Positions 1-64,000 of a stretch of 64,000 bases of DNA are shown here, piece after piece. Each line of letters begins with the position of its first letter. Positions within the stretch are counted from its first letter, which is position 1. The DNA comes from Roseicella frigidaeris. GTDB taxonomy: Bacteria > Pseudomonadota > Alphaproteobacteria > Acetobacterales > Acetobacteraceae. A model generated the notes under the pieces. The model worked only from the letters and a program-made list of their open reading frames with translations. It was not told the origin of the DNA and did not search any database. The stretch lies in the NCBI RefSeq assembly GCF_003258945.1, contig NZ_QLIX01000002.1, positions 496,843-560,842 of the forward strand, in the 5' to 3' direction. Both the position numbers and the translations under genes were made by a program.

Positions 1-528
1 CGCCGCGCCGCGGATGCCGGAGAGCGGGTTCTTCACCTCATGCGCGAGCATCTCGGCCATGGCCGAGGCGCCGCGCGCCGCGCCGAGGAAGTTGAGCTGG
101 CGGTTCATCATCTGCGCCGTCGAGCCGTCCTGCAGGGTGAGCACCACCCCGCCCGGCATCTCGGGCAGCGGCGCCCCATGCGCCGTCACCCCGCGCCGGT
201 GCAGCCGCGGGCTCTCGAGCGCCAGGTCGTGGTCGGAGACCGGCGCCTCGTGCTGCCGCACCTGGCGAAGCAGCGCCAGGAGCCGGCTGTCCTCGGGCAG
301 CAGGTCGGCGAGCCGGATGGTGGCGAGGGTCGGGAAGGAGAGCTGGAAGAACAGCTCCGCCGCCGGGTTGGCGTAGCGGAAGCGGTCCTCGCCATCGAGG
401 ACCACCGCCGGCATGGGCAGGGCGGAGAGGATCGCCGCGGCCTCGGGCAGCGGCGTGACATGCGCCGGCTTGGGGGCGGGCTTGGCCGGCAAGGTGGCCC
501 GGGGCCGGGCCGCGAGGGCGCCGCTCAT
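1..528 (-). CDS. ntrB: Nitrogen regulation sensor kinase NtrB (3' part lost at window edge)
   Basis: Cytoplasmic PAS histidine kinase that phosphorylates or dephosphorylates NtrC according to nitrogen status. The 176 residues present hold an N-terminal PAS-like sensor (about residues 25-130). They end just after an H-box, [12 protein letters not shown], whose histidine is the expected autophosphorylation site; the ATP-binding domain lies off the left edge. The ATG overlaps the dusB stop by four bases (ATGA), implying translational coupling. The order dusB(nifR3)-ntrB is the classic alphaproteobacterial ntr operon, so ntrC probably lies beyond the edge. The kinase identity is seen from the H-box. 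The NtrB name rests mainly on context. Confidence 0.88.
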
Positions 529-1628
529 GCCGCGAGGCGCTCGCCGTCCAGCGACAGGCCGCGGGCGTGGAAGGCCGCTCGCGCCGCCTCCAGCCCCTGA
601 TCGAGCAATGGCTGGTAGAAGGCCTGGATCAGGGACTCCACTGCCGCCGGCGTGTCGACCTGGTTGATCCGGGCGCGGAACTCCGCCGAGCCGGGCAGGC
701 CCTTGGAGTACCAGGCGATGTGCTTGCGGGCCAGGCGCACCCCGGTCTGGTTCCCATGGTGCTCGAGCATGTCGCGGTAATGCCCGAGCAGGACATCCAA
801 TTGCTCGCCGAGGCTCGGCTCGGCCGGCGGCAGGCCGGTGGCGAGATAGGCGGCGACCTGCCGGGGGAACCAGGGGCGGCCATAGCAGCCGCGGCCGATC
901 ATCACCCCGTCGGCGCCGGATTGCCGCAGCGCCTCGGCGGCCTGCTCCACGGTCAGGATGTCGCCATTCACCAGGACGGGGATCCGCACCGCCTCCTTCA
1001 CCTGCCGCACGAAGGCCCAGTCGGCGGTGCCGGTGTAGAGCTGCTGCCGGGTGCGGCCATGGATGGTGACGAGCCGGATGCCGCAGGACTCGGCGATGTG
1101 GGCCAGGCGCGGCGCATTGAGCGAGGCATGGTCCCAGCCCATGCGCATCTTCAGGGTGACGGGCACGGAGACGGCCCGCGCCGTCGCCTCGAGGATGGCG
1201 GCGGCCCGCGTCTCGTCGCGCATCAGGGCGCTGCCGGCCTGCTGCCCAACCGCCACCTTCTTCACCGGGCAGCCGAAATTGATGTCGATGATGGCCGCGC
1301 CGCGATCGGCGGCGAGCCGCGCCGCCTCCGCCATCACGGCGGGCTCGCAGCCGGCGAGCTGCACGGCCGAGGGGGCGCCGAAGCCATCCACCTCGGCCAT
1401 CTTCAGGGTCTGGCGATTCTCCCGGACCATGGCCTGGGAGGCGATCATCTCGCTCACCACCATGCCGGTGCCCTGGGCCCGGGCGAGGCGGCGGAAGGGC
1501 AGGTCGGTGACGCCGGACATGGGCGCCAGATAGACCGGCGTCTCGATCTGCACGGGACCGACCGCGAGCGACCGCAATCCGGGCACGGGAGACGGCCGGC
1601 CGTCGCCGAGGGGCGTTTCGATGCTCAT
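525..1628 (-). CDS. dusB: tRNA-dihydrouridine synthase DusB (NifR3)
   Basis: FMN- and NADPH-dependent enzyme that reduces specific uridines in tRNA to dihydrouridine. The 367-residue TIM barrel shows the N-terminal FMN-site signature [17 protein letters not shown] (about 34-50). The catalytic cysteine motif NFGCPVKK has its Cys near residue 120. Distal flavin-binding segments LVNGDI and GVMIGRG follow. Length is slightly above the usual 320-350 residues because of an extra N-terminal stretch of about 25 residues, so an internal start is possible; no clear ribosome-binding site precedes the annotated ATG. It is first gene of the operon and overlaps ntrB. Confidence 0.95.
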
Positions 1629-1667
1629 GATTTGGGCAAGCTAGGCCAAGACCGGGCATTCGGCAAC

Positions 1668-1681
1668 GCGTCCCTGGACGC
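1668..1681. promoter_or_regulatory. Short palindrome upstream of dusB
   Basis: GCGTCC-CT-GGACGC is a perfect 6-bp inverted repeat about 40 bp upstream of the dusB start, in the gap between dusB and ispDF. Its position suits an operator for the dusB-ntrB operon. No matching regulator is known to me, and in DNA this GC-rich such a palindrome can occur by chance. Confidence 0.25.
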
Positions 1682-1751
1682 AAAGTGACAGTTTTCATCA
1701 TCTCGACCCGACGGCTGGGACGCGGCCGGGCGAAAGTGGCAGGCCGGGCCA

Positions 1752-1856
1752 ATTCACGCCTCCGGGCGATACCGCCCTGCGGCGATCGGCGCCTGGGGCG
1801 GGTGGCGAGCCGATTCACGCCTCCGGGCGATACCGCCCTGCGGCGATCGGCTCTAG
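1752..1856 (+). repeat. Tandem pair of a dispersed palindromic repeat (type B)
   Basis: A 38-bp block (1752-1789) is repeated identically at 1813-1850, 61 bp downstream. The second copy runs on to a GCTCTAG tail at 1850-1856. Within each copy two arms of about 12 bp (CGCCTCCGGGCG and CGCCCTGCGGCG) pair at 10 of 12 positions around a 4-base loop. A diverged third copy lies upstream of trpE at 60130-60174 (about 40 of 46 positions match). The AGGG that probably acts as the ispDF ribosome-binding site sits in the tail of the second copy. Confidence 0.85.
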
Positions 1857-1866
1857 GGTGCCGCCG

Positions 1867-3018
1867 ATGACGATTGCCGCCCTTCTGATGACCGCCGGCC
1901 GGGGCACCCGCTTCGGGGCCGACCAGCCGAAGCAGTACCTGCCCCTGCTGGGCCGGCCGGTGCTGCGGCACGCCGCCGAGGCGCTCCTGGCCGAGGCCAC
2001 GGTCACGCTGCTGCAGCCGGTCTGCGCCGCCGGCGAGGAGGCGCGGGTCGCGGGGCTGCTGCAAGGCCTGCCGGCCCTGCCCCCGGTGCCCGGCGGCGCC
2101 ACGCGGCAGGAGAGCGTCCGCGCCGGGCTCGAGGCCCTGGCGCGGCGCGAGTCGCCGCCCGCGATCGTGCTGGTGCATGACGCGGCGCGGCCGGTGATCC
2201 CGCCCGGGACCATCCCGGCCCTGCTGGCGGCGCTCGCCCGTGCGCCCGGCGCCATCCCGGCGCAGCCGGTCGCCGACACCATCAAGCGCGGCGCCGAGGG
2301 CATCGTCCTGGCGACCCTGCCCCGCGCCGGCCTCTACCGCGCCCAGACCCCGCAGGCCTTCCGCTTCGAGACGCTGCTCGCCGCGCACCGCGCCACGGCG
2401 GAGGAGGCGACCGACGATGCCCAGCTCCTCGAGGGCATGGGGGCCGGCGTCGCCCTGGTCCCCGGCGCCGAGACCAATGTGAAGATCACCTTCCCCGAGG
2501 ACCTGGCGCGCGTGGAGGCGCATCTGATGACCCGCATGCTGCCGCGCATCGGCACCGGCTTCGATGTCCACCGGACCGAGCCTGGCCGTCCCATGGTGCT
2601 CTGCGGCGTCACCATCCCCTGCGAGTTCGGGCTGGAGGGGCATTCGGACGCCGATGTTGGCATCCATGCGCTCTGCGACGCCATCTACGGCGCCCTTGCC
2701 GAGGGCGATATCGGCCGCTGGTTCCCCCCCTCGGAGATGCGCTGGAAGGGGGCCGACAGCGCGCAATTCCTCCGCCATGCGGCCGAGCGCATCGCCGCCC
2801 GCGGCGGCGTCCTGGCCAATGCCGACGTCACCCTGCTCTGCGAGCGGCCGAAGATCGGGCCGCACCGCGAGGCGATGCAGGCCCGGCTCGCCGGACTGCT
2901 CGGCGTCGAGCCGGAGCGGATCGGGGTGAAGGCGACGACGACCGAGCGGCTCGGCTTCACCGGCCGCGGCGAGGGCATCGCCGCCCAGGCGGCGGCGATG
3001 CTGTTGCTGCCTGGTTGA
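1867..3018 (+). CDS. ispDF: Bifunctional IspD/IspF enzyme of the MEP isoprenoid pathway
   Basis: Fused 2-C-methyl-D-erythritol 4-phosphate cytidylyltransferase and 2,4-cyclodiphosphate synthase, catalysing two non-consecutive steps of isoprenoid precursor synthesis. The IspD half (about 1-220) has the nucleotide-binding segment TAGRGTRFGADQPKQYLPL and VHDAARP. The IspF half starts near residue 224 with RIGTGFDVHR (metal-binding Asp and His) and continues with GHSDADVGIHALCDAIYGA. The 383-residue length fits a fusion. ATG at 1867 is preferred over GTG 1858 because an AGGG lies 9 bases upstream of it. The fusion is common in alphaproteobacteria. The gene runs towards cbpM and its upstream region is repeat-rich. 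Confidence 0.96.
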   Translation: MTIAALLMTAGRGTRFGADQPKQYLPLLGRPVLRHAAEALLAEATVTLLQPVCAAGEEARVAGLLQGLPALPPVPGGATRQESVRAGLEALARRESPPAIVLVHDAARPVIPPGTIPALLAALARAPGAIPAQPVADTIKRGAEGIVLATLPRAGLYRAQTPQAFRFETLLAAHRATAEEATDDAQLLEGMGAGVALVPGAETNVKITFPEDLARVEAHLMTRMLPRIGTGFDVHRTEPGRPMVLCGVTIPCEFGLEGHSDADVGIHALCDAIYGALAEGDIGRWFPPSEMRWKGADSAQFLRHAAERIAARGGVLANADVTLLCERPKIGPHREAMQARLAGLLGVEPERIGVKATTTERLGFTGRGEGIAAQAAAMLLLPG

Positions 3019-3062
3019 GCCGAGGCGCCGCCGGCCCGGCGCGCCGCCCTGCTCGAGGCTCT

Positions 3063-3395
3063 CTACTCGCTGCCCTGGGACCGCGCCCGCGCCAGCACCG
3101 CCTGGCGCACCGGCGCGGGCTGCGTCTCCAGCGCGCCGAGTAGGGCTTTGACCGTCCGGCGGGCGTCGTAGAGCTGGTCGATCAGCGAGAGCACGACCGG
3201 CATGGTCTCCTCGGCAACCTCGAGGGTGATGCGGAGCTCGGTCAGCAGCCGCACCCGGGCCACATCCACCTCGGTGAAGATCCAGGCGCCATCCGGCGCC
3301 CGTTCCGCCCGCAGCCAGCACCGCTCGATCCAGAGCGTGATCTCGGCCTGCGGCGCCTCGGGGACCAGCCCGAGCAATTCCTCGATCCGGATCAT
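3063..3395 (-). CDS. cbpM: Chaperone modulator CbpM
   Basis: Small (110 aa) MerR-like partner that binds the J domain of CbpA and inhibits its co-chaperone activity. The sequence has the family pattern: N-terminal MIRIEELLGLVP, a central WIERCWLRAE segment followed by VDVARVRLLTELR, and a helical C-terminus. Its ATG overlaps the cbpA stop by four bases (ATGA), so the two are coupled in one message as expected for CbpA/CbpM. The assignment uses this context plus the sequence pattern; the family is short and divergent. Confidence 0.85.
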   Translation of the reverse strand: MIRIEELLGLVPEAPQAEITLWIERCWLRAERAPDGAWIFTEVDVARVRLLTELRITLEVAEETMPVVLSLIDQLYDARRTVKALLGALETQPAPVRQAVLARARSQGSE

Positions 3396-4333
3396 GCCCG
3401 CATTCCCGCCCATGGGCCCGCCCGCGGGTTGCTGCCATCCTGCGGCTTCCAGTCGCGCAGGAACGCCTCCAGCGCCGGATCCGGCCCCTTCGGCATCACC
3501 ACGTGCAGCACCGCGATCTGGTGCCCGCCATCGACGCCGCGGCCGCGCAGCCGCAGCCGCGTGCCCTCGCCGGAATAGGGCGGGATGGTCATGGTCACCG
3601 GCCCCTCGATGGTCGGCACCTCGACCCTGGCGCCGAGCAGCGCCTCCTGCAGCGTCACCGGCAGGTCGAGCAGGATGTCCTTGCCCTCGCGCCGGAAGAG
3701 CGGGTGCGGCTCGATCTCCACCACCGCGAGGATGTCGCCGGCGGGCGCCCCCTCGCCGCGGCCCGGCATGCCCTGGCCGGCGAGGCGCAGCACCGTCCCG
3801 TCCTCCGCCCCCTTCGGAATGGTCAGGTTGACCCGGCGGCCATCCGGCAGCGTCACCTGGCGGGTGGCGCCGCGCACCGCATCGAGGAAGGGCACGTGCA
3901 GCGCGACCTGGATATCGGCGCCGCGCCGGCGGCCGCCCGCCTGGGCGCGGGCGCCGGCCCCGAAGGCGCGGGACAGGAGATCCTCGAAATCCTCGGCCTC
4001 GTAGCTGCCGCCCGGCGCCTCGCCGCCGAAGCCATGGCTGCGCGACTGGTAGCGGGCGCCCTGCGGCGCCTCCGCCCATTCCCGCCAGCCGCCGCCCGGC
4101 GGCGCCCGCTCGGCGCCGGAGGCGTCGATCTCGCCGCGGTCGAAGCGGCCGCGCTGCTCCGGATCGGAGAGCAGGGCGTTGGCGGCGCTGATCGCCTTGA
4201 AGCGCGCCTCGGCCTCCGGCTTGTCCGGGTTGGTGTCCGGGTGCCACTGCTTGGCCAGGCGTCGATAGGCCTTGCGGATCTCCTCCGCCGAGGCGGTCTT
4301 CGGCACGCCGAGGATCTGATAGGGGTCATCCAC
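3392..4333 (-). CDS. cbpA: DnaJ-class co-chaperone CbpA
   Basis: Hsp40 that stimulates DnaK ATPase and delivers substrates to it. The N-terminal J domain has HPD at residues 31-33 (KQWHPDTNPDKPEAE). A Gly-rich linker follows, then two DnaJ C-terminal beta domains (from about residue 130, with ALHVPFLDAVRGATRQV), and there is no Cys-rich zinc domain. That makes it a type II DnaJ of the CbpA group. GTG at 4333 is chosen as start because an AGGAG lies about 11 bases upstream and the J domain begins immediately; an ATG at 4396 would add 21 atypical residues. Followed by overlapping cbpM. Confidence 0.93.
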   Translation of the reverse strand: MDDPYQILGVPKTASAEEIRKAYRRLAKQWHPDTNPDKPEAEARFKAISAANALLSDPEQRGRFDRGEIDASGAERAPPGGGWREWAEAPQGARYQSRSHGFGGEAPGGSYEAEDFEDLLSRAFGAGARAQAGGRRRGADIQVALHVPFLDAVRGATRQVTLPDGRRVNLTIPKGAEDGTVLRLAGQGMPGRGEGAPAGDILAVVEIEPHPLFRREGKDILLDLPVTLQEALLGARVEVPTIEGPVTMTIPPYSGEGTRLRLRGRGVDGGHQIAVLHVVMPKGPDPALEAFLRDWKPQDGSNPRAGPWAGMRA

Positions 4334-4472
4334 GCCGCCAGTCACTCCTGCCCAACTCGTCTCGTCCGGCGGCCTGCCGGCCTCAGGCGGCCGCATCCCT
4401 GCCCCGGCCCGGCGTCCGGGCGCGCCGCGCCGGCCCCTTCAACCGGTGGCCGGGTGCGCGGTTTCGGCCGGC

Positions 4473-4826
4473 TCAGGCGAGCGGCCGGACCTCCTGCCGC
4501 ACCCAGTCGAGGAAGGCCATATCCCCGGCCGCCGCCGGCAGCGCCAGGATCGCCGGCGTCTCATAGCCGTGCAACGCGCGGATCCGGGCGCAGAGCGCCG
4601 GGAAGCGGCCGGCGCTGGTCTTGGCGACGAAGCCCGCCTCCGCCTCCTCCCGGATCTCCCCGTCCCAGCGATAGATCGCCCGGTGGCCGGGCAGCAGGTT
4701 GACGCAGGCGGCGAGCCGCTCCTCGACCAGGGCGCGGCCGATCCGCCGCGCCTCGGCCTCGTCGGCGGCGGTCACATAGACCCAGTAGACCGCCTCGCCC
4801 GCCGCCTGGTGCCCCGCCGCGTCCAT
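4473..4826 (-). CDS. cutA: Divalent-cation tolerance protein CutA
   Basis: Small trimeric ferredoxin-like-fold protein (117 aa) of the CutA1 family, linked genetically to copper/divalent metal tolerance, molecular role still debated. Family hallmarks are present: YVTAADEAEARRIGRALVE, the LAACVNLLPG segment with its conserved Cys, the YRWDGEI strand, and the C-terminal HGYETPAILALP motif. It starts 5 bp after the stop of the upstream thiolase-like gene on the same strand, with a GGAG at that gene's end, so the two are probably co-transcribed. Confidence 0.93.
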   Translation of the reverse strand: MDAAGHQAAGEAVYWVYVTAADEAEARRIGRALVEERLAACVNLLPGHRAIYRWDGEIREEAEAGFVAKTSAGRFPALCARIRALHGYETPAILALPAAAGDMAFLDWVRQEVRPLA

Positions 4827-4831
4827 GGCCG

Positions 4832-6022
4832 TCAGGCGCGCTCCAGGATGGAGACGTAATTGGCGACCGCGGCGCCGCCCATGTTGAAGATACCGCCGAT
4901 CTCCGCCTTCGGAAGCTGCATCGCCCCGGCCGTGTCGGTGAGCTGCATGGCGGTCAGCACATGCATGGAGATGCCGGTGGCGCCGATCGGGTGGCCCTTC
5001 GACTTGAGCCCGCCGGAGCGGTTCACCGGCAGCCGGCCATCGGCCGCCGTCCAGCCCTCGAGCGCCGCCCGCGCGCCCTGCCCCTCGGGCGTGAGGCCCA
5101 TCGCCTCGTATTCCAGCAGCTCGGCGATGGTGAAGCAGTCATGCGTCTCGACGAAGGAGAGGTCGGTGACCGCCCCGAGCCCGGCCTGGTCGAGCGCCCG
5201 GGTCCAGGCCTCGCGCGGCCCTTCGAAGCGGGTGATGTCGCGGGCGGCGATGGGCAGGAAGTCGTTCACCTGCACCGCGGCGCGGAAGCGCACCGCCTTC
5301 TGCATCGCCTTCGCGGTCTCGGCATCGGTGATGACCAGCGCCGCGGCGCCGTCCGAGACCAGGGAACAGTCGGTCCGCTTCAGCGGCGGGGCGACGAAGG
5401 GGTTCTTCTCGCTCTCGGCGCGGCAGAAGGCGAAGCCGAGATCCTTGCGCATCTGCGCCCAGGGATTGTCGACGCCGTTCTTGTGATTCTTGGCGGCGAT
5501 CGCCGCGAGCGCGTCGGACTGGTCGCCATGGCGCTGGAAATAGGCCTCGGCGATGCGGCCGAAGACGCCGGCGAAGCCGCCTTTGATGTCCTGCTCGGTC
5601 TTGCGGTAGCTGGCGTTCAGCAGGATCTCGCCGACCTGGGGCCCGGGCGTCGCCGTCATCTTCTCGGCGCCGAGCACGAGGGCGAAGCGGCCGCGGCCGG
5701 CGGCCAGGAAGTCGAGCGCGCCATGGATCGCGGCGGTGCCCGTCGCGCAGGCATTCTCATAGCGGGTGATCGGCTTGAACCGGAGTTCCGGGACCGATTG
5801 CAGGATCAGGGAGCTGGGAAAACCCTGGTTGGTGAAGCCCTCGCCGAAGACGCCGACGAAGCCGGCATCGATCTCGGCGGGCGAGATCCCGGCATCCTCG
5901 ATGGCGGCGCGGCCGACCCGGGCGAGCAGGCTCTCCAGATCCGGCTCCTCCGCCTTGCCGAAGGGGGTATGGGCCCAGCCGACGATGCAGGCCTCGGGCG
6001 CAGCCAGGGTGGGGGCAGGCAT
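4832..6022 (-). CDS. Thiolase-like acetyl-CoA acetyltransferase / lipid-transfer type
   Basis: A 396-residue thiolase-fold protein of the acetyl-CoA acetyltransferase/SCP2-thiolase group. It carries the nucleophile loop ENACATGTAAIHGAL, the His segment ETHDCFTIAELLEYEAMG and the GGLKSKGHPIGATG motif, so the catalytic Cys and His positions appear intact. The last Cys-containing loop of classical thiolases (CxG near the C-terminus) is replaced by NMGGAAVAN, typical of the SCP2-like subgroup. ATG at 6022 follows GGAGGAACC; an upstream ATG at 6058 lacks this. It is divergent from a carboxylase subunit at 6132, suggesting shared acyl-CoA or ketone metabolism. Substrate unknown. Confidence 0.85.
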   Translation of the reverse strand: MPAPTLAAPEACIVGWAHTPFGKAEEPDLESLLARVGRAAIEDAGISPAEIDAGFVGVFGEGFTNQGFPSSLILQSVPELRFKPITRYENACATGTAAIHGALDFLAAGRGRFALVLGAEKMTATPGPQVGEILLNASYRKTEQDIKGGFAGVFGRIAEAYFQRHGDQSDALAAIAAKNHKNGVDNPWAQMRKDLGFAFCRAESEKNPFVAPPLKRTDCSLVSDGAAALVITDAETAKAMQKAVRFRAAVQVNDFLPIAARDITRFEGPREAWTRALDQAGLGAVTDLSFVETHDCFTIAELLEYEAMGLTPEGQGARAALEGWTAADGRLPVNRSGGLKSKGHPIGATGISMHVLTAMQLTDTAGAMQLPKAEIGGIFNMGGAAVANYVSILERA

Positions 6023-6131
6023 GGGTTCCTCCGTGCGGTTGCGCATGAGGATAGGCATCCCGGGCCGCCCCCGCTACCGCCCTGCCCCGCCGCATGCTCA
6101 ACTCGGCCCGAAAAGGATAGGGAGCGAACGG

Positions 6132-7691
6132 ATGAGCTGGCAGCCCGAACTGGACGAGCTCGCCCGCCGGCAGGCGATGGCGGAGGCGATGGGCGGGCCC
6201 GACAAGGTGAAGCGGCAGCACGATGGCGGCCGGCTGACGGTGCGCGAGCGGATCGATGGCATGGTCGATCCCGGCAGCTTCCACGAGGTCGGCGCCATCG
6301 CCGGGCGCGGCGAGTACGGGCCGGATGGCAACCTTGCCGGCTTCACCCCCTCCAACTGCGTCATGGGCCGCGGGCTGGTGGAGGGAAGGCCGGTGGTGGT
6401 GGTGGGGGACGACTTCACCGTCCGGGGCGGCAGCGCCGATGCCACCATCAAGGAGAAGCCGATCATGGCGGAGCGGATGGCGGCCGATCTCCGCCTGCCG
6501 ATCATCCGCATCATCGAGGGCTCGGGCGGCGGCGGCTCGGTCAAGACCATCGAGACAACCGGGCGGGCCAACCTGCCGGGCGGCGTCGGCGGCACCTGGC
6601 TCTACCACCATACCGGCGACAACCTGGCGCGGGTGCCGGTGGTCGGGCTCGGCCTCGGCTCGGTCGCCGGGCTCGGCGCGGCGCGGCTGGCGGCGACGCA
6701 TTTCTCGGTCATGACCAAGGAGACGAGCGCGATGTTCGTCGCCGGCCCGCCGGTGGTGAACGCGCTCGGCAACAACCTCTCCAAGGCCGAGCTCGGCGGC
6801 TGGGAGATCCAGTGCCGGGCCGGCAGCGTCGACCATGCGGTGGACAGCGAGGAAGAGGCCTTCGCCGCCGCCCGCCGCTTCCTCTCCTACCTGCCCGCCT
6901 CGGTCTGGGAGCTGCCGCGGCGCCTGCCCTCGGAGGACGATCCGGGCCGCACGGAGGAATCCTGGCTTTCGGTCATCCCGCGCAACCTGCGGCGGCCCTA
7001 CCGCATCCGGCCCATCATCGAGGGGCTGATGGATCGCGGCTCGGTCTTCGAGATGGGCCAGTATTTCGGCCGCTCCGTCGTCACCTGCCTGGCGCGGCTG
7101 GATGGCATGCCGGTCGCGGTGCTGGCCAGCGACCCGATGTTCTATGCCGGCTCCTGGACCGCCGATGCCTGCGCCAAGGTGATCCGCTTCGTCGACCTGG
7201 CCGAGACCTTCCACCTGCCGGTCGTCTACCTGATGGACTGCCCGGGCTTCATGATCGGGCTGGAGGCGGAGCAGCGCGGCACCATCCGCTGGGGCGTGCG
7301 GGCCATGGCGGCGGTGAACCAGACCACCGTGCCCTGGTGCACGGTGATCCTGCGCAACGCCTTCGGCGTCGCCGGCGTGGTGCACCAGCCGGCCAGCCGC
7401 TACTCGGTCCGCTATGCCTGGCCCTCGGCCCGTTGGGGATCGCTACCGCTGGAGGGCGGGATCGAGGCCGCCTACCGCGCCGATCTCGACGCCGCGGAGG
7501 ACCGCGCGGCCAAGCTCGCCGAGATCGAGACCCGGCTGCAGCAGCTCCGCTCTCCGCTGCGCACGGCCGAGGCCTTCTGGGTGGAGGAGATCATCGACCC
7601 GCGGCAGACTCGGCGCCTGCTCTGCGAGTTCGCCGGGCTGGCGGAGCGGGTGCTCGAGCCGGGACAGCGGGCGCACGGCATGCGGCCCTGA
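6132..7691 (+). CDS. Acyl-CoA carboxylase, carboxyltransferase (beta) subunit
   Basis: Carboxyltransferase subunit of the propionyl/methylcrotonyl/acetyl-CoA carboxylase class, moving CO2 from carboxybiotin to an acyl-CoA. The 519 residues cover both crotonase-like halves: RLTVRERIDGMVDPGSF near the N-terminus, an N-half glycine-rich IIEGSGGGG, and C-half segments VVYLMDCPGFMIG and NAFGVAGVVHQP. An AGGGAG ribosome-binding site precedes the ATG. No biotin carboxylase or biotin-carrier gene is adjacent, so the partner must be encoded elsewhere. The divergent thiolase-like gene hints at a shared acyl-CoA pathway. Acyl specificity cannot be read from sequence alone. Confidence 0.9.
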   Translation: MSWQPELDELARRQAMAEAMGGPDKVKRQHDGGRLTVRERIDGMVDPGSFHEVGAIAGRGEYGPDGNLAGFTPSNCVMGRGLVEGRPVVVVGDDFTVRGGSADATIKEKPIMAERMAADLRLPIIRIIEGSGGGGSVKTIETTGRANLPGGVGGTWLYHHTGDNLARVPVVGLGLGSVAGLGAARLAATHFSVMTKETSAMFVAGPPVVNALGNNLSKAELGGWEIQCRAGSVDHAVDSEEEAFAAARRFLSYLPASVWELPRRLPSEDDPGRTEESWLSVIPRNLRRPYRIRPIIEGLMDRGSVFEMGQYFGRSVVTCLARLDGMPVAVLASDPMFYAGSWTADACAKVIRFVDLAETFHLPVVYLMDCPGFMIGLEAEQRGTIRWGVRAMAAVNQTTVPWCTVILRNAFGVAGVVHQPASRYSVRYAWPSARWGSLPLEGGIEAAYRADLDAAEDRAAKLAEIETRLQQLRSPLRTAEAFWVEEIIDPRQTRRLLCEFAGLAERVLEPGQRAHGMRP

Positions 7692-7697
7692 GGCGCC

Positions 7698-7718
7698 GGC
7701 CCCGGGGGCGCCGGGGCC
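7698..7718. terminator. Hairpin between convergent genes
   Basis: GGCCCCGG-GGGCG-CCGGGGCC forms a perfect 8-bp stem between the ends of the carboxylase (7691) and the phosphatase (7725). There is no T-run, so it is a candidate bidirectional terminator, not a textbook intrinsic one. Confidence 0.55.
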
Positions 7719-7724
7719 GCTTCG

Positions 7725-8480
7725 CTATTCCAGATAGGCGTCGCGCAACGCCCCGAGCCGCGCGGCATCGAGGCCGAGCCCCTGCTCCAGCAGCAGGGGC
7801 AACCCGCCATGCGCCGCGATCGCCCGGTCGAGCGTCTCCTCCAGCAGCTCGGGATGGGTCGAGAGCAGCGCGTCGGCGAGCGGCTTCGGCGTCCCCTCCG
7901 GCAGGGAATGGTCGCGCCGCCAGAGCCGGTCGGTGGCGCGGTAATCCTCCAGCACCGTCTGCCGGCTGGCGCCGAGGGCGGTCAGGACCAGCGCCGCGCC
8001 GACGCCGGTGCGGTCCTTGCCGGCCGAGCAGTGGAACAGCAGCGCCGGCCGTCCCGGCTCCAGCAGCAGGGCGAAGACCTGCCGGTAGACGCCGATGAAG
8101 CGCGCCAGATAGTCGAGATAGGCGCGGCGCAGCAGGGAGACGACGTCCTCGCCGGTCGCCTCCTCGCGGTGCAGCAGGTCGCGCAGGGAGGCGCCGACCG
8201 TGGGCTCGATCGGCAGATGCACCCGCTCGGCGCCGGACGGCAGGCGGGAGGGGCGGAGCGCCGCCTCGCGCTCGCCCCGCAGGTCGCAGACCGTGCGCAG
8301 CCCCAGCCCGGCGACCCGTGCCTGGTCGGCCTCGGTCAGGTTGGCGAGGCTGGCCGAGCGGTAGATCAGGCCCCGCCGCACATGCCGCCCATCCGCCACC
8401 GGCCAGCCCCCGAGGTCGCGGAGGTTGGAAGCGCCCTCCAGGGCGACGGCCCGCGGCAGGTCCTGCACTGTGCTGGTCAC
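7725..8480 (-). CDS. Tyrosine/serine protein phosphatase family protein
   Basis: Cysteine-dependent phosphatase of the bacterial Y_phosphatase3 type. From GTG 8480 it is 251 aa: N-terminal NLRDLGGWPVADGRHVRRG (about 19-37), then RSASLANLTEAD, and the P-loop HCSAGKDRTG with nucleophile Cys151 and Arg157 in the C-x5-R pattern. The GTG has a purine-rich GAGGGGGAAG upstream; the open frame extends 17 codons further (to 8531) with less plausible sequence. Such enzymes act on phosphotyrosine or phosphoinositides; the substrate here is unknown. No signal peptide. Divergent from an SDR gene. Confidence 0.85.
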   Translation of the reverse strand: MTSTVQDLPRAVALEGASNLRDLGGWPVADGRHVRRGLIYRSASLANLTEADQARVAGLGLRTVCDLRGEREAALRPSRLPSGAERVHLPIEPTVGASLRDLLHREEATGEDVVSLLRRAYLDYLARFIGVYRQVFALLLEPGRPALLFHCSAGKDRTGVGAALVLTALGASRQTVLEDYRATDRLWRRDHSLPEGTPKPLADALLSTHPELLEETLDRAIAAHGGLPLLLEQGLGLDAARLGALRDAYLE

Positions 8481-8540
8481 GATCGCTTCCCCCTCGGCCG
8501 GCCCGCGGCGCCGCGGGCCGGCAGGCGGCACCGCCGCTCC

Positions 8541-8579
8541 GCTCTAGAACAGTTCCCCGGGCGAGGGAAATCGCCCGGG
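8541..8579. repeat. GCTCTAG-tagged hairpin between divergent genes
   Basis: GCTCTAG at 8541-8547 is followed by CCCGGGCG (8556-8563), an 8-base loop and CGCCCGGG (8572-8579), a perfect stem. The GCTCTAG tag is the same one that ends the two dispersed repeat families in this window. It lies between the phosphatase and SDR starts and could be a solo repeat remnant or an operator. Confidence 0.45.
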
Positions 8580-8670
8580 TCGCGGCGCCGGATCGCCGCG
8601 GCGGGGCGGGTTGACGCCGGGGCGAAGCGCTGCGGAGACTCGCCACGCACGAGACTGGAGGAAACGCAGC

Positions 8671-9462
8671 ATGCCCGCCTCATCCCTGTTCGACCTGTCC
8701 GGCAAGGTGGCGGTCGTCACCGGCGGCAGCCGCGGCATCGGACGCGCGATCGCCGAGCGCCTGGCCGAGCACGGCGCCAAGGTGGCCGTCTCCTCCCGCA
8801 AGCTCGATGCCTGCCAGGCGGTGGTGGACGGCATCGCGGCCAAGGGCGGCGAGGCCTTCGCCTTCGCCTGCAACATCGGCCGCAAGCCCGAGCTGCAGGC
8901 GCTCGCCGACGAGACCGTCAGCCGCTACGGCGGCATCGACATCCTGGTCTGCAACGCGGCCATCAACCCGCATTTCGGCCCGGCCATGGGGATCCCCGAC
9001 GAGGTCTTCGACAAGATGATGGCGACCAACGTCAAATCGAACATGTGGCTGAGCCATATGTGCATCCCCTCGATGGAAGGGCGCGGCGGCGGGGCCATCG
9101 TCATCGTCAGTTCGATCGGCGGCTATCGCGGCTCCACCAATCTCGGCGCCTATGCGATCACCAAGGCGGCCGACCTGCAGCTTGCCCGCAACCTCGCCTG
9201 CGAGTGGGGGCCGAAGAACATCCGGGTGAACTGCATCGCCCCCGGCCTGATCCGCACCGATTTCGCCCGCGCCCTCTGGGAGGATCCCGCGAATTACAAG
9301 AAGCGGACGCGCGACACGCCGCTGAAGCGGATCGGCGAGCCGGACGAGATCGCCGGCGCCGCGGTCTTCCTCGTCAGCCCCGCCGGCAGCTTCATGACCG
9401 GGCAGAGCATCGTGATCGATGGCGGCGTGCTGGCCGGGGCGCCGCCGAACAGCGAGGAGTGA
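8671..9462 (+). CDS. SDR-family NAD(P)-dependent oxidoreductase
   Basis: Classical short-chain dehydrogenase of 263 aa. The Rossmann glycine motif TGGSRGIG (17-24) and NAG-equivalent NAAIN lie in the N-half. The catalytic Ser is in VIVSSIGGY, the Tyr/Lys pair in AYAITKAAD, and the segment PGLIRTDF follows. The C-terminal SGQ-like GQSIVIDGGV is typical of FabG-like SDRs. A strong GGAGGAAACGC precedes the ATG at 8671. It stands alone, divergent from the phosphatase and closed by a strong hairpin. Substrate not predictable; many such SDRs oxidise alcohols or 3-hydroxyacyl compounds. Confidence 0.93.
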   Translation: MPASSLFDLSGKVAVVTGGSRGIGRAIAERLAEHGAKVAVSSRKLDACQAVVDGIAAKGGEAFAFACNIGRKPELQALADETVSRYGGIDILVCNAAINPHFGPAMGIPDEVFDKMMATNVKSNMWLSHMCIPSMEGRGGGAIVIVSSIGGYRGSTNLGAYAITKAADLQLARNLACEWGPKNIRVNCIAPGLIRTDFARALWEDPANYKKRTRDTPLKRIGEPDEIAGAAVFLVSPAGSFMTGQSIVIDGGVLAGAPPNSEE

Positions 9463-9471
9463 CGACCCGGC

Positions 9472-9513
9472 GGCAGCAGCGGCCGCCCGGCCTGGCGCGG
9501 CCCCGCTGCTGCC
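9472..9513 (+). terminator. Strong hairpin after the SDR gene
   Basis: GGCAGCAGCGG (9472-9482) and CCGCTGCTGCC (9503-9513) are perfect 11-bp complements around a 20-base loop, starting 10 bp after the SDR stop. No T-run follows. It probably insulates the long leader of prkA from upstream transcription. Confidence 0.65.
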
Positions 9514-10021
9514 CCGTGGGAGGCGGGCAAAACGGGCCCTGGATTAAGAATCTCGCCATCGCGAGCAGGGCGAATCGGGCTTGCTGGGGCTGCCAGGCGA
9601 TTCGGGCGAGCCGATAGGGGCGAAACCCTAATCTCTAGCGCAATTCGTGCCACTCTGCACGTCAGCGCATCGGCATGCCCCGCACCGCTTGGGAGAAAGA
9701 TGTAACAGCGCAGCAAAAAGCCGAAGGCTCAGGTAACAGATGCCTCAAACATGGACAAATGCTTGTTCTGGGCTTTCATGAAGCGATTCAGGACCAAGCG
9801 ATCCGGCATATTGCGATTGGCGCATGGCATTGCCGACCGTGATTTGCCCGGGCCATGGCTGGTGGTGGGGTTTGGGCTTGCGGAGGAAACCTCCTGTCCG
9901 CGTGATTTGCGAACTACAACGCTGCATCGCAACGCAGCAATAAAAGTTTACCGCACTCCGGCTTTGCAAAGCCCATGCTGTCGGCGTTGCGCATTCGTGG
10001 CAGCACTTCCAGGGGCCGCCG
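9514..10021 (+). promoter_or_regulatory. Long AT-richer leader upstream of prkA
   Basis: This 508-bp stretch has no convincing gene. Its base composition is visibly less GC-rich than anything around it (for example 9690-9830 and 9900-9970). Short open frames on both strands lack ribosome-binding sites and recognisable motifs. It contains a GGAGG-AAA-CCTCC hairpin near 9892 and a 14-bp perfect palindrome at 9960-9973. Position and composition suit a complex promoter/regulatory region for the prkA stress operon. I could not identify a specific sigma-factor motif with confidence. Confidence 0.5.
9960..9973. promoter_or_regulatory. 14-bp perfect palindrome upstream of prkA
   Basis: GGCTTTGCAAAGCC is a perfect, loop-free palindrome 49 bp upstream of the prkA start. 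A dimeric regulator could bind it; it would also form a short hairpin in the leader RNA. No cognate regulator is identified. Confidence 0.4.
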
Positions 10022-11968
10022 ATGGACACCATGCAGGACATCTTCGCCGATTACGCACGTGCCTATGAGGCCCGCCGGGAATCGGACATGTCGATTTCCG
10101 AGTTTCTCGAGGCCTGCAAATCCGACCCGGGCTGCTATGCCTCCGCCCCCGAACGCATCCTCAAGGCGATCGGCGAGCCGGAGGTGGTGGACACCGCGAA
10201 GGATGCCCGCCTCGGGCGGATCTTCCTCAACCGGACGATCCGGATCTACCCCGCCTTCTCGGAATTCTACGGCATGGAGGACACGATCGAGCGGATCGTG
10301 GGCTTCTTCCGCCACGCCGCGCAGGGGCTCGAGGAGCGCAAGCAGATCCTCTACCTGCTCGGCCCGGTGGGCGGCGGCAAATCCTCCCTCGCCGAGCGCC
10401 TGAAGGCGCTGATGGAGCAGGAGCCGGTCTATGTGCTGAAGGCCGGCGACCAGATGAGCCCGGTCTTCGAGAGCCCGCTCGGCCTGTTCGACCCGGAGCG
10501 GCTCGGCGGCATGCTCGAGGACCGCTACGGCGTCCCGCGCCGGCGGCTCACCGGGCTGATGAGCCCCTGGGCGCTGAAGCGCCTCGACGAGTTCGGGGGC
10601 GACATCTCGAAATTCCGGGTGGTGAAGGTCCGTCCCAGCCGGCTGCGGCAGATCGCCGTCGCCAAGACCGAGCCGGGCGACGAGAACAACCAGGACATCT
10701 CCTCGCTGGTCGGCAAGGTCGATATCCGCAAGCTCGAGATGTACGGCCAGAACGACCCGGATGCCTACAGCTTCTCGGGCGGGCTGAACCGGGCCAACCA
10801 GGGCATCCTCGAATTCGTCGAGATGTTCAAGGCGCCGATCAAGATGCTGCACCCGCTGCTGACGGCGACGCAGGAAGGCAACTACATCGGCACGGAGAAT
10901 ATCGGCGCCATCCCCTTCCAGGGGATCATCATGGCGCACAGCAACGAGGCGGAGTGGCAGAGCTTCAAGAACAACAAGAACAACGAAGCCTTCATCGACC
11001 GCATCTACGTCATCAAGGTGCCCTACTGCCTGCGGGTGACGGAGGAGCAGCGGATCTACGACAAGCTGGTCCGCAGCTCGGAGCTGTCCGCCGCCCCCTG
11101 CGCGCCCGCGACGCTCGAGATGCTGGCGCGATTCAGCGTGCTCTCCCGTCTGCGCAAGCATGAGAATTCCAACCTCTACGCCAAGATGCGGGTCTATGAC
11201 GGCGAGAGCCTGAAGGAGACCGATCCGCGGGCGAAGACGGTGCAGGAATACCGCGACTCGGCCGGCCCGGACGAGGGCATGGACGGCGCCTCCACCCGCT
11301 TCGCCTTCAAGGTCCTCGCCGCGACCTTCAACTACGACACGACGGAGATCGCGGCCGATCCGGTCCACCTGATGTACGTGCTGGAACAGTCGATCCGGCG
11401 CGAGCAGCTGCCGGACGAGACCGAGAAGCGCTACCTCGAGTTCATCAAGGGCGAGCTGGCGCCACGCTATGCCGAGTTCATCGGCAACGAGATCCAGAAG
11501 GCCTATCTCGAATCCTACAACGACTACGGCCAGAATCTCTTCGACCGCTACGTGGCCTATGCCGATGCCTGGGTCGAGGACATGGACTTCAAGGACCCCG
11601 ACACCGGCCAGATGATGAACCGGGAGCTGCTGAACCAGGAGCTCACCAAGGTCGAGAAGCCGGCCGGCATCGCCAACCCCAAGGATTTCCGCAACGAGGT
11701 CGTGAAATTCGCCCTGCGGGCGCGGGCCAACCGTGGCGGGAAGAACCCTTCCTGGACCTCCTATGAGAAGATCCGGGAGGTGATCGAGCGGCGCATGTTC
11801 AGCCAGGTGGAGGACCTGCTGCCGGTGATCAGCTTCGGCTCCAAGAAGGACGGCGATACCGAGAAGAAACACGGTGAATTCGTGGCTCGGATGGCCGCCC
11901 GCGGCTATACTGAGCGTCAGGTGCGCCGGCTTGTGGAGTGGTACATGCGCGTGAAGCAGGCCGGCTAG
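10022..11968 (+). CDS. prkA: PrkA family serine protein kinase / AAA+ ATPase (YeaG)
   Basis: Cytoplasmic Ser protein kinase with an AAA+ core, called PrkA in Bacillus and YeaG in E. coli, involved in sporulation or in nitrogen-starvation and stationary-phase survival. The 648 aa match full family length. The PrkA AAA domain has Walker A LGPVGGGKSSLAERL near residues 113-127. The C-terminal kinase-like domain spans roughly 390-640 and includes YESYNDYG-type and FDRYVAYADAW segments. ATG 10022 is preceded by AGGGG; ATG 10031 is an alternative. It heads the conserved prkA-yeaH-spoVR operon, with 25 bp to yeaH. An AT-rich leader precedes it. Confidence 0.96.
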   Translation: MDTMQDIFADYARAYEARRESDMSISEFLEACKSDPGCYASAPERILKAIGEPEVVDTAKDARLGRIFLNRTIRIYPAFSEFYGMEDTIERIVGFFRHAAQGLEERKQILYLLGPVGGGKSSLAERLKALMEQEPVYVLKAGDQMSPVFESPLGLFDPERLGGMLEDRYGVPRRRLTGLMSPWALKRLDEFGGDISKFRVVKVRPSRLRQIAVAKTEPGDENNQDISSLVGKVDIRKLEMYGQNDPDAYSFSGGLNRANQGILEFVEMFKAPIKMLHPLLTATQEGNYIGTENIGAIPFQGIIMAHSNEAEWQSFKNNKNNEAFIDRIYVIKVPYCLRVTEEQRIYDKLVRSSELSAAPCAPATLEMLARFSVLSRLRKHENSNLYAKMRVYDGESLKETDPRAKTVQEYRDSAGPDEGMDGASTRFAFKVLAATFNYDTTEIAADPVHLMYVLEQSIRREQLPDETEKRYLEFIKGELAPRYAEFIGNEIQKAYLESYNDYGQNLFDRYVAYADAWVEDMDFKDPDTGQMMNRELLNQELTKVEKPAGIANPKDFRNEVVKFALRARANRGGKNPSWTSYEKIREVIERRMFSQVEDLLPVISFGSKKDGDTEKKHGEFVARMAARGYTERQVRRLVEWYMRVKQAG

Positions 11969-11993
11969 TCCCAACCCGAAGGCAGGCCGCTTA

Positions 11994-13298
11994 ATGCAGA
12001 TCCTGGATCGCCGCCTCAATCCAAGCGGCAAGAGCCTTCCCAACCGGCAACGCTTCCTGCGTCGGGCGAAATCCCTGGTGCAGGAGGCGGTCCGGGATGC
12101 CTCTGCGAAGCGTGACATCCGTTCGGCCGACGAGGGGGGCGAGGTCAGCATTCCCCTGCACGGCATCCGCGAGCCGAGCTTTCATCTCGGCTCGGGCGGC
12201 ATCCGCGACCACGTCCTGCCGGGCAACAAGGAATACCGGGAGGGGGACGAGATCCCCCGCCCACCCGGCGGCGGCGGTGGCGGCGGCTCAGAGGGGGCGC
12301 CCGACGGCGGCGGCGAGGATGCGTTCCGCTTCGTCCTCAGCCGGGAGGAATTCCTCTCCCTCTTCCTCGACGACCTGGAACTGCCGGACATGGCCAAGCG
12401 GCGCCTGGTGGACGGCGCCGACCCGGCCTGGCACCGGGCCGGCTATTCCGTCTCCGGCTCCCCGGCCAACCTCTCCCTGCCCCGCACCATGCGGAACAGC
12501 CTCTCCCGTCGCATCGCCCTGAAGCGGCCGAAGCCCGAGGAGGTGGAGGCGCTGGAGGCGGAGATCGCCGCCCTCGAGGGCAAGCCGGAGCATGCCGAGC
12601 GGGTGCTGGCGCTGCGCGCCGAGCTGGAGCGGCAGCTGCTGCGCACCCGGCGGATCCCCTATATCGATCCGATCGACGTCCGCTACCGGCGCTTCGAGCC
12701 GGTGCCGAAGCCGGTCGCCCAGGCCGTCATGTTCTGCCTCATGGACGTCTCCGGCTCCATGACCGAGGACATGAAGGACCTCGCCAAGCGCTTCTACACG
12801 CTGCTCTATATTTTCCTGCAGCGCCGCTACAAGCATGTGGAGATCGTCTTCATCCGCCACACGCACGAGGCGTCGGAGGTGGACGAGGAGACCTTCTTCC
12901 ACAGCCGCGAGACCGGCGGCACGCTGGTCTCCACCGCGCTCGAGGAGATGCGCAAGGTGGTGGCGGACCGCTACCCGCCGAACGAGTGGAACATCTATGC
13001 CGCCCAGGCCTCGGACGGCGACAACGCCGCCGGGGACAGCCAGAAGACCGCCCGGCTGCTGGTGGATACCATCCTGCCAGCCTGCCAGTACTACGCCTAT
13101 ATCGAGGTCGGCCGCGAGGGCGAGCACGGCATCCCCGGCTTCCCGCGCGGCCCGACCGATCTCTGGCGCACCTACGAAGCGCTGGTGAATGCCGGCGCGC
13201 CACTCGCCATGAAGAAGGTCCGCCACCGGCGGGAGATCTTCCCGGTCTTCCGCGAGCTCTTCGCCAAGCGTGGCGTGACCGAAGGGGCCAGCGCATGA
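11994..13298 (+). CDS. yeaH: YeaH/YhbH family protein (DUF444), VWA-like
   Basis: A 434-residue DUF444 protein, genetic partner of PrkA/YeaG; biochemical role not established. A basic N-terminus and a Gly-rich low-complexity stretch (about residues 91-103) precede the conserved core. The C-terminal half carries a von Willebrand A-like metal site, CLMDVSGSMTEDMKD (DxSxS, about 246-260), and further on HTHEASEVDEETFFHSRETGGT. Its last four bases overlap the spoVR ATG (ATGA), implying coupled translation. The triad order prkA-yeaH-spoVR is widely conserved in proteobacteria. Confidence 0.94.
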   Translation: MQILDRRLNPSGKSLPNRQRFLRRAKSLVQEAVRDASAKRDIRSADEGGEVSIPLHGIREPSFHLGSGGIRDHVLPGNKEYREGDEIPRPPGGGGGGGSEGAPDGGGEDAFRFVLSREEFLSLFLDDLELPDMAKRRLVDGADPAWHRAGYSVSGSPANLSLPRTMRNSLSRRIALKRPKPEEVEALEAEIAALEGKPEHAERVLALRAELERQLLRTRRIPYIDPIDVRYRRFEPVPKPVAQAVMFCLMDVSGSMTEDMKDLAKRFYTLLYIFLQRRYKHVEIVFIRHTHEASEVDEETFFHSRETGGTLVSTALEEMRKVVADRYPPNEWNIYAAQASDGDNAAGDSQKTARLLVDTILPACQYYAYIEVGREGEHGIPGFPRGPTDLWRTYEALVNAGAPLAMKKVRHRREIFPVFRELFAKRGVTEGASA

Positions 13299-14833
13299 AC
13301 GTCGCCATGAAGCCCGGGGACCTGCTGCTCTACGATGGCGCGGACTGGGATTTCGACACGCTGATGCGGGTGCACGATGCCTGCGAGGAGCTCGCCGGCG
13401 CCGAGCTCGGGCTCGACTGGTACCCGAACCGCATCGAGGTCATCAGCGCCGAGCAGATGCTCGACGCCTATGCCAGCACCGGCCTGCCGCTCTTCTACCG
13501 ACACTGGTCCTTCGGCAAGCATTTCGCGCAGCAGGAGGCGCTGTACCGCAAGGGCTATCGCGGCCTCGCCTATGAGATCGTCATCAACTCCGACCCATGC
13601 GTCTCCTATGTCATGGAGGAGAACACGGCGACGATGCAGGCGCTGGTGATCGCCCACGCCGCCTTCGGCCACAACCACTTCTTCAAGAACAACCGCCTCT
13701 TCCGCGAATGGACGGATGCCAAGGGCATCCTCGACTACCTCGAATTCGCCAAGGGCTACGTGCAGTCCTGCGAGGAGCAGCATGGCGAGCTGGCGGTCGA
13801 GCGGGTGCTCGACTCGGCGCATGCGCTGATGAATTACGGCGTCCACCGCCATCGCCGCCGCGCCCCCGACCTGCAGAGCGAGCAGAAGCGCGAGCGCGAG
13901 CGCCGCGAGCATGACGAGCGGATGTTCAACGTCCTCTGGTCCACCCTGCCGGAGAAGACCTCGCAGGCGGCGACCCGCACCGAGGAGGAGCGCCGCCGCG
14001 CCCTGCTGCAATTGCCGCAGGAGAACATCCTCTACTTCCTCGAGAAGTCGGCACCCCGCCTTGCCCCCTGGCAGCGCGAGATCCTCCGCATCGTCCGCAA
14101 CGTGGCGCAGTATTTCTACCCGCAGCGCCAGACCAAGATGATGAACGAGGGCTGCGCCACCTATGTCCACCACCGCATCCTGAACCGCCTGCATCAGCAG
14201 GGGCGGATCAGCGACGGCGCGATGCTGGAGGTGCTGCACTCCCACTCCTCGGTCGTCATGCAGCCGGATTTCGACGACCAGCGCTATTCGGGCATGAACC
14301 CCTATGCGCTCGGCTTCGCCATGATGGAGGATATCGAGCGCATCTGCCGCACGCCGACCGAGGAGGACCGGCAATGGTTCCCGGATTTCGCCGGCTGCGG
14401 CGACCCGATGCCGGTGCTGCGGCATGGCTGGGCCGAGTTCCGCGACGAGAGCTTCATCCTGCAATTCCTCAGCCCGACGCTGATGCGCAAGCTGCGGCTC
14501 TTCCACCTCGTCGATGACAGCGGCCAGCCGGTGCTGCGGGTCGATGCGATGCATGACGAGCGCGGCTACCGTCGCCTGCGGCGCGCCCTCGCGCGGCAAT
14601 ACGATCCCGCCTGGCAGGATCCCGATATCCAGGTGGTGGATGTCGATCTCGGCGGCGACCGCAAGCTGGTGCTGGAGCACCGGGTCGCCTCCGGCCGCCT
14701 GCTCGAGGAGCAGGAGGCGCGGCAGGTGCTGCGCCACCTCGCCAGCCTCTGGAGCTACGACGTGCTGCTGCGGGAGGTGGACCCGGCGAGCGGCGCCAGC
14801 CTGCGCGAGCACGCGGTCAGCCCGCCGCGCTGA
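13295..14833 (+). CDS. spoVR: SpoVR family protein (YcgB)
   Basis: A 512-residue member of the SpoVR family, named after a Bacillus spore-cortex gene and present in many non-spore-formers. Here it is third gene of the prkA stress operon. Recognisable segments are LGLDWYPNRIEVISAEQML, YRHWSFGKHF, the His-rich HAAFGHNHFFKNN, and MMNEGCATYVHHRI (a HExxH-like helix with His/Glu residues). The C-terminal FxPxx region ends in HRVASGRLLEE. The ATG overlaps the yeaH stop by four bases. Molecular function is unknown. In this non-sporulating lineage it is most likely a stress-response protein (inference). Confidence 0.95.
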   Translation: MNVAMKPGDLLLYDGADWDFDTLMRVHDACEELAGAELGLDWYPNRIEVISAEQMLDAYASTGLPLFYRHWSFGKHFAQQEALYRKGYRGLAYEIVINSDPCVSYVMEENTATMQALVIAHAAFGHNHFFKNNRLFREWTDAKGILDYLEFAKGYVQSCEEQHGELAVERVLDSAHALMNYGVHRHRRRAPDLQSEQKRERERREHDERMFNVLWSTLPEKTSQAATRTEEERRRALLQLPQENILYFLEKSAPRLAPWQREILRIVRNVAQYFYPQRQTKMMNEGCATYVHHRILNRLHQQGRISDGAMLEVLHSHSSVVMQPDFDDQRYSGMNPYALGFAMMEDIERICRTPTEEDRQWFPDFAGCGDPMPVLRHGWAEFRDESFILQFLSPTLMRKLRLFHLVDDSGQPVLRVDAMHDERGYRRLRRALARQYDPAWQDPDIQVVDVDLGGDRKLVLEHRVASGRLLEEQEARQVLRHLASLWSYDVLLREVDPASGASLREHAVSPPR

Positions 14834-14836
14834 GGC

Positions 14837-14857
14837 GACGGGCCGCTCCCCCCCGTC
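14837..14857. terminator. Candidate terminator after the prkA operon
   Basis: GACGGG and CCCGTC pair across a 9-base loop immediately after the spoVR stop and overlap the stop of the convergent serine hydrolase. The stem is only 6 bp, so this is a modest candidate. Confidence 0.4.
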
Positions 14858-15983
14858 AGGCCGGCGGTGCAGGGCTGCGCAGCGCCGCTCCGACCGCCTG
14901 CATGACGTCGTTCAGCCGCGCCGCATCGACCCAGCGCAGCACCGCCACGATGCCATTCGGCGGATCGATCCAGGTGATGTTGCCGCCGGCGCCGGAGAAG
15001 CAGACGCTCTCCGCGCTCGCCGCCGGCCAGCGCGTGCGGCCCGTGTTCAGCCACCACAGATAGCCGTAATGCGGGTTGAGCCGGCAGGGGGTGCGGCAGG
15101 CTGCCACCCATCCCTCGGGCAGCAGCCGCCGTCCCGCCCAGACCCCGTCCTGCAGCACGAGCTGGCCGAGTCGCGCCTGATCCTCGGCATGGATGAAGAC
15201 GCCGCCGCCCCAGTGCCCGCCGCCGGAGACGCTCTGCATCCGCTGGCCGTCGATCGTCACCCAGCTCGTCTCGTAGCCATGCCAGGACCAGTCGGCGGAG
15301 GCGCCGATCGGCTGCATGATCCGCTCGGCGAAAACCTCCGGCAGCGGCCGGCGGAAGCGGTGCAGCAGGGCCAGGGCCAGGCGGTTCACCCGCACGTCGT
15401 TGTATTCCCAGTAGTCCCCCGGCGGCTGCAGCGCCCGCGGCACGCCCTTTCGCCCCTTCCCCTCGAGTTGCAGGTTCCGGCCGCGATCGATGACGTCGCT
15501 CTTGCCGAAGAGCGTGCCCTCCCATTCGGAGCTGTTCTGCAGGAGCTGCCGCCAGGTGACGGCGCGGTTCTGCGCCGTCTCGAAGCCGCCATCCGCCACC
15601 AGGGCACCGACCGGCGCGTCGAGATCGGGGATCAGCCCGTCGCCCACCGCCAGCCCGGCGAGCAGGGCCAGATAGGATTTGGCGACGCTGAAGGTCATGT
15701 CGACCTGCCGCGTCTCGCCCCAGCGCGCAACCGGTTGCCCGTGCCGCAGGATCAGCCCGTTCGGGCCGCCGCGCGGCCGGGTCGGGCCGATGATGGCGTT
15801 GTCCGGCGACGGCTCGAAGAAGCCCGCCTCGAGATGGGCGCGGATGTCGCGCGGCCAGGGGGATTCATGGGCGAGCGCGAGGCCGACGGCCCGGGCGAGG
15901 TCATCGGGATCGAGGCCGAGCCCCGTGGCCTCGGCCATGGGCCAGGCCTCGGGAGGCGGCGGCAGCCCGCTCTCACGCGCCAT
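14856..15983 (-). CDS. Beta-lactamase-fold serine hydrolase (class C type)
   Basis: A 375-residue penicillin-binding-protein/beta-lactamase-like hydrolase. The nucleophile motif SVAKS (S-x-x-K) follows VDMTF at about residues 96-103; the second motif is YND (in EYNDVRVN), matching the Tyr-x-Asn role; a C-terminal GAGG segment may replace KTG. It has no obvious signal peptide, unlike secreted class C enzymes, so a cytoplasmic esterase or peptidase role is likelier than antibiotic resistance (inference). GGAGGTGG precedes the ATG. It is convergent with spoVR and divergent from the large methyltransferase gene. Confidence 0.85.
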   Translation of the reverse strand: MARESGLPPPPEAWPMAEATGLGLDPDDLARAVGLALAHESPWPRDIRAHLEAGFFEPSPDNAIIGPTRPRGGPNGLILRHGQPVARWGETRQVDMTFSVAKSYLALLAGLAVGDGLIPDLDAPVGALVADGGFETAQNRAVTWRQLLQNSSEWEGTLFGKSDVIDRGRNLQLEGKGRKGVPRALQPPGDYWEYNDVRVNRLALALLHRFRRPLPEVFAERIMQPIGASADWSWHGYETSWVTIDGQRMQSVSGGGHWGGGVFIHAEDQARLGQLVLQDGVWAGRRLLPEGWVAACRTPCRLNPHYGYLWWLNTGRTRWPAASAESVCFSGAGGNITWIDPPNGIVAVLRWVDAARLNDVMQAVGAALRSPAPPA

Positions 15984-16060
15984 GGGAATTCCACCTCCAT
16001 CTTGGCTTGAGCGAAAGGCTTTTCTGTTCCTGACGCTTTGGTTGAGATAGATGTCTGGTC

Positions 16061-18073
16061 ATGCACGATGCAACCCCGACCGTTGAGTCCAGCGGCCGCA
16101 TCCCGGACGATGCGCCCGCCCTGCGCAACCCGGCCGTGACCACGGCCGAGTCGATGATGGATGCCGCGCTGGCCGTCTCACCGGCCGGCCTCCTGCACGC
16201 CCGGGCCACCGCGCCCTGCCTGCGGCTCGAAGCGCGCGATCCGTGCCGCTTCATCATCACCACCGCATGGCACGAATACAGCGGCGACCTGTCGCAGGGC
16301 CTGGTGCTGCAGGCCCTCCGCGGCGCCGAGGGGGCGCCGGGCAGCCCCATCTGCCACTCGGGCAACATGCTCGAATGCCGCCATCGCGGCCGCCGCCTCT
16401 CGCTCGATGTCGAGTCCCATATCGTCGATTTCGGCATTCGTCGCCTGCCGGGCCGGGTGGTGCTGTTCCACGAGAGCCGCTTCCACCGGCCGGAAGGGCT
16501 GGCCGGACGCCTGCGTCCCTTCGCCCGCCTGCGCTACGAATACGCCATCTCGGCCGAGAACCCGGTCCTGCAGCTGACGGTGACCTTGACGGCGGAGCCG
16601 GGCCTGCGCCTGATCGCGCCGCGCATCACCACGGCGCTCGACGCCCTCAGCCCGGCCGGGGCCCGCACGGCCATCCGCCGCCTGATCGCCTGGGGCCCGG
16701 GCGGCAAGGCGGCCACCCAGCCATCCGGGCAGACAGGCGCCGTGACGCTGCACGAGGGGCCGGCGCGCCACCTGCTGCTACCGGAAGAGCCGCGCTACGG
16801 CGGGACAGCCCAGGCCTGCCATCTCCGCCTCAGCGACGGCCACCTCCTCGCCAGCGTCAAGGGCACGCCGCAGGCGGATGGGATGCTGCATTGGCTGGTG
16901 CTGCGCTATGCCTGCCCCACCCTGCCCCGCGGCGGATCGATGACGATCCGCGAGGAAAGGCTGCGGCTCGACGAGGCGAGCATCGACCCGACGCCGGATG
17001 CGGCGGAGCAGACGATCGGCGGCGCGGTCTCGGTGGCCATCGAGGCGGCGCGGGAGGCCGAGGCCTCCTGGGATGCGGGCGGAACCGCGCCGGACCGACG
17101 CCCGGCATCCGCCAGGATCGCGCTCACGCCGCCGACCGGCGCAGCGGGAGAGACGGCCGCCCTGCGGGGCAACATCAAGCTGCTGGGCTCGGCGCTGGCG
17201 CAATCCCGGCTCGCCGCCTGCGCCAGCGCCGAGGCGCCGATCGGGCCGCAGGCGATCGGGCTGGCCAGCCGCGCCTGCTGCCAGGCCGATATCGAGGGAG
17301 ACTGGCTGCGCCACTGGTGCCGCGTGCTCGGCGTCGCGCCGCGCTACCATCGCAAGCTCTGGGAGGATTGCACCGTCCCGCAGATGCTCTGGGAGGCGGG
17401 CATGCTGGAGCCCGGGAGGCGCGGGCTTGGCTTCGCGGTCGGGCGCGAGGATCTTCCCGCGCTCTTCGCCAGCCGTGGCGTCGAGGTCCTGGCGACCGAT
17501 CTCGACAGCGCCGACAGCCGGGCGACCGCCTGGACGCAGACCGGGCAGCACGCCGATCGCCTGGAGAGCCTGCATCGCCCGCGCCTGCTGCCGGAGGAAG
17601 GCTTCCGGCGCCGCGTGCAATTCCGTCCGGTGGACATGACGGCGATCCCTGCGGATCTGCTGCAGGGCGAGTTCGATTTCGTCTGGTCGGTATGCGCCCT
17701 CGAGCATCTCGGCTCGCTCGAGGCCGGCGAGGCCTTCGTCCGCACCGCCATGCGCTGCCTCCGGCCGGGCGGCATCGCCGTGCACACGACCGAGTTCAAC
17801 CTCGATCCGACCGGCCCGACCGTCGAGACGGGCCCCACCGTGCTCTACCAGCGCCGCCATCTCGAACGCCTGGGCGAGAGCCTGGCCGCGGCGGGCCATG
17901 CGATGCTGCCGCTCCGCGACCCGGCGGGGGATCGGCAGCTCTTCGACCAGCTCGTCGACCTGCCGCCCTATGCGCATCAGGGCGGGCCGGAGAACTCGCC
18001 GCATCTGCGGCTGGTGCTGGCCGGCCATACCGTCACCTCGGTCGCGCTGGTGATCCGCGCCGGCGGGGCCTGA
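16061..18073 (+). CDS. Two-part protein with C-terminal SAM methyltransferase domain
   Basis: A 670-residue protein whose C-terminal third (about 420-660) is a class I SAM-dependent methyltransferase. After HRKLWEDC come a glycine-containing motif I (GLGFAVGREDLP), the acidic loop VLATDLD, the post-motif FDFVWSVCALEHLGS, and LRPGGIAVHTTEFNL. This arrangement is common in methyltransferases of surface-glycan clusters. The first 330 or so residues are beta-rich, rich in Trp, His and Arg, and I do not recognise the family; they may bind carbohydrate (inference). No glycan genes are adjacent. The ATG lacks a clear ribosome-binding site, so the start is uncertain. Confidence 0.8.
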   Translation: MHDATPTVESSGRIPDDAPALRNPAVTTAESMMDAALAVSPAGLLHARATAPCLRLEARDPCRFIITTAWHEYSGDLSQGLVLQALRGAEGAPGSPICHSGNMLECRHRGRRLSLDVESHIVDFGIRRLPGRVVLFHESRFHRPEGLAGRLRPFARLRYEYAISAENPVLQLTVTLTAEPGLRLIAPRITTALDALSPAGARTAIRRLIAWGPGGKAATQPSGQTGAVTLHEGPARHLLLPEEPRYGGTAQACHLRLSDGHLLASVKGTPQADGMLHWLVLRYACPTLPRGGSMTIREERLRLDEASIDPTPDAAEQTIGGAVSVAIEAAREAEASWDAGGTAPDRRPASARIALTPPTGAAGETAALRGNIKLLGSALAQSRLAACASAEAPIGPQAIGLASRACCQADIEGDWLRHWCRVLGVAPRYHRKLWEDCTVPQMLWEAGMLEPGRRGLGFAVGREDLPALFASRGVEVLATDLDSADSRATAWTQTGQHADRLESLHRPRLLPEEGFRRRVQFRPVDMTAIPADLLQGEFDFVWSVCALEHLGSLEAGEAFVRTAMRCLRPGGIAVHTTEFNLDPTGPTVETGPTVLYQRRHLERLGESLAAAGHAMLPLRDPAGDRQLFDQLVDLPPYAHQGGPENSPHLRLVLAGHTVTSVALVIRAGGA

Positions 18074-18553
18074 GACCGAGCGCAGGCCGGTTTCACCGTC
18101 CTGCCCTCAGACGCCGGGCGCTGCCTCCGGCAGCTTGGCTTCGTGGCATGAGCCGCGGCGCCCGTTCGGGCGCTCGGCCCTGCGGGCCGCAGGTCGGACC
18201 GTCCTGCGCCTGGTATGACCGGTGCGGCCGGGCCGCCCTTCCCCGGCCGACGCCACCTTGGAAGGCACCGCGACGCGGCGGCGACGGGCGGCAATGCCAG
18301 CACCGGATGCCGAAGTGATGGCGGGAGGGTGGGCGCCGGGCCGAGGCCTGCAGGCCCGGCGCCGGACCGACACCGCGCGCGGCCGGCGCGGCAAGGCCAG
18401 GGCATCCGAGCGCGGCGAATATCGGGACTCACGCGATCGGGCGATGGCCTGCGGCAGGGACCGTGACCGCAGGTAGACTCACCGAAAAGCGTGCATCACC
18501 CGGTCAAAGGATGGCCAGGACCGTGGTCCGTGCAGGTGTGGGAGCGGCTCGGC
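18074..18553. other. 480-bp gene-free stretch
   Basis: Between the methyltransferase and minE I see no gene, tRNA or strong terminator. There are small GC-rich inverted repeats (for example around 18160-18195), and open frames on both strands have alanine/arginine-biased translations typical of non-coding high-GC DNA. Confidence 0.6.
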
Positions 18554-18853
18554 CTAAGCTCTGGCGGCCTCGACGGCCCCGGCCGGCGCCGACCTCACGC
18601 TGGGCAGTTCGATCTCGATCGCCAGGGTCGAGATGTCGTTGCCCCGGTCCAGCGCGACATTCACCTTCGCCGGATCGATGGCGACATAGCGGGCGACCAC
18701 GGCGACGAGATCCTGCTGCAGCCGCGGCAGGAAGTCCTCGCGGGTACGGCCGATCCGCTCATGCGCGAGCAGGATCTGCAGCCGCTCCTTGGCCTGCGCC
18801 GCGCTGTCGGGTTCGGGCTTCCGGTTGGCGCGAAAGAAGTCGAGCCAGCTCAT
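18554..18853 (-). CDS. minE: Cell division topological specificity factor MinE
   Basis: Stimulates MinD ATPase at the membrane and drives pole-to-pole oscillation, keeping the division site at mid-cell. The 99 aa start with the amphipathic MSWLDFFRANRK. The MinD-contact helix region is AKERLQILLAHER with IGRTREDFLPRLQQDLVAVVARYV. The C-terminal dimerisation strand includes VNVALDRGNDISTLAIEIELP. It starts one base after the minD stop, so both come from one message. Confidence 0.95.
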   Translation of the reverse strand: MSWLDFFRANRKPEPDSAAQAKERLQILLAHERIGRTREDFLPRLQQDLVAVVARYVAIDPAKVNVALDRGNDISTLAIEIELPSVRSAPAGAVEAARA

Positions 18854-18854
18854 C

Positions 18855-19676
18855 TCAGGCAGCCCTCCCTCCGAACAGGCGCCGCAGCAGGCCGGGCTTC
18901 TTCTCAGGCTCCAGGAAGCGATGCGGCAGCTCCTGGCCGAGGAAGCGGCTCACGGCGTCCTTGTAGGCCTGGCCGGCGATGCTCTCGCCGTCGAGGATCA
19001 CCGGCATGCCGGTATTCGAGGCGCGCAGGACGCTTTCGTTCTCCGGGATCACGCCGAGCAGCGGGATGGCCAGGATCTCCCGCACATCCTCGAGCTTCAG
19101 CATCTCGCCCCGCTCGACGCGGTTGGGATCGTAGCGGGTGACGAGCAGATGCTCCTTCACCTTGTCACGCTTCTCCTCCGCCCGCTTGGACTTCGATTGC
19201 AGCACGCCGAGGATGCGGTCGCTGTCGCGGACCGAGGAGACCTCGGGGTTGGTGACGACGATCGCGTGGTCGGCGAAGTAGAGCGCAAGCAGCGCCCCCT
19301 TCTCGATGCCCGCCGGGCTGTCGCAGAGGATGAAGTCGTTGTCCTTGGAGAGCTCCTCGATGATCTCGTTGACGCCCTCCTTGGTCAGCGCATCTTTGTC
19401 GCGGGTCTGCGAGGCCGGGAGGATGCTGAGGTTCTCGATCCGCTTGTCGCGGATCAGCGCCTGGTTCAGCCGCGCCTCGCCCTGGATGACGTTGACGATG
19501 TCGAAGACGACGCGCCGCTCGACGCCCATGATGAGATCGAGGTTGCGCAGCCCGACATCGAAGTCGATCACCACCGTCTTCTTGCCGGCCTGGGCCAAAC
19601 CCGTCGCGAAGGCGGCGCTGGTCGTGGTCTTGCCCACGCCCCCCTTCCCCGACGTCACGACGATCACCTGCGCCAT
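18855..19676 (-). CDS. minD: Septum site-determining ATPase MinD
   Basis: Membrane-associated ParA-family ATPase that recruits MinC and oscillates under MinE control. The 273 aa include the deviant Walker A TSGKGGVGKTTTSAA (8-22), switch I/II segments VIDFDVGLRNLDLIMG and DFILCDSPAGIE, and the basic amphipathic C-terminal tail KKPGLLRRLFGGR for membrane binding. An AAGGGGGTG precedes the ATG. Its 5' region on this strand contains an 8-bp hairpin (19707-19735) and the repeat-filled gap that separates it from minC. Confidence 0.97.
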   Translation of the reverse strand: MAQVIVVTSGKGGVGKTTTSAAFATGLAQAGKKTVVIDFDVGLRNLDLIMGVERRVVFDIVNVIQGEARLNQALIRDKRIENLSILPASQTRDKDALTKEGVNEIIEELSKDNDFILCDSPAGIEKGALLALYFADHAIVVTNPEVSSVRDSDRILGVLQSKSKRAEEKRDKVKEHLLVTRYDPNRVERGEMLKLEDVREILAIPLLGVIPENESVLRASNTGMPVILDGESIAGQAYKDAVSRFLGQELPHRFLEPEKKPGLLRRLFGGRAA

Positions 19677-19755
19677 CGACGCACCCCCTTCTCAACTTTC
19701 CTGACCCGGACGCGCCCTTCCCCGGTTCGCGTCCGCGGCTGGTGCCCCCCACGCC

Positions 19756-19899
19756 GACCATGCGGCATGGCGACGCCCCAGGCCATTGCTAGCCGAGCCG
19801 ACCGGCACCCCCGGCACTTCCGCCCGGCGGCGGTCGGCCCCGAATTGTGGCCGCGCCGATCATGCGGCGCGAAAACACTCCAAGCCATTGATGGGCGAG
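19756..19899. repeat. Diverged direct repeat in the minC-minD gap
   Basis: 42-bp blocks at 19756-19797 and 19858-19899 match at 30 of 42 positions when shifted by 102 bp. Both begin GA(C/T)CATGCGG and share GCCATTG. They lie upstream of the two-hairpin repeat and suggest an old duplication inside a repeat-accumulating gap. No function is evident. Confidence 0.55.
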
Positions 19900-19938
19900 G
19901 CGCCCCGCAAGATGCGGGGCATCCCCGCGACGCCAGCC

Positions 19939-20045
19939 CTAGAGCATTTTCCGTTCACTCCGGTTCACGGCAAATGCTCTAGCCATTTGTTTTCAGAGCA
20001 TCGTCACCCGTTCGAGTGTTCCCACTCGAACGGGATCTGCTCTAG
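19939..20045 (+). repeat. Two-hairpin CTAG-bounded repeat (type A, copy 1)
   Basis: The first hairpin has arms CTAGAGCATTT (19939-19949) and AAATGCTCTAG (19972-19982), a perfect 11-bp pair. The second has AGAGCA (19995-20000) and TGCTCT (20038-20043) enclosing a perfect 12-bp stem CCCGTTCGAGTG/CACTCGAACGGG (20007-20034) with a 4-base loop. The two are joined by TTTGTTTTC. The element lies at the 3' end of minC, whose TAG stop is read from its terminal CTAG. A second, inverted copy is at 58648-58752. It resembles paired REP/BIME-type elements in design. Confidence 0.9.
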
Positions 20046-20839
20046 CCCAGCGGCCCGAAGCGCATCTCCTCGCCTTCCAGCCGGACCTGCGCCGGCCGGC
20101 CGATCGGCGCATCGCCGAGTCCCTCGCGGACGACGTAATAGCCCGCGATGGCAACGAGCTCGGGATCGAAATGCAGCGCGAAGATCCGCGCCTCGGAATC
20201 GTTCTGTGCCCCGGCGATGGCACGGCCGCGCAAGGCACCATAGACATGCACGTTGCCATCGGCGATCACCTCGCCGCCGGGATTGACCGTCGCCATGACG
20301 ATCAGGTCGGCGCCCTCGGCATAGATCCGCTGGCCGGACCGGACCGGCTCCGTCACCAGCAGGGCGTTGCGGCCGCTGCCGCGGAACTGGGTGCTGGGCG
20401 GTGCCGCGGCGGCCGGCGCCACGGGTGGGGCGGCGGCAGCGGCCTGCGGCGGCGGCATGGCGCTCGCCGCCTCGGCCTCCGCCTCCTTGCCGCCGGCGGC
20501 GCGCAGCGGCGGCAGGCCGGCGGCCGTCGCCGCCTGGCGCATCTGCGGCGTGCCGCCGATGGTGCCGATCGGGACGATCTCGAGCGCATGCAGCCCCTCG
20601 ACGAGGCCGCGGAAATCCACCTCCTCCGGCGCCGCCAGCAGATCCTGCAGGCCGATGACGATGGGGGCGAAGCGCAGGAAGCCGGGCGCCTTGCGGAACT
20701 GGTCGCCGAGCGCCGGCAGCACCGCATCCGGCCGCGGATCGAGCAGGCGCAACACCAGCAAGTTGAAATTGCCGGCGCGGAGTCTGAATGTCTCCGGAAG
20801 GATCGGGCTGCTCAATGCGGTCTCGAATCGGCCTAGCAT
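20042..20839 (-). CDS. minC: Septum formation inhibitor MinC
   Basis: FtsZ-polymerisation inhibitor carried to the membrane by MinD. From ATG 20839 it is 265 aa. The N-terminal FtsZ-inhibiting domain is about 1-105 (FRLRAGNFNLLVLRLLDP), followed by an Ala/Pro-rich linker of about 50 residues. The C-terminal beta-helix domain has GQRIYAEGADLIVMATVNPG and ADGNVHVYGALRGRA, the MinD-contact surface. An earlier in-frame start (20911) would add unlikely residues. It precedes minD-minE on the same strand but is 365 bp away. The stop codon TAG lies inside the type A repeat. Confidence 0.95.
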   Translation of the reverse strand: MLGRFETALSSPILPETFRLRAGNFNLLVLRLLDPRPDAVLPALGDQFRKAPGFLRFAPIVIGLQDLLAAPEEVDFRGLVEGLHALEIVPIGTIGGTPQMRQAATAAGLPPLRAAGGKEAEAEAASAMPPPQAAAAAPPVAPAAAAPPSTQFRGSGRNALLVTEPVRSGQRIYAEGADLIVMATVNPGGEVIADGNVHVYGALRGRAIAGAQNDSEARIFALHFDPELVAIAGYYVVREGLGDAPIGRPAQVRLEGEEMRFGPLG

Positions 20840-21003
20840 GTTGGCCCGCAAGAGCGCGTGCCATGCGGCGTGCATAGCAGCGCCATCGCGGCGGGCGAAG
20901 CCCGAATGCAACGCTTTCGCCGCCTGGCGTGGCCCGCCGGCCGCAGACTCGCCGGCCGGGCCGAAGCCTGGATAATGGCGCCGACGCGACGGAGACGGCC
21001 GCC

Positions 21004-21906
21004 TTGCACGAGGTCACGCTGCTGGAACCCTTCCGGGCCCTCTTCTATGCGCCCTTTTATCTGGCGGAGGCGCTCGGCGCCTTTGCCCGGCAGGGCGTCC
21101 GGGTCCGCCTCGAGACCGCCGGCAGCCCGGATGCGGCCTGCGCCCGGCTGCTCGCCGGCGAGGCCGACCTCGCCTGGAGCGGGCCGATGCGGCCGCTCCT
21201 GCTGCGCAGCCGTGACCCCGCCTGCACGCTGCGCAGCTTCTGCGCGGTGGTCATGCGCGACCCCTTCCTGCTCATGGGGGGCCAGCGGCGCCCCGGCTTC
21301 CGCCTGGAAGACCTGCCCGGCCTCCGGCTCGGCCTCGTCGCCGAGGTGCCGACCCCGGTCTGGTGCCTGCGCGGCGATCTCGCGGCCCGCGGCATCGACT
21401 GGTCCGCCCTGACCGCCACGACCGGCCGCGGCATGGCGGAGAATGCCGAGGCGGTGGCCGAGGGCCGGCTGGACCTGGCGCAGCTCTTCGAGCCCTTCGC
21501 CAGCCGCGTTGAGGATGCCGGCGGCGCGCTCTGGTACGCCCAGGCAAGCCGCGGCCACACCGCCTATACGGCGCTCTACGCCACCGAGGCCGGCATCGCG
21601 GCGCGGCGGCCGGCGCTGCAGGCCGTCATCCGCGCCCTGGCCGAGGCCCTCGCCGCCATCCGCCGCCTGCCCGCCAGCGAGGTCGCGGCGCATCTCGCGC
21701 CGCGCTTCCCGGATGTCCCCGCCTCGCATCGCGTGCGCGGCATCGCCCGCTACCAGGCGCTCGGCCTCTGGGATGCCGGGCCGGCCTTCCCGCGCGAGGC
21801 CTATGACCGGCTGGCCGCCGCCATGCTGGCGAGCGGCGCCATCGACCGGGTCCCGGATTTCGAGGCCTGCATCGACACGACCATCGTCGAGGATGCGTTG
21901 AGATGA
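21004..21906 (+). CDS. NMT1/SsuA-type substrate-binding-like protein without signal peptide
   Basis: About 300 aa of the periplasmic binding protein type II fold seen in NMT1/ThiY/SsuA proteins. It opens with the family N-terminus VTLLEPFRALFYAPFYLAEALG, followed by GEADLAWSGPMRP and the domain crossover EGRLDLAQLFEPF. No signal peptide precedes it from TTG 21004 (GGAGACGG upstream) or from the alternative GTG at 20929, so it may be cytoplasmic. It could be a transporter subunit with an odd leader, or an enzyme/sensor of this fold. It overlaps the next gene by four bases (ATGA), tying it to a thioesterase. Confidence 0.7.
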   Translation: MHEVTLLEPFRALFYAPFYLAEALGAFARQGVRVRLETAGSPDAACARLLAGEADLAWSGPMRPLLLRSRDPACTLRSFCAVVMRDPFLLMGGQRRPGFRLEDLPGLRLGLVAEVPTPVWCLRGDLAARGIDWSALTATTGRGMAENAEAVAEGRLDLAQLFEPFASRVEDAGGALWYAQASRGHTAYTALYATEAGIAARRPALQAVIRALAEALAAIRRLPASEVAAHLAPRFPDVPASHRVRGIARYQALGLWDAGPAFPREAYDRLAAAMLASGAIDRVPDFEACIDTTIVEDALR

Positions 21907-22346
21907 GTGGACGAACGCCCATCGGGACCCGCGCCGACTACCGCTGGTTCACCACCCTGCCGACCCGCTGGATGGACAACGACGTCTACGGGCACGTCAA
22001 CAACGTCACCTATTACAGCTGGATCGACACCGCCGTGGCGCAGTTCCTGATCGCCCACGACGTCCTCGACCTCGGCAGCAGCACCGAGGTCGGGCTCGTC
22101 GTCGAGACGCAGTGCCGCTACTTCGCGCCCATCGCCTTCCCCGACCTCGTCACCTGCGGCGTTCGCTGCGGCCGGCTCGGCACCTCCTCCATCCGCTACG
22201 AGCTCGGCATCTTCCGCAACGAGGAGGAACGGGCGAGCGCCGAGGGGCATTTCATCCATGTCTACGTCTCCCGCGCCGAGCAGACGCGGACCGTGCCGTT
22301 GCCGGCGAGGCTGCGCGAGGCCGCGGAGCGGCACCTGCTACGCTGA
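21903..22346 (+). CDS. Acyl-CoA thioesterase (4HBT/YbgC type)
   Basis: A 147-residue hot-dog-fold thioesterase that hydrolyses acyl-CoA esters. The N-terminal TRWMDNDVYGHVNNVTYYSW contains the catalytic Asp of the 4-hydroxybenzoyl-CoA thioesterase group in the typical D-x-(D/N)-x-x-x-H-(V/M)-N-N layout. The following VETQCRYFAPIAFPD strand and the C-terminal half fit the fold. It begins inside the stop of the preceding binding-like protein, and a hydroxyacid dehydrogenase follows 47 bp later. Substrate unknown. Confidence 0.88.
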   Translation: MSGRTPIGTRADYRWFTTLPTRWMDNDVYGHVNNVTYYSWIDTAVAQFLIAHDVLDLGSSTEVGLVVETQCRYFAPIAFPDLVTCGVRCGRLGTSSIRYELGIFRNEEERASAEGHFIHVYVSRAEQTRTVPLPARLREAAERHLLR

Positions 22347-22393
22347 TTACATGCGGGCCCCTGCCCGCCCCATCGCCCCGCCGGGAGGACACC

Positions 22394-23356
22394 ATGCCGG
22401 AGTTGAAACGCCTCGGGATCCTGGATGACTACCAGGGCGCGACCCTGCGGCTCGGTCCCTGGGACCGGCTGCCGGAGAGCCTGCAGATCGAGCAGTACCG
22501 CGACACTGTGACCGGCCCGGCGCTGCTCGAGCGGCTGCGGCCCCTGGATGCGATCCTGGCGATGCGGGAGCGCACGCCCTTCCCGCGTGCGCTGATCGAG
22601 CAGCTGCCGAATCTCCGGCTGCTCGTCACCACCGGCGCCCGCAACCGCAGCATCGACCTCGCCGCCTGCGCCGAGCGCGGCATCACCGTCTGCGGCACGC
22701 CCTCCTTCGCGCATCCGGCCGTCGATCTCACCTGGGGGCTGATCCTGTCGCTGATGCGGCGCATCCCCGAGCAGGAGGCGGCGCTGCGGCAGGGCCGCTG
22801 GCAGGTGGCGCTCGGCCACACGCTGGAGGGCAAGACGCTCGGCGTCATCGGCCTCGGCAATCTCGGCAGCCGGGTGGCGCGGATCGGCGCCGCCTTCGGC
22901 ATGCGCGTCATCGGCTGGAGCCAGAACCTGACGCCGGAGGCGGCCAGGGCGGCCGGCGCCGAGGCGGTGAGCAAGGAGCGGCTGCTCGCCGAGGCGGATG
23001 TGGTGACCCTGCACCTGGTGCTGTCCGAGCGGTCGCGCGGCGTGGTCGGCGGCGCCGAGCTCGCCCGGATGAAGCCCTCGGCGGTGATCGTGAACACCAG
23101 CCGCGGGCCGCTGATCGACCAGGCGGCGCTGGTCGCGGCGCTGCGCGAGGGCCGCATCGCCGGCGCCGGCCTCGATGTCTACGACCAGGAGCCGCTGCCG
23201 CCCGGCCATCCCCTGCTCGCCGCGCCCAACACCGTGCTGACGCCGCATCTCGGCTATGTCACGGAGGAGAATTACCGGGCCTATTTCACCGGCGCGGTGG
23301 AGGCGGTGGAGGGCTATCTCGCCGGCCGGCCGGTGCGGGAATTGCGCGCCGGCTGA
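22394..23356 (+). CDS. D-2-hydroxyacid dehydrogenase family protein
   Basis: NAD(P)-dependent dehydrogenase of 320 aa related to phosphoglycerate and glyoxylate/hydroxypyruvate reductases. The NAD-binding motif is GKTLGVIGLGNLGSRVA. The catalytic triad positions are visible: Arg in VNTSRGPLIDQ, Glu in DVYDQEPLP, and His in LTPHLGYVT. N-terminal substrate domain MPELKRLGILDDYQ is typical of the single-domain-swap subgroup. A good GGGAGG precedes the ATG. It ends 161 bp before an ABC binding protein. Its true substrate, a 2-hydroxy/2-keto acid, is not predictable. Confidence 0.9.
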   Translation: MPELKRLGILDDYQGATLRLGPWDRLPESLQIEQYRDTVTGPALLERLRPLDAILAMRERTPFPRALIEQLPNLRLLVTTGARNRSIDLAACAERGITVCGTPSFAHPAVDLTWGLILSLMRRIPEQEAALRQGRWQVALGHTLEGKTLGVIGLGNLGSRVARIGAAFGMRVIGWSQNLTPEAARAAGAEAVSKERLLAEADVVTLHLVLSERSRGVVGGAELARMKPSAVIVNTSRGPLIDQAALVAALREGRIAGAGLDVYDQEPLPPGHPLLAAPNTVLTPHLGYVTEENYRAYFTGAVEAVEGYLAGRPVRELRAG

Positions 23357-23517
23357 GCAGCGCTGCCCAGCGGCTGGGCGGGCGACGAGGCGGGCAACGG
23401 GGCGCGCGCCGCCGCCGCTGCGGCAGGGCCATCCGGCATGGCCGTTGCATCCACGGCGCGGAGAGCCGGAGCCGCCCCGCGCGGCGCGGCGACGAACCGT
23501 ACCGGGAGCCCCATGCC

Positions 23518-24465
23518 ATGTCGCTCACCCGTCGCCTGCTGATCGCCGCCGGCGCGGCCAGCCTCGCCGCGCCTGCCGTCCGGGCGCAGGGCGTCACGGT
23601 GCGGATGGGCGCGCTGCGCCTGATCCATTCCATCGCTCCCTACATGTACGAGCGCTTCCAGCCCGAGGGGCTGCGCATCGAGACCGTGGTCTTCGAGAGC
23701 CCGACCGAGGGCAAGAATGCCGTGGTCACGCGCTCGGTCGAGTTCGGGGCCTTCGGCGTCGCCGCCGCCATCCTCGGCGCCGCGGCGCGGGAGCCGGTGG
23801 TGGTGGTCGGCTCCTGCTGCGACCGCGGCATGGCCGTGGTCGCGCGCGGCGATGGCGGCATCGCCGCGCTGAAGGACCTGAAGGGCCGCAAGGTCGGCAT
23901 CTGGCCGGGCTCGACGCAGGAGGTCTTCATCCTCGAGCGGCTGCGCATGGAGGGCATGAGCATCCGCGACATCCAGCCGGTGCGCGTCTCCTTCTCCGAG
24001 ATGCCGATCGCCCTCGCCCGCGGCGATGTCGACGCCTATGTCGGGGCCGAGCCGGGGCCCGGCATCTCGGTCGCCGCCGGCATCGGCAAGATCGTGGAGT
24101 ATCCCTATTTGACCCCCATGGGCTCGCTGAACATGATCTTCGCCACCCATGCCGAGGTGGTGGCGCAGAAGCCCGACCTCGTGCGGCGGATGCTGGCGGT
24201 GCACCGCAAGGCGAGCGAGTTCGGCATGGCCAACCGCGAGGCCACGATCGAGACCGCCATCGCCCGGCTCGGCATGAAGCGCGAGGCGCTCGAGATCAGC
24301 CTGCCGAATGTCGAGCTGAACTGGCAGATGACGCCGGCGATGGTGCAGCGCTCGAAGACCTATGCCGAGCAGATGCTGAGCCTGAAGCAGATCCGCGCCA
24401 TGCCGGATTTCGGCCAGTTCTTCGATACCCGCTTCTCGGACGAGCTGGCGAAGTCGGCGGCCTGA
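23518..24465 (+). CDS. ABC transporter substrate-binding protein (SsuA/TauA/NMT1 family)
   Basis: Periplasmic binding protein of 315 aa. It has a signal peptide, SLTRRLLIAAGAASLAAPAV then RAQG, with cleavage near residue 24; the RR start could be Tat-like. The mature part opens MGALRLIHSIAPYMYERFQP and contains the two-lobed fold with VEFGAFGVAAAI and SFSEMPIALARGDVDAYVGAE. It is followed 3 bp later by the permease gene and then the ATPase, making a complete importer. Relatives carry sulfonates, taurine, nitrate, pyrimidines or ureides. The downstream AtzF/AtzH genes favour a nitrogenous ligand (inference). Confidence 0.9.
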   Translation: MSLTRRLLIAAGAASLAAPAVRAQGVTVRMGALRLIHSIAPYMYERFQPEGLRIETVVFESPTEGKNAVVTRSVEFGAFGVAAAILGAAAREPVVVVGSCCDRGMAVVARGDGGIAALKDLKGRKVGIWPGSTQEVFILERLRMEGMSIRDIQPVRVSFSEMPIALARGDVDAYVGAEPGPGISVAAGIGKIVEYPYLTPMGSLNMIFATHAEVVAQKPDLVRRMLAVHRKASEFGMANREATIETAIARLGMKREALEISLPNVELNWQMTPAMVQRSKTYAEQMLSLKQIRAMPDFGQFFDTRFSDELAKSAA

Positions 24466-24468
24466 GGC

Positions 24469-25269
24469 ATGGCCGCCGCCCTCGGCCGCGGCCTCGTCTC
24501 GCGCCAGGCGCTGCTGGCCCTCGCCGCGCCGGTGCTCGGCCTGCTCGCCTGGCACCTGGCGACGACGGGCAGGGCCTACAGCCTGATCCCGCCGCCCTGG
24601 GACGTCGCGGTGCAATGGTGGGACCTCGCCTTCGGCGGGGTGTGGGACGACCTCTATTCGGCGACGCTGCTCGACCACGTGCTGGCCAGCCTCGGCCGGG
24701 TCTATGGCGGCTTCCTGCTCGCGGCGCTCGTCGCGGTGCCGCTCGGCCTGCTGATCGGCCGCGTCGCGGTGGTGCGCGACCTGCTCGACCCGAGCCTGCA
24801 GATCCTGCGGCCGATCCCGGTGACGGCCTGGCTGCCGCTCGCCATGATCGTCTTCGGCATCGGCCCGCGCAGCGCCTTCTTCCTGGTCTTCCTCGGCGCC
24901 TTCTACCCGATCCTGCTCAACACCATCTTCGGCGTCCGCAGCGTCGAGGCGCGGCTCTTCGAAGCGGCGGCGATGCTCGGCGTCTCGCGCCAGGCGACCT
25001 TCTGGAAGGTGGTGCTGCCGGCCAGCCTGCCCTCCATCTTCACCGGGCTGCGCCTCGGCCTCGGCTTCGCCTGGGTGGTGATCGTGGTCGGCGAGATGAC
25101 CGGCGTGCAGACCGGGCTCGGCGCCATCATCATGGAGGCGCGGCAGCTCTCCCGCACCGAGATCGTCATCAGCGGCATGATCACCATCGGCCTGCTCGGC
25201 TTCGTCTCCGACCGGCTGATCCAGGCCCTCGGCCGCCGCCTTCTGCGCTGGAGCCCGCAGCATGGATGA
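24469..25269 (+). CDS. ABC transporter permease (SsuC/TauC family)
   Basis: Inner-membrane subunit of 266 aa with about six transmembrane helices (for example LLALAAPVLGLLAWHLA and GGFLLAALVAVPLGLLIG). The cytoplasmic EAA loop is recognisable as EAAAMLGVSRQATFWKVVLP. It sits between its binding protein (3 bp upstream) and ATPase, whose start overlaps its end by 8 bases. Confidence 0.93.
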   Translation: MAAALGRGLVSRQALLALAAPVLGLLAWHLATTGRAYSLIPPPWDVAVQWWDLAFGGVWDDLYSATLLDHVLASLGRVYGGFLLAALVAVPLGLLIGRVAVVRDLLDPSLQILRPIPVTAWLPLAMIVFGIGPRSAFFLVFLGAFYPILLNTIFGVRSVEARLFEAAAMLGVSRQATFWKVVLPASLPSIFTGLRLGLGFAWVVIVVGEMTGVQTGLGAIIMEARQLSRTEIVISGMITIGLLGFVSDRLIQALGRRLLRWSPQHG

Positions 25270-26059
25270 CCTGGCCCCGCTGCCGGCCCTGGCAACCGGC
25301 ACGGCGGCGCCCGCGATCCTCGACATCCAGGGGGTCGGCAAGCGCTTCGCCTTCGGAACCGAGACGATCACCGCCCTCTCCGGGGCGACGCTGCGCATCC
25401 CGAAGGGCGAGTTCGTCTGCCTCATTGGTCCCTCGGGCTGCGGCAAGTCGACCTTGCTGCGCATGATCGCCGGCTTCGAGAGCGTCAGCGAGGGCACGCT
25501 GCTCATGGCCGGGCGGCACGTCGCCGGGCCGGGGCCGGATCGCGGCATGGTCTTCCAGGATTACGGTCTCTTTCCCTGGTTGACCGTGCGGCAGAATATC
25601 GGCTTCGGGCCGGCGGCGCGCGGCCGGCCCCGCGCCGAGGTGGCGGCGACGGCTGCGCGCTTCCTCGAGATGGTCGGCCTCGACCGCTTCGCCGAGGCCT
25701 ATCCGCACCAGCTCTCGGGCGGCATGAAGCAGCGCGTCGCGATCGCCCGGGTGCTGGCGAACCAGGCCGAGGTGGTGCTGATGGACGAGCCCTTCGGCGC
25801 GCTCGACGCCATGACGCGCGAGAACCTGCAACGGGAGTTGCTGCAGATCTGGGAAAGCACCCAGCTGACCGTCATCTTCGTCACCCATGCCATCGAGGAG
25901 GCGATCCTGCTGGCCGGCCGGGTGGTGGTGATGTCCCCCGGGCCGGGCCGGATCGTCGCCGATGAGCGGATCCCGCTGCCGCGGCCGCGCGACCCGACCG
26001 GGGTGGAGTTCAACGCGCTGCGCCGGCACCTCGCCGCGCTGCTCGGCAGCCGGCATTGA
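25262..26059 (+). CDS. ABC transporter ATP-binding protein (SsuB/TauB family)
   Basis: ATPase of 265 aa energising the importer. Walker A is LIGPSGCGKSTLL, the Q-loop FQDYGLFPWLTV, the signature QLSGGMKQRVAIARVLA, Walker B VVLMDEPFGALD, and the switch His is in IFVTHAIEEAI. It overlaps the permease gene by 8 bases and is followed 18 bp later by an alpha/beta hydrolase on the same strand, suggesting that import and first degradation steps are co-expressed. Confidence 0.95.
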   Translation: MDDLAPLPALATGTAAPAILDIQGVGKRFAFGTETITALSGATLRIPKGEFVCLIGPSGCGKSTLLRMIAGFESVSEGTLLMAGRHVAGPGPDRGMVFQDYGLFPWLTVRQNIGFGPAARGRPRAEVAATAARFLEMVGLDRFAEAYPHQLSGGMKQRVAIARVLANQAEVVLMDEPFGALDAMTRENLQRELLQIWESTQLTVIFVTHAIEEAILLAGRVVVMSPGPGRIVADERIPLPRPRDPTGVEFNALRRHLAALLGSRH

Positions 26060-26077
26060 GGAGGGAGGGGACGCGGC

Positions 26078-26908
26078 ATGACCGGATGGTGGGAGGCGTT
26101 GACCCAGGCGGAACGCGATGCCGCCTATGACAACACCGGCGCCGTCGCCGACAGCGCCGCGCTGATCGCCGCCCGGGTCGCGGCTTCGGCCGAGTTCCGG
26201 GCCAGCCATGGCGGGCCCCTCGACCTGCCCTATGCGCCGGCGGAGCGAACGCGCTGGGATCTCTTCCCTGCCGCCGAGGCGCGGGCGCCCTGCCTGGTCT
26301 TCATCCATGGCGGCTACTGGCAGCGCAACCGGCGCGAGGATTTCGCCGTGCTGGCCGAGGGCGCGCTGGCCCGCGGCTGGGCGGCCGCCCTGCCGGGCTA
26401 CACCCTGGCGCCGGAGGCCTCCCTCACCCGCATCGCCGGCGAGAGCCGCGCCGCGCTCGACTGGCTGCGCGCCGAAGGGCCGGCGCATGGCATCGCCGGC
26501 CCGATCCTGCTCGCCGGCTGGTCGGCGGGCGGGCATCTCGCCGCCGCCTGCCTCGACCATCCGGCCGTCGCCGCCGGCCTCGCCATCTCCGGCATCTTCG
26601 AGCTGGCGCCGATCCGCGACACGGTGCTGAACGAAAAGCTGCAACTGACCGCGGCGGAGATCGAGGCGCTCTCGCCGCTGCGCCAACCCATGGTGCCGAA
26701 GCCGCTCGGCATCGCCTATGGCACGGCCGAGCTGCCGGAGCTGCAGCGGCAGTCGCGCGACTTCCAGGCGGCGCGCGCCGCAGCGGGCTGCCCGGGCCCG
26801 CTGATCGCCGTGCCGGATGCCGACCATTTCCGCATCCTCGACGCGTTGCGCGCGCCGGACGGCCTGCTGCTGCGGGCCGCGGCCGAGCTGCTGCGGCGGG
26901 CCGCATGA
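26078..26908 (+). CDS. Alpha/beta hydrolase, arylformamidase (kynurenine formamidase)-like
   Basis: A 276-residue alpha/beta hydrolase with the HSL/BD-FAE layout: oxyanion HGGYW (77-81), nucleophile elbow GWSAGGH, and a C-terminal DADHFRILD carrying the catalytic His. The N-terminal LTQAERDAAYDNTGAVAD resembles bacterial arylformamidase-type proteins that open N-formyl or cyclic amide bonds. A GAGGGAGGGG run precedes it. It sits directly after the ABC ATPase, and its stop overlaps the start of the allophanate hydrolase by four bases. It is therefore probably an upstream hydrolytic step for the imported compound (inference). Confidence 0.82.
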   Translation: MTGWWEALTQAERDAAYDNTGAVADSAALIAARVAASAEFRASHGGPLDLPYAPAERTRWDLFPAAEARAPCLVFIHGGYWQRNRREDFAVLAEGALARGWAAALPGYTLAPEASLTRIAGESRAALDWLRAEGPAHGIAGPILLAGWSAGGHLAAACLDHPAVAAGLAISGIFELAPIRDTVLNEKLQLTAAEIEALSPLRQPMVPKPLGIAYGTAELPELQRQSRDFQAARAAAGCPGPLIAVPDADHFRILDALRAPDGLLLRAAAELLRRAA

Positions 26909-28695
26909 CCGCGCCGGAGGTCTTCACCCTGCCCGCCATCGCCGCCTTCCACGCCGCGGGCGGCAGCCCGGTCGCCGTGGCGGAGGCGGCGCTCGCCCGC
27001 ATCGAGGCCTGGGCCGACCCGGCCCTCTTCCTCGCCCGGGTGCCGCCCGAGGCGGTGCGGGCCCGGGCCGCGGCGCTTGCCGCCGAAGGGCCGCGCGGCC
27101 GCGCGCTCTATGGCGTGCCCTTCGTGGTGAAGGACAATATCGACGTCGCCGGCCTGCCGACCACCGCCGCCTGCCCGGCCTTCGCCTACAGCCCGGCCGA
27201 GGATGCGCCGGCCGTCGCCCGGCTGCTCGCCGCCGGCGCCGTGCTGCTCGGCAAGACCAATCTCGACCAGTTCGCCACCGGGCTGAACGGCACCCGCAGC
27301 CCGCATGGCACGCCGCGCAACCCGGTGGCGCCGGGCTGCATCCCGGGCGGCTCCTCCTCTGGCTCGGCGACCGCGGTCGCCGCCGGCATTGCCGGCTTCT
27401 CCCTCGGCACCGACACCGCCGGCTCGGGCCGGGTGCCGGCCATGGCGAACAACATCGTCGGGTTGAAGCCAAGCCTCGGCCTGGTGCCGACCCAAGGCGT
27501 GGTGCCGGCCTGCCGCTCGCTCGACTGCGTCTCGGTCTTCGCGCTGACCGTCGAGGATGCCGCGACGGTGCTCGGCGTGATCGCCGGCCCGTCGCCGGAG
27601 GATCGCTATGCCCGCCCGGCCCCGGCCGGCTGGCAGGCGCGGCCGGCGCCGCAGCCCGCCTGGCGCCTGGCGGCGTCGCTGCCGGAGCACCTCGTCTTCG
27701 ACAGCCCCGAGGATGCGGCGCTCTACGAGGCGGCGCTGGCGCGGGCGGCGCTGGGCGGAAGCGTCACGCGGGTCGATCTCGCGCCTTTCCTCGCCATCGC
27801 CCGGCGGCTCTATGACGGCGCCTGGGTCGCCGAGCGCACGGCGGCGCTGCGCGGCATGGTCGAGGACCGGCCGGAGGCGTTGCATCCGGTCACCCGGGGC
27901 ATCCTGGCGGCCGGGCTCGAGAAGCGGACGATCGAGGCCTGGGAGGATTTCCACGCCGCCGCCGAGGCGCGCCGGCTGGCGCGCGCGCTCTTCGCCGCCG
28001 CCGATATCCTGGTCCTGCCGACGGCGCCCGGCCTGCCGGACCTCGCGACGCTAACGGCCGAGCCGGTCGCGGCGAACAGCCGGCTCGGTACCTACACCAA
28101 TTTCGTCAATATCTGCGACCTCAGCGCCCTCGCGGTGCCGGCCGGCTTCCGGGCCAATGGCCGGCCGGCGGGCGTCACCCTGGTCGGTCCGGCCTTCGCC
28201 GAGGCGAGGCTCGCCGGGCTCGGCGCGATGCTGCATGCCGCGGCCGGCGTCGCGCTCGGCGCCAGCACGGCGCCGGTCCCGCCGCCGCCCGGCCCGCCGC
28301 CGCTGGCACCCGACGAGCTGCCGCTGCTGGCGATCGGCGCCCATATGGCCGGCCTGCCGCTCAATCTACAGCTCCGCGGGCATGGCGGCCGCTTCCTCCG
28401 CGCCGCCCGCACCGCGCCGCTCTACCGGCTGCACGATCTCGGCAATCGGCCCGGCCTGGTCCGGGTGGCGAGCGGCGGCGTGGCCGTGGCCGGCGAGCTC
28501 TGGGCGCTGCCGGCAGCGGGGATCGGGCCGTTCCTCGCCGAGATCCCGCCGCCGCTCGGCTTCGGCCGGGTGACGCTGGAGGATGGCTCGACACCCCTCG
28601 GCTTCCTCTGCGAGGCGGCGGGCGTCATCGATGCGCCGGACATCTCCGCCCTGGGCGGCTGGCGCGCCCATCTGCAATCCCGGAAGGAGGGGTGA
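26905..28695 (+). CDS. atzF: Allophanate hydrolase AtzF
   Basis: Amidase-signature enzyme that splits allophanate to ammonia and CO2, the last step of urea-amidolyase and s-triazine pathways. The 596 aa include the amidase domain (about 1-440) with catalytic Lys in [18 protein letters not shown] (about residue 76), the Ser cluster [15 protein letters not shown] (about 149-163), and cis-Ser in [12 protein letters not shown]. The C-terminal allophanate-hydrolase domain (about 450-596) has [22 protein letters not shown]-type sequence, here within 465-490. Full length matches AtzF. No urea carboxylase, AtzD or AtzE gene is in the window. Confidence 0.93.
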
Positions 28696-29081
28696 TGGAG
28701 GTCGACATTCCGGAGGTGCTGGCCGAGGTGAGGGCCGCCTTCGCCGCTTACGAGAAGGCCCTGGTCGGCAATGATGTCGCGGTGCTGCAGGACCTCTTCC
28801 GCAAGGATGCCCGGACGCTCCGCTACGGGCCGAACGAGATCCTGCTGGGCTGGGAGCGGATCGCCGCCTTCCGCGCCGCCCGCTCGCCGATAGGGCTGGA
28901 GCGGGTGCTGGAGAATACGGTGATCACCACCTATGGCCGCGACTTCGCCACGGCCAATACCGAGTTCCTCCGCGGCGGCCGGCGCGGGCGGCAGAGCCAG
29001 AGCTGGGTCCGCTTCCCGGAAGGCTGGCGGATCGTCGCGGCGCATGTCTCGCTGATGCCGCCGCCCGGCGGAACGCCCTGA
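28695..29081 (+). CDS. atzH: AtzH-like protein (DUF3225, 1,3-dicarboxyurea processing)
   Basis: A 128-residue cystatin/SnoaL-like-fold protein of DUF3225. The pattern [56 protein letters not shown] and [20 protein letters not shown] matches AtzH proteins as I remember them. In Pseudomonas sp. ADP, AtzH converts 1,3-dicarboxyurea to allophanate, which AtzF then consumes. The ATG overlaps the AtzF stop (TGATG), with GGAGG upstream, so the two are coupled. The DUF3225 call is strong; AtzH activity is inferred from similarity and the AtzF pairing. Confidence 0.85.
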
Positions 29082-29085
29082 GGCG

Positions 29086-29098
29086 CCCGTCGGGCGGC
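29086..29098. terminator. Short hairpin between convergent atzH and M20 gene
   Basis: CGCCC-GTC-GGGCG is a perfect 5-bp stem 5 bp after the atzH stop, between convergent genes. It is a weak terminator candidate. Confidence 0.35.
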
Positions 29099-29106
29099 GG
29101 CGCGGC

Positions 29107-30309
29107 TCAGCCGGCGAGGTAGCGGGCCGCACCCTCCCCGAGGATGCGCATGCAGAGGGCCAGGTCCTCCTCCTTCGTATCCTCGGCCCAGTGGTGACTG
29201 ATGCCGCCAATCGAGGGGGTGAAGAGCATGGCGACCGGCATGACGCGCGCGATGTACTGCGCATCATGCCCGGCGCCGCTCGGCATGCGCTGCCAGCCTC
29301 CGGGCGCGATCGCCTCGGCCGCGGCATCGAGGGCGGCCATCATCGCCGGGTCGCAGGGCGCCGGCAGGGATTTGCTGATGCTGACCAGCCGCGCCCGGCT
29401 GCGCTCGCGGCGGTTGCTCTCCTGCACGCAGGCGCGGAGGCAGCGCTCCATCCGCTCCAGCACCGCCAGGTCGATGTCGCGGAACTGGAAGAGGATGTCG
29501 GCCCCGCCGGGGATGATGGAGGGCGCGCCGGGGTCGAGGGCGATGCGCCCGGTGGTCCAGGTGCTGCGCTCGCCGCAGACCTTGGGGAATTCCTGATCGA
29601 TCATGGCGAGCAGCCGCACCGCGGCGAGGCCGGCATCGCGCCGTTCCGCCATGGTGGTGCCGCCGGCATGGTCCTGCATGCCCTCGATCAGGATACGCCA
29701 CTGCCAGATGGCGACGATGCCGGTGACGACGCCGGCTTGCAGCCCGGCGCTCTCGAGCTGCGTGCCCTGCTCGATATGCATCTCGAAGAAGCCCTTGTGC
29801 CGCCCCGGCTCGAGTTGCAGGCGCGGCTTGCCGGCGAGGCCGGCGGCGGCGAGCGCCTCGCGCAGGGGCGTGCCGTCGGTGCGGTTGCGGCTGCGGTCGA
29901 TCTCCTCCTCCGAGAGCAGGCCGATCAGGGATTTGCTGCCGAGGAAGCCGCCCTCGAAATGCCCCTCCTCGTCGGCGAAGGCTGCCACGTCGACCGGCAG
30001 GCCGGCGCGCGCGAGGGCGAGGCCGGCGACCACGCCGAGCGCGCCGTCGAGCCAGCCGGCCTGGTTCTGCGATTCGATATGGCTGCCGGCCAGCAGATGC
30101 GGCCCCCGGCCGCGATGCCGGCCATAGACATTGCCGATGCCGTCGATGCTCGGCTCGAGCCCGATCTCGGCCATGCGCTCCATCAGCCAGCGCCGGCTCT
30201 CCATGTCCTGCGGCGAGTAGGTCGGCCGGTGCACGCCGGTCTTGTAGGCGCCGATTTGTCGTAATTCCTGCAAATCGCGCAGGAAGCGGTCGGTATCGAT
30301 CTCCGGCAT
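29107..30309 (-). CDS. M20-family Zn-dependent amidohydrolase (N-carbamoyl-amino-acid / allantoate type)
   Basis: A 400-residue dinuclear metal hydrolase of the HyuC/AllC/beta-ureidopropionase group, which cleaves N-carbamoyl or ureido groups. Metal-ligand motifs are visible: GSHIESQNQAGWLDGALGV (first His and bridging Asp), FADEEGHFEGGFLGS (Glu), and FEMHIEQGTQLES (His). The C-terminal GAGHDAQYIA and SHHWAEDT match the family. The ATG at 30309 has a GGAG about 9 bases upstream. It is convergent with atzH and divergent from a MarR regulator. A ureido substrate would fit the AtzH/AtzF theme (inference). Confidence 0.9.
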   Translation of the reverse strand: MPEIDTDRFLRDLQELRQIGAYKTGVHRPTYSPQDMESRRWLMERMAEIGLEPSIDGIGNVYGRHRGRGPHLLAGSHIESQNQAGWLDGALGVVAGLALARAGLPVDVAAFADEEGHFEGGFLGSKSLIGLLSEEEIDRSRNRTDGTPLREALAAAGLAGKPRLQLEPGRHKGFFEMHIEQGTQLESAGLQAGVVTGIVAIWQWRILIEGMQDHAGGTTMAERRDAGLAAVRLLAMIDQEFPKVCGERSTWTTGRIALDPGAPSIIPGGADILFQFRDIDLAVLERMERCLRACVQESNRRERSRARLVSISKSLPAPCDPAMMAALDAAAEAIAPGGWQRMPSGAGHDAQYIARVMPVAMLFTPSIGGISHHWAEDTKEEDLALCMRILGEGAARYLAG

Positions 30310-30514
30310 GGCATCGGCTCCATAGGGTGCGCTGCGATAGGCTGCCGCCCGGTGGGGGCAGGCGCCAGGGCGAGAGGCAGGATGCGTGCCATGAGGCGCC
30401 GGGCAGGGCCTGTCCGCCCTGAATACCGGGCCCGGCGGTGGGAGGGCATTTTCTGTCTGCAAGCAACTCGTTTCGCTTTCCGAAAATCCTAATGCGATTA
30501 ATATTCTGAACGCC
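30310..30514. promoter_or_regulatory. Divergent promoter region of the M20 gene and marR
   Basis: This 205-bp divergent gap contains an AT-rich patch (about 30448-30512), striking in this GC-rich DNA. It includes an inverted repeat TTTCG-CTTTC-CGAAA at 30471-30485. Both features suit a shared promoter with a MarR-type operator. I cannot place the -35/-10 boxes confidently. Confidence 0.45.
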
Positions 30515-31033
30515 ATGCAACTTACACACGTCCCGGGCGCCGGACCGACAGCGCCGAGCCTCTCGATCCTGGCCCCCGACGACGTCCTGAGCGACGCATC
30601 GGCCGGCGAGGACCTGCCCCCTGCGCTGCTCGCCATGATGATGATGGCGAACCGCATCGTGGCCACCGAGGCGGTGCGCGTCATTCCCGACGGGAAGCTG
30701 ACGCCACCGCAATTCCGTATCCTGAACTACCTGCTGATCGCCCCCGGCGCCTCGCTCTCCGAGGTGGCGAACTATCTCGGCGTCCGCCTGCCGACCGCAT
30801 CGGTCATGCTCGTCAAGCTGGCGGCGGAGGGCTATGTGCTGCGCAGCCGGCACCCGATGTCGCGCCGGCGCATGCAGCTCGTCCTGACCGACCAGGGCCA
30901 GGCGGTGACGGATTCGGTCCGCACCGCCCTGTTCACCCGGCTGCATGCCGGACTCGGCCGGATGACCCCGGCGGATTGCACGCTGCTGCGTGATGCGATC
31001 CCGGTGCTGCGCCGCCTCTTCTCCGAGGTCTGA
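30515..31033 (+). CDS. MarR family transcriptional regulator
   Basis: A 172-residue MarR-type winged-helix regulator. The DNA-binding core is visible as LTPPQFRILNYLLIAPGASL, SEVANYLGVRLPTASVMLVK (recognition helix), GYVLRSRHPMSRRRMQLVLT (wing). It is preceded by a 40-residue N-terminal extension of low complexity (LLAMMMMANRI), so a later start is possible. It is divergent from the M20 hydrolase and probably controls it, possibly with the neighbouring cyclase operon (inference). The ligand is unknown. Confidence 0.88.
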   Translation: MQLTHVPGAGPTAPSLSILAPDDVLSDASAGEDLPPALLAMMMMANRIVATEAVRVIPDGKLTPPQFRILNYLLIAPGASLSEVANYLGVRLPTASVMLVKLAAEGYVLRSRHPMSRRRMQLVLTDQGQAVTDSVRTALFTRLHAGLGRMTPADCTLLRDAIPVLRRLFSEV

Positions 31034-31037
31034 CGCC

Positions 31038-31056
31038 GCGGCGCGCCCCGCGCCGC
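31038..31056. terminator. Hairpin between convergent marR and cyclase genes
   Basis: GCGGCGC (31038-31044) and GCGCCGC (31050-31056) form a perfect 7-bp stem with a 5-base loop, 5 bp after the marR stop. It is a candidate bidirectional terminator without a T-run. Confidence 0.5.
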
Positions 31057-31068
31057 CTCCAGGCGCCG

Positions 31069-31857
31069 TCAGTCCTCGATGATGGCGACGGCCCGCGTCC
31101 AGCCGGCCGAGCCGCGATGCACCTTCACCGGGAAGCAGATCACCTGGAAGCCGTCCGCAGGCAGCGCCTCGAGATTGTGCAGCTTCTCGAGATGCGAGTA
31201 ACCGATCTCCCGCCCGGCCCGGTGCCCTTCCCAGATCAGCCCGGCATCGCCCGTCTCCTGCACCCGGCGCCGCGTGTGGCTGAAAGGCGCGTCCCAGGAC
31301 CAGCCATCGGTGCCGACCAGCCGGATGCCGCGCTCCAGCAGCCAGAGCGTCGCCGCCTTGCCCATGCCGCAGCCGGAATCGATGTAGTCCTCCTCGCCGT
31401 AGCGCGACCCGGCGCGGGTGTTGACGACGACGATCTCGAGCGGCCGCAATTCGTGGCCGATGCGCGCCAGCTCCGCCTCGACATCGCCCGGCTGCACCAC
31501 GTAGCCATCCTCGAAATGCCGGAAATCGAGCTTCACGCCGGGATTGAAGCACCATTCGAGCGGCACCTCGTCGATCCGCCAGGAGGGCTCGCCGCCCGGC
31601 TTCAGCCGCTCGTTCATGCGCGAGAAGAAGTGGTAGGGCGCGTCGAGATGCGTGCCGTTGTGGGTGCTGATGTTCACCCGCTCGACCGCGGCGTATTCGC
31701 CCTCCGGCAGCGCCTCGACCGGCACGCCCATATAGGCGGCCATGCGCGGCGCCGACTGGTGGTGATCGACATACTCGATCTGCGGCAGCATCTCCGTCGG
31801 ATCGGACCGGATGCCGGCCTTCAGCGGCACGGAGATGTCGATGAAGCGGCGCGCCAT
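31069..31857 (-). CDS. Cyclase-family metal-dependent hydrolase (kynurenine formamidase/isatin hydrolase fold)
   Basis: A 262-residue protein of the bacterial 'cyclase' family, which includes Mn- or Zn-dependent isatin hydrolase and KynB formamidase. The hallmark HxGTHxDxPxH metal site is present as STHNGTHLDAPYHFF (about 65-79). A further catalytic-region segment is VVNTRAGSRYGEEDYID. A GGGAGGAACC site precedes the ATG, and the SDR gene on the same strand lies 37 bp upstream. Members open cyclic or formyl amides; together with the nearby formamidase-like hydrolase this suggests lactam or imide breakdown (inference). Confidence 0.88.
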   Translation of the reverse strand: MARRFIDISVPLKAGIRSDPTEMLPQIEYVDHHQSAPRMAAYMGVPVEALPEGEYAAVERVNISTHNGTHLDAPYHFFSRMNERLKPGGEPSWRIDEVPLEWCFNPGVKLDFRHFEDGYVVQPGDVEAELARIGHELRPLEIVVVNTRAGSRYGEEDYIDSGCGMGKAATLWLLERGIRLVGTDGWSWDAPFSHTRRRVQETGDAGLIWEGHRAGREIGYSHLEKLHNLEALPADGFQVICFPVKVHRGSAGWTRAVAIIED

Positions 31858-31894
31858 GGCGGTTCCTCCCTATTGTGCGGCGGCTGACCGGCGC

Positions 31895-32680
31895 TCAGTA
31901 CAGCGCGTAGCCGCCATCGATGACCAGCGTGTCCCCGGTGTGGAAGGCGGCGGCATCGCTCATCAGATAGACCGCGATGCCGCCGAAATCGGCGCCGGTG
32001 CCCCAGCGCCGCATCGGCACCCGCGGCAGGACGTTGCCGGCGAACTTGGCATCCGCCGTCGCCCGCGCCGTCATCTCCGTCTCGATCCAGCCGGGCAGGA
32101 TGGCATTGGCCCGCACGCCATAGCGGGCCAGCTCGACCGCGAGCGCCCGGATCATCGAGACCATGCCGCCCTTCGAGGCGCCGTAATGCTCGTTCCGCGC
32201 CGCCCCCTCGATGGCCGCGAGGGAGGCGGTGCCGGCCAGCAGCCCGCCCCGGTCCCCGGCCTCCGCCCGCGCCTTCATGTGCCGCGCCGCGGCGCGGAAG
32301 GTGAGGAAGGCGCCGCGCAGGTTGACCCCGAGCACCCGATCCCACTCCGCGACCGTGCGCTCGACGAAGGGCCCGCTGCGGCCGCCGGAGACGCCGGCAT
32401 TGGCGAAGCAGCCATCGACCCGGCCGAGCACCTGCAGCGTCTCGGCGAAGGCGGCCTCCACCTCGGCCTCCTCGGCGACGTTGCAGCACAGCGCCAGCAC
32501 CCGCCGCCCGGTGGCTTCGAGTTGCGCCCGCGCCGCCGCGTTCTTCGCCTCGCTGGTGCCCCAGATGGCGATGTCGGCGCCGGCTTCCGCCAGCGCCTGG
32601 GCCATGCCGAGGCCGATCCCGCCATTGCCGCCGGTGACCAGCGCCACCTTGCCCGTGAGATCGAAAGCCGCATAGGCCAT
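31895..32680 (-). CDS. SDR-family oxidoreductase
   Basis: Classical short-chain dehydrogenase of 261 aa. Rossmann motif TGGNGGIGLGMA (about 16-27), FANAGVS for the NAG motif, catalytic YGASKGGMVSM, and PGWIETEMT, ending in GDTLVIDGGYAL. It is first of a two-gene transcription unit with the cyclase-family hydrolase on the same strand. It is divergent from a ferredoxin gene. Substrate unknown. Confidence 0.92.
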   Translation of the reverse strand: MAYAAFDLTGKVALVTGGNGGIGLGMAQALAEAGADIAIWGTSEAKNAAARAQLEATGRRVLALCCNVAEEAEVEAAFAETLQVLGRVDGCFANAGVSGGRSGPFVERTVAEWDRVLGVNLRGAFLTFRAAARHMKARAEAGDRGGLLAGTASLAAIEGAARNEHYGASKGGMVSMIRALAVELARYGVRANAILPGWIETEMTARATADAKFAGNVLPRVPMRRWGTGADFGGIAVYLMSDAAAFHTGDTLVIDGGYALY

Positions 32681-32781
32681 GCCCGTCCCCTCCCCGCTGC
32701 GTTCGGCCCAGCCTGCACCGCCCCGGCTTGCGCCGGAAGCCTGGCCGCGCGACAGGGGGCGCGGCAGCGGGGAGCAGCGGC

Positions 32782-33105
32782 ATGGCCCGGATCACCTTCG
32801 TCCAGCCCGATGGCAACCGGCAGGTCTTCGACTCCGGCGAGGACGAGACCGTGATGCTGGTCGGCGTCCGGCACAACGTGGCGCATCTGCCGGCGGATTG
32901 CGGCGGCCAGCTCGCCTGCGCGAGCTGCATGGTGGATGTGCCCGAGGCCTGGCGCGACCGCGTCGGCCCGCCGGGACTCGACGAGGGCGACATGATCGAG
33001 GACGCGCTCGGCTCGCGGCCCCCGGGGCGCCGCCTGTCCTGCCAGATCGCCGTCTCCGAGGCGCTGGACGGGCTGGAGGTGCTGTTGCCGGAGCGGCAGG
33101 GATGA
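32782..33105 (+). CDS. [2Fe-2S] ferredoxin
   Basis: A 107-residue plant/vertebrate-type [2Fe-2S] ferredoxin. The cluster ligands are Cys40, Cys46, Cys49 (CGGQLACASC, C-x5-C-x2-C) and Cys87 in RRLSCQIAV. This spacing is that of adrenodoxin/putidaredoxin-like electron carriers. GGGGAGC precedes ATG 32782. Its last four bases overlap the start of a flavin amine-oxidase-like gene, suggesting that the two are made together, although exported flavoprotein and cytoplasmic ferredoxin need not interact. Confidence 0.92.
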   Translation: MARITFVQPDGNRQVFDSGEDETVMLVGVRHNVAHLPADCGGQLACASCMVDVPEAWRDRVGPPGLDEGDMIEDALGSRPPGRRLSCQIAVSEALDGLEVLLPERQG

Positions 33106-34943
33106 ACCGGGACCGCGCCCTCGGCATGGACCGCCCGATCCCGCGGCGGGACCTGCTGCTGGGCGCGGCGGCGATCGGTCTCGGCGGCGCGTCGCCGCCC
33201 GAGGCGGCCTATCCGCCGCTGCGGCAGGGGCTGCGCGGCAGCCAGCCGGGCAGCTTCGAGGCGGCGCATGCGCTGGCGGCCGGCGCGCCGCTGCCCGAGG
33301 CGCCGTCGGAGGAGGAGGCCTACGACCTGGTGGTGGTCGGCGCCGGCATCAGCGGGCTGGCCGCGGCCCTGTTCTGGCGCGACGCCAGGCCGGAGGCGCG
33401 CATCCTCATCCTCGACAACCACGACGATGTCGGCGGCCATGCCCGCCGCAACGAGTACCGCATCGGCGGGCGGACCCTGCTGATGAACGGCGGGACCATG
33501 CTGATCGACAGCCCCCGGCCCTACGGCCCGGTGGCCGCCGGGCTGCTGCGGCGGCTCGGCGTCGAACCGGCGCGCCTGGCGGCGCGGCATGCCGATCCCG
33601 GCTTCTGGCGGCGCCAGGGCATGGGCCGCGGCATCTTCCTCGACCGCGCGACCTTCGGCGCCGACCATCTCCTCACCGGCATCGGCGAGCGGCCCTGGGC
33701 GCAGGTGCTGCGCGACTCGCCGCTGCCGCCGGCGGCGCGGCAGGATATCGCCCGGCTGCACGAGGCGCGCATCGACTACCTGCCCGGGCATGGCCCGGCC
33801 GAAAAGAAGGCGCTGCTCGCCCGCCTGAGCTACCACGACTACCTCGCCCGTATCGCCCGGGTGGACGCGGCCGCCCTGCCCTTCTTCCAGACGATGAGCC
33901 ATGGCGAATGGGGCGTGGGCGCGGATGCGGTGAGCGCGCTCGATGTCTGGGCCTTCGGCTTTCCCGGCTTCCAGGGGCTCCGCCTGGCGCCGGGGGCGGC
34001 ACCGGGCATGGGGTACACCGCGGCGGGCTATGCCGAGGGCGGCTCGGCGCGGTTCCACTTCCCCGACGGCAACGCCTCGATCGTCCGGCTGCTGCTGCGC
34101 GCGCTGAACCCGCGGGCGGTCCCTGGGCGGGGCGTCGAGGCGGTGGTTCTGGCGCGCGCCGATTACGCGGCGCTGGACAGGCCGGATGCGCCGGTGCGCC
34201 TGCGGCTCGAGAGCACGGTGCTGCGGGCCCGGAACGGGCCCGGCGGCGTCGAGCTCGTCTACGGCCGCCAGGGGTCGGTGCACCGCGTCCAGGCCGCGCA
34301 ATGCATCCTCGCCTGCTGGGGCATGATGATCCCGCATCTCTGCCCGGAGCTGCCGGAGGCCCAGGCCGCGGCGCTGCGCAGCCAGGTGAAGGTGCCGCTG
34401 GTCTATGCCTCGGTGCTGCTGCGCAACCGGCTGGCCTTCCGCCGCCTCGGCATCGCCGCCGCCCAGGCGCCGGGCTGCCTCTTCACCGCGCTGCGGCTGG
34501 ACTGGAAGACGCGCATCGGCGGCTATGACAGCATCGGCCGGCCGGAGGAGCCGATCCTGCTCTTCCTCTCGCATGTGCCCTGCGCGCCGGGCCTCGACCA
34601 GCGCTCGCAGCACCGGGCGGGGCGCGCGGCGCTGCTGGCGACCAGCTTCGAGGCATTCGAGCGGGCGCTGCGCGACCAGTTGCAGCGCATGCTGGGCGCT
34701 GGCGGCTTCGAGGCGGCGCGCGACATCCTCGGCATCACGGTCAACCGGTGGCCGCACGGCTATGCCTATGAGTACAACCCGCTCTTCGATCCCGACTACC
34801 CGCCCGGCGAGGCGCCGCACGAGATTGGGCGGCGGCGCCTTGGCCGCATCGCCATCGCCAATTCCGATGCCGGCGCCGCCGCCTACACCGACAGCGCCAT
34901 CGACCAGGCGCATCGGGCGGTGACCGAGCTGCTCACCGCCTGA
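33102..34943 (+). CDS. FAD-dependent amine oxidase, spermidine-dehydrogenase (SpdH)-like, Tat signal
   Basis: A 613-residue flavoprotein. The N-terminus carries a Tat-like twin-arginine segment (IPRRDLLLGAAAIGLGG, Arg15-Arg16), then a mature start AAYPPLRQGLRGSQPGSFE, and the FAD-binding motif YDLVVVGAGISGLAAAL (about 74-90) with ILDNHDDVGGHARRNEY. A C-terminal FAD segment RIAIANSDAGAAAYTDSAID follows. Length and layout resemble Pseudomonas-type spermidine dehydrogenase, which oxidises polyamines in the periplasm. The substrate is inferred from family resemblance only. It overlaps the ferredoxin gene by four bases. Confidence 0.82.
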   Translation: MNRDRALGMDRPIPRRDLLLGAAAIGLGGASPPEAAYPPLRQGLRGSQPGSFEAAHALAAGAPLPEAPSEEEAYDLVVVGAGISGLAAALFWRDARPEARILILDNHDDVGGHARRNEYRIGGRTLLMNGGTMLIDSPRPYGPVAAGLLRRLGVEPARLAARHADPGFWRRQGMGRGIFLDRATFGADHLLTGIGERPWAQVLRDSPLPPAARQDIARLHEARIDYLPGHGPAEKKALLARLSYHDYLARIARVDAAALPFFQTMSHGEWGVGADAVSALDVWAFGFPGFQGLRLAPGAAPGMGYTAAGYAEGGSARFHFPDGNASIVRLLLRALNPRAVPGRGVEAVVLARADYAALDRPDAPVRLRLESTVLRARNGPGGVELVYGRQGSVHRVQAAQCILACWGMMIPHLCPELPEAQAAALRSQVKVPLVYASVLLRNRLAFRRLGIAAAQAPGCLFTALRLDWKTRIGGYDSIGRPEEPILLFLSHVPCAPGLDQRSQHRAGRAALLATSFEAFERALRDQLQRMLGAGGFEAARDILGITVNRWPHGYAYEYNPLFDPDYPPGEAPHEIGRRRLGRIAIANSDAGAAAYTDSAIDQAHRAVTELLTA

Positions 34944-34956
34944 GCCGGCGCCGATG

Positions 34957-34978
34957 GCCGGCGCGTCACTGCGCCGGC
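34957..34978. terminator. Hairpin between convergent amine oxidase and MFS genes
   Basis: An 8-bp stem (GCCGGCGC/GCGCCGGC) with a 6-base loop spans the 22-bp gap and includes the stop of the convergent MFS gene. It is a candidate bidirectional terminator. Confidence 0.45.
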
Positions 34979-36291
34979 GCCAGCCCCGCTGCCGGATCGA
35001 GCCGGGTCGCCGGGATCGGGTCGCGGATGATGACCGCATAGGCGATGGCGCAGAGGATGGCGAGGCCGGCGCCGACCAGCAGGGCCGGTGCGAAGCTGCC
35101 GCTGGCCTCGACGATGAAGCCGGTCACCATCGGCGCCAGGGCGCCGCCGAGATAGCCGCCGAAATTCTGCATCGCGCCGAGCGAGGCGGTGCAGTTCGCC
35201 GGCGCCACGACCGAGACCATGGCCCAGGCGGTCGCGGTCGCCACATAGCCGAGGAACATCGCCGCCGAGATGAAGGCGATCGCCAGGCTGTTGCTCGGCG
35301 TCCAGGCCGCGAGCGCGGTGCAGAGCCCGGCCCCGGCGAGGGAGAGCGCCATCGGCCATTTCCGGCTGTTGACCGGCGAGACGCCGCGTCGCGCCAGCAC
35401 ATCCGTCAGCCGCCCGCCGAGCAGGCTGCCGACGACGCCGAAGCCGAAGGGGATGGCGGCCAGCACGCCGGTCTCGGCGATGCTCATGTGCCGCTCCATC
35501 TGCAGGTAGGCCGGCAGCCAGGAGGCGTAGATCCAAAGGGTGTAGATCACCCCGAAGAAGCCGATCAGCATGCCCCAGGTGGTGCGGAAGGTGAAAAGCC
35601 GCCGCCACTCCGCCAGGGTGAGCTTGGTGGTCTCGCCGGTCGCATCGCCCTCCGTCAGATGCGCCCGCTCCTCCGCGGTCAGCGCCACCTCTCCGGGATT
35701 GCGGTAGATCGCATAGGCGAGGATGGCGACCGCCACGCCGATCGCGCCGACGATGAGGAACATCCAGCGCCAGCCGACATAGAGCATCAGGAAGGTTAGC
35801 AGCGGCACCGAGATGGCGGAGCCGAGCGTCGAGGAACAGTTCCAGATGCCGGTGGCGGTGCCGCGGTCGCGGGCGTTGAACCAGTCCCGGCTCACCCGCG
35901 CCGCGGTCGGGAATTGCGGCGCTTCGCCGATGCCGAGCAGCATGCGGGCGGCGAAGAATTGCGTGAAATTATGCACCAGCCCGCCGGCCGCCTGGGCCAG
36001 CGACCAGAGGCCGAGCCCGAGCGAGAGCATCAGCCGCGGCCCGAAGCGGTCCACCAGCGCCCCGACCGGAAGCTGCGAGAAGGCATAGGCCCAGAGGAAG
36101 GCCGAGAGCAGCAGGCCCATATCGCCGACCGAGAGGCCAAGCTCCTCGCGGATCAGCGGATTGGCGACCGCGAGGGTGGCGCGGTCGATGTAATTGATGA
36201 CGCCGCTCAGCACGAGCAGCGCCAGCGCGATGCGCTGGGTCCGGACGATCCGCGGCGTCCGGCCCGGCGGCGGCGAAGCCGACATGGCCAT
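34966..36291 (-). CDS. MFS transporter, ACS (anion:cation symporter) type
   Basis: A 441-residue permease with about 12 transmembrane helices. The N-terminus RIALALLVLSGVINYIDRAT and loop 2-3 PVGALVDRFGPRLMLSLGLG with the following RMLLGIGEAPQFPTAARVSR are typical of the anion:cation symporter family (hexuronate, phthalate, tartrate-like organic acids). GGAGGAATCGCC precedes the ATG. It is convergent with the amine oxidase. The ligand is probably an organic acid (family inference). Confidence 0.9.
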   Translation of the reverse strand: MAMSASPPPGRTPRIVRTQRIALALLVLSGVINYIDRATLAVANPLIREELGLSVGDMGLLLSAFLWAYAFSQLPVGALVDRFGPRLMLSLGLGLWSLAQAAGGLVHNFTQFFAARMLLGIGEAPQFPTAARVSRDWFNARDRGTATGIWNCSSTLGSAISVPLLTFLMLYVGWRWMFLIVGAIGVAVAILAYAIYRNPGEVALTAEERAHLTEGDATGETTKLTLAEWRRLFTFRTTWGMLIGFFGVIYTLWIYASWLPAYLQMERHMSIAETGVLAAIPFGFGVVGSLLGGRLTDVLARRGVSPVNSRKWPMALSLAGAGLCTALAAWTPSNSLAIAFISAAMFLGYVATATAWAMVSVVAPANCTASLGAMQNFGGYLGGALAPMVTGFIVEASGSFAPALLVGAGLAILCAIAYAVIIRDPIPATRLDPAAGLAPAQ

Positions 36292-36564
36292 GGCGATTCC
36301 TCCCGCTTTCTGCCTGTCCCGGCGGCAAGCGGAAACCCGCCGCCGGGGGAAAGTTGCGGCGCGCCGGAGCGTGATCGCCCGAGCCGGGATCAGCGAAGGC
36401 GTGATGCACGCGCCCCAGCATCGCGCTCGACCAAGGTCCGCGAACCGGCGTGAGCGGATCGTGGTCCAGGCGCCGCGCGGCCGGCCTAATCCCTTGCCGG
36501 AGCAGCGGCCACCCCCAGCGGCAGCATGGCAGCCATCGCCGCAAGGGGGCGGCGGCGGCCCCGC

Positions 36565-37071
36565 TCAGCGGGCGGGCAGCGTGCCGAAGAGCGTCTCGGC
36601 CTCGATCTGCCGGACATTCTCCGGCCGCGGAAAGGGCGGCGGCGGCGCCTCGCCCTCCACCCGGGGCCGGCCGATGCGGGCGAAGAAGGTCTCGAGCCCG
36701 CCCGGCATGATGCACCAGACGAAGGTGAGCGGGCCCTGCCCGGTGTTGTGGAAGGAATGCGCCCGGTTGCGCGGGAAGAAGAAGCAGGCGTTGGGGCGCA
36801 TGGGATGCACCGCGCCCTCGATATGCGCCTCGCCCTCGCCGGCGACGACGAAGATGATCTCCTCGTTCTGGTCGTGCAGGTGCTCGCGCACATGGCAGCC
36901 GGGATCGACGGTCTGGGTACCGAAGGCGAAGGGCGTCTCGGCGCCGGTGCTCGCCTGGTCGAGCAGGCAGCGGACGAAGCCGTTGGCCGGCACCGGCTGC
37001 CAGAAGCTGCGGGCGGCATCCGGCTGCTGCACGACGAGGCGGGCGGGGCTCGGCGCGGTGGTGTCGGGCAT
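36565..37071 (-). CDS. Cupin domain protein
   Basis: A 168-residue single-domain cupin. The metal-site pattern is visible: HVREHLHDQNEEIIFVVAGEG (His-x-His...Glu) and FFFPRNRAHSFHNTG with the distal His. The start MPDTTAP at 37071 follows GGAGG; an in-frame extension to 37260 is not needed. Cupins of this kind can be dioxygenases, isomerases or sugar/ligand binders; no specific function can be given. It is divergent from a TRAP binding protein, with 140 bp between them. Confidence 0.85.
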   Translation of the reverse strand: MPDTTAPSPARLVVQQPDAARSFWQPVPANGFVRCLLDQASTGAETPFAFGTQTVDPGCHVREHLHDQNEEIIFVVAGEGEAHIEGAVHPMRPNACFFFPRNRAHSFHNTGQGPLTFVWCIMPGGLETFFARIGRPRVEGEAPPPPFPRPENVRQIEAETLFGTLPAR

Positions 37072-37211
37072 CGGGGATCCTCCGGTGCGGCCGTCGATCT
37101 TCGGACCGGGGCCGGCCGCGCGGCAAGCCTTGCCGCGCCGGGCCGCGCATGGAACCTTCCACGGGGGAGACACGCCGCGCGGCCCTGCAGCCTGCCGGGA
37201 GACGCACCGCC

Positions 37212-38225
37212 ATGCCTCGTTGGACCGCCTGGGCCCGGATGCCCGGGATGATGCCCCCATGCCTCGCCGCCCTGGCTGCGGCGCTGACGATCGCGCTGTC
37301 GCCCGCCCAGGCCCAGACGCGCTGGGTGATGGCCACGCCCTATGCCGAGAATTTCCACACCCAGAACATCCGCCAGTTCATCGCCGATCTCGACCAGGGG
37401 ACGGGCGGCAAGCTGCAGGTGCAGCTGCACAACAATGCCAGCCTGCTGCCCATGGCGCAGATCAAGCGCGGCGTGCAGACCGGCCAGGTGCAGCTCGGCG
37501 AGATCCTGCTCTCGGCCTATGCCAACGAGGACCCGTTCTTCGAGGTGGACGGCGTCCCCTTCCTCGCCTGGACCTGGCCGCAGGCCGAGGCGCTGAACGC
37601 CGCGACCGAGCCCTATATCCGCGCCCGGCTGGAGCGCCAGGGCCTGACCCTGCTCTACATCGTCCATTGGGACGCCCAGGGCTTCTACGCGAAATCCGAG
37701 ATCCGCAGCGTCGCCGACCTGAAGGGCAGCCGCTTCCGCGCCTACAACACCGTCACGGCCCGCATGGCCGAGCTGATGGGCGCGACCCCGGTGACGGTCC
37801 AGCTCGCCGAGGTGAGCCAGGCCTTCGCCACCAATGTCATCACCGCCATGTTCACCTCGGCCCAAAGCGGCGTGAACGTCACCGCCTGGGAGTTCACCCG
37901 CACCTGGACCAATGTCGGCGGCATGCGCACGCGCAACGCCGTCTTCGCCAATACCCGTGCCTTGCAGGCGCTGGACGCGCCGGGCCGCGAGGCGCTGCTG
38001 GCCGCCGCCGCCCGGGCCGCGACGCGCGGCAAGGAGCTGGCGAAGCAGGCCGAGATCACCCAGGCCGAGCGGCTGCGGGCGCAAGGCATGCTGCTGCCGC
38101 AGCCGAGCGAGCAGCTCATGGGCGAGCTCAAGGGGATCGGCGAGACGCTCACCGCCGAGTGGGTGCAGCGCGCCGGGCCGGAGGGCGCGCAGATGCTCGA
38201 GACCTACCGCGCCGCCCTGCGGTGA
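37212..38225 (+). CDS. TRAP transporter substrate-binding protein (DctP family), orphan
   Basis: A 337-residue periplasmic binding protein. The signal peptide includes PPCLAALAAALTIALSPAQA and the mature start is QTRWVMATPYAENFHTQN. Family segments are KLQVQLHNNASLLPMAQIK, GVQTGQVQLGEILLS and ADLKGSRFRAYN with the conserved Arg that binds a carboxylate in DctP proteins. No DctQ/DctM membrane genes are adjacent, so the permease must be elsewhere or the protein acts otherwise. The start at 37212 follows GGGAGACG. It is convergent with a DapA-like gene. Confidence 0.9.
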   Translation: MPRWTAWARMPGMMPPCLAALAAALTIALSPAQAQTRWVMATPYAENFHTQNIRQFIADLDQGTGGKLQVQLHNNASLLPMAQIKRGVQTGQVQLGEILLSAYANEDPFFEVDGVPFLAWTWPQAEALNAATEPYIRARLERQGLTLLYIVHWDAQGFYAKSEIRSVADLKGSRFRAYNTVTARMAELMGATPVTVQLAEVSQAFATNVITAMFTSAQSGVNVTAWEFTRTWTNVGGMRTRNAVFANTRALQALDAPGREALLAAAARAATRGKELAKQAEITQAERLRAQGMLLPQPSEQLMGELKGIGETLTAEWVQRAGPEGAQMLETYRAALR

Positions 38226-38235
38226 CGCGCGGGGC

Positions 38236-39198
38236 CTATTCGGCCGCGAGTCGCCCCGAGTCCAGCAGGCCGGCGGCGGCCAGGGCCTCGCCGATCCGGC
38301 GGATCTCCGCCGGGCCGAGCTTCTTCAACGGCGGCCGCACCACGGCGCGCGGCAGCTTGCCGAGCAGCACCAGCGCCTCCTTCATGCGGTTGTGCATATC
38401 GAAGAAGGGCTCGGCGTAGAAGACCTGGGCGGTCGGGCGGATGCGGTCGTTCAGCGCCCGCGCCGCCGCCATGTCGCCGCGCTGCACCGCCTCGAACAGC
38501 CGCGCCTGCAACGCGGCGATGACGCTGCCCGAGCCGGAGAGCAGCCCGGCCGCGCCGGTGACGAGGGAGGCGAAGAGCCAGGCGCTGTGGGTCGAGAGCA
38601 CATGGACCGGCCGGCGCAGGCCGTGCAGCACCTCGATATGCCGCTCCGCCAGCGCCGGGTCGTTGCACCAGTCCTTCATGGCGCGGATGCTCGGCACTTC
38701 CTCGGCCAGCCGCGCCAGCGTCTCCAGCGGATAGGTCAGGCCGGTCGCCGCCGGATACTGGAACAGGATCAGCGGCAGGTCGGTGGCGGCGGCGATGTGC
38801 CGCACATGGTCGGCCAGGCAATCCGGCCGGGCGGCATTGCCGCGCGAGAGCACACCGGGCGGGAAGACCAGCAGGGCCGAGGCGCCACCAGCCGCGGCGC
38901 GCCGGGCGATCCGCGCCGCCTGCAAGGTGCCGTCGGCATAGACGCCGTTCACCACCGGCAGCCGGTCGCCCACCTCCTCCAGCGTCACCGCCAGCACCCG
39001 CTCCTGCTCCTCCGGATCGCAGGAGGCGACCTCGGAGGCATGCGCGTTGGTGGTGACGGCGCCGAGGCCCGAGACCGCGGCGACATCGCGCAGATGCGCG
39101 CGGTAGGCGGCCTCGTCGATCGAGAGGTCGTCATGGAAGGGCAGCAGCACGGCGGGGATGACGCCGCGCGGCTCGTATCCGGGGAAGCGTCTGGCCAT
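38236..39198 (-). CDS. Dihydrodipicolinate synthase-family lyase/synthase
   Basis: A 320-residue TIM-barrel class I aldolase of the DapA/N-acetylneuraminate-lyase superfamily. It has the N-terminal YEPRGVIPAVLLPFHDDLSID, the ring Tyr region LILFQYPAATGLTY, and a segment IRAMKDWCND whose Lys is in the Schiff-base position. It is unlikely to be biosynthetic DapA, because it is third in a cluster with a two-subunit TPP enzyme (28 bp upstream), so a role in 2-keto acid breakdown or synthesis is likelier (inference). GAGGAGG precedes the ATG. Confidence 0.87.
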   Translation of the reverse strand: MARRFPGYEPRGVIPAVLLPFHDDLSIDEAAYRAHLRDVAAVSGLGAVTTNAHASEVASCDPEEQERVLAVTLEEVGDRLPVVNGVYADGTLQAARIARRAAAGGASALLVFPPGVLSRGNAARPDCLADHVRHIAAATDLPLILFQYPAATGLTYPLETLARLAEEVPSIRAMKDWCNDPALAERHIEVLHGLRRPVHVLSTHSAWLFASLVTGAAGLLSGSGSVIAALQARLFEAVQRGDMAAARALNDRIRPTAQVFYAEPFFDMHNRMKEALVLLGKLPRAVVRPPLKKLGPAEIRRIGEALAAAGLLDSGRLAAE

Positions 39199-39225
39199 GG
39201 GGCGTGTCCTCCTCGCGGCGCCGGC

Positions 39226-39837
39226 TCAGCCCGGCAGCTTGCTGGTCTTGGTGCCGAGGCCGCGCATGAAGCGGTCGCGGATCTGCGGCGGGTCGCGCTC
39301 GGTCTGCGCCGCCGGGCCCTGGTCGTCGAGCTTCAGGCCGATCAGATGCGGCCCCTCGGTGGCGAGGGCGGCATCGATCAGCCGCTCCAGATCCGCCTCG
39401 TCGGCGGCCCAGGCGGCGCTGGCGATGCCGCAGCCGCGGGCGATGGCGACGTAGTCGGCACCACCCGCCCCCGGTGTCGGCTGACCGCCGGTGATCTGGT
39501 AGGTGCCGTTGTCCAGCACCAGGATGACGAGGTTGGCCGGGCGCAGCGTCGCCACCGTCGCCAGGCAACCGAGCTGCATCAGCAGCGAGCCGTCGCCCTC
39601 CAGCGCGAAGACGCGGCGTTGCGGCTGCGCCAGGGCGACGCCGAGGGCGATCGGCACGGCGAGGCCCATGCTGCCGAGCATGTAGAAATTCTGCGGTCTG
39701 TGCCCGGCGGCCCAGAGGTCGAAATTGCTGTGGCCGATGCCGCCGATGACCGCTTCCCCGCGGTGCAGCTTCGCCACCAGCCGCTGCGTGGCCTCGAAGC
39801 GGTGCAGCCGCTTGGCGTTGTGGGCGGTGGTCGCCAT
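39226..39837 (-). CDS. TPP-dependent decarboxylase, beta (pyrophosphate-binding) subunit
   Basis: A 203-residue C-terminal half of a split TPP enzyme, like ComE of sulfopyruvate decarboxylase or the PP domain of phosphonopyruvate decarboxylase. The thiamine pyrophosphate motif is clear: GDGSLLMQLGC, then LVILVLDNGTYQITGG with the Asn about 27 residues later. HSNFDLWAAGHRPQNFYMLG lies upstream. The start is 3 bp from the stop of the alpha gene and has GGAGGGC, so the two are co-translated. The substrate (sulfo-, phosphono- or other pyruvate) is not determined by sequence. Confidence 0.88.
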   Translation of the reverse strand: MATTAHNAKRLHRFEATQRLVAKLHRGEAVIGGIGHSNFDLWAAGHRPQNFYMLGSMGLAVPIALGVALAQPQRRVFALEGDGSLLMQLGCLATVATLRPANLVILVLDNGTYQITGGQPTPGAGGADYVAIARGCGIASAAWAADEADLERLIDAALATEGPHLIGLKLDDQGPAAQTERDPPQIRDRFMRGLGTKTSKLPG

Positions 39838-39840
39838 GGC

Positions 39841-40383
39841 TCAGCCCTCCGCCCCGGCCGTGGTCCGCACCGGCGCGGCCTTGCCGCCGGTCAGCAGCGG
39901 CGAGAGGATCAGCGCCGCCGGCTGCTGCGTCATCAGCGCCTGCCGGATCACCCGGTCGGCGATGAAGCCGCATTCATCGAGCCGGGTGATCACCTGATGC
40001 GGCATGGCGAGCGCCTCGAGCGTCGGCCGCATGGTGCGCCAGACCGCCGCCTGGCCCTGGTTGAACTCGCCGAGCGTGCCGCGCTCGCTGATCATCAGCA
40101 GCACCGGGATCTGGAAGGCGCAGGGCAGGCTGGCCAGCACATTGGCGAGGGTGGCGAAGCCGCTGGTCTGCATCAGCACCATGCCGCGCATACCGGCCAT
40201 CGCCCCGCCGGCGACGATGCCGACCGCCTCCTCCTCCCGTGCCGTGGTGAAGGCGGTGAAGAAGGGATCGGCATGGATGGCGGCGATGAGCGGCTTCAGG
40301 ACGTTGTCGGGCACATAGGGGATGAGGCGGATCTCGTTCGCCTTCAGCACGTCCAGCACGATCTCGTGCCAAGCCTGGCTCAT
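39841..40383 (-). CDS. TPP-dependent decarboxylase, alpha (pyrimidine-binding) subunit
   Basis: A 180-residue N-terminal half of a split TPP-dependent enzyme, like ComD. The pyrimidine domain shows IRLIPYVPDNVLKPLI, the conserved catalytic Glu in FTTAREEEAVGIVAGGAMAG, and GMVLMQTSGFATLANVL. It precedes the beta subunit by 3 bp and a DapA-like gene. Fused single-chain versions are larger (about 380-400 aa). It could decarboxylate sulfopyruvate or phosphonopyruvate or ligate carbon units; no other coenzyme M or phosphonate genes are nearby to decide. Confidence 0.88.
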   Translation of the reverse strand: MSQAWHEIVLDVLKANEIRLIPYVPDNVLKPLIAAIHADPFFTAFTTAREEEAVGIVAGGAMAGMRGMVLMQTSGFATLANVLASLPCAFQIPVLLMISERGTLGEFNQGQAAVWRTMRPTLEALAMPHQVITRLDECGFIADRVIRQALMTQQPAALILSPLLTGGKAAPVRTTAGAEG

Positions 40384-40501
40384 GGAGGTTTCCCCGCTCC
40401 CACCCGTGGTCTTGGCCGCATCATCGCCGATGCCCGGCGATCGCGCCAGGGCGGCCCCCCGCCCGCCGGGGGTGCCGCCGGGTGCCGCCGGGGCCGCTGC
40501 C

Positions 40502-40903
40502 TCAGGCGGCGGGCGTCTCCGCCGGCGGATAGTTCAGCTCCACCGCGACGCCATCCGGGTCGCGGATGAAGAGCTGGGTCTGGCGGTCGCGCGGGATCAC
40601 CCGCTCCTCATGCGCGATGCCGCGCTTCGCCAGGCGCTGCTTCATCTCGGCGAGGCCGGTGCAGGCGAAGGCGATGTGGTCGAGCAGCCCGGTCGGCCCC
40701 GCCTCGCGCGCCGCCTGCCCTTCCTCGCTGCGCGGGCCGATCAGGTGCACGGTCGGGGTGTCGCCGACATAGAGCCAGTAGCCCGGGAAGGCGAGCGGCG
40801 GCCGGTAGCCGATCTCGAGCCCGAGGACGTCGACGTAGAAATCCTTGGTCCGCTCCAGGTCCACCGGGCGGATCGTGTAGTGGTTCAGGCCTTCGAGCGG
40901 CAT
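40502..40903 (-). CDS. VOC family protein (glyoxalase/extradiol dioxygenase fold)
   Basis: A 133-residue vicinal-oxygen-chelate domain. It opens LNHYTIRPVDLERTKDFYVD with the first metal-ligand His, continues LLDHIAFACTGL (second His), and ends LFIRDPDGVAVELNYP with the ligand Glu. Such small VOC proteins act as glyoxalases, isomerases, dioxygenases or resistance proteins; no specific call is justified. It has GAGAGGAC upstream and is 87 bp after the flavin oxidase gene on the same strand. Confidence 0.88.
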   Translation of the reverse strand: MPLEGLNHYTIRPVDLERTKDFYVDVLGLEIGYRPPLAFPGYWLYVGDTPTVHLIGPRSEEGQAAREAGPTGLLDHIAFACTGLAEMKQRLAKRGIAHEERVIPRDRQTQLFIRDPDGVAVELNYPPAETPAA

Positions 40904-40990
40904 GTCGCGAGTCCTCTCTACCTACGAACGGATCGACCTACGACTGGGGCCCACGCCTCATGGCGCAGAGTCGTTGGTCTCAGGCGGCTC

Positions 40991-42190
40991 TCAGAAGAAC
41001 CGGCCGGACGGGTTCATCCCCAGGAAATGCTGGCCGCACATCTCGAGATGCGCGGAGCGGCCCTGCACCTGCTGGGCCGAGGCATGGATGTCGCGCATGC
41101 GGCGCTCGAAGGGGCCGCCGAGCATGATCGCGCTCGCCCCCGCCTCGTGATAGGCCCATTCCGCCACCTCCTTGGCGCGGTGGATGGCGGAGGTGGTGGC
41201 GAGGCGGATCATCGCCCGCTCATCCATGGTGATGTGGCCGCGGCTGCGGGCCACCTCGAAGGCCTCCTCCAGCACCTCGACCAGCCAGGCGCCGGCCGAG
41301 CGCAGCTTCGCCTCGCATTGCGCGATGCCGTTCTGGATCACCTCGCTCTCGCGCATGGGCCGGGTCATGGCCGCCGCGGTCTTGGTCTTCGCCATCGCGG
41401 TGAAGGCGTCGAGCATGCCGCGGGCGATGCCCATGGAGACGCCGGCGAAGCCGGCGGCGTAGAGGTTGGTGGTGGTGAATTTGTAGAGCGGCACGTCGAT
41501 CCGGCGTTCCGCGTCGCTGTCGCGGCAGACGCCGAAGGCGTCCGGCACGAAGAGGTCGTCGAAGCTGTAGGTGTCGCTGTTGGTGCCGCGCAGCCCGACG
41601 ACGTTCCAGACATCGTGGAACCGCACCGCCTCGCGCCGCACCAGCATGGTGCGCTCGGCCTCGCGGCCATCGGGCCCGCGGCGGACGGAACCGTCCGGCT
41701 CGATGATACGGCAATGCCCGCCGATCCAGCTCGCATGCCGGTTGCCGCTGGCGAAGCCCCAGGTGCCGGAGACCCGGTAGCCGCCGGGCACGACCCGGGC
41801 GGTGCCGGTGCCGAAGCCCCAGGCGAGCACGGCGCGCGGGTCGCCCCAGACCTCCCAGGCCGCCTCCGGCGCCATATAGGCCGAGGCGAAGGAGCAGCCC
41901 GAGGCCTGGCAGAGGCACCAGCCCGTCGAGCCGTCGGCCGCGGCGATCACCTCATGCAGGCGGAAGAAGGTGGCGGGCCGCACCTCCTCGCCATGATAGG
42001 CGCGCGGCAGCAAGGTGCGGAACAGGGCGGTGCCGTGCAGGGCGTCCAGCACCTCGGGCGTCAGCGCCTTGCCGGCCTCGATCCGGGGCGCATCCGCCTC
42101 GATCCGGGCGGCGATGGCGCGCGCCCGCGCCACGGGATCGGTGCCGACGCGGACCGGCGGGGCGCCGTCCATCTCCAAGGCTGCACTCAC
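40991..42190 (-). CDS. Acyl-CoA dehydrogenase-fold flavin monooxygenase
   Basis: A 399-residue protein of the acyl-CoA dehydrogenase superfamily in the group D flavin monooxygenase branch (HpaB-, DszC- and HsaA-like). Segments are LPRAYHGEEVRPATFFRLHE, ADGSTGWCLCQASG, YRVSGTWGFASGNRHASWIG and, near the C-terminus, ASAIMLGGPFERRMRDIHAS. The catalytic Glu base of true acyl-CoA dehydrogenases is not evident, so oxygenase activity with a reduced-flavin partner is preferred. The start is GTG at 42190. It is divergent from a TetR gene and probably repressed by it. The following VOC gene may belong to the same pathway. Confidence 0.85.
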   Translation of the reverse strand: MSAALEMDGAPPVRVGTDPVARARAIAARIEADAPRIEAGKALTPEVLDALHGTALFRTLLPRAYHGEEVRPATFFRLHEVIAAADGSTGWCLCQASGCSFASAYMAPEAAWEVWGDPRAVLAWGFGTGTARVVPGGYRVSGTWGFASGNRHASWIGGHCRIIEPDGSVRRGPDGREAERTMLVRREAVRFHDVWNVVGLRGTNSDTYSFDDLFVPDAFGVCRDSDAERRIDVPLYKFTTTNLYAAGFAGVSMGIARGMLDAFTAMAKTKTAAAMTRPMRESEVIQNGIAQCEAKLRSAGAWLVEVLEEAFEVARSRGHITMDERAMIRLATTSAIHRAKEVAEWAYHEAGASAIMLGGPFERRMRDIHASAQQVQGRSAHLEMCGQHFLGMNPSGRFF

Positions 42191-42226
42191 TGGCCATCCT
42201 CCCGCGCTGCTCGGGCCGCGATGTTC

Positions 42227-42269
42227 GGTCGCCCGACCAAATCTCGACGGGCGGACCCGTCCGTGTCAA
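42227..42269 (-). promoter_or_regulatory. Promoter and operators of the flavin oxidase gene
   Basis: On the minus strand a perfect -35 TTGACA (42269-42264) is followed 17-18 bp later by a weak -10 (GAGATT, about 42245-42240). Between them lies a perfect inverted repeat GACGGG-CGGA-CCCGTC (42246-42261). Just past the -10, GGTCG-CC-CGACC (42227-42238) is a second perfect palindrome with A/T-paired flanks, typical of TetR operators. On the plus strand, TATAGG at 42286 could be the TetR -10. Confidence 0.6.
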
Positions 42270-42310
42270 GCAGGAGGCCGCGCGCTATAGGGTCTGGCAG
42301 GGGCGAGGCA

Positions 42311-42985
42311 ATGGACGGATCGAGGATGACGGTAACCGAGCAAACCAGGCCCGCCGCGACGGAGGGTCCCGCCAGCGTACGCGACCGCATCCTGGATGTC
42401 GCGCAGTCGCTGTTCTCCGAGCAGGGCTATGCCGCCACCTCGACCCGGGCGATCGCCCAACGCGCCGAAGTGAACCTCGCCCAGCTGCACTATCATTTCG
42501 GAGCCAAGCGCGATCTCTTCAAGGCGGCCTATCTGCGCGGCGCCAGCCAGGTGACCGAAGCCCGCCGCTCCGCCCTGGCCGAGGCCCGGGCGGCGCATGG
42601 CGGCGGGCCGATCCCGCTCGAGGAGCTGGTCCGCCGCTTCGTCACGCCCTTCATGCTGAACGGCCAGACGCCGGAGGGGCGGGCCACCATGCGCATGCAT
42701 GCCCGGCTGCATACCGAGCCGGACGACATCTCGAAGGAGGTGCTGAGCGCCGTCTACGACGAGACGACGCTCGACTATCTCGGCGAGTTCGCCCGCGTGC
42801 TGCCGCATCTCGATCGGCAATCCTTGTGCTGGCGGGTCTATTTCATGATGGGCGCCTATCGCTACACCCTGCTGCGCACCGGCCGGCTGGAGATGATGTC
42901 GGACGGCGCCTGCGACAGCGGCGATTTCGAGCGGGCCGTCACGGAGATCCTGCCTTTCCTCTGCGCCGGCCTCGCCGCGCCCTGA
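42311..42985 (+). CDS. TetR/AcrR family transcriptional repressor
   Basis: A 224-residue TetR-type regulator. The HTH domain reads RDRILDVAQSLFSEQGYAAT, STRAIAQRAEVNLAQLHYHF, GAKRDLFKAAYLRG (about 25-80). The C-terminal ligand and dimer domain is helical and matches the DUF1956/CerR-like type. The ATG at 42311 has GGGGCGAGG upstream; a second ATG at 42326 is possible. It is divergent from the flavin oxidase, and palindromes in the shared promoter suggest autoregulation and repression of that gene. Confidence 0.92.
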   Translation: MDGSRMTVTEQTRPAATEGPASVRDRILDVAQSLFSEQGYAATSTRAIAQRAEVNLAQLHYHFGAKRDLFKAAYLRGASQVTEARRSALAEARAAHGGGPIPLEELVRRFVTPFMLNGQTPEGRATMRMHARLHTEPDDISKEVLSAVYDETTLDYLGEFARVLPHLDRQSLCWRVYFMMGAYRYTLLRTGRLEMMSDGACDSGDFERAVTEILPFLCAGLAAP

Positions 42986-42993
42986 CCCGCCCG

Positions 42994-43037
42994 CCCTGGC
43001 GCGCCCACCCTTGGCGCGCCCAGCCTTGGCGCGCCGG
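42994..43037. repeat. Three-copy 15-bp tandem repeat
   Basis: Three successive copies of a (C)CTTGGCGCGCCCA-like unit fill most of the gap between the convergent TetR and aldo/keto reductase genes. Each contains GGCGCGCC, an 8-bp palindrome. It may act as a crude terminator or simply be slippage-prone DNA. Confidence 0.65.
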
Positions 43038-43048
43038 TGGCCGGGCAC

Positions 43049-44059
43049 CTACCCGACCACCGGCACCCGGCCCTCGATCGGGTATTGCGGGTCGTTGTAG
43101 CCAGGGGTCGAGGGATGGCCTGGCGGCACCAGGCGATCGATCAGCGCCTCGTCCTCGGCGGTGAAGCGGTAGTCGAGCGCCGCGAGGTAGTCCTCCAGGT
43201 GCTGCTCGGTGCGCGGGCCGAGGATGCAGCCGGTGACGAGCCGGTTGTTCAGCACCCAGGCGATGGCGAGATGCGCCGCCGAGCCGCCCTTCGCCGCGGC
43301 ATGGTCGCGGATGCGCTGCGCGATCTCGAGCGACTCCGGCCGCAGCTCGGTCTCCAGCAGGCGGCGGTCCTGGCGGCCGGCGCGGCTGCCCGGCTCCGGC
43401 GCCTCGCCGGGGCGGTATTTCGCCGTCAGCACGCCGCGCGCCAGCGGCGAATAGGGGAGGATGCCGAGACCGCAATGCGCCGCGGCCGGGAGCTGCTCGA
43501 CCTCCGGCTGGCGGTTCATGGCGTTGTAATAGGGCTGCGAGACCACCGGCCGGTCGATGCCGAGCCCGTCGCAGAGCCGGCAGATCTCGGCGATCCGCCA
43601 GCCCCGGTAGTTGGAGACGCCGAAATGCCGGATCTTGCCGGCCCGGACGAGGTCGCCGAGCGCCCGCACCGTCACCTCCAGCGGCGTCGCAGGGTCCTCC
43701 TTGTGCAGGTAGAGGATGTCGATGAAGTCGGTGCCAAGGCGGCGCAGGCAGGCCTCGGTCCCCTGCATCACCCATTTGCGGGAGAGGCCGCCTTCGTTCG
43801 GCCCCTTCCCCACCCGGTTGGCGATCTTGGTCGCCAGCACCCAGGCATGGCGGTTGCCGGCGATGGCGGCGCCGACCACCTCCTCGGACCGGCCGGCATT
43901 GTAGCCATCGGCGGTGTCGAGGATGTTGATCCCGGCCGCGGCCGCGCGGGCGATCAGCCGCCCGCTGGTCGCGGCATCGGTCGGGCCGCCGAACATCATG
44001 GTGCCGAGGCAGTAGCGGCTGACCGAGAGGCCGCTGCGGCCGAGCGTGCGGTACTCCAT
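43049..44059 (-). CDS. Aldo/keto reductase
   Basis: A 336-residue NADPH-dependent aldo/keto reductase of the YghZ/Kvbeta-like type. It has LGRSGLSVSRYCLGTMMFGG, the catalytic Asp and Tyr in NILDTADGYNAGRSEEVVG, the catalytic Lys in WVLATKI, and the third His region IDILYLHKEDPATPLE. GVSNYRGW and the C-terminal cofactor segment complete the barrel. GGGGAGAGCC precedes the ATG. It is convergent with the TetR gene; substrate unknown. Confidence 0.93.
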   Translation of the reverse strand: MEYRTLGRSGLSVSRYCLGTMMFGGPTDAATSGRLIARAAAAGINILDTADGYNAGRSEEVVGAAIAGNRHAWVLATKIANRVGKGPNEGGLSRKWVMQGTEACLRRLGTDFIDILYLHKEDPATPLEVTVRALGDLVRAGKIRHFGVSNYRGWRIAEICRLCDGLGIDRPVVSQPYYNAMNRQPEVEQLPAAAHCGLGILPYSPLARGVLTAKYRPGEAPEPGSRAGRQDRRLLETELRPESLEIAQRIRDHAAAKGGSAAHLAIAWVLNNRLVTGCILGPRTEQHLEDYLAALDYRFTAEDEALIDRLVPPGHPSTPGYNDPQYPIEGRVPVVG

Positions 44060-44127
44060 GGCGGCTCTCCCCTGCAGGCGACGAGGCTCGCCGTGCCGCG
44101 GGGGAAGGTCAAGCGGACCGGCGATCC

Positions 44128-45387
44128 TCAGGCCATGGCGTAGCGCGACAAGGCCAGGTCGTCGGCGGCGATCTCCGGCGCGCGGCCGGTCATCAGGTCG
44201 GCGAGCAGCCGGCCGCTGCCGCAGGCCATGGTCCAGCCGAGCGTGCCATGGCCGGTGTTGAGGTGCAGGTTGCGGTAGCGGGTCGAGCCCACCACCGGCG
44301 TGCCGTCCGGCGTCATCGGCCGCAGCCCGGTCCAGAAGCTCGCCGCGGCGATGTCGCCGCCGCGCGGGAAGAGGTCGCCGACCGAATAGGCCAGCGTCTC
44401 GCGCCGCGGCTTGCGCAGCCGCAGCGAGAAGCCGGCGAGCTCGGCCGTGCCGCCGACCCGGATGCGGTCGCCGAGCCGGGTGATCGCCACCTTGTAGGTC
44501 TCGTCCATCACGGTCGAGACCGGGGCGCCGGCCTCCTCGGTCACCGGCAGGGTGAGCGAGTAGCCCTTCACCGGATAGACCGGCACCGCCACCTGCAGCG
44601 GCCGCAGCAGCGCCGGCGAGTAGCTGCCCATGGCGACCACATAGGCATCCGCCGTCACCCGGCCCTGGTCCGTGGCGACGCCGGTGATGCGGTCCCCCTC
44701 GCGCTCGAGCGCCCGCACCGTGACGCCCTGGCGGAAGACGACGCCGCGGGCGGCGGCCAGGGCGGCGAGGCGCTGGGTGAAGAGATGCGCGTCGCCGGTC
44801 TCGTCGCCCGGCAGGCGCAGGCCGCCGACGAACTTGCCGGGCACCAGGCCGAGCGCCGGCTCGGCGCCGATGCAGCCGGCCGCGTCCAGCACCTCGTAGG
44901 GCACGTGATAGGCATCGAGCACCGCGGTGTCGCCGCCGACGGCATCGAGCTGCTTCTGGGTGCGGAAGAGCTGCAGCGTGCCCTTGCTGCGCTCGTCATA
45001 GGCGATGCCGGTTTCGGCCCGCAGGTCGCGCAGCATGTCGCGGCTGTATTCGGCGAGGCGCACCATGCGGGACTTGTTGGTGCCGTAGGCCGCCTCGGTG
45101 CAATTGGCGAGCATCTGGCCGAGCCAGCGATAGAGCCCGTGGTCGAGCTGCGGCCAGAGCACGAAGGGCCGGTGGCGCATCATCAGCCATTTCAGCGCCT
45201 TGATGGGAATGCCCGGCCCGGCCCAGGGGGCGGAATAGCCCGGCGAGACCTGGCCCGCATTGGCGAAGCTGGTCTCCATGCCGGCGGCCGGCTGGCGGTC
45301 GAGCACCGTCACCTCGTGCCCCGCCTTCGCCAGGTACCAGGCGCTCGTCACGCCGACCACGCCGCTGCCCAGGATCAGGACCCGCAT
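44128..45387 (-). CDS. dadA: D-amino acid dehydrogenase (DadA-type FAD oxidoreductase)
   Basis: A 419-residue flavoprotein that oxidatively deaminates D-amino acids to 2-keto acids and passes electrons to the respiratory chain. It starts [20 protein letters not shown] with the FAD dinucleotide motif, followed by [19 protein letters not shown] and [14 protein letters not shown]. The C-terminal FAD segment [18 protein letters not shown] precedes [19 protein letters not shown]. Start 45387 follows GGAGGCGGCG; an upstream in-frame ATG (45435) is unlikely. It is divergent from an Lrp-type gene, as in other bacteria where Lrp-like regulators control dad genes. Confidence 0.93.
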
Positions 45388-45485
45388 CGCCGCCTCCGTT
45401 GGTTCGCCGCAAAGACTATCGAAGGGGATCAGCAAATTTCACGCCGATGCGCCGAATCCTCTGCCGGGTCCCGCCGATCTGCCGC

Positions 45486-45962
45486 ATGATCGACGACGGA
45501 TTCGCAGATAATTCGATGCATGCGCTGGACGACACCGACCGCGCCATCCTCCGGCAGTTGCGGGCGGATGGGCGGATGAGCAATGCCGCCCTGGCCGAGG
45601 CGGTCGGGCTCTCGCCCTCGGCCTGCCTCAGGCGGCTGCGGCTGCTGGAGCACCGTGGCGTGATCCGCGGCTATACGGCGATCATCGAGGAGGCGGCGCC
45701 GCGCGAGGGCGTGGTGGTGATCGTCCAGATCACGCTCGAGCGGCAGACCGATGCCAGCATGCAGCGCTTCGAGACGGCGGTGCGCCGCTGCCCGGAGGTG
45801 CGCGAGTGCTACCTGATGACCGGGATGTCGGATTACCTGCTGCGGGTCGAGGCGCGCGACGCGGCGGATTACGAGCGCATCCACAAGGAGGTGCTCTCCC
45901 GCCTGCCCGGCGTGGCGCGCATCCAGTCGAGCTTTGCGATCCGCAGCATCGTCCGGGGCTGA
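45486..45962 (+). CDS. Lrp/AsnC family transcriptional regulator
   Basis: A 158-residue feast/famine regulator. The HTH runs LDDTDRAILRQLRADGRMSN, AALAEAVGLSPSACLRRLRL; the C-terminal ligand (RAM/ACT-like) domain contains VVVIVQITLERQTDASMQRF and ECYLMTGMSDYLLRVEARD. Start 45486 or 45516 are both possible; neither has a strong ribosome-binding site. It is divergent from dadA, with 98 bp between starts including an AT-rich GCAAATTTC. It probably activates or represses dadA in response to amino acids (inference). Confidence 0.92.
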   Translation: MIDDGFADNSMHALDDTDRAILRQLRADGRMSNAALAEAVGLSPSACLRRLRLLEHRGVIRGYTAIIEEAAPREGVVVIVQITLERQTDASMQRFETAVRRCPEVRECYLMTGMSDYLLRVEARDAADYERIHKEVLSRLPGVARIQSSFAIRSIVRG

Positions 45963-45987
45963 CCCGCGCCGCGCCCGGGACGGCGGA

Positions 45988-46064
45988 TGGCGCGCCCGGC
46001 AGGACTTGAACCTGCGACCCCACGCTTAGAAGGCGCGTGCTCTATCCAGCTGAGCTACGGGCGC
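45988..46064 (-). tRNA. tRNA-Arg (anticodon UCU)
   Basis: The 77-base reverse-strand sequence folds as a tRNA. The acceptor stem GCGCCCG pairs with CGGGCGC. The D arm is AGCTCAGCTGGATAGAGC. The anticodon loop CTTCTAA gives anticodon TCT. The T arm holds GGTTCAAGTCC. The discriminator is G, and CCA is encoded. It reads AGA codons, rare in this GC-rich genome. Confidence 0.96.
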
Positions 46065-46095
46065 TTGCAGCCGTCCCGGCCGAGCCGGGCCGGCC

Positions 46096-46416
46096 TCAAT
46101 GGGTCCAGTTCTCGGTCCGGCCGTAGCGGAAATTATCGGCATAGACCTTGGCCTTGATCCGGACCGGCTTCGGCTCCTCAACCTCATAGGGCAGGCCGTT
46201 CGCCTCGGCATAGGCCACCGCCTCCTCGCGCGTGGCGAAGCGCAGCCGGAGCTGGCCACGGGTGTCGCCGGAGCCGGCCCAGCCCATCAGCGGGTCCAGG
46301 TCCTGCCGCTCGCCCGGGGCGAATTCCAGCATCCATTCCTGGCTGCGGCCCTTGCCCGACTGCATGGCACTGCGGGGCGGCATGAAGATGCGGGCGATCT
46401 GGGACGGGCCGGGCAT
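46096..46416 (-). CDS. NADH dehydrogenase accessory subunit, NDUFS4 type (ETC complex I conserved region)
   Basis: A 106-residue soluble accessory subunit of respiratory complex I, homologous to mitochondrial NDUFS4 (AQDQ/18 kDa). The pattern ARIFMPPRSAMQSGKGRSQE, WMLEFAPGERQDLDPLMGWA, LRLRFATREEAVAYAEANGL and KVYADNFRYGRTENWTH is characteristic. ATG 46416 is chosen because AAGGA lies 6 bases upstream; ATG 46422 would be too close. The protein is confined to alphaproteobacteria and eukaryotes as far as I know. The gene lies between two tRNA genes on the same strand. Confidence 0.93.
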   Translation of the reverse strand: MPGPSQIARIFMPPRSAMQSGKGRSQEWMLEFAPGERQDLDPLMGWAGSGDTRGQLRLRFATREEAVAYAEANGLPYEVEEPKPVRIKAKVYADNFRYGRTENWTH

Positions 46417-46454
46417 GGTCATTCCTTGAAGGCGCGACTCGAGGTTGGCGCGAC

Positions 46455-46528
46455 TCGGGGCGGCGGGATTCGAACCCACGACCTCCTGTACCCAAAACAG
46501 GCGCGCTACCAGGCTGCGCCACACCCCG
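46455..46528 (-). tRNA. tRNA-Pro (anticodon UGG)
   Basis: The 74-base reverse-strand sequence folds as a tRNA. The acceptor stem CGGGGTG pairs with CGCCCCG (one G-T pair). The D arm includes GCGCAGCCTGGTAGCGC. The anticodon loop TTTGGGT gives anticodon TGG. The T arm has GGTTCGAATCC, and the discriminator is A. No CCA is encoded, so it must be added enzymatically. Confidence 0.95.
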
Positions 46529-46603
46529 CGCGGGGGCGCACCCTATGGGCGTCGGGCCTCCGGGGCAATGGGCAGCCGACGGATTGATGCCACGGGGGCG
46601 GGG

Positions 46604-47089
46604 TCAGGGTGCGTTGCCGAAGATCCGCTGCAGCACCTGGTCCCCCACCCGCAGGCCGAGCCGCTCCGCCGTGCCCGCCGCCAGCTCCAGCGTCGCCCGC
46701 ACCGGCCCCCGGCTCTCGATCGTCGCCAGGGATTGCGGCACCGTGCGCTCGGCGATCCGCTGGATGCGCCCATCGGCACGGATGAAGACCATGTCGAGGG
46801 AGGTGATGGTGTTGCGCATCCACATCGCCGATTCCCGCGGCGCCCCCCAGTCGAACAGCATCCCCTCCGCCGGGCCGACGCCGGGGCGGAACATCAGCCC
46901 GACCATCTGCTGGTCCGGGGTCAGCGCCATCTCGACCCGGAAGTCATGCCGCACCCCGTCGCGGGTGACGATCACCAGCTGCTCCTCCGGCAGCTTCGGC
47001 TGCGGGCCGGTCTGGGCCGGCGCCCGGCCGGGCAGGGCGAGCTGCGCCGCCAGCAGGGCGGCGCCGGCGAGGAAGGAACGTCGCATCAT
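46604..47089 (-). CDS. DUF192 family exported protein
   Basis: A 161-residue protein with a signal peptide (RRSFLAGAALLAAQLALPGR, cleaved near APAQ). The DUF192 core has VEMALTPDQQMVGLMFRPGV, GMLFDWGAPRESAMWMRNT and SLDMVFIRADGRIQRI, ending with ELAAGTAERLGLRVGDQV. DUF192 proteins are small secreted or periplasmic proteins of unknown function. The start has no strong ribosome-binding site. It lies downstream of the tRNA-Pro gene region and is divergent from an alpha/beta hydrolase. Confidence 0.9.
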   Translation of the reverse strand: MMRRSFLAGAALLAAQLALPGRAPAQTGPQPKLPEEQLVIVTRDGVRHDFRVEMALTPDQQMVGLMFRPGVGPAEGMLFDWGAPRESAMWMRNTITSLDMVFIRADGRIQRIAERTVPQSLATIESRGPVRATLELAAGTAERLGLRVGDQVLQRIFGNAP

Positions 47090-47167
47090 GGCGGCAGCTT
47101 GCCATCCGCGCCGCGGCCGGCCAACGCCCCTTCCCCGCCGCCCGGGCCTGCGCGCATGCTGCCGCGC

Positions 47168-48061
47168 ATGACCGAACTCCGCACCGTGCAGACCCCGACC
47201 CTCGAGATCGCCTATGAGGAGCATGGGCCGGCGGATGGCCAGCCGGTGCTGCTGCTGCATGGCTTCCCCTATGCCCCCCGCGGCTACGACGCGGTGGTGC
47301 CGCCCCTGGTGGCCGCGGGGCGGCGGGTGATCCTGCCCTATCTCCGCGGCTACGGCCCGACCCGGTTCCTCGCCGCCGAGACCCCGCGCTCCGGCCAGCA
47401 GGCGGCGCTGGGCAAGGATCTCCTCGACCTGCTCGATGCCCTGGCGATCCCGCAAGCGGTGCTCGCCGGCTATGACTGGGGCGGCCGGGCGGCCTGCGTC
47501 GTCGCCGCGCTCTGGCCGGCGCGCTGCGCCGGGCTGGTGAGCTGCACCGGCTACAACATCCAGGACATCGCCGCCTCCGTGCATCCGGCCTCGCCGGAGC
47601 AGGAGCACCGCTACTGGTACCAGTACTACTTCCACACCGAGCGCGGCCGGGCCGGCCTCGCGGCCAACCGCGCGGCCATCGCCCGGCTGCTCTGGCGCCT
47701 CTGGTCGCCGCATTGGGATTTCGACGAGGCCAGCTTCGCGGCCAGCGCGGCCGCCTTCGACAATCCCGATTTCGTCGAGGTGGTCATCCAATCCTACCGC
47801 CATCGCTACGGCTACGCGCCGGGCGATCCGGCGCTGGAGCCGCTGGAGGCGGCGCTGTCGGCACAGCCCCCCATCGTCGTGCCGACCATCGCGCCGCATG
47901 GCGAGGCGGATGGCGTCGGGCCGGTGGAGGGCTCGGCCGGCCATGCCCGCTTCTTCACCGGCCCCTATGAGCGCCGGGTGCTGCCGGGGGTGGGCCACAA
48001 CGTTCCGCAGGAGGCGCCGGCCGCCTTCGCCCGCTGCATCCTCGACCTGCCGCCTGGCTGA
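47168..48061 (+). CDS. Alpha/beta hydrolase (epoxide hydrolase/haloalkane dehalogenase-like)
   Basis: A 297-residue hydrolase. The oxyanion motif is LLLHGFPYAP; the nucleophile elbow is AGYDWGGRAA, with Asp rather than Ser as nucleophile, the hallmark of epoxide hydrolases and dehalogenases. The cap region includes HRYWYQYYFHTERG, and the catalytic His is in GVGHNVPQEAP. A role in detoxifying epoxides or halogenated compounds is plausible but not proven. ATG 47156 is an alternative start 12 bases upstream. It is convergent with another hydrolase. Confidence 0.87.
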   Translation: MTELRTVQTPTLEIAYEEHGPADGQPVLLLHGFPYAPRGYDAVVPPLVAAGRRVILPYLRGYGPTRFLAAETPRSGQQAALGKDLLDLLDALAIPQAVLAGYDWGGRAACVVAALWPARCAGLVSCTGYNIQDIAASVHPASPEQEHRYWYQYYFHTERGRAGLAANRAAIARLLWRLWSPHWDFDEASFAASAAAFDNPDFVEVVIQSYRHRYGYAPGDPALEPLEAALSAQPPIVVPTIAPHGEADGVGPVEGSAGHARFFTGPYERRVLPGVGHNVPQEAPAAFARCILDLPPG

Positions 48062-48106
48062 CCGCGCCGCGCCCGCCCCGCGCAGCCCGGACCGCCCCTG
48101 GCTGGC

Positions 48107-49012
48107 TCAGGTCCGGCGCGGCTGACCGCCGACGGCCGGCGCGGCCGGGATCGGGCCGGTGCCCACGAAGCGCGCGATGTCGCGCAGCATCGGCGCCGCG
48201 CTCGGCAGCCAGGGGCCCGAGGCCAGCAGGTCGAGATGCCCGAAGCCCGGATAGACGATGGCCTCGACCGGCGTGCCCGCCGCCCTCGCCGCCTCGGCGA
48301 GCAGCCGCGTCTCCCGCGGCGGCACGACGAAATCGAGGCTGCCGGCGAGCAGGAGCAGCGGCGGCGTGTCGGGGCCGAGCCGGCGCGTCGCCGGCGCGGC
48401 CTCGCGCACGCTCGGCGGAAAGACGGCGCTCAGCAGCGGCCAGTCCATGCAGCGCTCGGTGAAGAGTCCGGCGATGCCGATGGCCCCCTGCACGGCCTCG
48501 GGCGGCAGGCCGGCCGAGGCGACGTAGCGCCGGTCCACGGCGAGCTTCACCGCGTTGTAGGCGCCGGCCGAATGGCCGGCAAAGTAGAGTCGCCCCGGAT
48601 CGCCGCCGCGCTGCGCGACGTTCCGATGCGCCCAGAGCGCGGCCTCGGCGCCGTCCTCGAGGAAATTGGGGAAGCAGGCATCGGGCGCCAGCCGGTAATT
48701 GGCCGAGATCACCACCGCCCCCCGCGCCGCCAGGCGGCGCGCGAAGAGCATGTCCTGCAGCTCGTCCTTCCGCCCGACCTGCCAGCCGCCGCCATGGAAG
48801 TAGAGGATCACCGGCAGCGGCCCGGTGGCGGTCGCGGGATGATAGACGTCGAGCAGCGCCTCCGCGCGCGGCGCATAGGCGATGTCGCGCTCGACCGCGA
48901 TCTCCGGCCCGCCGAGATCCGGCAGCCCGCCTGGGATGCAGTTGGCAAGCAGCAGGCACGCGCCCGCCCCTGTGCCGCGCACAAGCGCGCGGCGCCCGTA
49001 TCTCTCCCGCAT
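48107..49012 (-). CDS. Alpha/beta hydrolase (carboxylesterase/HSL-like), possibly membrane-anchored
   Basis: A 301-residue serine hydrolase with HGGGWQVGRK (oxyanion hole), GHSAGAYNAVKLA (nucleophile Ser), an Asp in LLLAGSLDFVVPP and His in YPGFGHLDLLASG. The N-terminus (RRALVRGTGAGACLLLANC) is a short hydrophobic segment with nearby Cys residues, so lipoprotein or membrane anchoring is possible, though the lipobox is atypical. Start 49012 follows AAGGAGACCG. Esterase substrate unknown. A 308-bp gap separates it from the GntP gene. Confidence 0.88.
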   Translation of the reverse strand: MRERYGRRALVRGTGAGACLLLANCIPGGLPDLGGPEIAVERDIAYAPRAEALLDVYHPATATGPLPVILYFHGGGWQVGRKDELQDMLFARRLAARGAVVISANYRLAPDACFPNFLEDGAEAALWAHRNVAQRGGDPGRLYFAGHSAGAYNAVKLAVDRRYVASAGLPPEAVQGAIGIAGLFTERCMDWPLLSAVFPPSVREAAPATRRLGPDTPPLLLLAGSLDFVVPPRETRLLAEAARAAGTPVEAIVYPGFGHLDLLASGPWLPSAAPMLRDIARFVGTGPIPAAPAVGGQPRRT

Positions 49013-49288
49013 CGGTCTCCTTCCGGCGCCCGGCATGGCGCAGTCGTGAGGCGGAATGCGGGGGCGGACAGACTGTTGCGAAATCGATAAGACACGCCGC
49101 CGTGACGCCGTAACGAAAAGGCGAGCCACGCCGGAGGCGCGTGTCCGCGGCGAATCTTATGTGTTTTCAGGCGATTCGGCTTGGCCAGCCCCGCCATCGG
49201 CGGCAGCCTCGCCCGCCGGCGCCTTGGGCTGCTCACCGCCTGTCCGGCCGGTGCCTTCGTCCTGGTGTTCCGGGCATCGCCACCCGGT
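49013..49288. other. Gene-free stretch between hydrolase and gntP genes
   Basis: No convincing gene is seen. The part near 49070-49165 is less GC-rich (for example around GCGAATCTTATGTGTTTTC) and probably holds the promoter of the minus-strand hydrolase. Open frames across it have shadow-like composition. Confidence 0.5.
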
Positions 49289-49318
49289 CGGGCTTCGGCT
49301 TCAGGCCGAGGCTGCCCG
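49289..49318 (-). terminator. Hairpin downstream of the GntP permease gene
   Basis: CGGGC...GCCCG encloses an inner stem CTTCGGC/GCCGAGG with one G-T pair and a short TTCAG-type loop, 3 bp beyond the gntP stop. No T-run follows on the transcribed side. Confidence 0.45.
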
Positions 49319-49320
49319 GA

Positions 49321-50712
49321 TCAGACGAGGCCGGTCAGGTAGTAGAGCCCGATCACCGCGAACACCGCCGTGGTCTTCAGCAGCGTGACCACGAAGATGT
49401 CGCCATAGCTCTGCCGGTGCGTCAGACCGGTGACCGCGAGCAGGGTGATCACCGCGCCGTTGTGCGGCAACGTGTCCATGCCGCCGCTCGCCATGGCCGC
49501 GACGCGGTGCAGCACCTCGAAGGGAATGCTGGCGGCGCTGGCCGCTGCCTTGAACTGCTCCGCCATGGCCGCGAGCGCGATGCTCATGCCGCCGCTGGCC
49601 GAGCCGGTGATGCCGGCGAGCGCCGTCACCGTGACCGCGGTGTTCACCAGCGGATTGGGGATCGCCGACAAGGCCTCGCGGATCGCCAGGAAGCCCGGCA
49701 GCGCCGCGATCACCGCACCGAAGCCATATTCCGAGGCGGTGTTCATGCTGGCCAGCAGCGCGCCGGCGACGGCGGCCCGGCTGCCCTCGGCGAAGCGGCC
49801 GGCGATGCCGCGCCAGGCGAAGGCGAACACCGTCAGGATGCCGCAGAGCAGCGCCAGCTCCACCGCCCAGATCGCCGCCACCGATGGTATGGCGATGGTG
49901 ATCGGCTCCGCCAGCCCGGCGAGGTGCGTCGTATGGCTCGGCCCATAGAGCACCGGGATGAGGCGGGTGAAGGCGAGGTTCGCCAGGAACACCACGATCA
50001 GCGGCGCGACGGCGAGGCCGGGATGCACCAGCCGCGCATCGGCTGCGCGTTCCGGCTCGTTGGTATGGCCCTTGCCGTAGCCTTCGCCGCGTGCCGCCGC
50101 CTGGCGCACCCGCCAGGACAGATAGGCGAGGCCGGCCGCGAAGATGAAGGCCGCCCCGGCGAGGCCGAGGATGGGCGCCGCCCAGGCATCGGTCTCGAAG
50201 AAGGTGCTCGGGATGATGTTCTGGATCTGCGGCGTCCCGGGCAGCGCATCCATCGTGTAGCTGAAGGCGCCGAGCGCGATGGTGCCGGGGATGAGGCGCT
50301 TCGGGATGTCCGCCTGGCGGAAGGCCTCGGCGGCGAAGGGATAGACCGCGAAGACGACGACGAAGAGCGAGACGCCGCCATAGGTGAGCAGGTTGCAGAC
50401 GAGGACGATGGAGAGGATCGCCCGGCCGCGCCCGACCAGGCCGATGACGGCCGAGACGATGGCCCGGGAGAAGCCGGAGAGCTCGATCAGCTTGCCGAAG
50501 ACGGCACCCAGCATGAAGGCGGGGAAGTAGAGCCTGACGAAGCCGACCATCTTCTCCATGAAGAGGCCGGTATAGACCGGCAGCACCGCCGCCGGATCGG
50601 TGAGCAGCACGGCACCGAGCGCAGCCACGGGCGCGAAGAGGATGACGCTGTAGCCGCGATAGGCGACCAGCATCAGGAAGCCGAGCGCGAGGAGCGCGAT
50701 GACGAGGCTCAT
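49321..50712 (-). CDS. GntP family permease (gluconate/organic acid:H+ symporter)
   Basis: A 463-residue membrane protein with about 12 hydrophobic helices. The N-terminus MSLVIALLALGFLMLVAYRG, then FMLGAVFGKLIELSGFSRAI and LVCNLLTYGGVSLFVVVFAV match the gluconate/GntP or citrate-like family, as does the C-terminal ALAGITGSASGGMSIALAAM. Start 50712 follows GGGAGAAGG. Transported substrate is likely a hydroxy or carboxylic acid (family inference). It lies 76 bp downstream of the frameshifted deacetylase gene, on the same strand. Confidence 0.9.
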   Translation of the reverse strand: MSLVIALLALGFLMLVAYRGYSVILFAPVAALGAVLLTDPAAVLPVYTGLFMEKMVGFVRLYFPAFMLGAVFGKLIELSGFSRAIVSAVIGLVGRGRAILSIVLVCNLLTYGGVSLFVVVFAVYPFAAEAFRQADIPKRLIPGTIALGAFSYTMDALPGTPQIQNIIPSTFFETDAWAAPILGLAGAAFIFAAGLAYLSWRVRQAAARGEGYGKGHTNEPERAADARLVHPGLAVAPLIVVFLANLAFTRLIPVLYGPSHTTHLAGLAEPITIAIPSVAAIWAVELALLCGILTVFAFAWRGIAGRFAEGSRAAVAGALLASMNTASEYGFGAVIAALPGFLAIREALSAIPNPLVNTAVTVTALAGITGSASGGMSIALAAMAEQFKAAASAASIPFEVLHRVAAMASGGMDTLPHNGAVITLLAVTGLTHRQSYGDIFVVTLLKTTAVFAVIGLYYLTGLV

Positions 50713-50788
50713 GGGCCTTCTCCCGGAGGCGGGGCCCTGCCCCTCATGCGCCGCAACCGCCGGGCGCCGCGCCGGTTCCGCCCGCGGG

Positions 50789-51980
50789 TCAGGCCGCCGC
50801 GAGCGGCGCCGGCAGGTCGCGCAGCGCCGCCGCCGCCACGCGCTGCACCGCCGCCCGCACCACGCCCCGACGCGGCGCATCGCGGAGCGTGGTGAACCAA
50901 TGTTCCGGCGGGTCGCGCCCGGCCGCCCGGGCGAAGCTCAGCGCCCGCAGCACGCGCTCGGCCGCCGGCGTCACCCGGTCCGGGATCTCGACGCCGTTGA
51001 GCACCGCCCAGATCCCGGCCCAGCAGCGTCCGACGGACCAGGGGTTGTAGCCGCCGCCGCCCAGCACGACGAGGCGCGGCGCCACGCCCATCAGGGCCCG
51101 CACCACGCCCCAATGCGCGTTGTTGGAGAGGGCGAGCCGCGAGAGCCCGCACCACGCCCCAATGCGCGTTGTTGGAGAGGGCGAGCCGCGAGAGCGGGTC
51201 CTCCTCCAGCGCATCGGCGCCGCATTGCAGCATGATCGCCTGCGGCCGCAGATGCCGCGCGATCGGCAGGATCGCCTGGTGCAGCAGCCAGAGCATCTCG
51301 CTGTCGTTGAAGCCCGGCGGCACCGGCAGGTTGCGCGCATGGCCGCCGGCGCGATCCGTCGCCGCCCCGGTGAAGGGCCAGCGGCCGCCCTCATGGACGC
51401 TGAGGGTGAAGACGCGCGGGTCGTCGTGGAAGGCGTCCTGCACGCCGTCGCCGTGATGCGCGTCGATATCGACGTAGAGGATGGCGTCGAGCCCCTGGTC
51501 GAGCCAGGCGAGCAGGCCGAGCACCGGGTCGTTCAAATAGCAGAAGCCGCTGGCTCGGTCCGGCCGGCCATGATGCGTGCCGCCGCCCGGGCAGTGCACG
51601 ATGCCGCCCGCCGCGGTCAGCCGCGCCGCCAGCAGGCAGCCGCCGGCGCTGGTGGCGGGGCGGGAGAAGACCTCGCGGTAGACCGGGTTGCCATGCGCGC
51701 CGATATGGAAGCGGGCGCGGTCGGCGGCATCGGCCTGCTGCGTCGCCTCGGCGCGCTGCAGGGCGGCGATGTAGTCGGGGTGGTGGAAGCGGGCGAGCTC
51801 TGCCGGGCTCGCCATCGGCGCCGGCACCCAGCCCTCCGGCGGCAGCCAGCCCATGGCCTCGATGAGGTCGAGCGCCGTCGAGACCCGCGGGATGGCGAGC
51901 GGGTGCTTCGGGCCATAGGAGGAGCGACGGTAGATCTCGGAGCCGATCAGGACCGGGCGCAGGCGGGCATCGGGCGGCAT
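50789..51980 (-). pseudogene. Histone deacetylase / AcuC-like amidohydrolase, frameshifted by a 49-bp duplication
   Basis: Zn-dependent deacetylase of the HDAC/acetylpolyamine amidohydrolase group. Intact to about residue 280: HCPGGGTHHGRPDRASGFC (His136-His137), YVDIDAHHGDGVQDAF with metal ligands Asp173 and His175, and CGADALEEDPLS with Asp256. A perfect 49-bp tandem duplication then shifts the frame. The rest of the family sequence, including VVLGGGGYNPWSVGR with the catalytic Tyr, continues in another frame to 50789. Without 49 bp the gene reads 380 aa. As given, the product would run to 50709 with an unrelated tail. It is either a genuine recent disruption or an assembly error. Confidence 0.88.
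51096..51193. repeat. Perfect 49-bp tandem duplication inside the deacetylase gene
   Basis: 51096-51144 and 51145-51193 are identical, with identity running on two more bases. 49 is not a multiple of three, so the duplication shifts the reading frame. The unit begins GCCCGCACC and contains TTGTTGGAGAGGGCGAG. Confidence 0.97.
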
Positions 51981-52072
51981 CGCTGCCGATATGCGGCGCG
52001 CCGGCCAGGGCGCAAGCGGGCGCAAGCGGGCGCGGCGAGAGGCGGCGGCGGGCGCAGGTGGCGCCAGGGCGG

Positions 52073-52106
52073 TTGCAAAAGGCGTATATGCACCTATTAT
52101 CCGGGC
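52073..52106 (+). promoter_or_regulatory. Sigma-70-like promoter of the marR gene, possibly leaderless
   Basis: TTGCAA (52073-52078) and TATTAT (52095-52100) are separated by 16 bp. Transcription would start about 6-8 bases later, essentially at the ATG at 52107, and no ribosome-binding site precedes that ATG. The patch AAAAGGCGTATATGCACC between and around the boxes is unusually AT-rich here and may hold an operator. Confidence 0.6.
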
Positions 52107-52553
52107 ATGCCGCCCCGCCCGCCCGATCCCTGCAGCTGCCTCGCCATCCGCAAGGCGGCGCGCCACGTCACCCAGTTCTACGATGCCCGCCTCGCCCCGA
52201 GCGGCCTGACCACGCCGCAATTCTCCATCCTCGCCCGGCTGCGGCACCGCGGCCCGAGCACCATCAACGAGTTGGCGGCGGATCTGGTGATGGACCGCAC
52301 CACCCTCGGGCGGAACCTGCGGCCGCTCGAACGCGACGGGCTGCTCGCCATCGCCCCCGACCCGGAGGATCGCCGGCGCCGGGCGCTGACCCTCACCGCG
52401 GCCGGCCAGGACCGCCTGGCCACGGCCCGGCCGCTCTGGCAGGCGGCGCAGGCGGCCTTCGATGCCCGCTTCGGCGCCGAGGCCTCGGCCGCGTTGCGCG
52501 CCACCCTCGCCACCCTCGTCGCCACCGATCTCGGCTGCCCGACCGCGGGCTGA
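52107..52553 (+). CDS. MarR family transcriptional regulator
   Basis: A 148-residue winged-helix regulator. The start CSCLAIRKAARHVTQFYDAR is the redox-type MarR N-terminus with two Cys residues (CSC), followed by LTTPQFSILARLRHRGPSTI, NELAADLVMDRTTLGRNLRP (recognition helix) and PDPEDRRRRALTLT (wing). The N-terminal cysteines might sense oxidation or ligands (inference). The MFS gene 15 bp downstream is likely its target and forms an operon with it. The mRNA may be leaderless. Confidence 0.92.
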   Translation: MPPRPPDPCSCLAIRKAARHVTQFYDARLAPSGLTTPQFSILARLRHRGPSTINELAADLVMDRTTLGRNLRPLERDGLLAIAPDPEDRRRRALTLTAAGQDRLATARPLWQAAQAAFDARFGAEASAALRATLATLVATDLGCPTAG

Positions 52554-52568
52554 AGGGGACTCGCCACC

Positions 52569-53849
52569 ATGCTCGCCGACCGCCTCGCGCCACTCCTGGC
52601 CCGCCACGGCCTCCACTACGGCTGGGTGATGGTGGCGCTCACCTTCCTGGTCTCCCTCGCCTCGGCCGGGGCGCTCGGCGTGCTCGGCGCGCTGCTGCTG
52701 CCGGTGCAGCGGGAGTTCGGCTGGGAGACCGCCACCATCGCCGGCGCCCTCGCCCTGCGCCTGCTGCTCTTCGGGCTGATGGCGCCCTTCGCGGCGGCGA
52801 TCCTGCAACGCTACGGGCTGCGCCGGACCGTCGCCCTCGCCCTCGGGCTGGTGGTGCTGGGCTGCGGCCTCTCGCTCGGGATGCAGGCCCCCTGGCAGCT
52901 CTGGCTGAGCTGGGGCGTGCTCACCGGCCTCGGCACCGGGATGACCGCCCTCGTCCTCGCCGCGACGGTGGCCAATCGCTGGTTCACCGCCCGGCGCGGC
53001 CTGGTCATGGGCATCCTCACCGCGACCAACGCCACCGGCCAGCTCGTCTTCCTGCCGCTCGGCGCCTGGCTGGCGCAGTTGGCCGGCTGGCGCATGGCCA
53101 TCCTGCCCGGGCTCGCCGCCTGCGGCCTCGCCGCCCTGCTCTTCTGGCTGCTCGCCCGCGACCATCCGGCGCAGCTCGGCCTGCCCGCCTATGGCGAGAG
53201 CGGGCCGGCCGCGCCCCCGCCCCCGCCGGCCGGCAACCCGGTGCGGACCGCTTTCGCCACCCTCGCCGAGGCCGCCGGCACCCGCATCTTCTGGATCCTC
53301 TTCGCCACCTTCGCCATCTGCGGCCTCTCGACCAACGGCCTGATCCAGACGCATTTCATCCCGCTCTGCAGCGATTTCGGCATGGCGGAGGTCGAGGCCG
53401 CCTCGGTGCTGGCGCTGATCGGCGCCTTCGACTTCATCGGCACCATCGCCTCCGGCTGGTTGTCCGACCGCTACGACAACCGCAAGCTGCTGTTCTGGTA
53501 TTACGGGCTGCGCGGCCTCTCGCTGCTCGTCCTGCCGAGCAGCAGCTTCACCCTGTTCGGGCTTTCGCTCTTCGCCGTCTTCTACGGACTCGACTGGGTC
53601 GCCACCGTGCCGCCGACCGTGAAGCTCGCGGGCCAGGCCTTCGGGCGCGACCGGGCGCCGCTGGTCTTCGGCTGGGTCTTCACCGCGCACCAGCTCGGCG
53701 CCGCCCTGGCCGCCTTCGGGGCCGGCCTCGCCCGGGATTCGCTGGCGAGCTACCTGCCGGCCTTCTACCTCGCCGGCCTGGCCTGCCTGCTCGCCGCCCT
53801 GCTGGCGCTCGGGGCGCGCCGCCCGGCCCCGGCCGCCGCGCCCCCCTGA
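52569..53849 (+). CDS. MFS transporter (monocarboxylate/oxalate-formate-like)
   Basis: A 426-residue permease with 12 predicted helices. It opens HGLHYGWVMVALTFLVSLAS, then GVLGALLLPVQREFGWETAT. The cytoplasmic loop after helix 2-3 is replaced by AAAILQRYGLRRTVALALGL. A central linker rich in Pro (APPPPPAGN) separates the halves. This layout resembles the OFA/monocarboxylate porter group. AAGGGGAC precedes the ATG. It is co-transcribed with the marR gene, so expression is probably ligand-induced. Substrate unknown. Confidence 0.9.
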   Translation: MLADRLAPLLARHGLHYGWVMVALTFLVSLASAGALGVLGALLLPVQREFGWETATIAGALALRLLLFGLMAPFAAAILQRYGLRRTVALALGLVVLGCGLSLGMQAPWQLWLSWGVLTGLGTGMTALVLAATVANRWFTARRGLVMGILTATNATGQLVFLPLGAWLAQLAGWRMAILPGLAACGLAALLFWLLARDHPAQLGLPAYGESGPAAPPPPPAGNPVRTAFATLAEAAGTRIFWILFATFAICGLSTNGLIQTHFIPLCSDFGMAEVEAASVLALIGAFDFIGTIASGWLSDRYDNRKLLFWYYGLRGLSLLVLPSSSFTLFGLSLFAVFYGLDWVATVPPTVKLAGQAFGRDRAPLVFGWVFTAHQLGAALAAFGAGLARDSLASYLPAFYLAGLACLLAALLALGARRPAPAAAPP

Positions 53850-54021
53850 GCGGCGGGCGCCGGCCCGGCCGGGACGAGACGCAGGCCGTTGCAGGGAATG
53901 ATGCCCCGGCCGGGCGGGATGTGTACTCTGCGCCTGGCTGCGGGAGGGTGTCCCGGATGCGATCACACGCTTTCCGCGGGCGCCCCGGGTTGCCCCGGCC
54001 CGGCCGGCGGCCCTGCCGCCG

Positions 54022-55851
54022 ATGAGTCCGGCGCGGCCTCGCGGCGGGAGGCCGCACCCCGGCCAGCCGGAGGTGCGGGCGGAGCGCATGGCGCTGCTGT
54101 TCCGCCAGACGCCGATCGCCGTGGCGGTCACGGCGGTGAATGCCCTGCTGATGACGGCGCTGCTGCTGCACGCGGGCGAGCCGCGGGCGCCGGCCTGGAT
54201 GCTCCTCGTGCTGGCGGTGGCGGCGGCGCGCCTGCTCCTGGCGCGCGCCTGGCGGCGCGCCGCCCCCGCCGGCCGGCAGGTGGCGCGCTGGGACCTGCTC
54301 GGCACGCTCGCCGTCGGCGCGGCGGGGCTGGCCTGGGGCTGCGGCGCGGTCTGGCTCTGGCCGCCGACGGCGGCGGCGAACCGCCTCGTCTGGACCTTCC
54401 TCATCGGCGGCATGTGCGCCGGCGCCTCCGGGCTGTACCACGCGCATCTGCCGGCGACCCTGGCCTTCCTCCTCGGCGCCGGCCTGCCGCTCATCGGCCG
54501 CTACGCCGCCGAGGGCACCGCCGAGGGCGGCATCGCCGCCGCGATGATCCTCGTCTTCCTCGGCGCCCTCGCCTTCAGCGTCTGGCGCTCGAGCCAGGAT
54601 TTCGCGGCGCATGTCCGGCTGCGCCTCGACCTGGCGCGGCAGGCGCGGACGCTCGACGCGATGACCCTGAAGCTGCGCGAGGCCGTCGCCCGGCACCACG
54701 GCGCCGAGGCCAGCCTGCGCCAGGCTCAGAAGATGGAGGCGGTCGGCCAGCTCACCGGCGGCATCGCGCATGACTTCAACAACCTGCTGACCGCCGTGCT
54801 CGGCAGCCTGGCGCTGCTGCGCAAGCACCTGCCGCCCGGTGACGAGCGCATGGCGCGGCTGCTCGACAATGCCTGGCAGGGCGCGCAGCGCGGCGCCGCC
54901 CTGACGCAGCGCCTGCTCGCCTTCGGGCGGCGCCAGACCCTCGAGCCCACCGCGGTGTCGCTGCCGCAGCTGGTGCGGGACATGACGCCGCTGCTGCAGA
55001 GCGCCCTCGGCGGCGGCGCCCGGCTGCGCAGCGACTTCCCGCCGGCGCTGCCGCCGGTCCTGGTCGACGCCAACCAGCTCGAGCTCGCCCTGCTGAACCT
55101 GGTCGCCAATGCCCGGGACGCCATGCCGGAGGGCGGCGAGATCCAGGTCTCGGCGGCGGAGCAGACGGTGCCGCCGGGCGAGGCCGGCGGCCTGCCGCCG
55201 GGCAACTACGTGGCGCTGCGCGTCGCCGATGCCGGCGAGGGGATGGACGAGGCGACGCTGGCCCGGGCGATCGAGCCCTTCTTCACCACCAAGGGGCTCG
55301 GCAAGGGCACCGGCCTCGGCCTGTCGATGGTGCATGGCCTCGCGGCGCAGTCCGGCGGCCGCTTCCTGCTGCGCAGCGCCAGGGGCGAGGGCACGGTCGC
55401 CGAGCTCTGGCTGCCGCGAGCGGAGGCGTCGGCCCCGCCGCTCCCGGACGAGCCGCCACCCGGCCCGGCCGGCCGGAGCGGCCATGTGCTGCTGGTCGAC
55501 GACGACCCGCTGGTGCTGCGGAGCACGGCAGCGATGCTCGAGGATCTCGGCCATGCCGTGACCGAGGCAGGGTCCGGCGAGGCGGCGCTGGCGCAGCTCG
55601 CCGCCGGCATCCCGGTCGACCTGCTGATCACCGACCAGGCGATGCCCGGCATGACCGGGCTGCAGCTCATCGAGGCGGCGCGGCGGCAGCGGCCGGGCCT
55701 GCCGGTCCTGCTGGCGACCGGCTATGCCGAGCTGGAGGGCGGGATGCCCCCCGGCCTGGCCCGGCTCGGCAAGCCCTTCGCGCAAGAGAGGCTCGCCGCC
55801 GCCGTCGCGGAGCGCCTGGGCGGCGACCGGCCGGACCCCATGCCGGGCTGA
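54022..55851 (+). CDS. Hybrid sensor histidine kinase with C-terminal receiver domain
   Basis: A 609-residue membrane hybrid kinase. The N-terminus has about five or six transmembrane helices (about 33-190), without a large periplasmic loop. A short coiled-coil region follows. The HisKA box is QLTGGIAHDFNNLLTAVLG with the phospho-accepting His near residue 250, then the N box LALLNLVANARDAMPEG, G1 VADAGEGMDEA, F box FFTTKGLGKGTGLGLSMVHG. The receiver (about 488-600) has VDDDP and phospho-Asp538 in LLITDQAMPGMTG, with Lys in LGKPF. No output regulator is adjacent. It is convergent with tpiA. Confidence 0.93.
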   Translation: MSPARPRGGRPHPGQPEVRAERMALLFRQTPIAVAVTAVNALLMTALLLHAGEPRAPAWMLLVLAVAAARLLLARAWRRAAPAGRQVARWDLLGTLAVGAAGLAWGCGAVWLWPPTAAANRLVWTFLIGGMCAGASGLYHAHLPATLAFLLGAGLPLIGRYAAEGTAEGGIAAAMILVFLGALAFSVWRSSQDFAAHVRLRLDLARQARTLDAMTLKLREAVARHHGAEASLRQAQKMEAVGQLTGGIAHDFNNLLTAVLGSLALLRKHLPPGDERMARLLDNAWQGAQRGAALTQRLLAFGRRQTLEPTAVSLPQLVRDMTPLLQSALGGGARLRSDFPPALPPVLVDANQLELALLNLVANARDAMPEGGEIQVSAAEQTVPPGEAGGLPPGNYVALRVADAGEGMDEATLARAIEPFFTTKGLGKGTGLGLSMVHGLAAQSGGRFLLRSARGEGTVAELWLPRAEASAPPLPDEPPPGPAGRSGHVLLVDDDPLVLRSTAAMLEDLGHAVTEAGSGEAALAQLAAGIPVDLLITDQAMPGMTGLQLIEAARRQRPGLPVLLATGYAELEGGMPPGLARLGKPFAQERLAAAVAERLGGDRPDPMPG

Positions 55852-55860
55852 GGCGAGGGG

Positions 55861-56613
55861 TCAGCCGAGGGCGGCGGCGATCGCCAGGAAATCCGCGGCG
55901 ACGAGGCTGGCCCCGCCGACCAGCGCCCCGTCCACATGCGGCAGGGCAAGGATCGCCCTGGCATTCCCCGGCTTGACCGAGCCGCCATACAGGATGCGCA
56001 GCCCCTCCCCGGCCTTGCCGAAGCGGCCGGCGAGATGGGCGCGGATCGCCGCATGGATGGCCGCGATGTCGGGCTCGGTCGGCGTCCTGCCGGTGCCGAT
56101 CGCCCAGACGGGCTCATAGGCGACGACGCCGCCGGCCGCGGCGAAGCCCTCCGGCAGGCTGCCGGCGAGCTGGCCGGTCACCACCGTCTCCGCCTCGCCG
56201 GCCAGGCGCTGCGCCTCGCTCTCGCCGACGCAGACGATCGGCGTCAGGCCGGCGGCCAGCGCCGCCTCGGCCTTGGCCAGCACCATGGCGTCGCTCTCGC
56301 CATGGTCGGCGCGGCGCTCGGAATGGCCGAGGATGACGTAGCGGGCGCCGACATCCTTCAGCATCGGCGCGGCGACGTCGCCGGTATGGGCGCCCTTGGG
56401 CGCGGCATGGCAATCCTGCGCCCCGACGGCGAGGTCCGGCCCGGCCTTGCCGGCGACGAGGTGCAGATAGGGAAAGGGCGGGCAGACCAGCAACTCGGCG
56501 GCCGGCGCCCCCGCCGCCCCGGCCTGCACCGCCGCGGCCAGGGCAGCGGCCTCGGCGAGGGAGCCATGCATCTTCCAATTGCCGGCGATCAGCGGGCGCA
56601 CTCCGGGGGTCAT
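55861..56613 (-). CDS. tpiA: Triosephosphate isomerase
   Basis: Glycolytic enzyme interconverting dihydroxyacetone phosphate and glyceraldehyde 3-phosphate. The 250 aa show AGNWKMHGSL with Asn12 and Lys14, VILGHSERRADHGE (catalytic His), VVAYEPVWAIGTGRTPTE (catalytic Glu, loop 6), and ILYGGSVKPGNA with VGGASL for phosphate binding. GGAGGACGCC precedes the ATG. It is divergent from ppiD, a neighbourhood often seen in alphaproteobacteria. Confidence 0.97.
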   Translation of the reverse strand: MTPGVRPLIAGNWKMHGSLAEAAALAAAVQAGAAGAPAAELLVCPPFPYLHLVAGKAGPDLAVGAQDCHAAPKGAHTGDVAAPMLKDVGARYVILGHSERRADHGESDAMVLAKAEAALAAGLTPIVCVGESEAQRLAGEAETVVTGQLAGSLPEGFAAAGGVVAYEPVWAIGTGRTPTEPDIAAIHAAIRAHLAGRFGKAGEGLRILYGGSVKPGNARAILALPHVDGALVGGASLVAADFLAIAAALG

Positions 56614-56715
56614 GGCGTCCTCCATTGCATCCGCGACCCCTATCGGGCAGGCCCCGGTTTGGCAACCGGGCGCCTCCTCGGCTATGGCAGCCGCCCAACG
56701 CGCGCACGGAACCCG

Positions 56716-58611
56716 ATGCTCACCGCCCTCCGCCGCCTGGCCGGCACCTGGTTCGCCAAGGTCCTGTTCGTCCTGCTGATCCTCTCCTTCGCGATCTGGG
56801 GCATCGGCGACATGGCGCGCAACCTCTTCGCGCCCGATACCTCCCTCGCCCGCGTCGCCGGCCAGCCGGTCACCTTCGAGGAGGGGCAGGCGGCGATGCG
56901 GCGGGAGATGCAGCGCCTCTCGCGGCAGATGGGTGGCCAGTTCGAGAACGATCCGCGCATCCGCCGCGCCCTCGCCGAGCAGGCGGTGGACCAGATCGTG
57001 CTCGACCGGGTGCTGCGGGTCGAGACGGAGCGGCTGAAGCTGGCGGTGCCGGATGCCGCGGTGCGCGACTATGTCTTCGCCATCCCCGGCTTCCATGGCG
57101 CGGACGGGCAGTTCTCGCAGGCGCTGTTCCAGAGCTTCCTGCGCAACAACGACCTGAGCGAGGCGCGCTTCCTCGACCTGCTGCGCGCCGACCTGGCGCG
57201 GCAGCAGATCGCCATGGCGGTCCGCTCCGGCGCCGCCGCCCCGACGCTGCTGACCGACCGCCTGCTCCGCTGGCTGGACGAGCAGCGCGACGTCACGCTG
57301 GTGAGCCTGCCCATCGCCGCCGCGCCGGAGCCGCCGGCCCCGACCGAGGCGCAGCTGCAGCGCTTCCACGAGAACAACCCGGACCAGTTCTCCTCTCCCG
57401 AATACCGCGAGGCCACCGTCGCCGTGCTGACCGCCGCGCTGCTCTCGCAGGAGGTGACGGTCAGCGACGAGGATGTCGCCGCCGCCTACGAGGCGCGCCG
57501 CGGCCAGTTCGAGACGCCGGAGCGGCGGCGGCTGACGCAGGTGCTGGTGCCCGACGCGGCCAAGGCGCAGGAGATCGCCGCCGCCTGGACGGGCGGGGCG
57601 CCCTTCGATGCGATCGCCGCCCAGGCGAAGGCCGCCGGCGGCGAGGCGCTCGAGCTCGGCGAGGTCGACCGGGCCGGCCTGCCGGTGCCCGAGCTCGCCG
57701 AGGCGGCCTTCGCCGCTCCGGAGAGCGGGGTGACGGCGCCGGTGCAGAGCCCCTTCGGCTGGCACGTCTTCCGGGTGGAGGCGATCGAGGCCGGGCAGAG
57801 CCGGCCGCTCGCGGAGGTGCGCGAGCAGCTGCGGCGCGACCTGGCGCAGGAGAAGGCCGCCGATATCGCCTTCGAGCGCGCCAACAAGGTGGAGGATGCG
57901 CTGGCCGGCGGCGCCACGCTGCCCGAGGTGGCGAAGCAGTTCGGCCTCGGCCTCGCCACGGTGGAGACCGATGCCAATGGCCTCGGTCCGGACGGCAAGC
58001 CGGTGGCGCTGCCGGTGATCGAGGCCTCCCGCGCGCCCCTGCTGAAGGCGATCTTCCAGGCCGAGCGCGGCGCCGCGCCGCGGCTGCAGGAGACCGAGGC
58101 GGGGTTCGTCGCGATCGAGGTGCGGAAGATCGTCCCGCCGGCGCTGCGGCCCTTCGATGCGGTCGAGGCGGCGGTGCGCGCGGCCTGGACGCTCGATGCC
58201 CGCCGGCATGCCGAGGAGGAGCGCGCCGCCGCGCTGCTGCAGGCGACGAAGGAGGGCAAGAGCCTCGCCGAGGCGGCCGCCGCCGCCGGGCTCGGCTCGC
58301 GCGAGATCGGCGCCGTGCGGCGCGACCCGCAGCAGGAGGCGGCGGTGCCGCGGGAGCTGCTCGCGCCGCTCTTCGAGTTGAAGCTGCACGAGGCGACGAT
58401 GGTGCAGACCCGCGACGGCTTCGCGGTCGCGCAGGTGCAGGCGATCGCGCCGGGCGATCCGGCGGCGGACCAGGAGGGACTCGAGCGGCTGAAGGGCCAG
58501 CTCAACCAGGCGCTGGCGCAGGACATCGACGTCGCCCTGCTCGGCGCCCTGCGCGCCCGTTCCGATGTCCGCGTCAACCCGCGGATGCTGGATTCCCTGG
58601 CGCAACCCTGA
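56716..58611 (+). CDS. ppiD: Peptidyl-prolyl isomerase / periplasmic folding factor PpiD (SurA_N type)
   Basis: A membrane-anchored periplasmic chaperone/PPIase of 631 aa. One transmembrane helix near the N-terminus (KVLFVLLILSFAIWGIGDMA, about 15-34) leads into a SurA-N-like chaperone domain (LARVAGQPVTFEEGQAAMRR, LAEQAVDQIVLDRVL). A parvulin PPIC domain (about 265-370) has RLTQVLVPDAAKAQEIAAAW and SPFGWHVFRVEAIE. A second, degenerate helical region completes the family layout. Its stop codon forms the first bases of a perfect 9-bp hairpin. In related genomes ppiD is followed by trpE; here an unrelated gene intervenes. Confidence 0.93.
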   Translation: MLTALRRLAGTWFAKVLFVLLILSFAIWGIGDMARNLFAPDTSLARVAGQPVTFEEGQAAMRREMQRLSRQMGGQFENDPRIRRALAEQAVDQIVLDRVLRVETERLKLAVPDAAVRDYVFAIPGFHGADGQFSQALFQSFLRNNDLSEARFLDLLRADLARQQIAMAVRSGAAAPTLLTDRLLRWLDEQRDVTLVSLPIAAAPEPPAPTEAQLQRFHENNPDQFSSPEYREATVAVLTAALLSQEVTVSDEDVAAAYEARRGQFETPERRRLTQVLVPDAAKAQEIAAAWTGGAPFDAIAAQAKAAGGEALELGEVDRAGLPVPELAEAAFAAPESGVTAPVQSPFGWHVFRVEAIEAGQSRPLAEVREQLRRDLAQEKAADIAFERANKVEDALAGGATLPEVAKQFGLGLATVETDANGLGPDGKPVALPVIEASRAPLLKAIFQAERGAAPRLQETEAGFVAIEVRKIVPPALRPFDAVEAAVRAAWTLDARRHAEEERAAALLQATKEGKSLAEAAAAAGLGSREIGAVRRDPQQEAAVPRELLAPLFELKLHEATMVQTRDGFAVAQVQAIAPGDPAADQEGLERLKGQLNQALAQDIDVALLGALRARSDVRVNPRMLDSLAQP

Positions 58612-58629
58612 CGCCAGGGCCTGGCGTCA
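58609..58629 (+). terminator. Perfect hairpin including the ppiD stop codon
   Basis: TGACGCCAG-GGC-CTGGCGTCA: a perfect 9-bp stem with a 3-base loop whose first three bases are the TGA of ppiD. It is followed by CTTGGGGGG, not a T-run. It is a probable transcription stop or 3' stabiliser. Confidence 0.65.
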
Positions 58630-58647
58630 GGCCTTGGGGGGGCTGCC

Positions 58648-58752
58648 AGAGCGGATCCCGATCAGATGGACTCACCTGATCGGGTGAAGATGCTCTGAAA
58701 ACAATAGTCTAGGTTGCTTCCCGTGAACCGGTGTCCACGGGAGGCGCCCTAG
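58648..58752 (-). repeat. Two-hairpin CTAG-bounded repeat (type A, copy 2, inverted)
   Basis: This is the reverse-strand copy of the element at 19939-20045. AGAGC (58648-58652) and GCTCT (58692-58696) enclose a 12-bp stem CCCGATCAGATG/CACCTGATCGGG (57-68 and 73-84 of 58600) with a 4-base loop and one mismatch. The linker reads GAAAACA, the complement of TGTTTTC in copy 1. The second hairpin has CTAG at 58709 and 58749 and a TCCCGTG/CACGGGA stem. It follows the ppiD terminator, and its terminal CTAG gives the TAG stop of the binding-protein gene. Confidence 0.88.
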
Positions 58753-59957
58753 CTCACGCTGCCCTCCAGCAGCTCGCCGAAGCGGTCGTAGCTGCGGCCG
58801 TTGAAGCGCTGCAGCTGCATCTGCCGGATCGGCCGGTAGTTGGTTGGGCTGGAGTTCAGCCGGATGCCCGGCAGCAGCGTCGGCACCTCGACATCCTTGA
58901 GGCTTGCCGCCTGGCGCATAATGTTCTCGCGCGAGGCGTCCTCGCCGCATTGCCGCAGCACCTGCTCCATCGCCCGCGCCGCGCTGTAGCCATAGACCGA
59001 GTTGGCATCGGTGAGGTCGGCATCCGGCAGGTAGCGGGCCATGAAGGCGCGCCATTCCAGCATGCCGGCATCCTTCGCCCAGGCCGGATCGGTCGGATCC
59101 TTCATATAGGCCGCGGTGGTCAGGCCGACCGCCTTCTCCATCCCGGCCGGCTGGATCACCACGCCGACGGAGTTGGCGCCGTAATGCACGCAGGTGGTCG
59201 GCTTCCAGCCGATCTCGTGCAGCTTGCGAATGGCCATGGAGGCGAATTTCGCGGTGACCGCCAGGACCAGGCCCTGCGCCCCGCTCTGCTGCAGGGTCAG
59301 GATCTGCTGGTCGATGGTCGGGTCGGTGCTCTCGTAGCTCAGCACCTTCGTCGCTTCCTCGAACCGCGCCCCCAGCACGTCGCGCACGCCATGGACGTAG
59401 TCGCGGCCGAAATCGTCGTTCTGGTGCAGGATGGCGATCCGCCCGCCGGGATGCGTGGCGAGGATGTGCTTGGCGTAGAGCTGCGCCTCGATCCGGTAGG
59501 AGGGCGGGAAGCCGATGGTCCAGGGGAACTCCTTGTAGTTGCTCCACTTGTCGGCGCCGGTCGAGGGAAACAGGTTCGGCACCTTGCGCTGGTTGGTGTA
59601 GCGCAGGATGGCGCTGTTGGTCGGCGTGCCGAGGTTGCTGAACAGGCAGGCCACCTGGTCCTGCTCGACCAGCCGCCGCACCTGCTCGACCGTCTTCGGC
59701 GGGCTGTAGGCGTCGTCATAGGTGAAGAAGCGGATCTTCCGGCCGGCGATGCCGCCATCGTCGTTCAGCTTGCGGAAATAGGCCTCCATGGTCTTGCCCT
59801 GGATGCCGAGGCTCGAGACCGGGCCGCTATAGGACATGGTGTTGCCGATGCGGATCTCGGTGGCGGTGACGCCGGGCGAGGCCTGCGCGGCGGCGAGGCG
59901 CGGGGCGGCGAGCACGGCCGTGGCCGCGCCCCCGAGGAGCGTGCGACGGGTGGTCAT
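58749..59957 (-). CDS. Branched-chain amino-acid-type ABC substrate-binding protein (Leu/Ile/Val-binding family), orphan
   Basis: A 402-residue periplasmic binding protein of the LivJ/LivK fold. Signal peptide MTTRRTLLGGAATAVLAAPR (Tat-like TRR) with cleavage after AQA; the mature start is SPGVTATEIRIGNTMSYSGP. Family segments are GIQGKTMEAYFRKLNDDGGI, IRFFTYDDAYSPPKTVEQVR and IAILHQNDDFGRDYVHGVRD. No membrane or ATPase genes accompany it. AAAAGGGAG precedes the ATG. It sits between ppiD and trpE, with a repeat element on each side, suggesting insertion into a formerly contiguous block. Confidence 0.92.
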   Translation of the reverse strand: MTTRRTLLGGAATAVLAAPRLAAAQASPGVTATEIRIGNTMSYSGPVSSLGIQGKTMEAYFRKLNDDGGIAGRKIRFFTYDDAYSPPKTVEQVRRLVEQDQVACLFSNLGTPTNSAILRYTNQRKVPNLFPSTGADKWSNYKEFPWTIGFPPSYRIEAQLYAKHILATHPGGRIAILHQNDDFGRDYVHGVRDVLGARFEEATKVLSYESTDPTIDQQILTLQQSGAQGLVLAVTAKFASMAIRKLHEIGWKPTTCVHYGANSVGVVIQPAGMEKAVGLTTAAYMKDPTDPAWAKDAGMLEWRAFMARYLPDADLTDANSVYGYSAARAMEQVLRQCGEDASRENIMRQAASLKDVEVPTLLPGIRLNSSPTNYRPIRQMQLQRFNGRSYDRFGELLEGSVS

Positions 59958-60129
59958 GGACGGATCTCCCTTTTCCTGTGGCGGTTTGCCGTTGTCTTGG
60001 GCGGGCCGGCGCGCCGGCCGCCTGCGGGCAGCCTAGGCCGAAGCCCCGCCGGCCCGCCACCGCCTCCGCCGGGCCATGCCCCCGCCGCAGGAACCACCCC
60101 CGCCCCACCCTGCCCGCGGCCCCGCGGGC

Positions 60130-60174
60130 CGATTCGCGCCTGCGGGCGTACCGTCCTCCGGCGATCTGCTCTAG
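60130..60174 (+). repeat. Dispersed palindromic repeat (type B, copy upstream of trpE)
   Basis: It matches 1811-1856 at about 40 of 46 positions, starting CGATTC and ending GATC-N-GCTCTAG. The internal arms can still pair as a hairpin with a few mismatches. It lies 74 bp upstream of trpE, as the other copies lie just upstream of ispDF. Confidence 0.8.
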
Positions 60175-60194
60175 AACCCCCGACGCGCCGGCAG

Positions 60195-60215
60195 CCCGGC
60201 CCGCTTCGGGCCGGG
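60195..60215 (+). promoter_or_regulatory. Leader hairpin upstream of trpE
   Basis: CCCGGCCCG-CTT-CGGGCCGGG is a perfect 9-bp stem with a 3-base loop ending 32 bp before the trpE start. In the leader RNA it could act in attenuation or as the terminator of an upstream transcript. I see no Trp-codon-rich leader peptide before it. Confidence 0.5.
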
Positions 60216-60247
60216 GCGGCGCAGACCAGGGATCAGGAATCCAACCG

Positions 60248-61762
60248 ATGTCGCTCCCCGATTTCGCCCGCTTCAGCGCCGGTCTTGCCGCGGGGCATGG
60301 CCAGGTGCTGTGGCGGGAGCGGGTCGCGGATCTCGACACGCCGGTCGGCACCTTCCTCAAGCTCGCGCATGGCCGGCCCAACAGCTTCCTGCTCGAGAGC
60401 ATCGAGGGCGGCGCCGCCCGCGGCCGCTACTCCGCCATCGGCCTGGAGCCGGACCTGATCTGGCGCTGCCGCGACGGCCGGGCCGAGGTGAACCGCCACG
60501 CCCTGGCCGCGCCGCATGCCTTCGAGCCCGCCGCCGAGCCGGCGCTCGACAGCCTGCGGGCGGTGATCGCCGCCACCCAGATGCCCCTGCCGCCCGGCCT
60601 GCCGCCCATCGCCACCGGCCTCTTCGGCTATCTCGGCTACGACATGGTGCGGCTGGTCGAGCGGCTGCCGGCGAAGAACCCGGATGTCATCGGCATCCCC
60701 GATGCGGTGCTGCTGCGGCCGACCCTGGTCGCGGTCTTCGACCATGTCCGCGACGCGCTCAGCCTCTTCACCACCGTCTGGCCCCAGGGGGAGGGCGCAT
60801 CGGCACTCGATCCGCGCACCGCCTGGGAGGCCGCCCAGGCGAGGCTGGACGAGGCGGAGGCGGCGCTCGACCGCCCCCTGCCGCGCCCCGCCGCGCCGGT
60901 CAGCCTGCCGGCCCTGCCGGAGCCGTCGAGCAATTTCACCCGGGAGGGTTTCGTCGCCGCGGTGGAGCGGGCGAAGGAATACATCCGCGCCGGCGACTGC
61001 TTCCAGATCGTCCCCAGCCAACGCTTCTCCCTCCCCTTCGCCCTGCCGCCCTTCGCGCTCTACCGGGCGTTGCGGCGGATCAACCCGGCACCCTTCCTGT
61101 TCCATTTCGACTTCGGCGGCTTCGCCGCGGTCGGCGCCAGCCCGGAGATCCTGGTGCGGTTGCGCGACGGGGCGGTGACCATCCGCCCCCTCGCCGGCAC
61201 GCGCCGCCGCGGCGCGACGCCGGAGGAGGACAAGGCGCTGGAGGCGGAGCTGCTCGCCGATCCGAAGGAGCGGGCCGAGCACCTGATGCTGCTCGACCTC
61301 GGCCGCAACGATGTCGGCCGCGTCGCCGAGATCGGCAGCGTCCGGGTGCCCTACCAATTCCAGATCGAGCGCTACAGCCAGGTGATGCATATCGGCTCCG
61401 AGGTCGAGGGGCGGCTGCGGCGCGGCCTCACCGCCGTCGACGCCCTGGCCGGCGGCTTTCCCGCCGGCACGCTGACCGGCGCGCCCAAGGTGCGGGCGAT
61501 GGAGCTCATCGAGGAGCTAGAGCCCTCCCGGCGCGGCGTCTATGCCGGCGGCTTCGGCTATTTCGGCGCCGATGGCGGCATGGACACCTGCATCGGCCTG
61601 CGCATGGCGGTGGTGAAGGACGGCGTCATGCATGTCCAGGCCGGCGCCGGCGTGGTGGCCGACAGCGACCCGGTCGCGGAATACGAGGAGACGCGGCAGA
61701 AGGCGCGCGCCCTGTTCCGCGCCGCCGAGGAAGCGGTGCGCTTCGCCGCCGGGCGGAAATAG
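60248..61762 (+). CDS. trpE: Anthranilate synthase component I
   Basis: First enzyme of tryptophan synthesis, converting chorismate to anthranilate with ammonia from TrpG. The 504 aa have the N-terminal regulatory domain with the Trp-binding segment LLESIEGGAARGRYS (LLES motif). The chorismate-binding core includes AGDCFQIVPSQRFSLPF, GASPEILVRL, IRPLAGTRRRG, LLDLGRNDVGRVA, and the C-terminal GGFPAGTLTGAPKVRAMELI. CAGGAAT precedes the ATG. No trpG follows: a strong hairpin and an MFS gene come next, so trpE appears to be transcribed alone. Confidence 0.97.
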   Translation: MSLPDFARFSAGLAAGHGQVLWRERVADLDTPVGTFLKLAHGRPNSFLLESIEGGAARGRYSAIGLEPDLIWRCRDGRAEVNRHALAAPHAFEPAAEPALDSLRAVIAATQMPLPPGLPPIATGLFGYLGYDMVRLVERLPAKNPDVIGIPDAVLLRPTLVAVFDHVRDALSLFTTVWPQGEGASALDPRTAWEAAQARLDEAEAALDRPLPRPAAPVSLPALPEPSSNFTREGFVAAVERAKEYIRAGDCFQIVPSQRFSLPFALPPFALYRALRRINPAPFLFHFDFGGFAAVGASPEILVRLRDGAVTIRPLAGTRRRGATPEEDKALEAELLADPKERAEHLMLLDLGRNDVGRVAEIGSVRVPYQFQIERYSQVMHIGSEVEGRLRRGLTAVDALAGGFPAGTLTGAPKVRAMELIEELEPSRRGVYAGGFGYFGADGGMDTCIGLRMAVVKDGVMHVQAGAGVVADSDPVAEYEETRQKARALFRAAEEAVRFAAGRK

Positions 61763-61768
61763 GCCTGT

Positions 61769-61802
61769 CGCGCGGCGCGGGCGCAACGGCCCGCGCCGCG
61801 CG
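61769..61802 (+). terminator. Very strong hairpin after trpE
   Basis: CGCGCGGCGCGGGC and GCCCGCGCCGCGCG form a perfect 14-bp GC stem with loop GCAACG, 7 bp after the trpE stop and followed by GGTTTG. It is the strongest terminator-like structure in the window. Confidence 0.75.
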
Positions 61803-61935
61803 GGTTTGACACCGCGCCGCAACGGCCGCCTACTGCCGCCGCATGGCGGCCCGAGAGTCGCCCCGTCCAGGAAAGACGCGCGACCGCCCTGCCCCGCAGG
61901 CAAGTCCGTGCGTGCGGCAGGAGGATCCCCCGGCC

Positions 61936-63195
61936 ATGTTCGGCTGGCTACGCGAGCTCAACGAGAAGGAGCGCAAGACCATGATCGGCTGCCTCGGCGG
62001 CTGGTCGCTGGATGCGCTCGACGTGCAGATCTTCAGCTTCGTCATCCCGACGCTGCTCACCCTCTGGGGCATCAGCCGCGCCGATGCCGGCATGCTCGGC
62101 ACGGTGACGCTGCTGGTCTCGGCGCTCGGCGGCTGGCTCGCCGGCGCGCTGTCGGACCGCTACGGCCGTGTCCGGGTGCTGCAGATCACCATCCTCTGGT
62201 ACGCCTTCTTCACCTTCCTCTGCGGCTTCGCGCAGGACTTCAACCACCTCTTCATCTTCCGCGCCCTGCAGGGCCTCGGCTTCGGCGCCGAGTGGTCGGC
62301 CGGCGCGGTGCTGATGGGCGAGGTGATCCGGGACCGCTTCCGGGGCCGCGCCGTCGGCTTCGTGCAGTCCGGCTGGGCGATCGGCTGGGGCGCCGCGGCG
62401 CTGCTCTATACCGTCATCTTCGCCCTCCTGCCGGAGGAGACCGCCTGGCGGACCATGTTCTGGATCGGCCTGGCGCCGGCGGCGCTGGTCTTCTGGGTGC
62501 GCAAGCATGTCGACGAGCCGGATGTCTTCAAGGCGCAGCAGGCGCGCCTCATCGAATCCGGCCGCTCGCCGCTCAGCCAGCTCCTGGTCGTGCTGAAGCC
62601 GCCCTATCTCTCGACCACCTGGAAGGTGGCCTTGATGGTCACCGGCGCCCAGGGCGGCTCCTACGCCCTCTCGGTCTGGCTGCCGACCTTCCTCCGGACC
62701 GAGCGGCACCTCTCGGTGCTGAACACCGGCAGCTACCTGCTGGTGCACATCGTCGGCGCCTGGTTCGGCTTCATCGTCGGCGCGGTGCTGGCGGATGCCA
62801 TCGGCCGCAAGGCGACCTTCCTCATCTCGGCCATCGGCTCGGCCATCTCGGTCGTGCTCTATGTGACGATGCCGATCTCGGACACGGTGATGCTGCTGCT
62901 CGCCGCGCCGCTCGGCTTCATCCTCTACATGATGTTCTCGGCGATGGGACCCTTCCTCACCGAGCTCTACCCGACCGAGGTGCGCGGCAGCGGCCAGGGC
63001 TTCTGCTACAATGTCGGGCGCGCCTTCGGCGCCCTCTTCCCGGCGCTGGTCGGCTTCCTGTCGCAGCGCCTCGGCCTCGGCCCGGCCATCGCGGTCTTCG
63101 CCGCCGGCGCCTACGGGCTGATGATCATCGCGCTCCTGATGCTGCCCGAGACGCGGGGGCGCGATGTCCGCAGCATCGCGATGGCCGGAGAATAG
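61936..63195 (+). CDS. MFS transporter (sialic acid/aromatic acid:H+ symporter type)
   Basis: A 419-residue permease with 12 predicted helices. It opens FGWLRELNEKERKTMIGCLG then GWSLDALDVQIFSFVIPTLL. The conserved loop is WLAGALSDRYGRVRVLQITI, and GLGFGAEWSAGAVLMGEVIR follows, as in the NanT/aromatic-acid and sialic-acid-like sugar porter group. The last helices end GRAFGALFPALVGFL. Start 61936 has GGAGGATCC upstream; an in-frame start at 61843 is unlikely. It is 2 bp from a downstream amidohydrolase gene, so the substrate may be what that enzyme degrades. Confidence 0.92.
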   Translation: MFGWLRELNEKERKTMIGCLGGWSLDALDVQIFSFVIPTLLTLWGISRADAGMLGTVTLLVSALGGWLAGALSDRYGRVRVLQITILWYAFFTFLCGFAQDFNHLFIFRALQGLGFGAEWSAGAVLMGEVIRDRFRGRAVGFVQSGWAIGWGAAALLYTVIFALLPEETAWRTMFWIGLAPAALVFWVRKHVDEPDVFKAQQARLIESGRSPLSQLLVVLKPPYLSTTWKVALMVTGAQGGSYALSVWLPTFLRTERHLSVLNTGSYLLVHIVGAWFGFIVGAVLADAIGRKATFLISAIGSAISVVLYVTMPISDTVMLLLAAPLGFILYMMFSAMGPFLTELYPTEVRGSGQGFCYNVGRAFGALFPALVGFLSQRLGLGPAIAVFAAGAYGLMIIALLMLPETRGRDVRSIAMAGE

Positions 63196-63197
63196 CC

Positions 63198-64000
63198 ATG
63201 ACCCGCCCCTGCCCCGGCCCGCGCCCCGTCACGAGCAAGCCCGGCTGGCGCGCGCCGCCCGGCGCGACCGATTGCCACATGCACATCTTCGGGCCTTATG
63301 ACCGCTACCCGCTCTCGCCGGGGCGCGGCTACACGCCGCCCGAGGCGAGCCTCGCCATGTACCGGGAGATGCTCTCGACCATCGGCCTCGAACGCACGGT
63401 GGTGGTGCAGCCGAGCGTCTACGGCACCGAGAACGAGGTCAGCCTCGCCGCCGTCGAGGCGCTCGGCCGCGACCGCGCCCGCGCCGTGGTGGTGGTCGAT
63501 GAGAGCTTCGACCTCGCCGCGCTGCGGGCCATGGGGGAGCGCGGCGCCTGCGGCGTGCGCTTCAACGCGGTCTCCGGCAACGGCACGCCGCTCGAGCAGC
63601 TCAAGGCGCTGGCGGAGCGGCTGGCGACCCTCGGCTGGCACCTGCAGCTCTATGCCCACAGCGCCGAGCTGGTGGCGTTGGAGGCCCTGCTCGCCCGGCT
63701 GCCCTGCCCGCTCGTCATCGACCATATGGGCGGGTTGCAGGCGAGCGCGGGGGGCACCGCCGATCCCGGCTTCAAGGCGATGATCCGGCTGCTGGAGGGC
63801 GGCGCCTGGGCCAAGCTCTGCGGCTACCGCTCCTCGGCGGGCGCCCCCTATGCGGATGTCGATGCCATGGCGCGGGCGATGATCGCCGCGGCGCCGGAGC
63901 GCTGCGTCTGGGGCACCGACTGGCCGCACCCCTCGCTGGCCAGCCCGGAGGCGGTGCCGGATGACGGGGTGCTGCTCGACGCCCTCGGCCGCTGGGCGCC
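63198..64000 (+). CDS. Amidohydrolase-2 family metal hydrolase (right end off window)
   Basis: The first 267 residues of a TIM-barrel amidohydrolase like 2-pyrone-4,6-dicarboxylate lactonase (LigI). It has the metal motif TDCHMHIFGPYDRYPL, then VVVQPSVYGTENEVSL, GVRFNAVSGNG, HLQLYAHSAEL, VIDHMGGLQAS and the catalytic-Asp region CVWGTDWPHPSL. The frame is open to the window end. It starts 2 bp after the MFS stop, so transporter and hydrolase form one unit. Members hydrolyse lactones or decarboxylate aromatic acids; the LigI name is only a family guide. Confidence 0.88.
   Translation, partial: MTRPCPGPRPVTSKPGWRAPPGATDCHMHIFGPYDRYPLSPGRGYTPPEASLAMYREMLSTIGLERTVVVQPSVYGTENEVSLAAVEALGRDRARAVVVVDESFDLAALRAMGERGACGVRFNAVSGNGTPLEQLKALAERLATLGWHLQLYAHSAELVALEALLARLPCPLVIDHMGGLQASAGGTADPGFKAMIRLLEGGAWAKLCGYRSSAGAPYADVDAMARAMIAAAPERCVWGTDWPHPSLASPEAVPDDGVLLDALGRWA

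Follow-up and report, generated by a model that had tools for sequence, protein, structure and literature searches.

What kind of element is the CTAG-bounded double hairpin that sits between minC and minD in Roseicella frigidaeris, and how does it spread? In the window, which means here the whole stretch of 64,000 nucleotides that was analysed, it occurs twice in inverted orientation (copies 1 and 2, Table 1), and the two copies together form the longest inverted repeat in the window's repeat list. Both follow a common plan, namely a CTAG-ended hairpin (arm A), a linker that contains TTGTTTTC and then another hairpin (arm B), whose inner stem of 12 bp carries a 4-base loop and which is closed by AGAGC/GCTCT. 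An earlier note had described this plan for copy 1, where it can be read directly in the sequence and in the fold. The same plan and the 4-base loop claimed for copy 2 also stand, but its length is 107 bp and not 105, and the pairing said to be kept in both inner stems is kept overall, except that one of the 12 pairs of copy 2, where CCCGATCAGGTG lies opposite CATCTGATCGGG, is a G.T wobble or mismatch. The ends of copy 2 differ, being CTAG (58752-58749) on the arm A side and CTGG (58649-58646) on the arm B side, and the loop region of its arm B contains GAGTC (58673-58669), a GANTC site. Folding z-scores on the two strands are -9.4 and -9.5 for copy 1 and -7.3 and -6.6 for copy 2, and 0 of 200 shuffles fold equally well. 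Because the scores are so strongly negative and no shuffle does as well, a chance origin of the two folds is excluded.

Table 1. Features of the two element copies and of the adjoining genes (window coordinates; R1 is the covariance model of the double-hairpin element).
Feature	Position	Strand	Basis or remark
Copy 1, two-hairpin element, CTAG at either end	19939..20045	+	sequence, fold, R1 116.6 bits
Copy 1, proposed mobile body	19942-20042	+	duplicated TA at 19940-19941 and 20043-20044
Copy 1, arm A, 44-nt imperfect palindrome CTAGAGC...GCTCTAG	19939..19982	+	fold, covarying pairs
Copy 1, linker CCATTTGTTTTC	19983..19994	+	sequence; TTTGTTTT-type linker recurs in relatives and class-wide
Copy 1, arm B	19995..20045	+	inner 12-bp stem 20007-20018 / 20023-20034, 4-nt loop 20019-20022; fold, covarying pairs
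Copy 2, two-hairpin element	58646..58752	-	sequence, fold, R1 107.3 bits
Copy 2, arm A	58709..58752	-	fold
Copy 2, linker ACTATTGTTTTC	58697..58708	-	sequence
Copy 2, arm B	58646..58696	-	inner stem 58684-58673 / 58668-58657; fold, sequence
minC	20042..20911	-	ORF, MinC_C and MinC_N domains
MinD-type ATPase gene, downstream of minC	18855..19676	-	ORF; CbiA/AAA_31/ParA domains
402-aa ORF, by eye predicted ABC transporter substrate-binding protein	58749..59957	-	ORF; stop-codon test positive
891-aa ORF, reading towards copy 2 from the opposite flank	55936..58611	+	ORF list

Each copy touches a gene end. The TAG stop codon of minC (20044-20042) falls within the terminal CTAG of copy 1, and that of the 402-aa ORF (58751-58749) within the CTAG of copy 2; the counterpart of this ORF in the congener G003 has TGA at the codon where this genome has TAG. 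The gene on the other side of copy 1 is termed MinD-type from its predicted domains and its position beside minC. Further repeats were noticed in the window. Two tandem, hairpin-like units of ~53 bp (GATTCACGCCTCCGGGCGATACCGCCCTGCGGCGATCGGC), the second with a CTAG end, occupy positions 1745-1858 and resemble arm B of the copy type found in the congeners G002 and G004. An apparently older, decayed hairpin repeat lies in the minC-minD gap itself (19760-19870), and the related stretch of G003 gives a weak R1 match of 25.5 bits. A 49-bp tandem duplication of 98% identity (51093-51190), whose unit is not a multiple of three, would shift the frame if it lay within a gene. An Rfam scan of the window returned nothing at gathering score beyond two tRNAs, whose genes lie on the minus strand at 45991-46064 and 46455-46528.

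The two copies belong to a large family. BLAST of the 5.82-Mb genome with copy 1 gave 65 matches, and a profile run on the collected loci placed 53 distinct copies at 40 bits or more, of which 43 were full length; alignment A1 holds 41 of these, two having been omitted for a partial inverted arm B and a deletion. From this alignment RNAalifold predicted 25 pairs, 15 of them showing double changes. When a structure of 37 pairs was imposed on the 41 aligned copies, 90.2% of the cells paired, against 27-42% in slid controls. Double changes were seen in 19 of the 37 pairs, whereas the shuffles averaged 12.4, and none of 500 reached any of five measures, a significance that the shuffles overstate since the aligned rows are related copies. 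All 150 candidates scored with R1 in this genome matched, the weakest with an E value of 2e-6; as every scored candidate matched, this count is probably a lower bound, despite some overlap among the matches. The double-hairpin element is therefore a high-copy family with covarying stems, and the covariance model search bore out the earlier proposal of such a repeat family, seldom within genes, in this genome and its relatives.

Comparison with G003 bears on the mobility of the copies. The end of minC reads GGG-CTAG-CTG in G003 and GGG-CTAG-element-CTAG-GGC in this genome: copy 1 is absent from the congener, and the single CTAG in its place is the stop codon of minC. The element was not found either in the minC/minD alignment of six genera outside the genus (G019, G020, G025, G062, G063 and G074). 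When 75 copies of this genome (40 bits or more) were compared with 1.21 Mb of G003, both flanks were collinear for 13, and the same copy was present in G003 at none of these 13 sites. Four of them have a clear junction, which is a single CTAG at minC, C56:50539 and C56:156285 and four other bases at C14:39382, although empty sites alone cannot separate a duplicated TA from a duplicated CTAG. The G003 interval has no R1 match (E <= 0.01) at eight of the 13 sites, the place of copy 2 among them; at the other five (two of which are one interval) it holds a weak match of 25.5-42.1 bits, belonging to other subfamilies with the same plan, so that insertions recur in such gaps. The match in the G003 interval orthologous to C56:128278 ends in GGACC/GGTCC. 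In the reverse test, 15 G003 copies were compared with part of this genome, and none of them had both flanks collinear there.

The architecture of the copies points in the same direction. Among the 116 ends of the 58 full copies, 77 read CTAG, and some neighbouring copies have one CTAG in common (C1:416726- with 416829+, and C13:18945- with 19048+). Solo B arms occur at C3:63380, with CTAG at both ends, and at C15:83367, with CTAG at one, and the copy beside the insertion sequence L275 carries a B-like arm where arm A is expected; the arms thus behave as modules. The double-hairpin repeat is real, abundant and mobile, and its mobility by insertion at CTAG is strongly supported.

The target word itself is scarce. 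In 561 kb of contig 12, CTAG was counted 113 times where base composition predicts 1377, and 90 of the 113 lie outside elements. According to a 3-periodic Markov model, the terminal CTAG contains the stop codon of a gene in 24 of the 58 full copies. Counted by ends, 25 of 76 testable CTAG ends are stops, as against 1/76 and 0/76 in the shifted frames. The stop calls are taken from that model, which replaced a codon-usage test in which sense and antisense were indistinguishable and which called 0 of 48 copies (minC negative). The copies were gathered around the best matches and are not a random sample. The free CTAG sites of contig 12 coincide with a stop codon in 19 of 90 cases, which makes the enrichment at copies a moderate one (Fisher p 0.0098). 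After joining, the flanks read open in their best frame at 6 of 57 copies, whereas 31 of 90 free CTAG sites do so, a contrast that is expected when insertions within genes are lost. Either side of the element can face the gene, arm A doing so in 15 cases and arm B in 10. It is proposed that, with CTAG very rare and often placed on a TAG stop, many surviving insertions would lie exactly at gene ends and would keep the stop codon.

The family extends beyond this genome. At E <= 0.01, R1 matched 26 of 59 genomes, that is, all five of the genus (own genome included), 20 of 30 in the rest of the family (25 of 35 for the family overall) and one of 24 from other families of the class. The best copies of the relatives (28 copies) mostly read CTAGAGC...GCTCTAG, then a linker of the TTTGTTTT type and finally GCTCTAG, with stems that differ between genera. 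Many R1 matches of ~30-50 bits in G003 (loci L141 and L170-L229), regular in length near 106, point to further subfamilies. The exact pattern CTAGAGC-N20-40-GCTCTAG-NNN-TTTGTTTT, so strict that this genome has only 8 exact matches, was found in at least 120 stretches of named genomes. The 80 loci among the matches listed bear alphaproteobacterial names, except for five called Proteobacteria bacterium or bacterium; the names include Caulobacter, Rhizobium, Mesorhizobium, Bradyrhizobium, Brucella cytisi, Ochrobactrum, Sphingobium, Bosea, Xanthobacter, Hyphomicrobium and Acetobacteraceae. Enough flank was present in 77 of these 80 listed loci, and a CTAG-like second end, commonly CTAGAGCATTTTC, CTAGAGCGTTTTC or CTAGAGCAATTCC, was recognisable in 58 of the 77, most often at 106-107 bp. 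A phylum-wide draw gave matches in 5 of 398 genomes (own genome and four of the same class) with no match in the backwards control, and a class-wide draw in 4 of 289. The best match of a plasmid search was from Rhodovastum, in keeping with Acetobacteraceae as the family. Among its 22 records is one named Roseateles, which is not an alphaproteobacterium; this record, possibly misnamed, covers 59% of the query at 79% and as named counts against a strict limit to the class. Judged by these sequence matches, the same two-arm plan occurs across Alphaproteobacteria.

Repeats of similar design have been described in this class. CIR reportedly stands for Caulobacter CcrM-associated intergenic repeats, and the name is said to go back to Chen and Shapiro in 2003. 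In the sections available of a review, CIR are given as ~110 bp long, with two arms and a linker and GANTC at a terminal loop; they occur in Alphaproteobacteria, Caulobacter and Brucella among them. The review's table enters TA termini, no terminal inverted repeat and a question mark for target duplication, and its text holds that more information is needed on their mobility (PMC2229807). A 2024 review, in the portion available, mentions CIR only as strictly intergenic (PMC10969869). The element agrees with these accounts in its length, its two long linked arms, its TA termini, its intergenic location and its alphaproteobacterial hosts, and one Caulobacter locus shares its plan. GANTC stands at the terminal loop in 25 of 61 element copies (copy 2 has it, copy 1 does not), whereas 36 of the 61 do not have it there, and the outer ends of the element are alike (GAGCATTTTCCG / GAGCAGATCCCG), whereas CIR are marked in that table as being without terminal inverted repeats. 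By this published description the element fits CIR (PMC2229807); the earlier note had known no named family for it.

Two other groups resemble the element, again by description. RIME (Rhizobium-specific intergenic mosaic elements) are palindromic, intergenic and modular repeats of rhizobia, and loci of Rhizobium and Mesorhizobium have the two-arm plan of the element, including its ends and linker. RIME1 is comparable in size and in its two-palindrome plan. Bru-RS1 and Bru-RS2 are reported as palindromic repeats of 103 and 106 bp with a TA/YTAR target used by IS711 (PMC3163539, PMC2266754, PMC10800456, as far as the excerpts go), and thus share size, palindromes and TA target with the element, whose plan is present in Brucella cytisi and Ochrobactrum loci; they differ in that IS711, which lands in Bru-RS, is not the mover proposed for the element. 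RIME and Bru-RS1/2 are probable kin of the element.

As to what moves it, the element is probably a MITE, a miniature DNA transposon, of the two-arm type that has been described in Alphaproteobacteria as CIR, and is probably moved in trans by an IS630-family transposase. The proposed model would make it a non-autonomous MITE of ~101 bp plus a duplicated TA, built from two back-to-back palindromic arms and a TTTGTTTT-type linker. A DDE transposase of the IS630 family (Tc1/mariner-like), with its gene at another place in the genome, would recognise the outer ends of the element, GAGC-NN-TTTCC, excise it and then insert it into the TA of CTAG, and duplication of this TA on insertion would produce CTAG at both ends. 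The arms would presumably stay paired through end recognition or arm-to-arm correction.

A partner of the IS630 family is likely in view of the ends of the insertion sequences resident in the same genome, where there are five PF13358 (IS630-type DDE) matches. The element ends, CTA followed by GAGCATTTTCCG, resemble those of three of these ISs, for example CTA followed by GAGCGGTTTCC. L250 has GAGCGGTTTCC at both ends, each adjoining TA; L242 has GAGCCATTCCC and GAGCCGTTCCC, each adjoining TA; and L237 has GAGCGGTTTCC adjoining TA at one end and GAGCGTTTTCC, with one extra A, at the other. L232 carries GAGCATGCTGTGTTT at both ends without TA flanks, and end searches in the fifth locus, L246, gave no such ends. 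A scoring matrix was made from 78 element ends that carry CTAG, and with it the L250, L242 and L237 ends, six in all, rank in the top 0.02-0.1% of 14,095 TA-flanking 12-mers of the genome's own DNA. The likeness spans ~12 bases, the interior of the ISs being unrelated, and in other genomes the ends of five IS630 loci do not resemble those of the element (P 0.10-0.67). When TA flanks were required and no sequence was assumed, GAGC appeared at both ends in 10 of 31 IS630 loci, these being the full-flank loci from the genus and family; the search omitted loci shorter than 3000 bases, L237 included, and missed the GAGC pair of L234, the G003 twin of L237, because of an extra A at one end. It was used for the counts since a search without the TA rule was noisy and a GAGC-anchored one is biased by design. 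L250 itself lies at C-TA-G with the TA repeated on the far side, between two open stretches that together resemble, by eye, a single ABC-transporter permease. This placement agrees with the duplication of TA by IS630 and with the preference for TA in CTAG, the former stated in, and the latter given by a title cited in, the same paper (PMC2170065).

It could also be argued that the element is of this same mobile kind and that another transposase using TA/CTAG moves it, for example one of IS5 type (IS427/IS711-like). Three IS5-type ISs of this genome (L265, L270 and L275) do sit at TA/CTAG, and L275 is situated inside a copy's terminal CTAG; a like arrangement is described, in the excerpted account, for IS711 and Bru-RS1 of Brucella (PMC3163539). 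This copy is the only one found beside a transposase when 13 IS loci were searched with R1, and none of the 13 has full arms flanking the transposase. Copies are also present where no PF13358 match reaches E <= 1e-15, as in G015, G020, G027 and G034 with 14-53 R1 matches, and G018, G026 and G033 hold 3-6 PF13358 matches and no R1 match; the presence of the two therefore does not track, and a comparison by eye of IS630 number with copy number revealed no relation. However, the ends of four IS5-type ISs scored with the matrix above are not like those of the element (P 0.09-0.87), in contrast to the six IS630 ends of the same genome, and IS5-type ISs were rejected as movers because the four ends scored do not fit. 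Movement by a transposase other than IS630 is considered unlikely. In a separate observation, an IS5-type element with ends of TTA followed by GAGCCTGTTTGAG and an IS630 element lie side by side with a common CTA junction in L237:87-1949 (G000 contig 64).

The reading as an IS630-moved MITE has to be weighed also against a function for the host. Under this alternative the repeat would be a structured RNA or DNA retained at gene ends as a terminator, as 3' protection of mRNA or as a CcrM/GANTC site, and its spread would be secondary. The strong covariation and the gene-end location of the copies speak for it, and the earlier note had taken structure preserved over sequence as a sign of constraint. 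The covariation is real, but RNA need not be invoked to explain it and selection on structure is not required, as arm-to-arm correction, or recognition of paired ends by the transposase, would give the same covariation. Correction of one arm from the other is a known type of process. In the 61 copies there are 80 A.C cells and only 44 G.T cells, which gives no sign of favoured RNA wobble pairing on the given strand. The sites are moreover not common to congeners, and a gene may be faced by either arm. As for methylation, CIR are named for CcrM sites, and this genome has one CcrM-like gene (N6_N4_Mtase and RAMA domains), RAMA being present in 5 of 5 genomes of the genus. GANTC falls in the arm B loop in 25 of the 61 copies, in the arm A loop in one and elsewhere in none; this total of 26 is near the shuffled mean of 23, only the position stands out, and the copies are related. 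In the class-wide loci it occurs in arm A of 28 of 77 and in the arm B part of 13 of 58. GANTC was rejected as a functional signal because its enrichment is positional only, and a primary role for the host is held to be improbable.

The earlier suggestion was a palindrome of REP/BIME type, with a REP-associated tyrosine transposase (RAYT) as its mover. The element does have abundant intergenic palindromic copies, some as head-to-head pairs, but this reading is very improbable. The element has CTAG ends, whereas REPs are classified by GTAG/CGTC tags, it is several times longer (107 bp) than their 20-40 bp as given in the excerpted source (PMC3733652), and it resides in a genome (a draft, 98.5% complete) with no match to the Y1 transposase domain PF01797, which the same search found in one of five genomes of the genus and in the Caulobacter and E. 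coli controls.

A MITE moved by an IS630-family transposase has a functional parallel in another phylum. RUP of Streptococcus pneumoniae is given, in the parts available of two articles, as a high-copy element of 107 bp with a TA target and ends like those of IS630-Spn1, its proposed mover (PMC2229807, PMC3049150). The element resembles RUP in size, copy number, TA target and ends similar to a resident IS630, but the termini of RUP pair mutually, whereas the element has two separate arms and a linker, and no sequence kinship is claimed. Within the class, CIR, RIME and Bru-RS may form one clan of Tc1/mariner-like (IS630) MITEs that insert at CTAG and whose arms are back-to-back transposon ends, a tentative proposal for which the balance falls slightly short of even. 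No published link of CIR, RIME or Bru-RS to IS630 was found in the literature searched, part of it in excerpt, which is no proof of absence.

The kind of element is thus already known, and the new part is the candidate partner together with the target rule. If the class-wide clan is real, arms that are back-to-back transposon ends would explain the solo arms and the mosaics, and CTAG, which is among the rarest words and often a stop, would allow a high copy number with little damage. The stems would turn over fast and be genus-specific, while the ends and the TTTGTTTT linker would stay fixed. Repeats of the CIR/RIME kind are conspicuous in alphaproteobacterial genomes, and a candidate IS630 partner, a CTAG target and a reason for the tolerance at gene ends make this descriptive puzzle open to a simple test at the bench. 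They also carry a warning, namely that covarying hairpins at gene ends in Alphaproteobacteria can be transposon ends and not regulatory RNAs.
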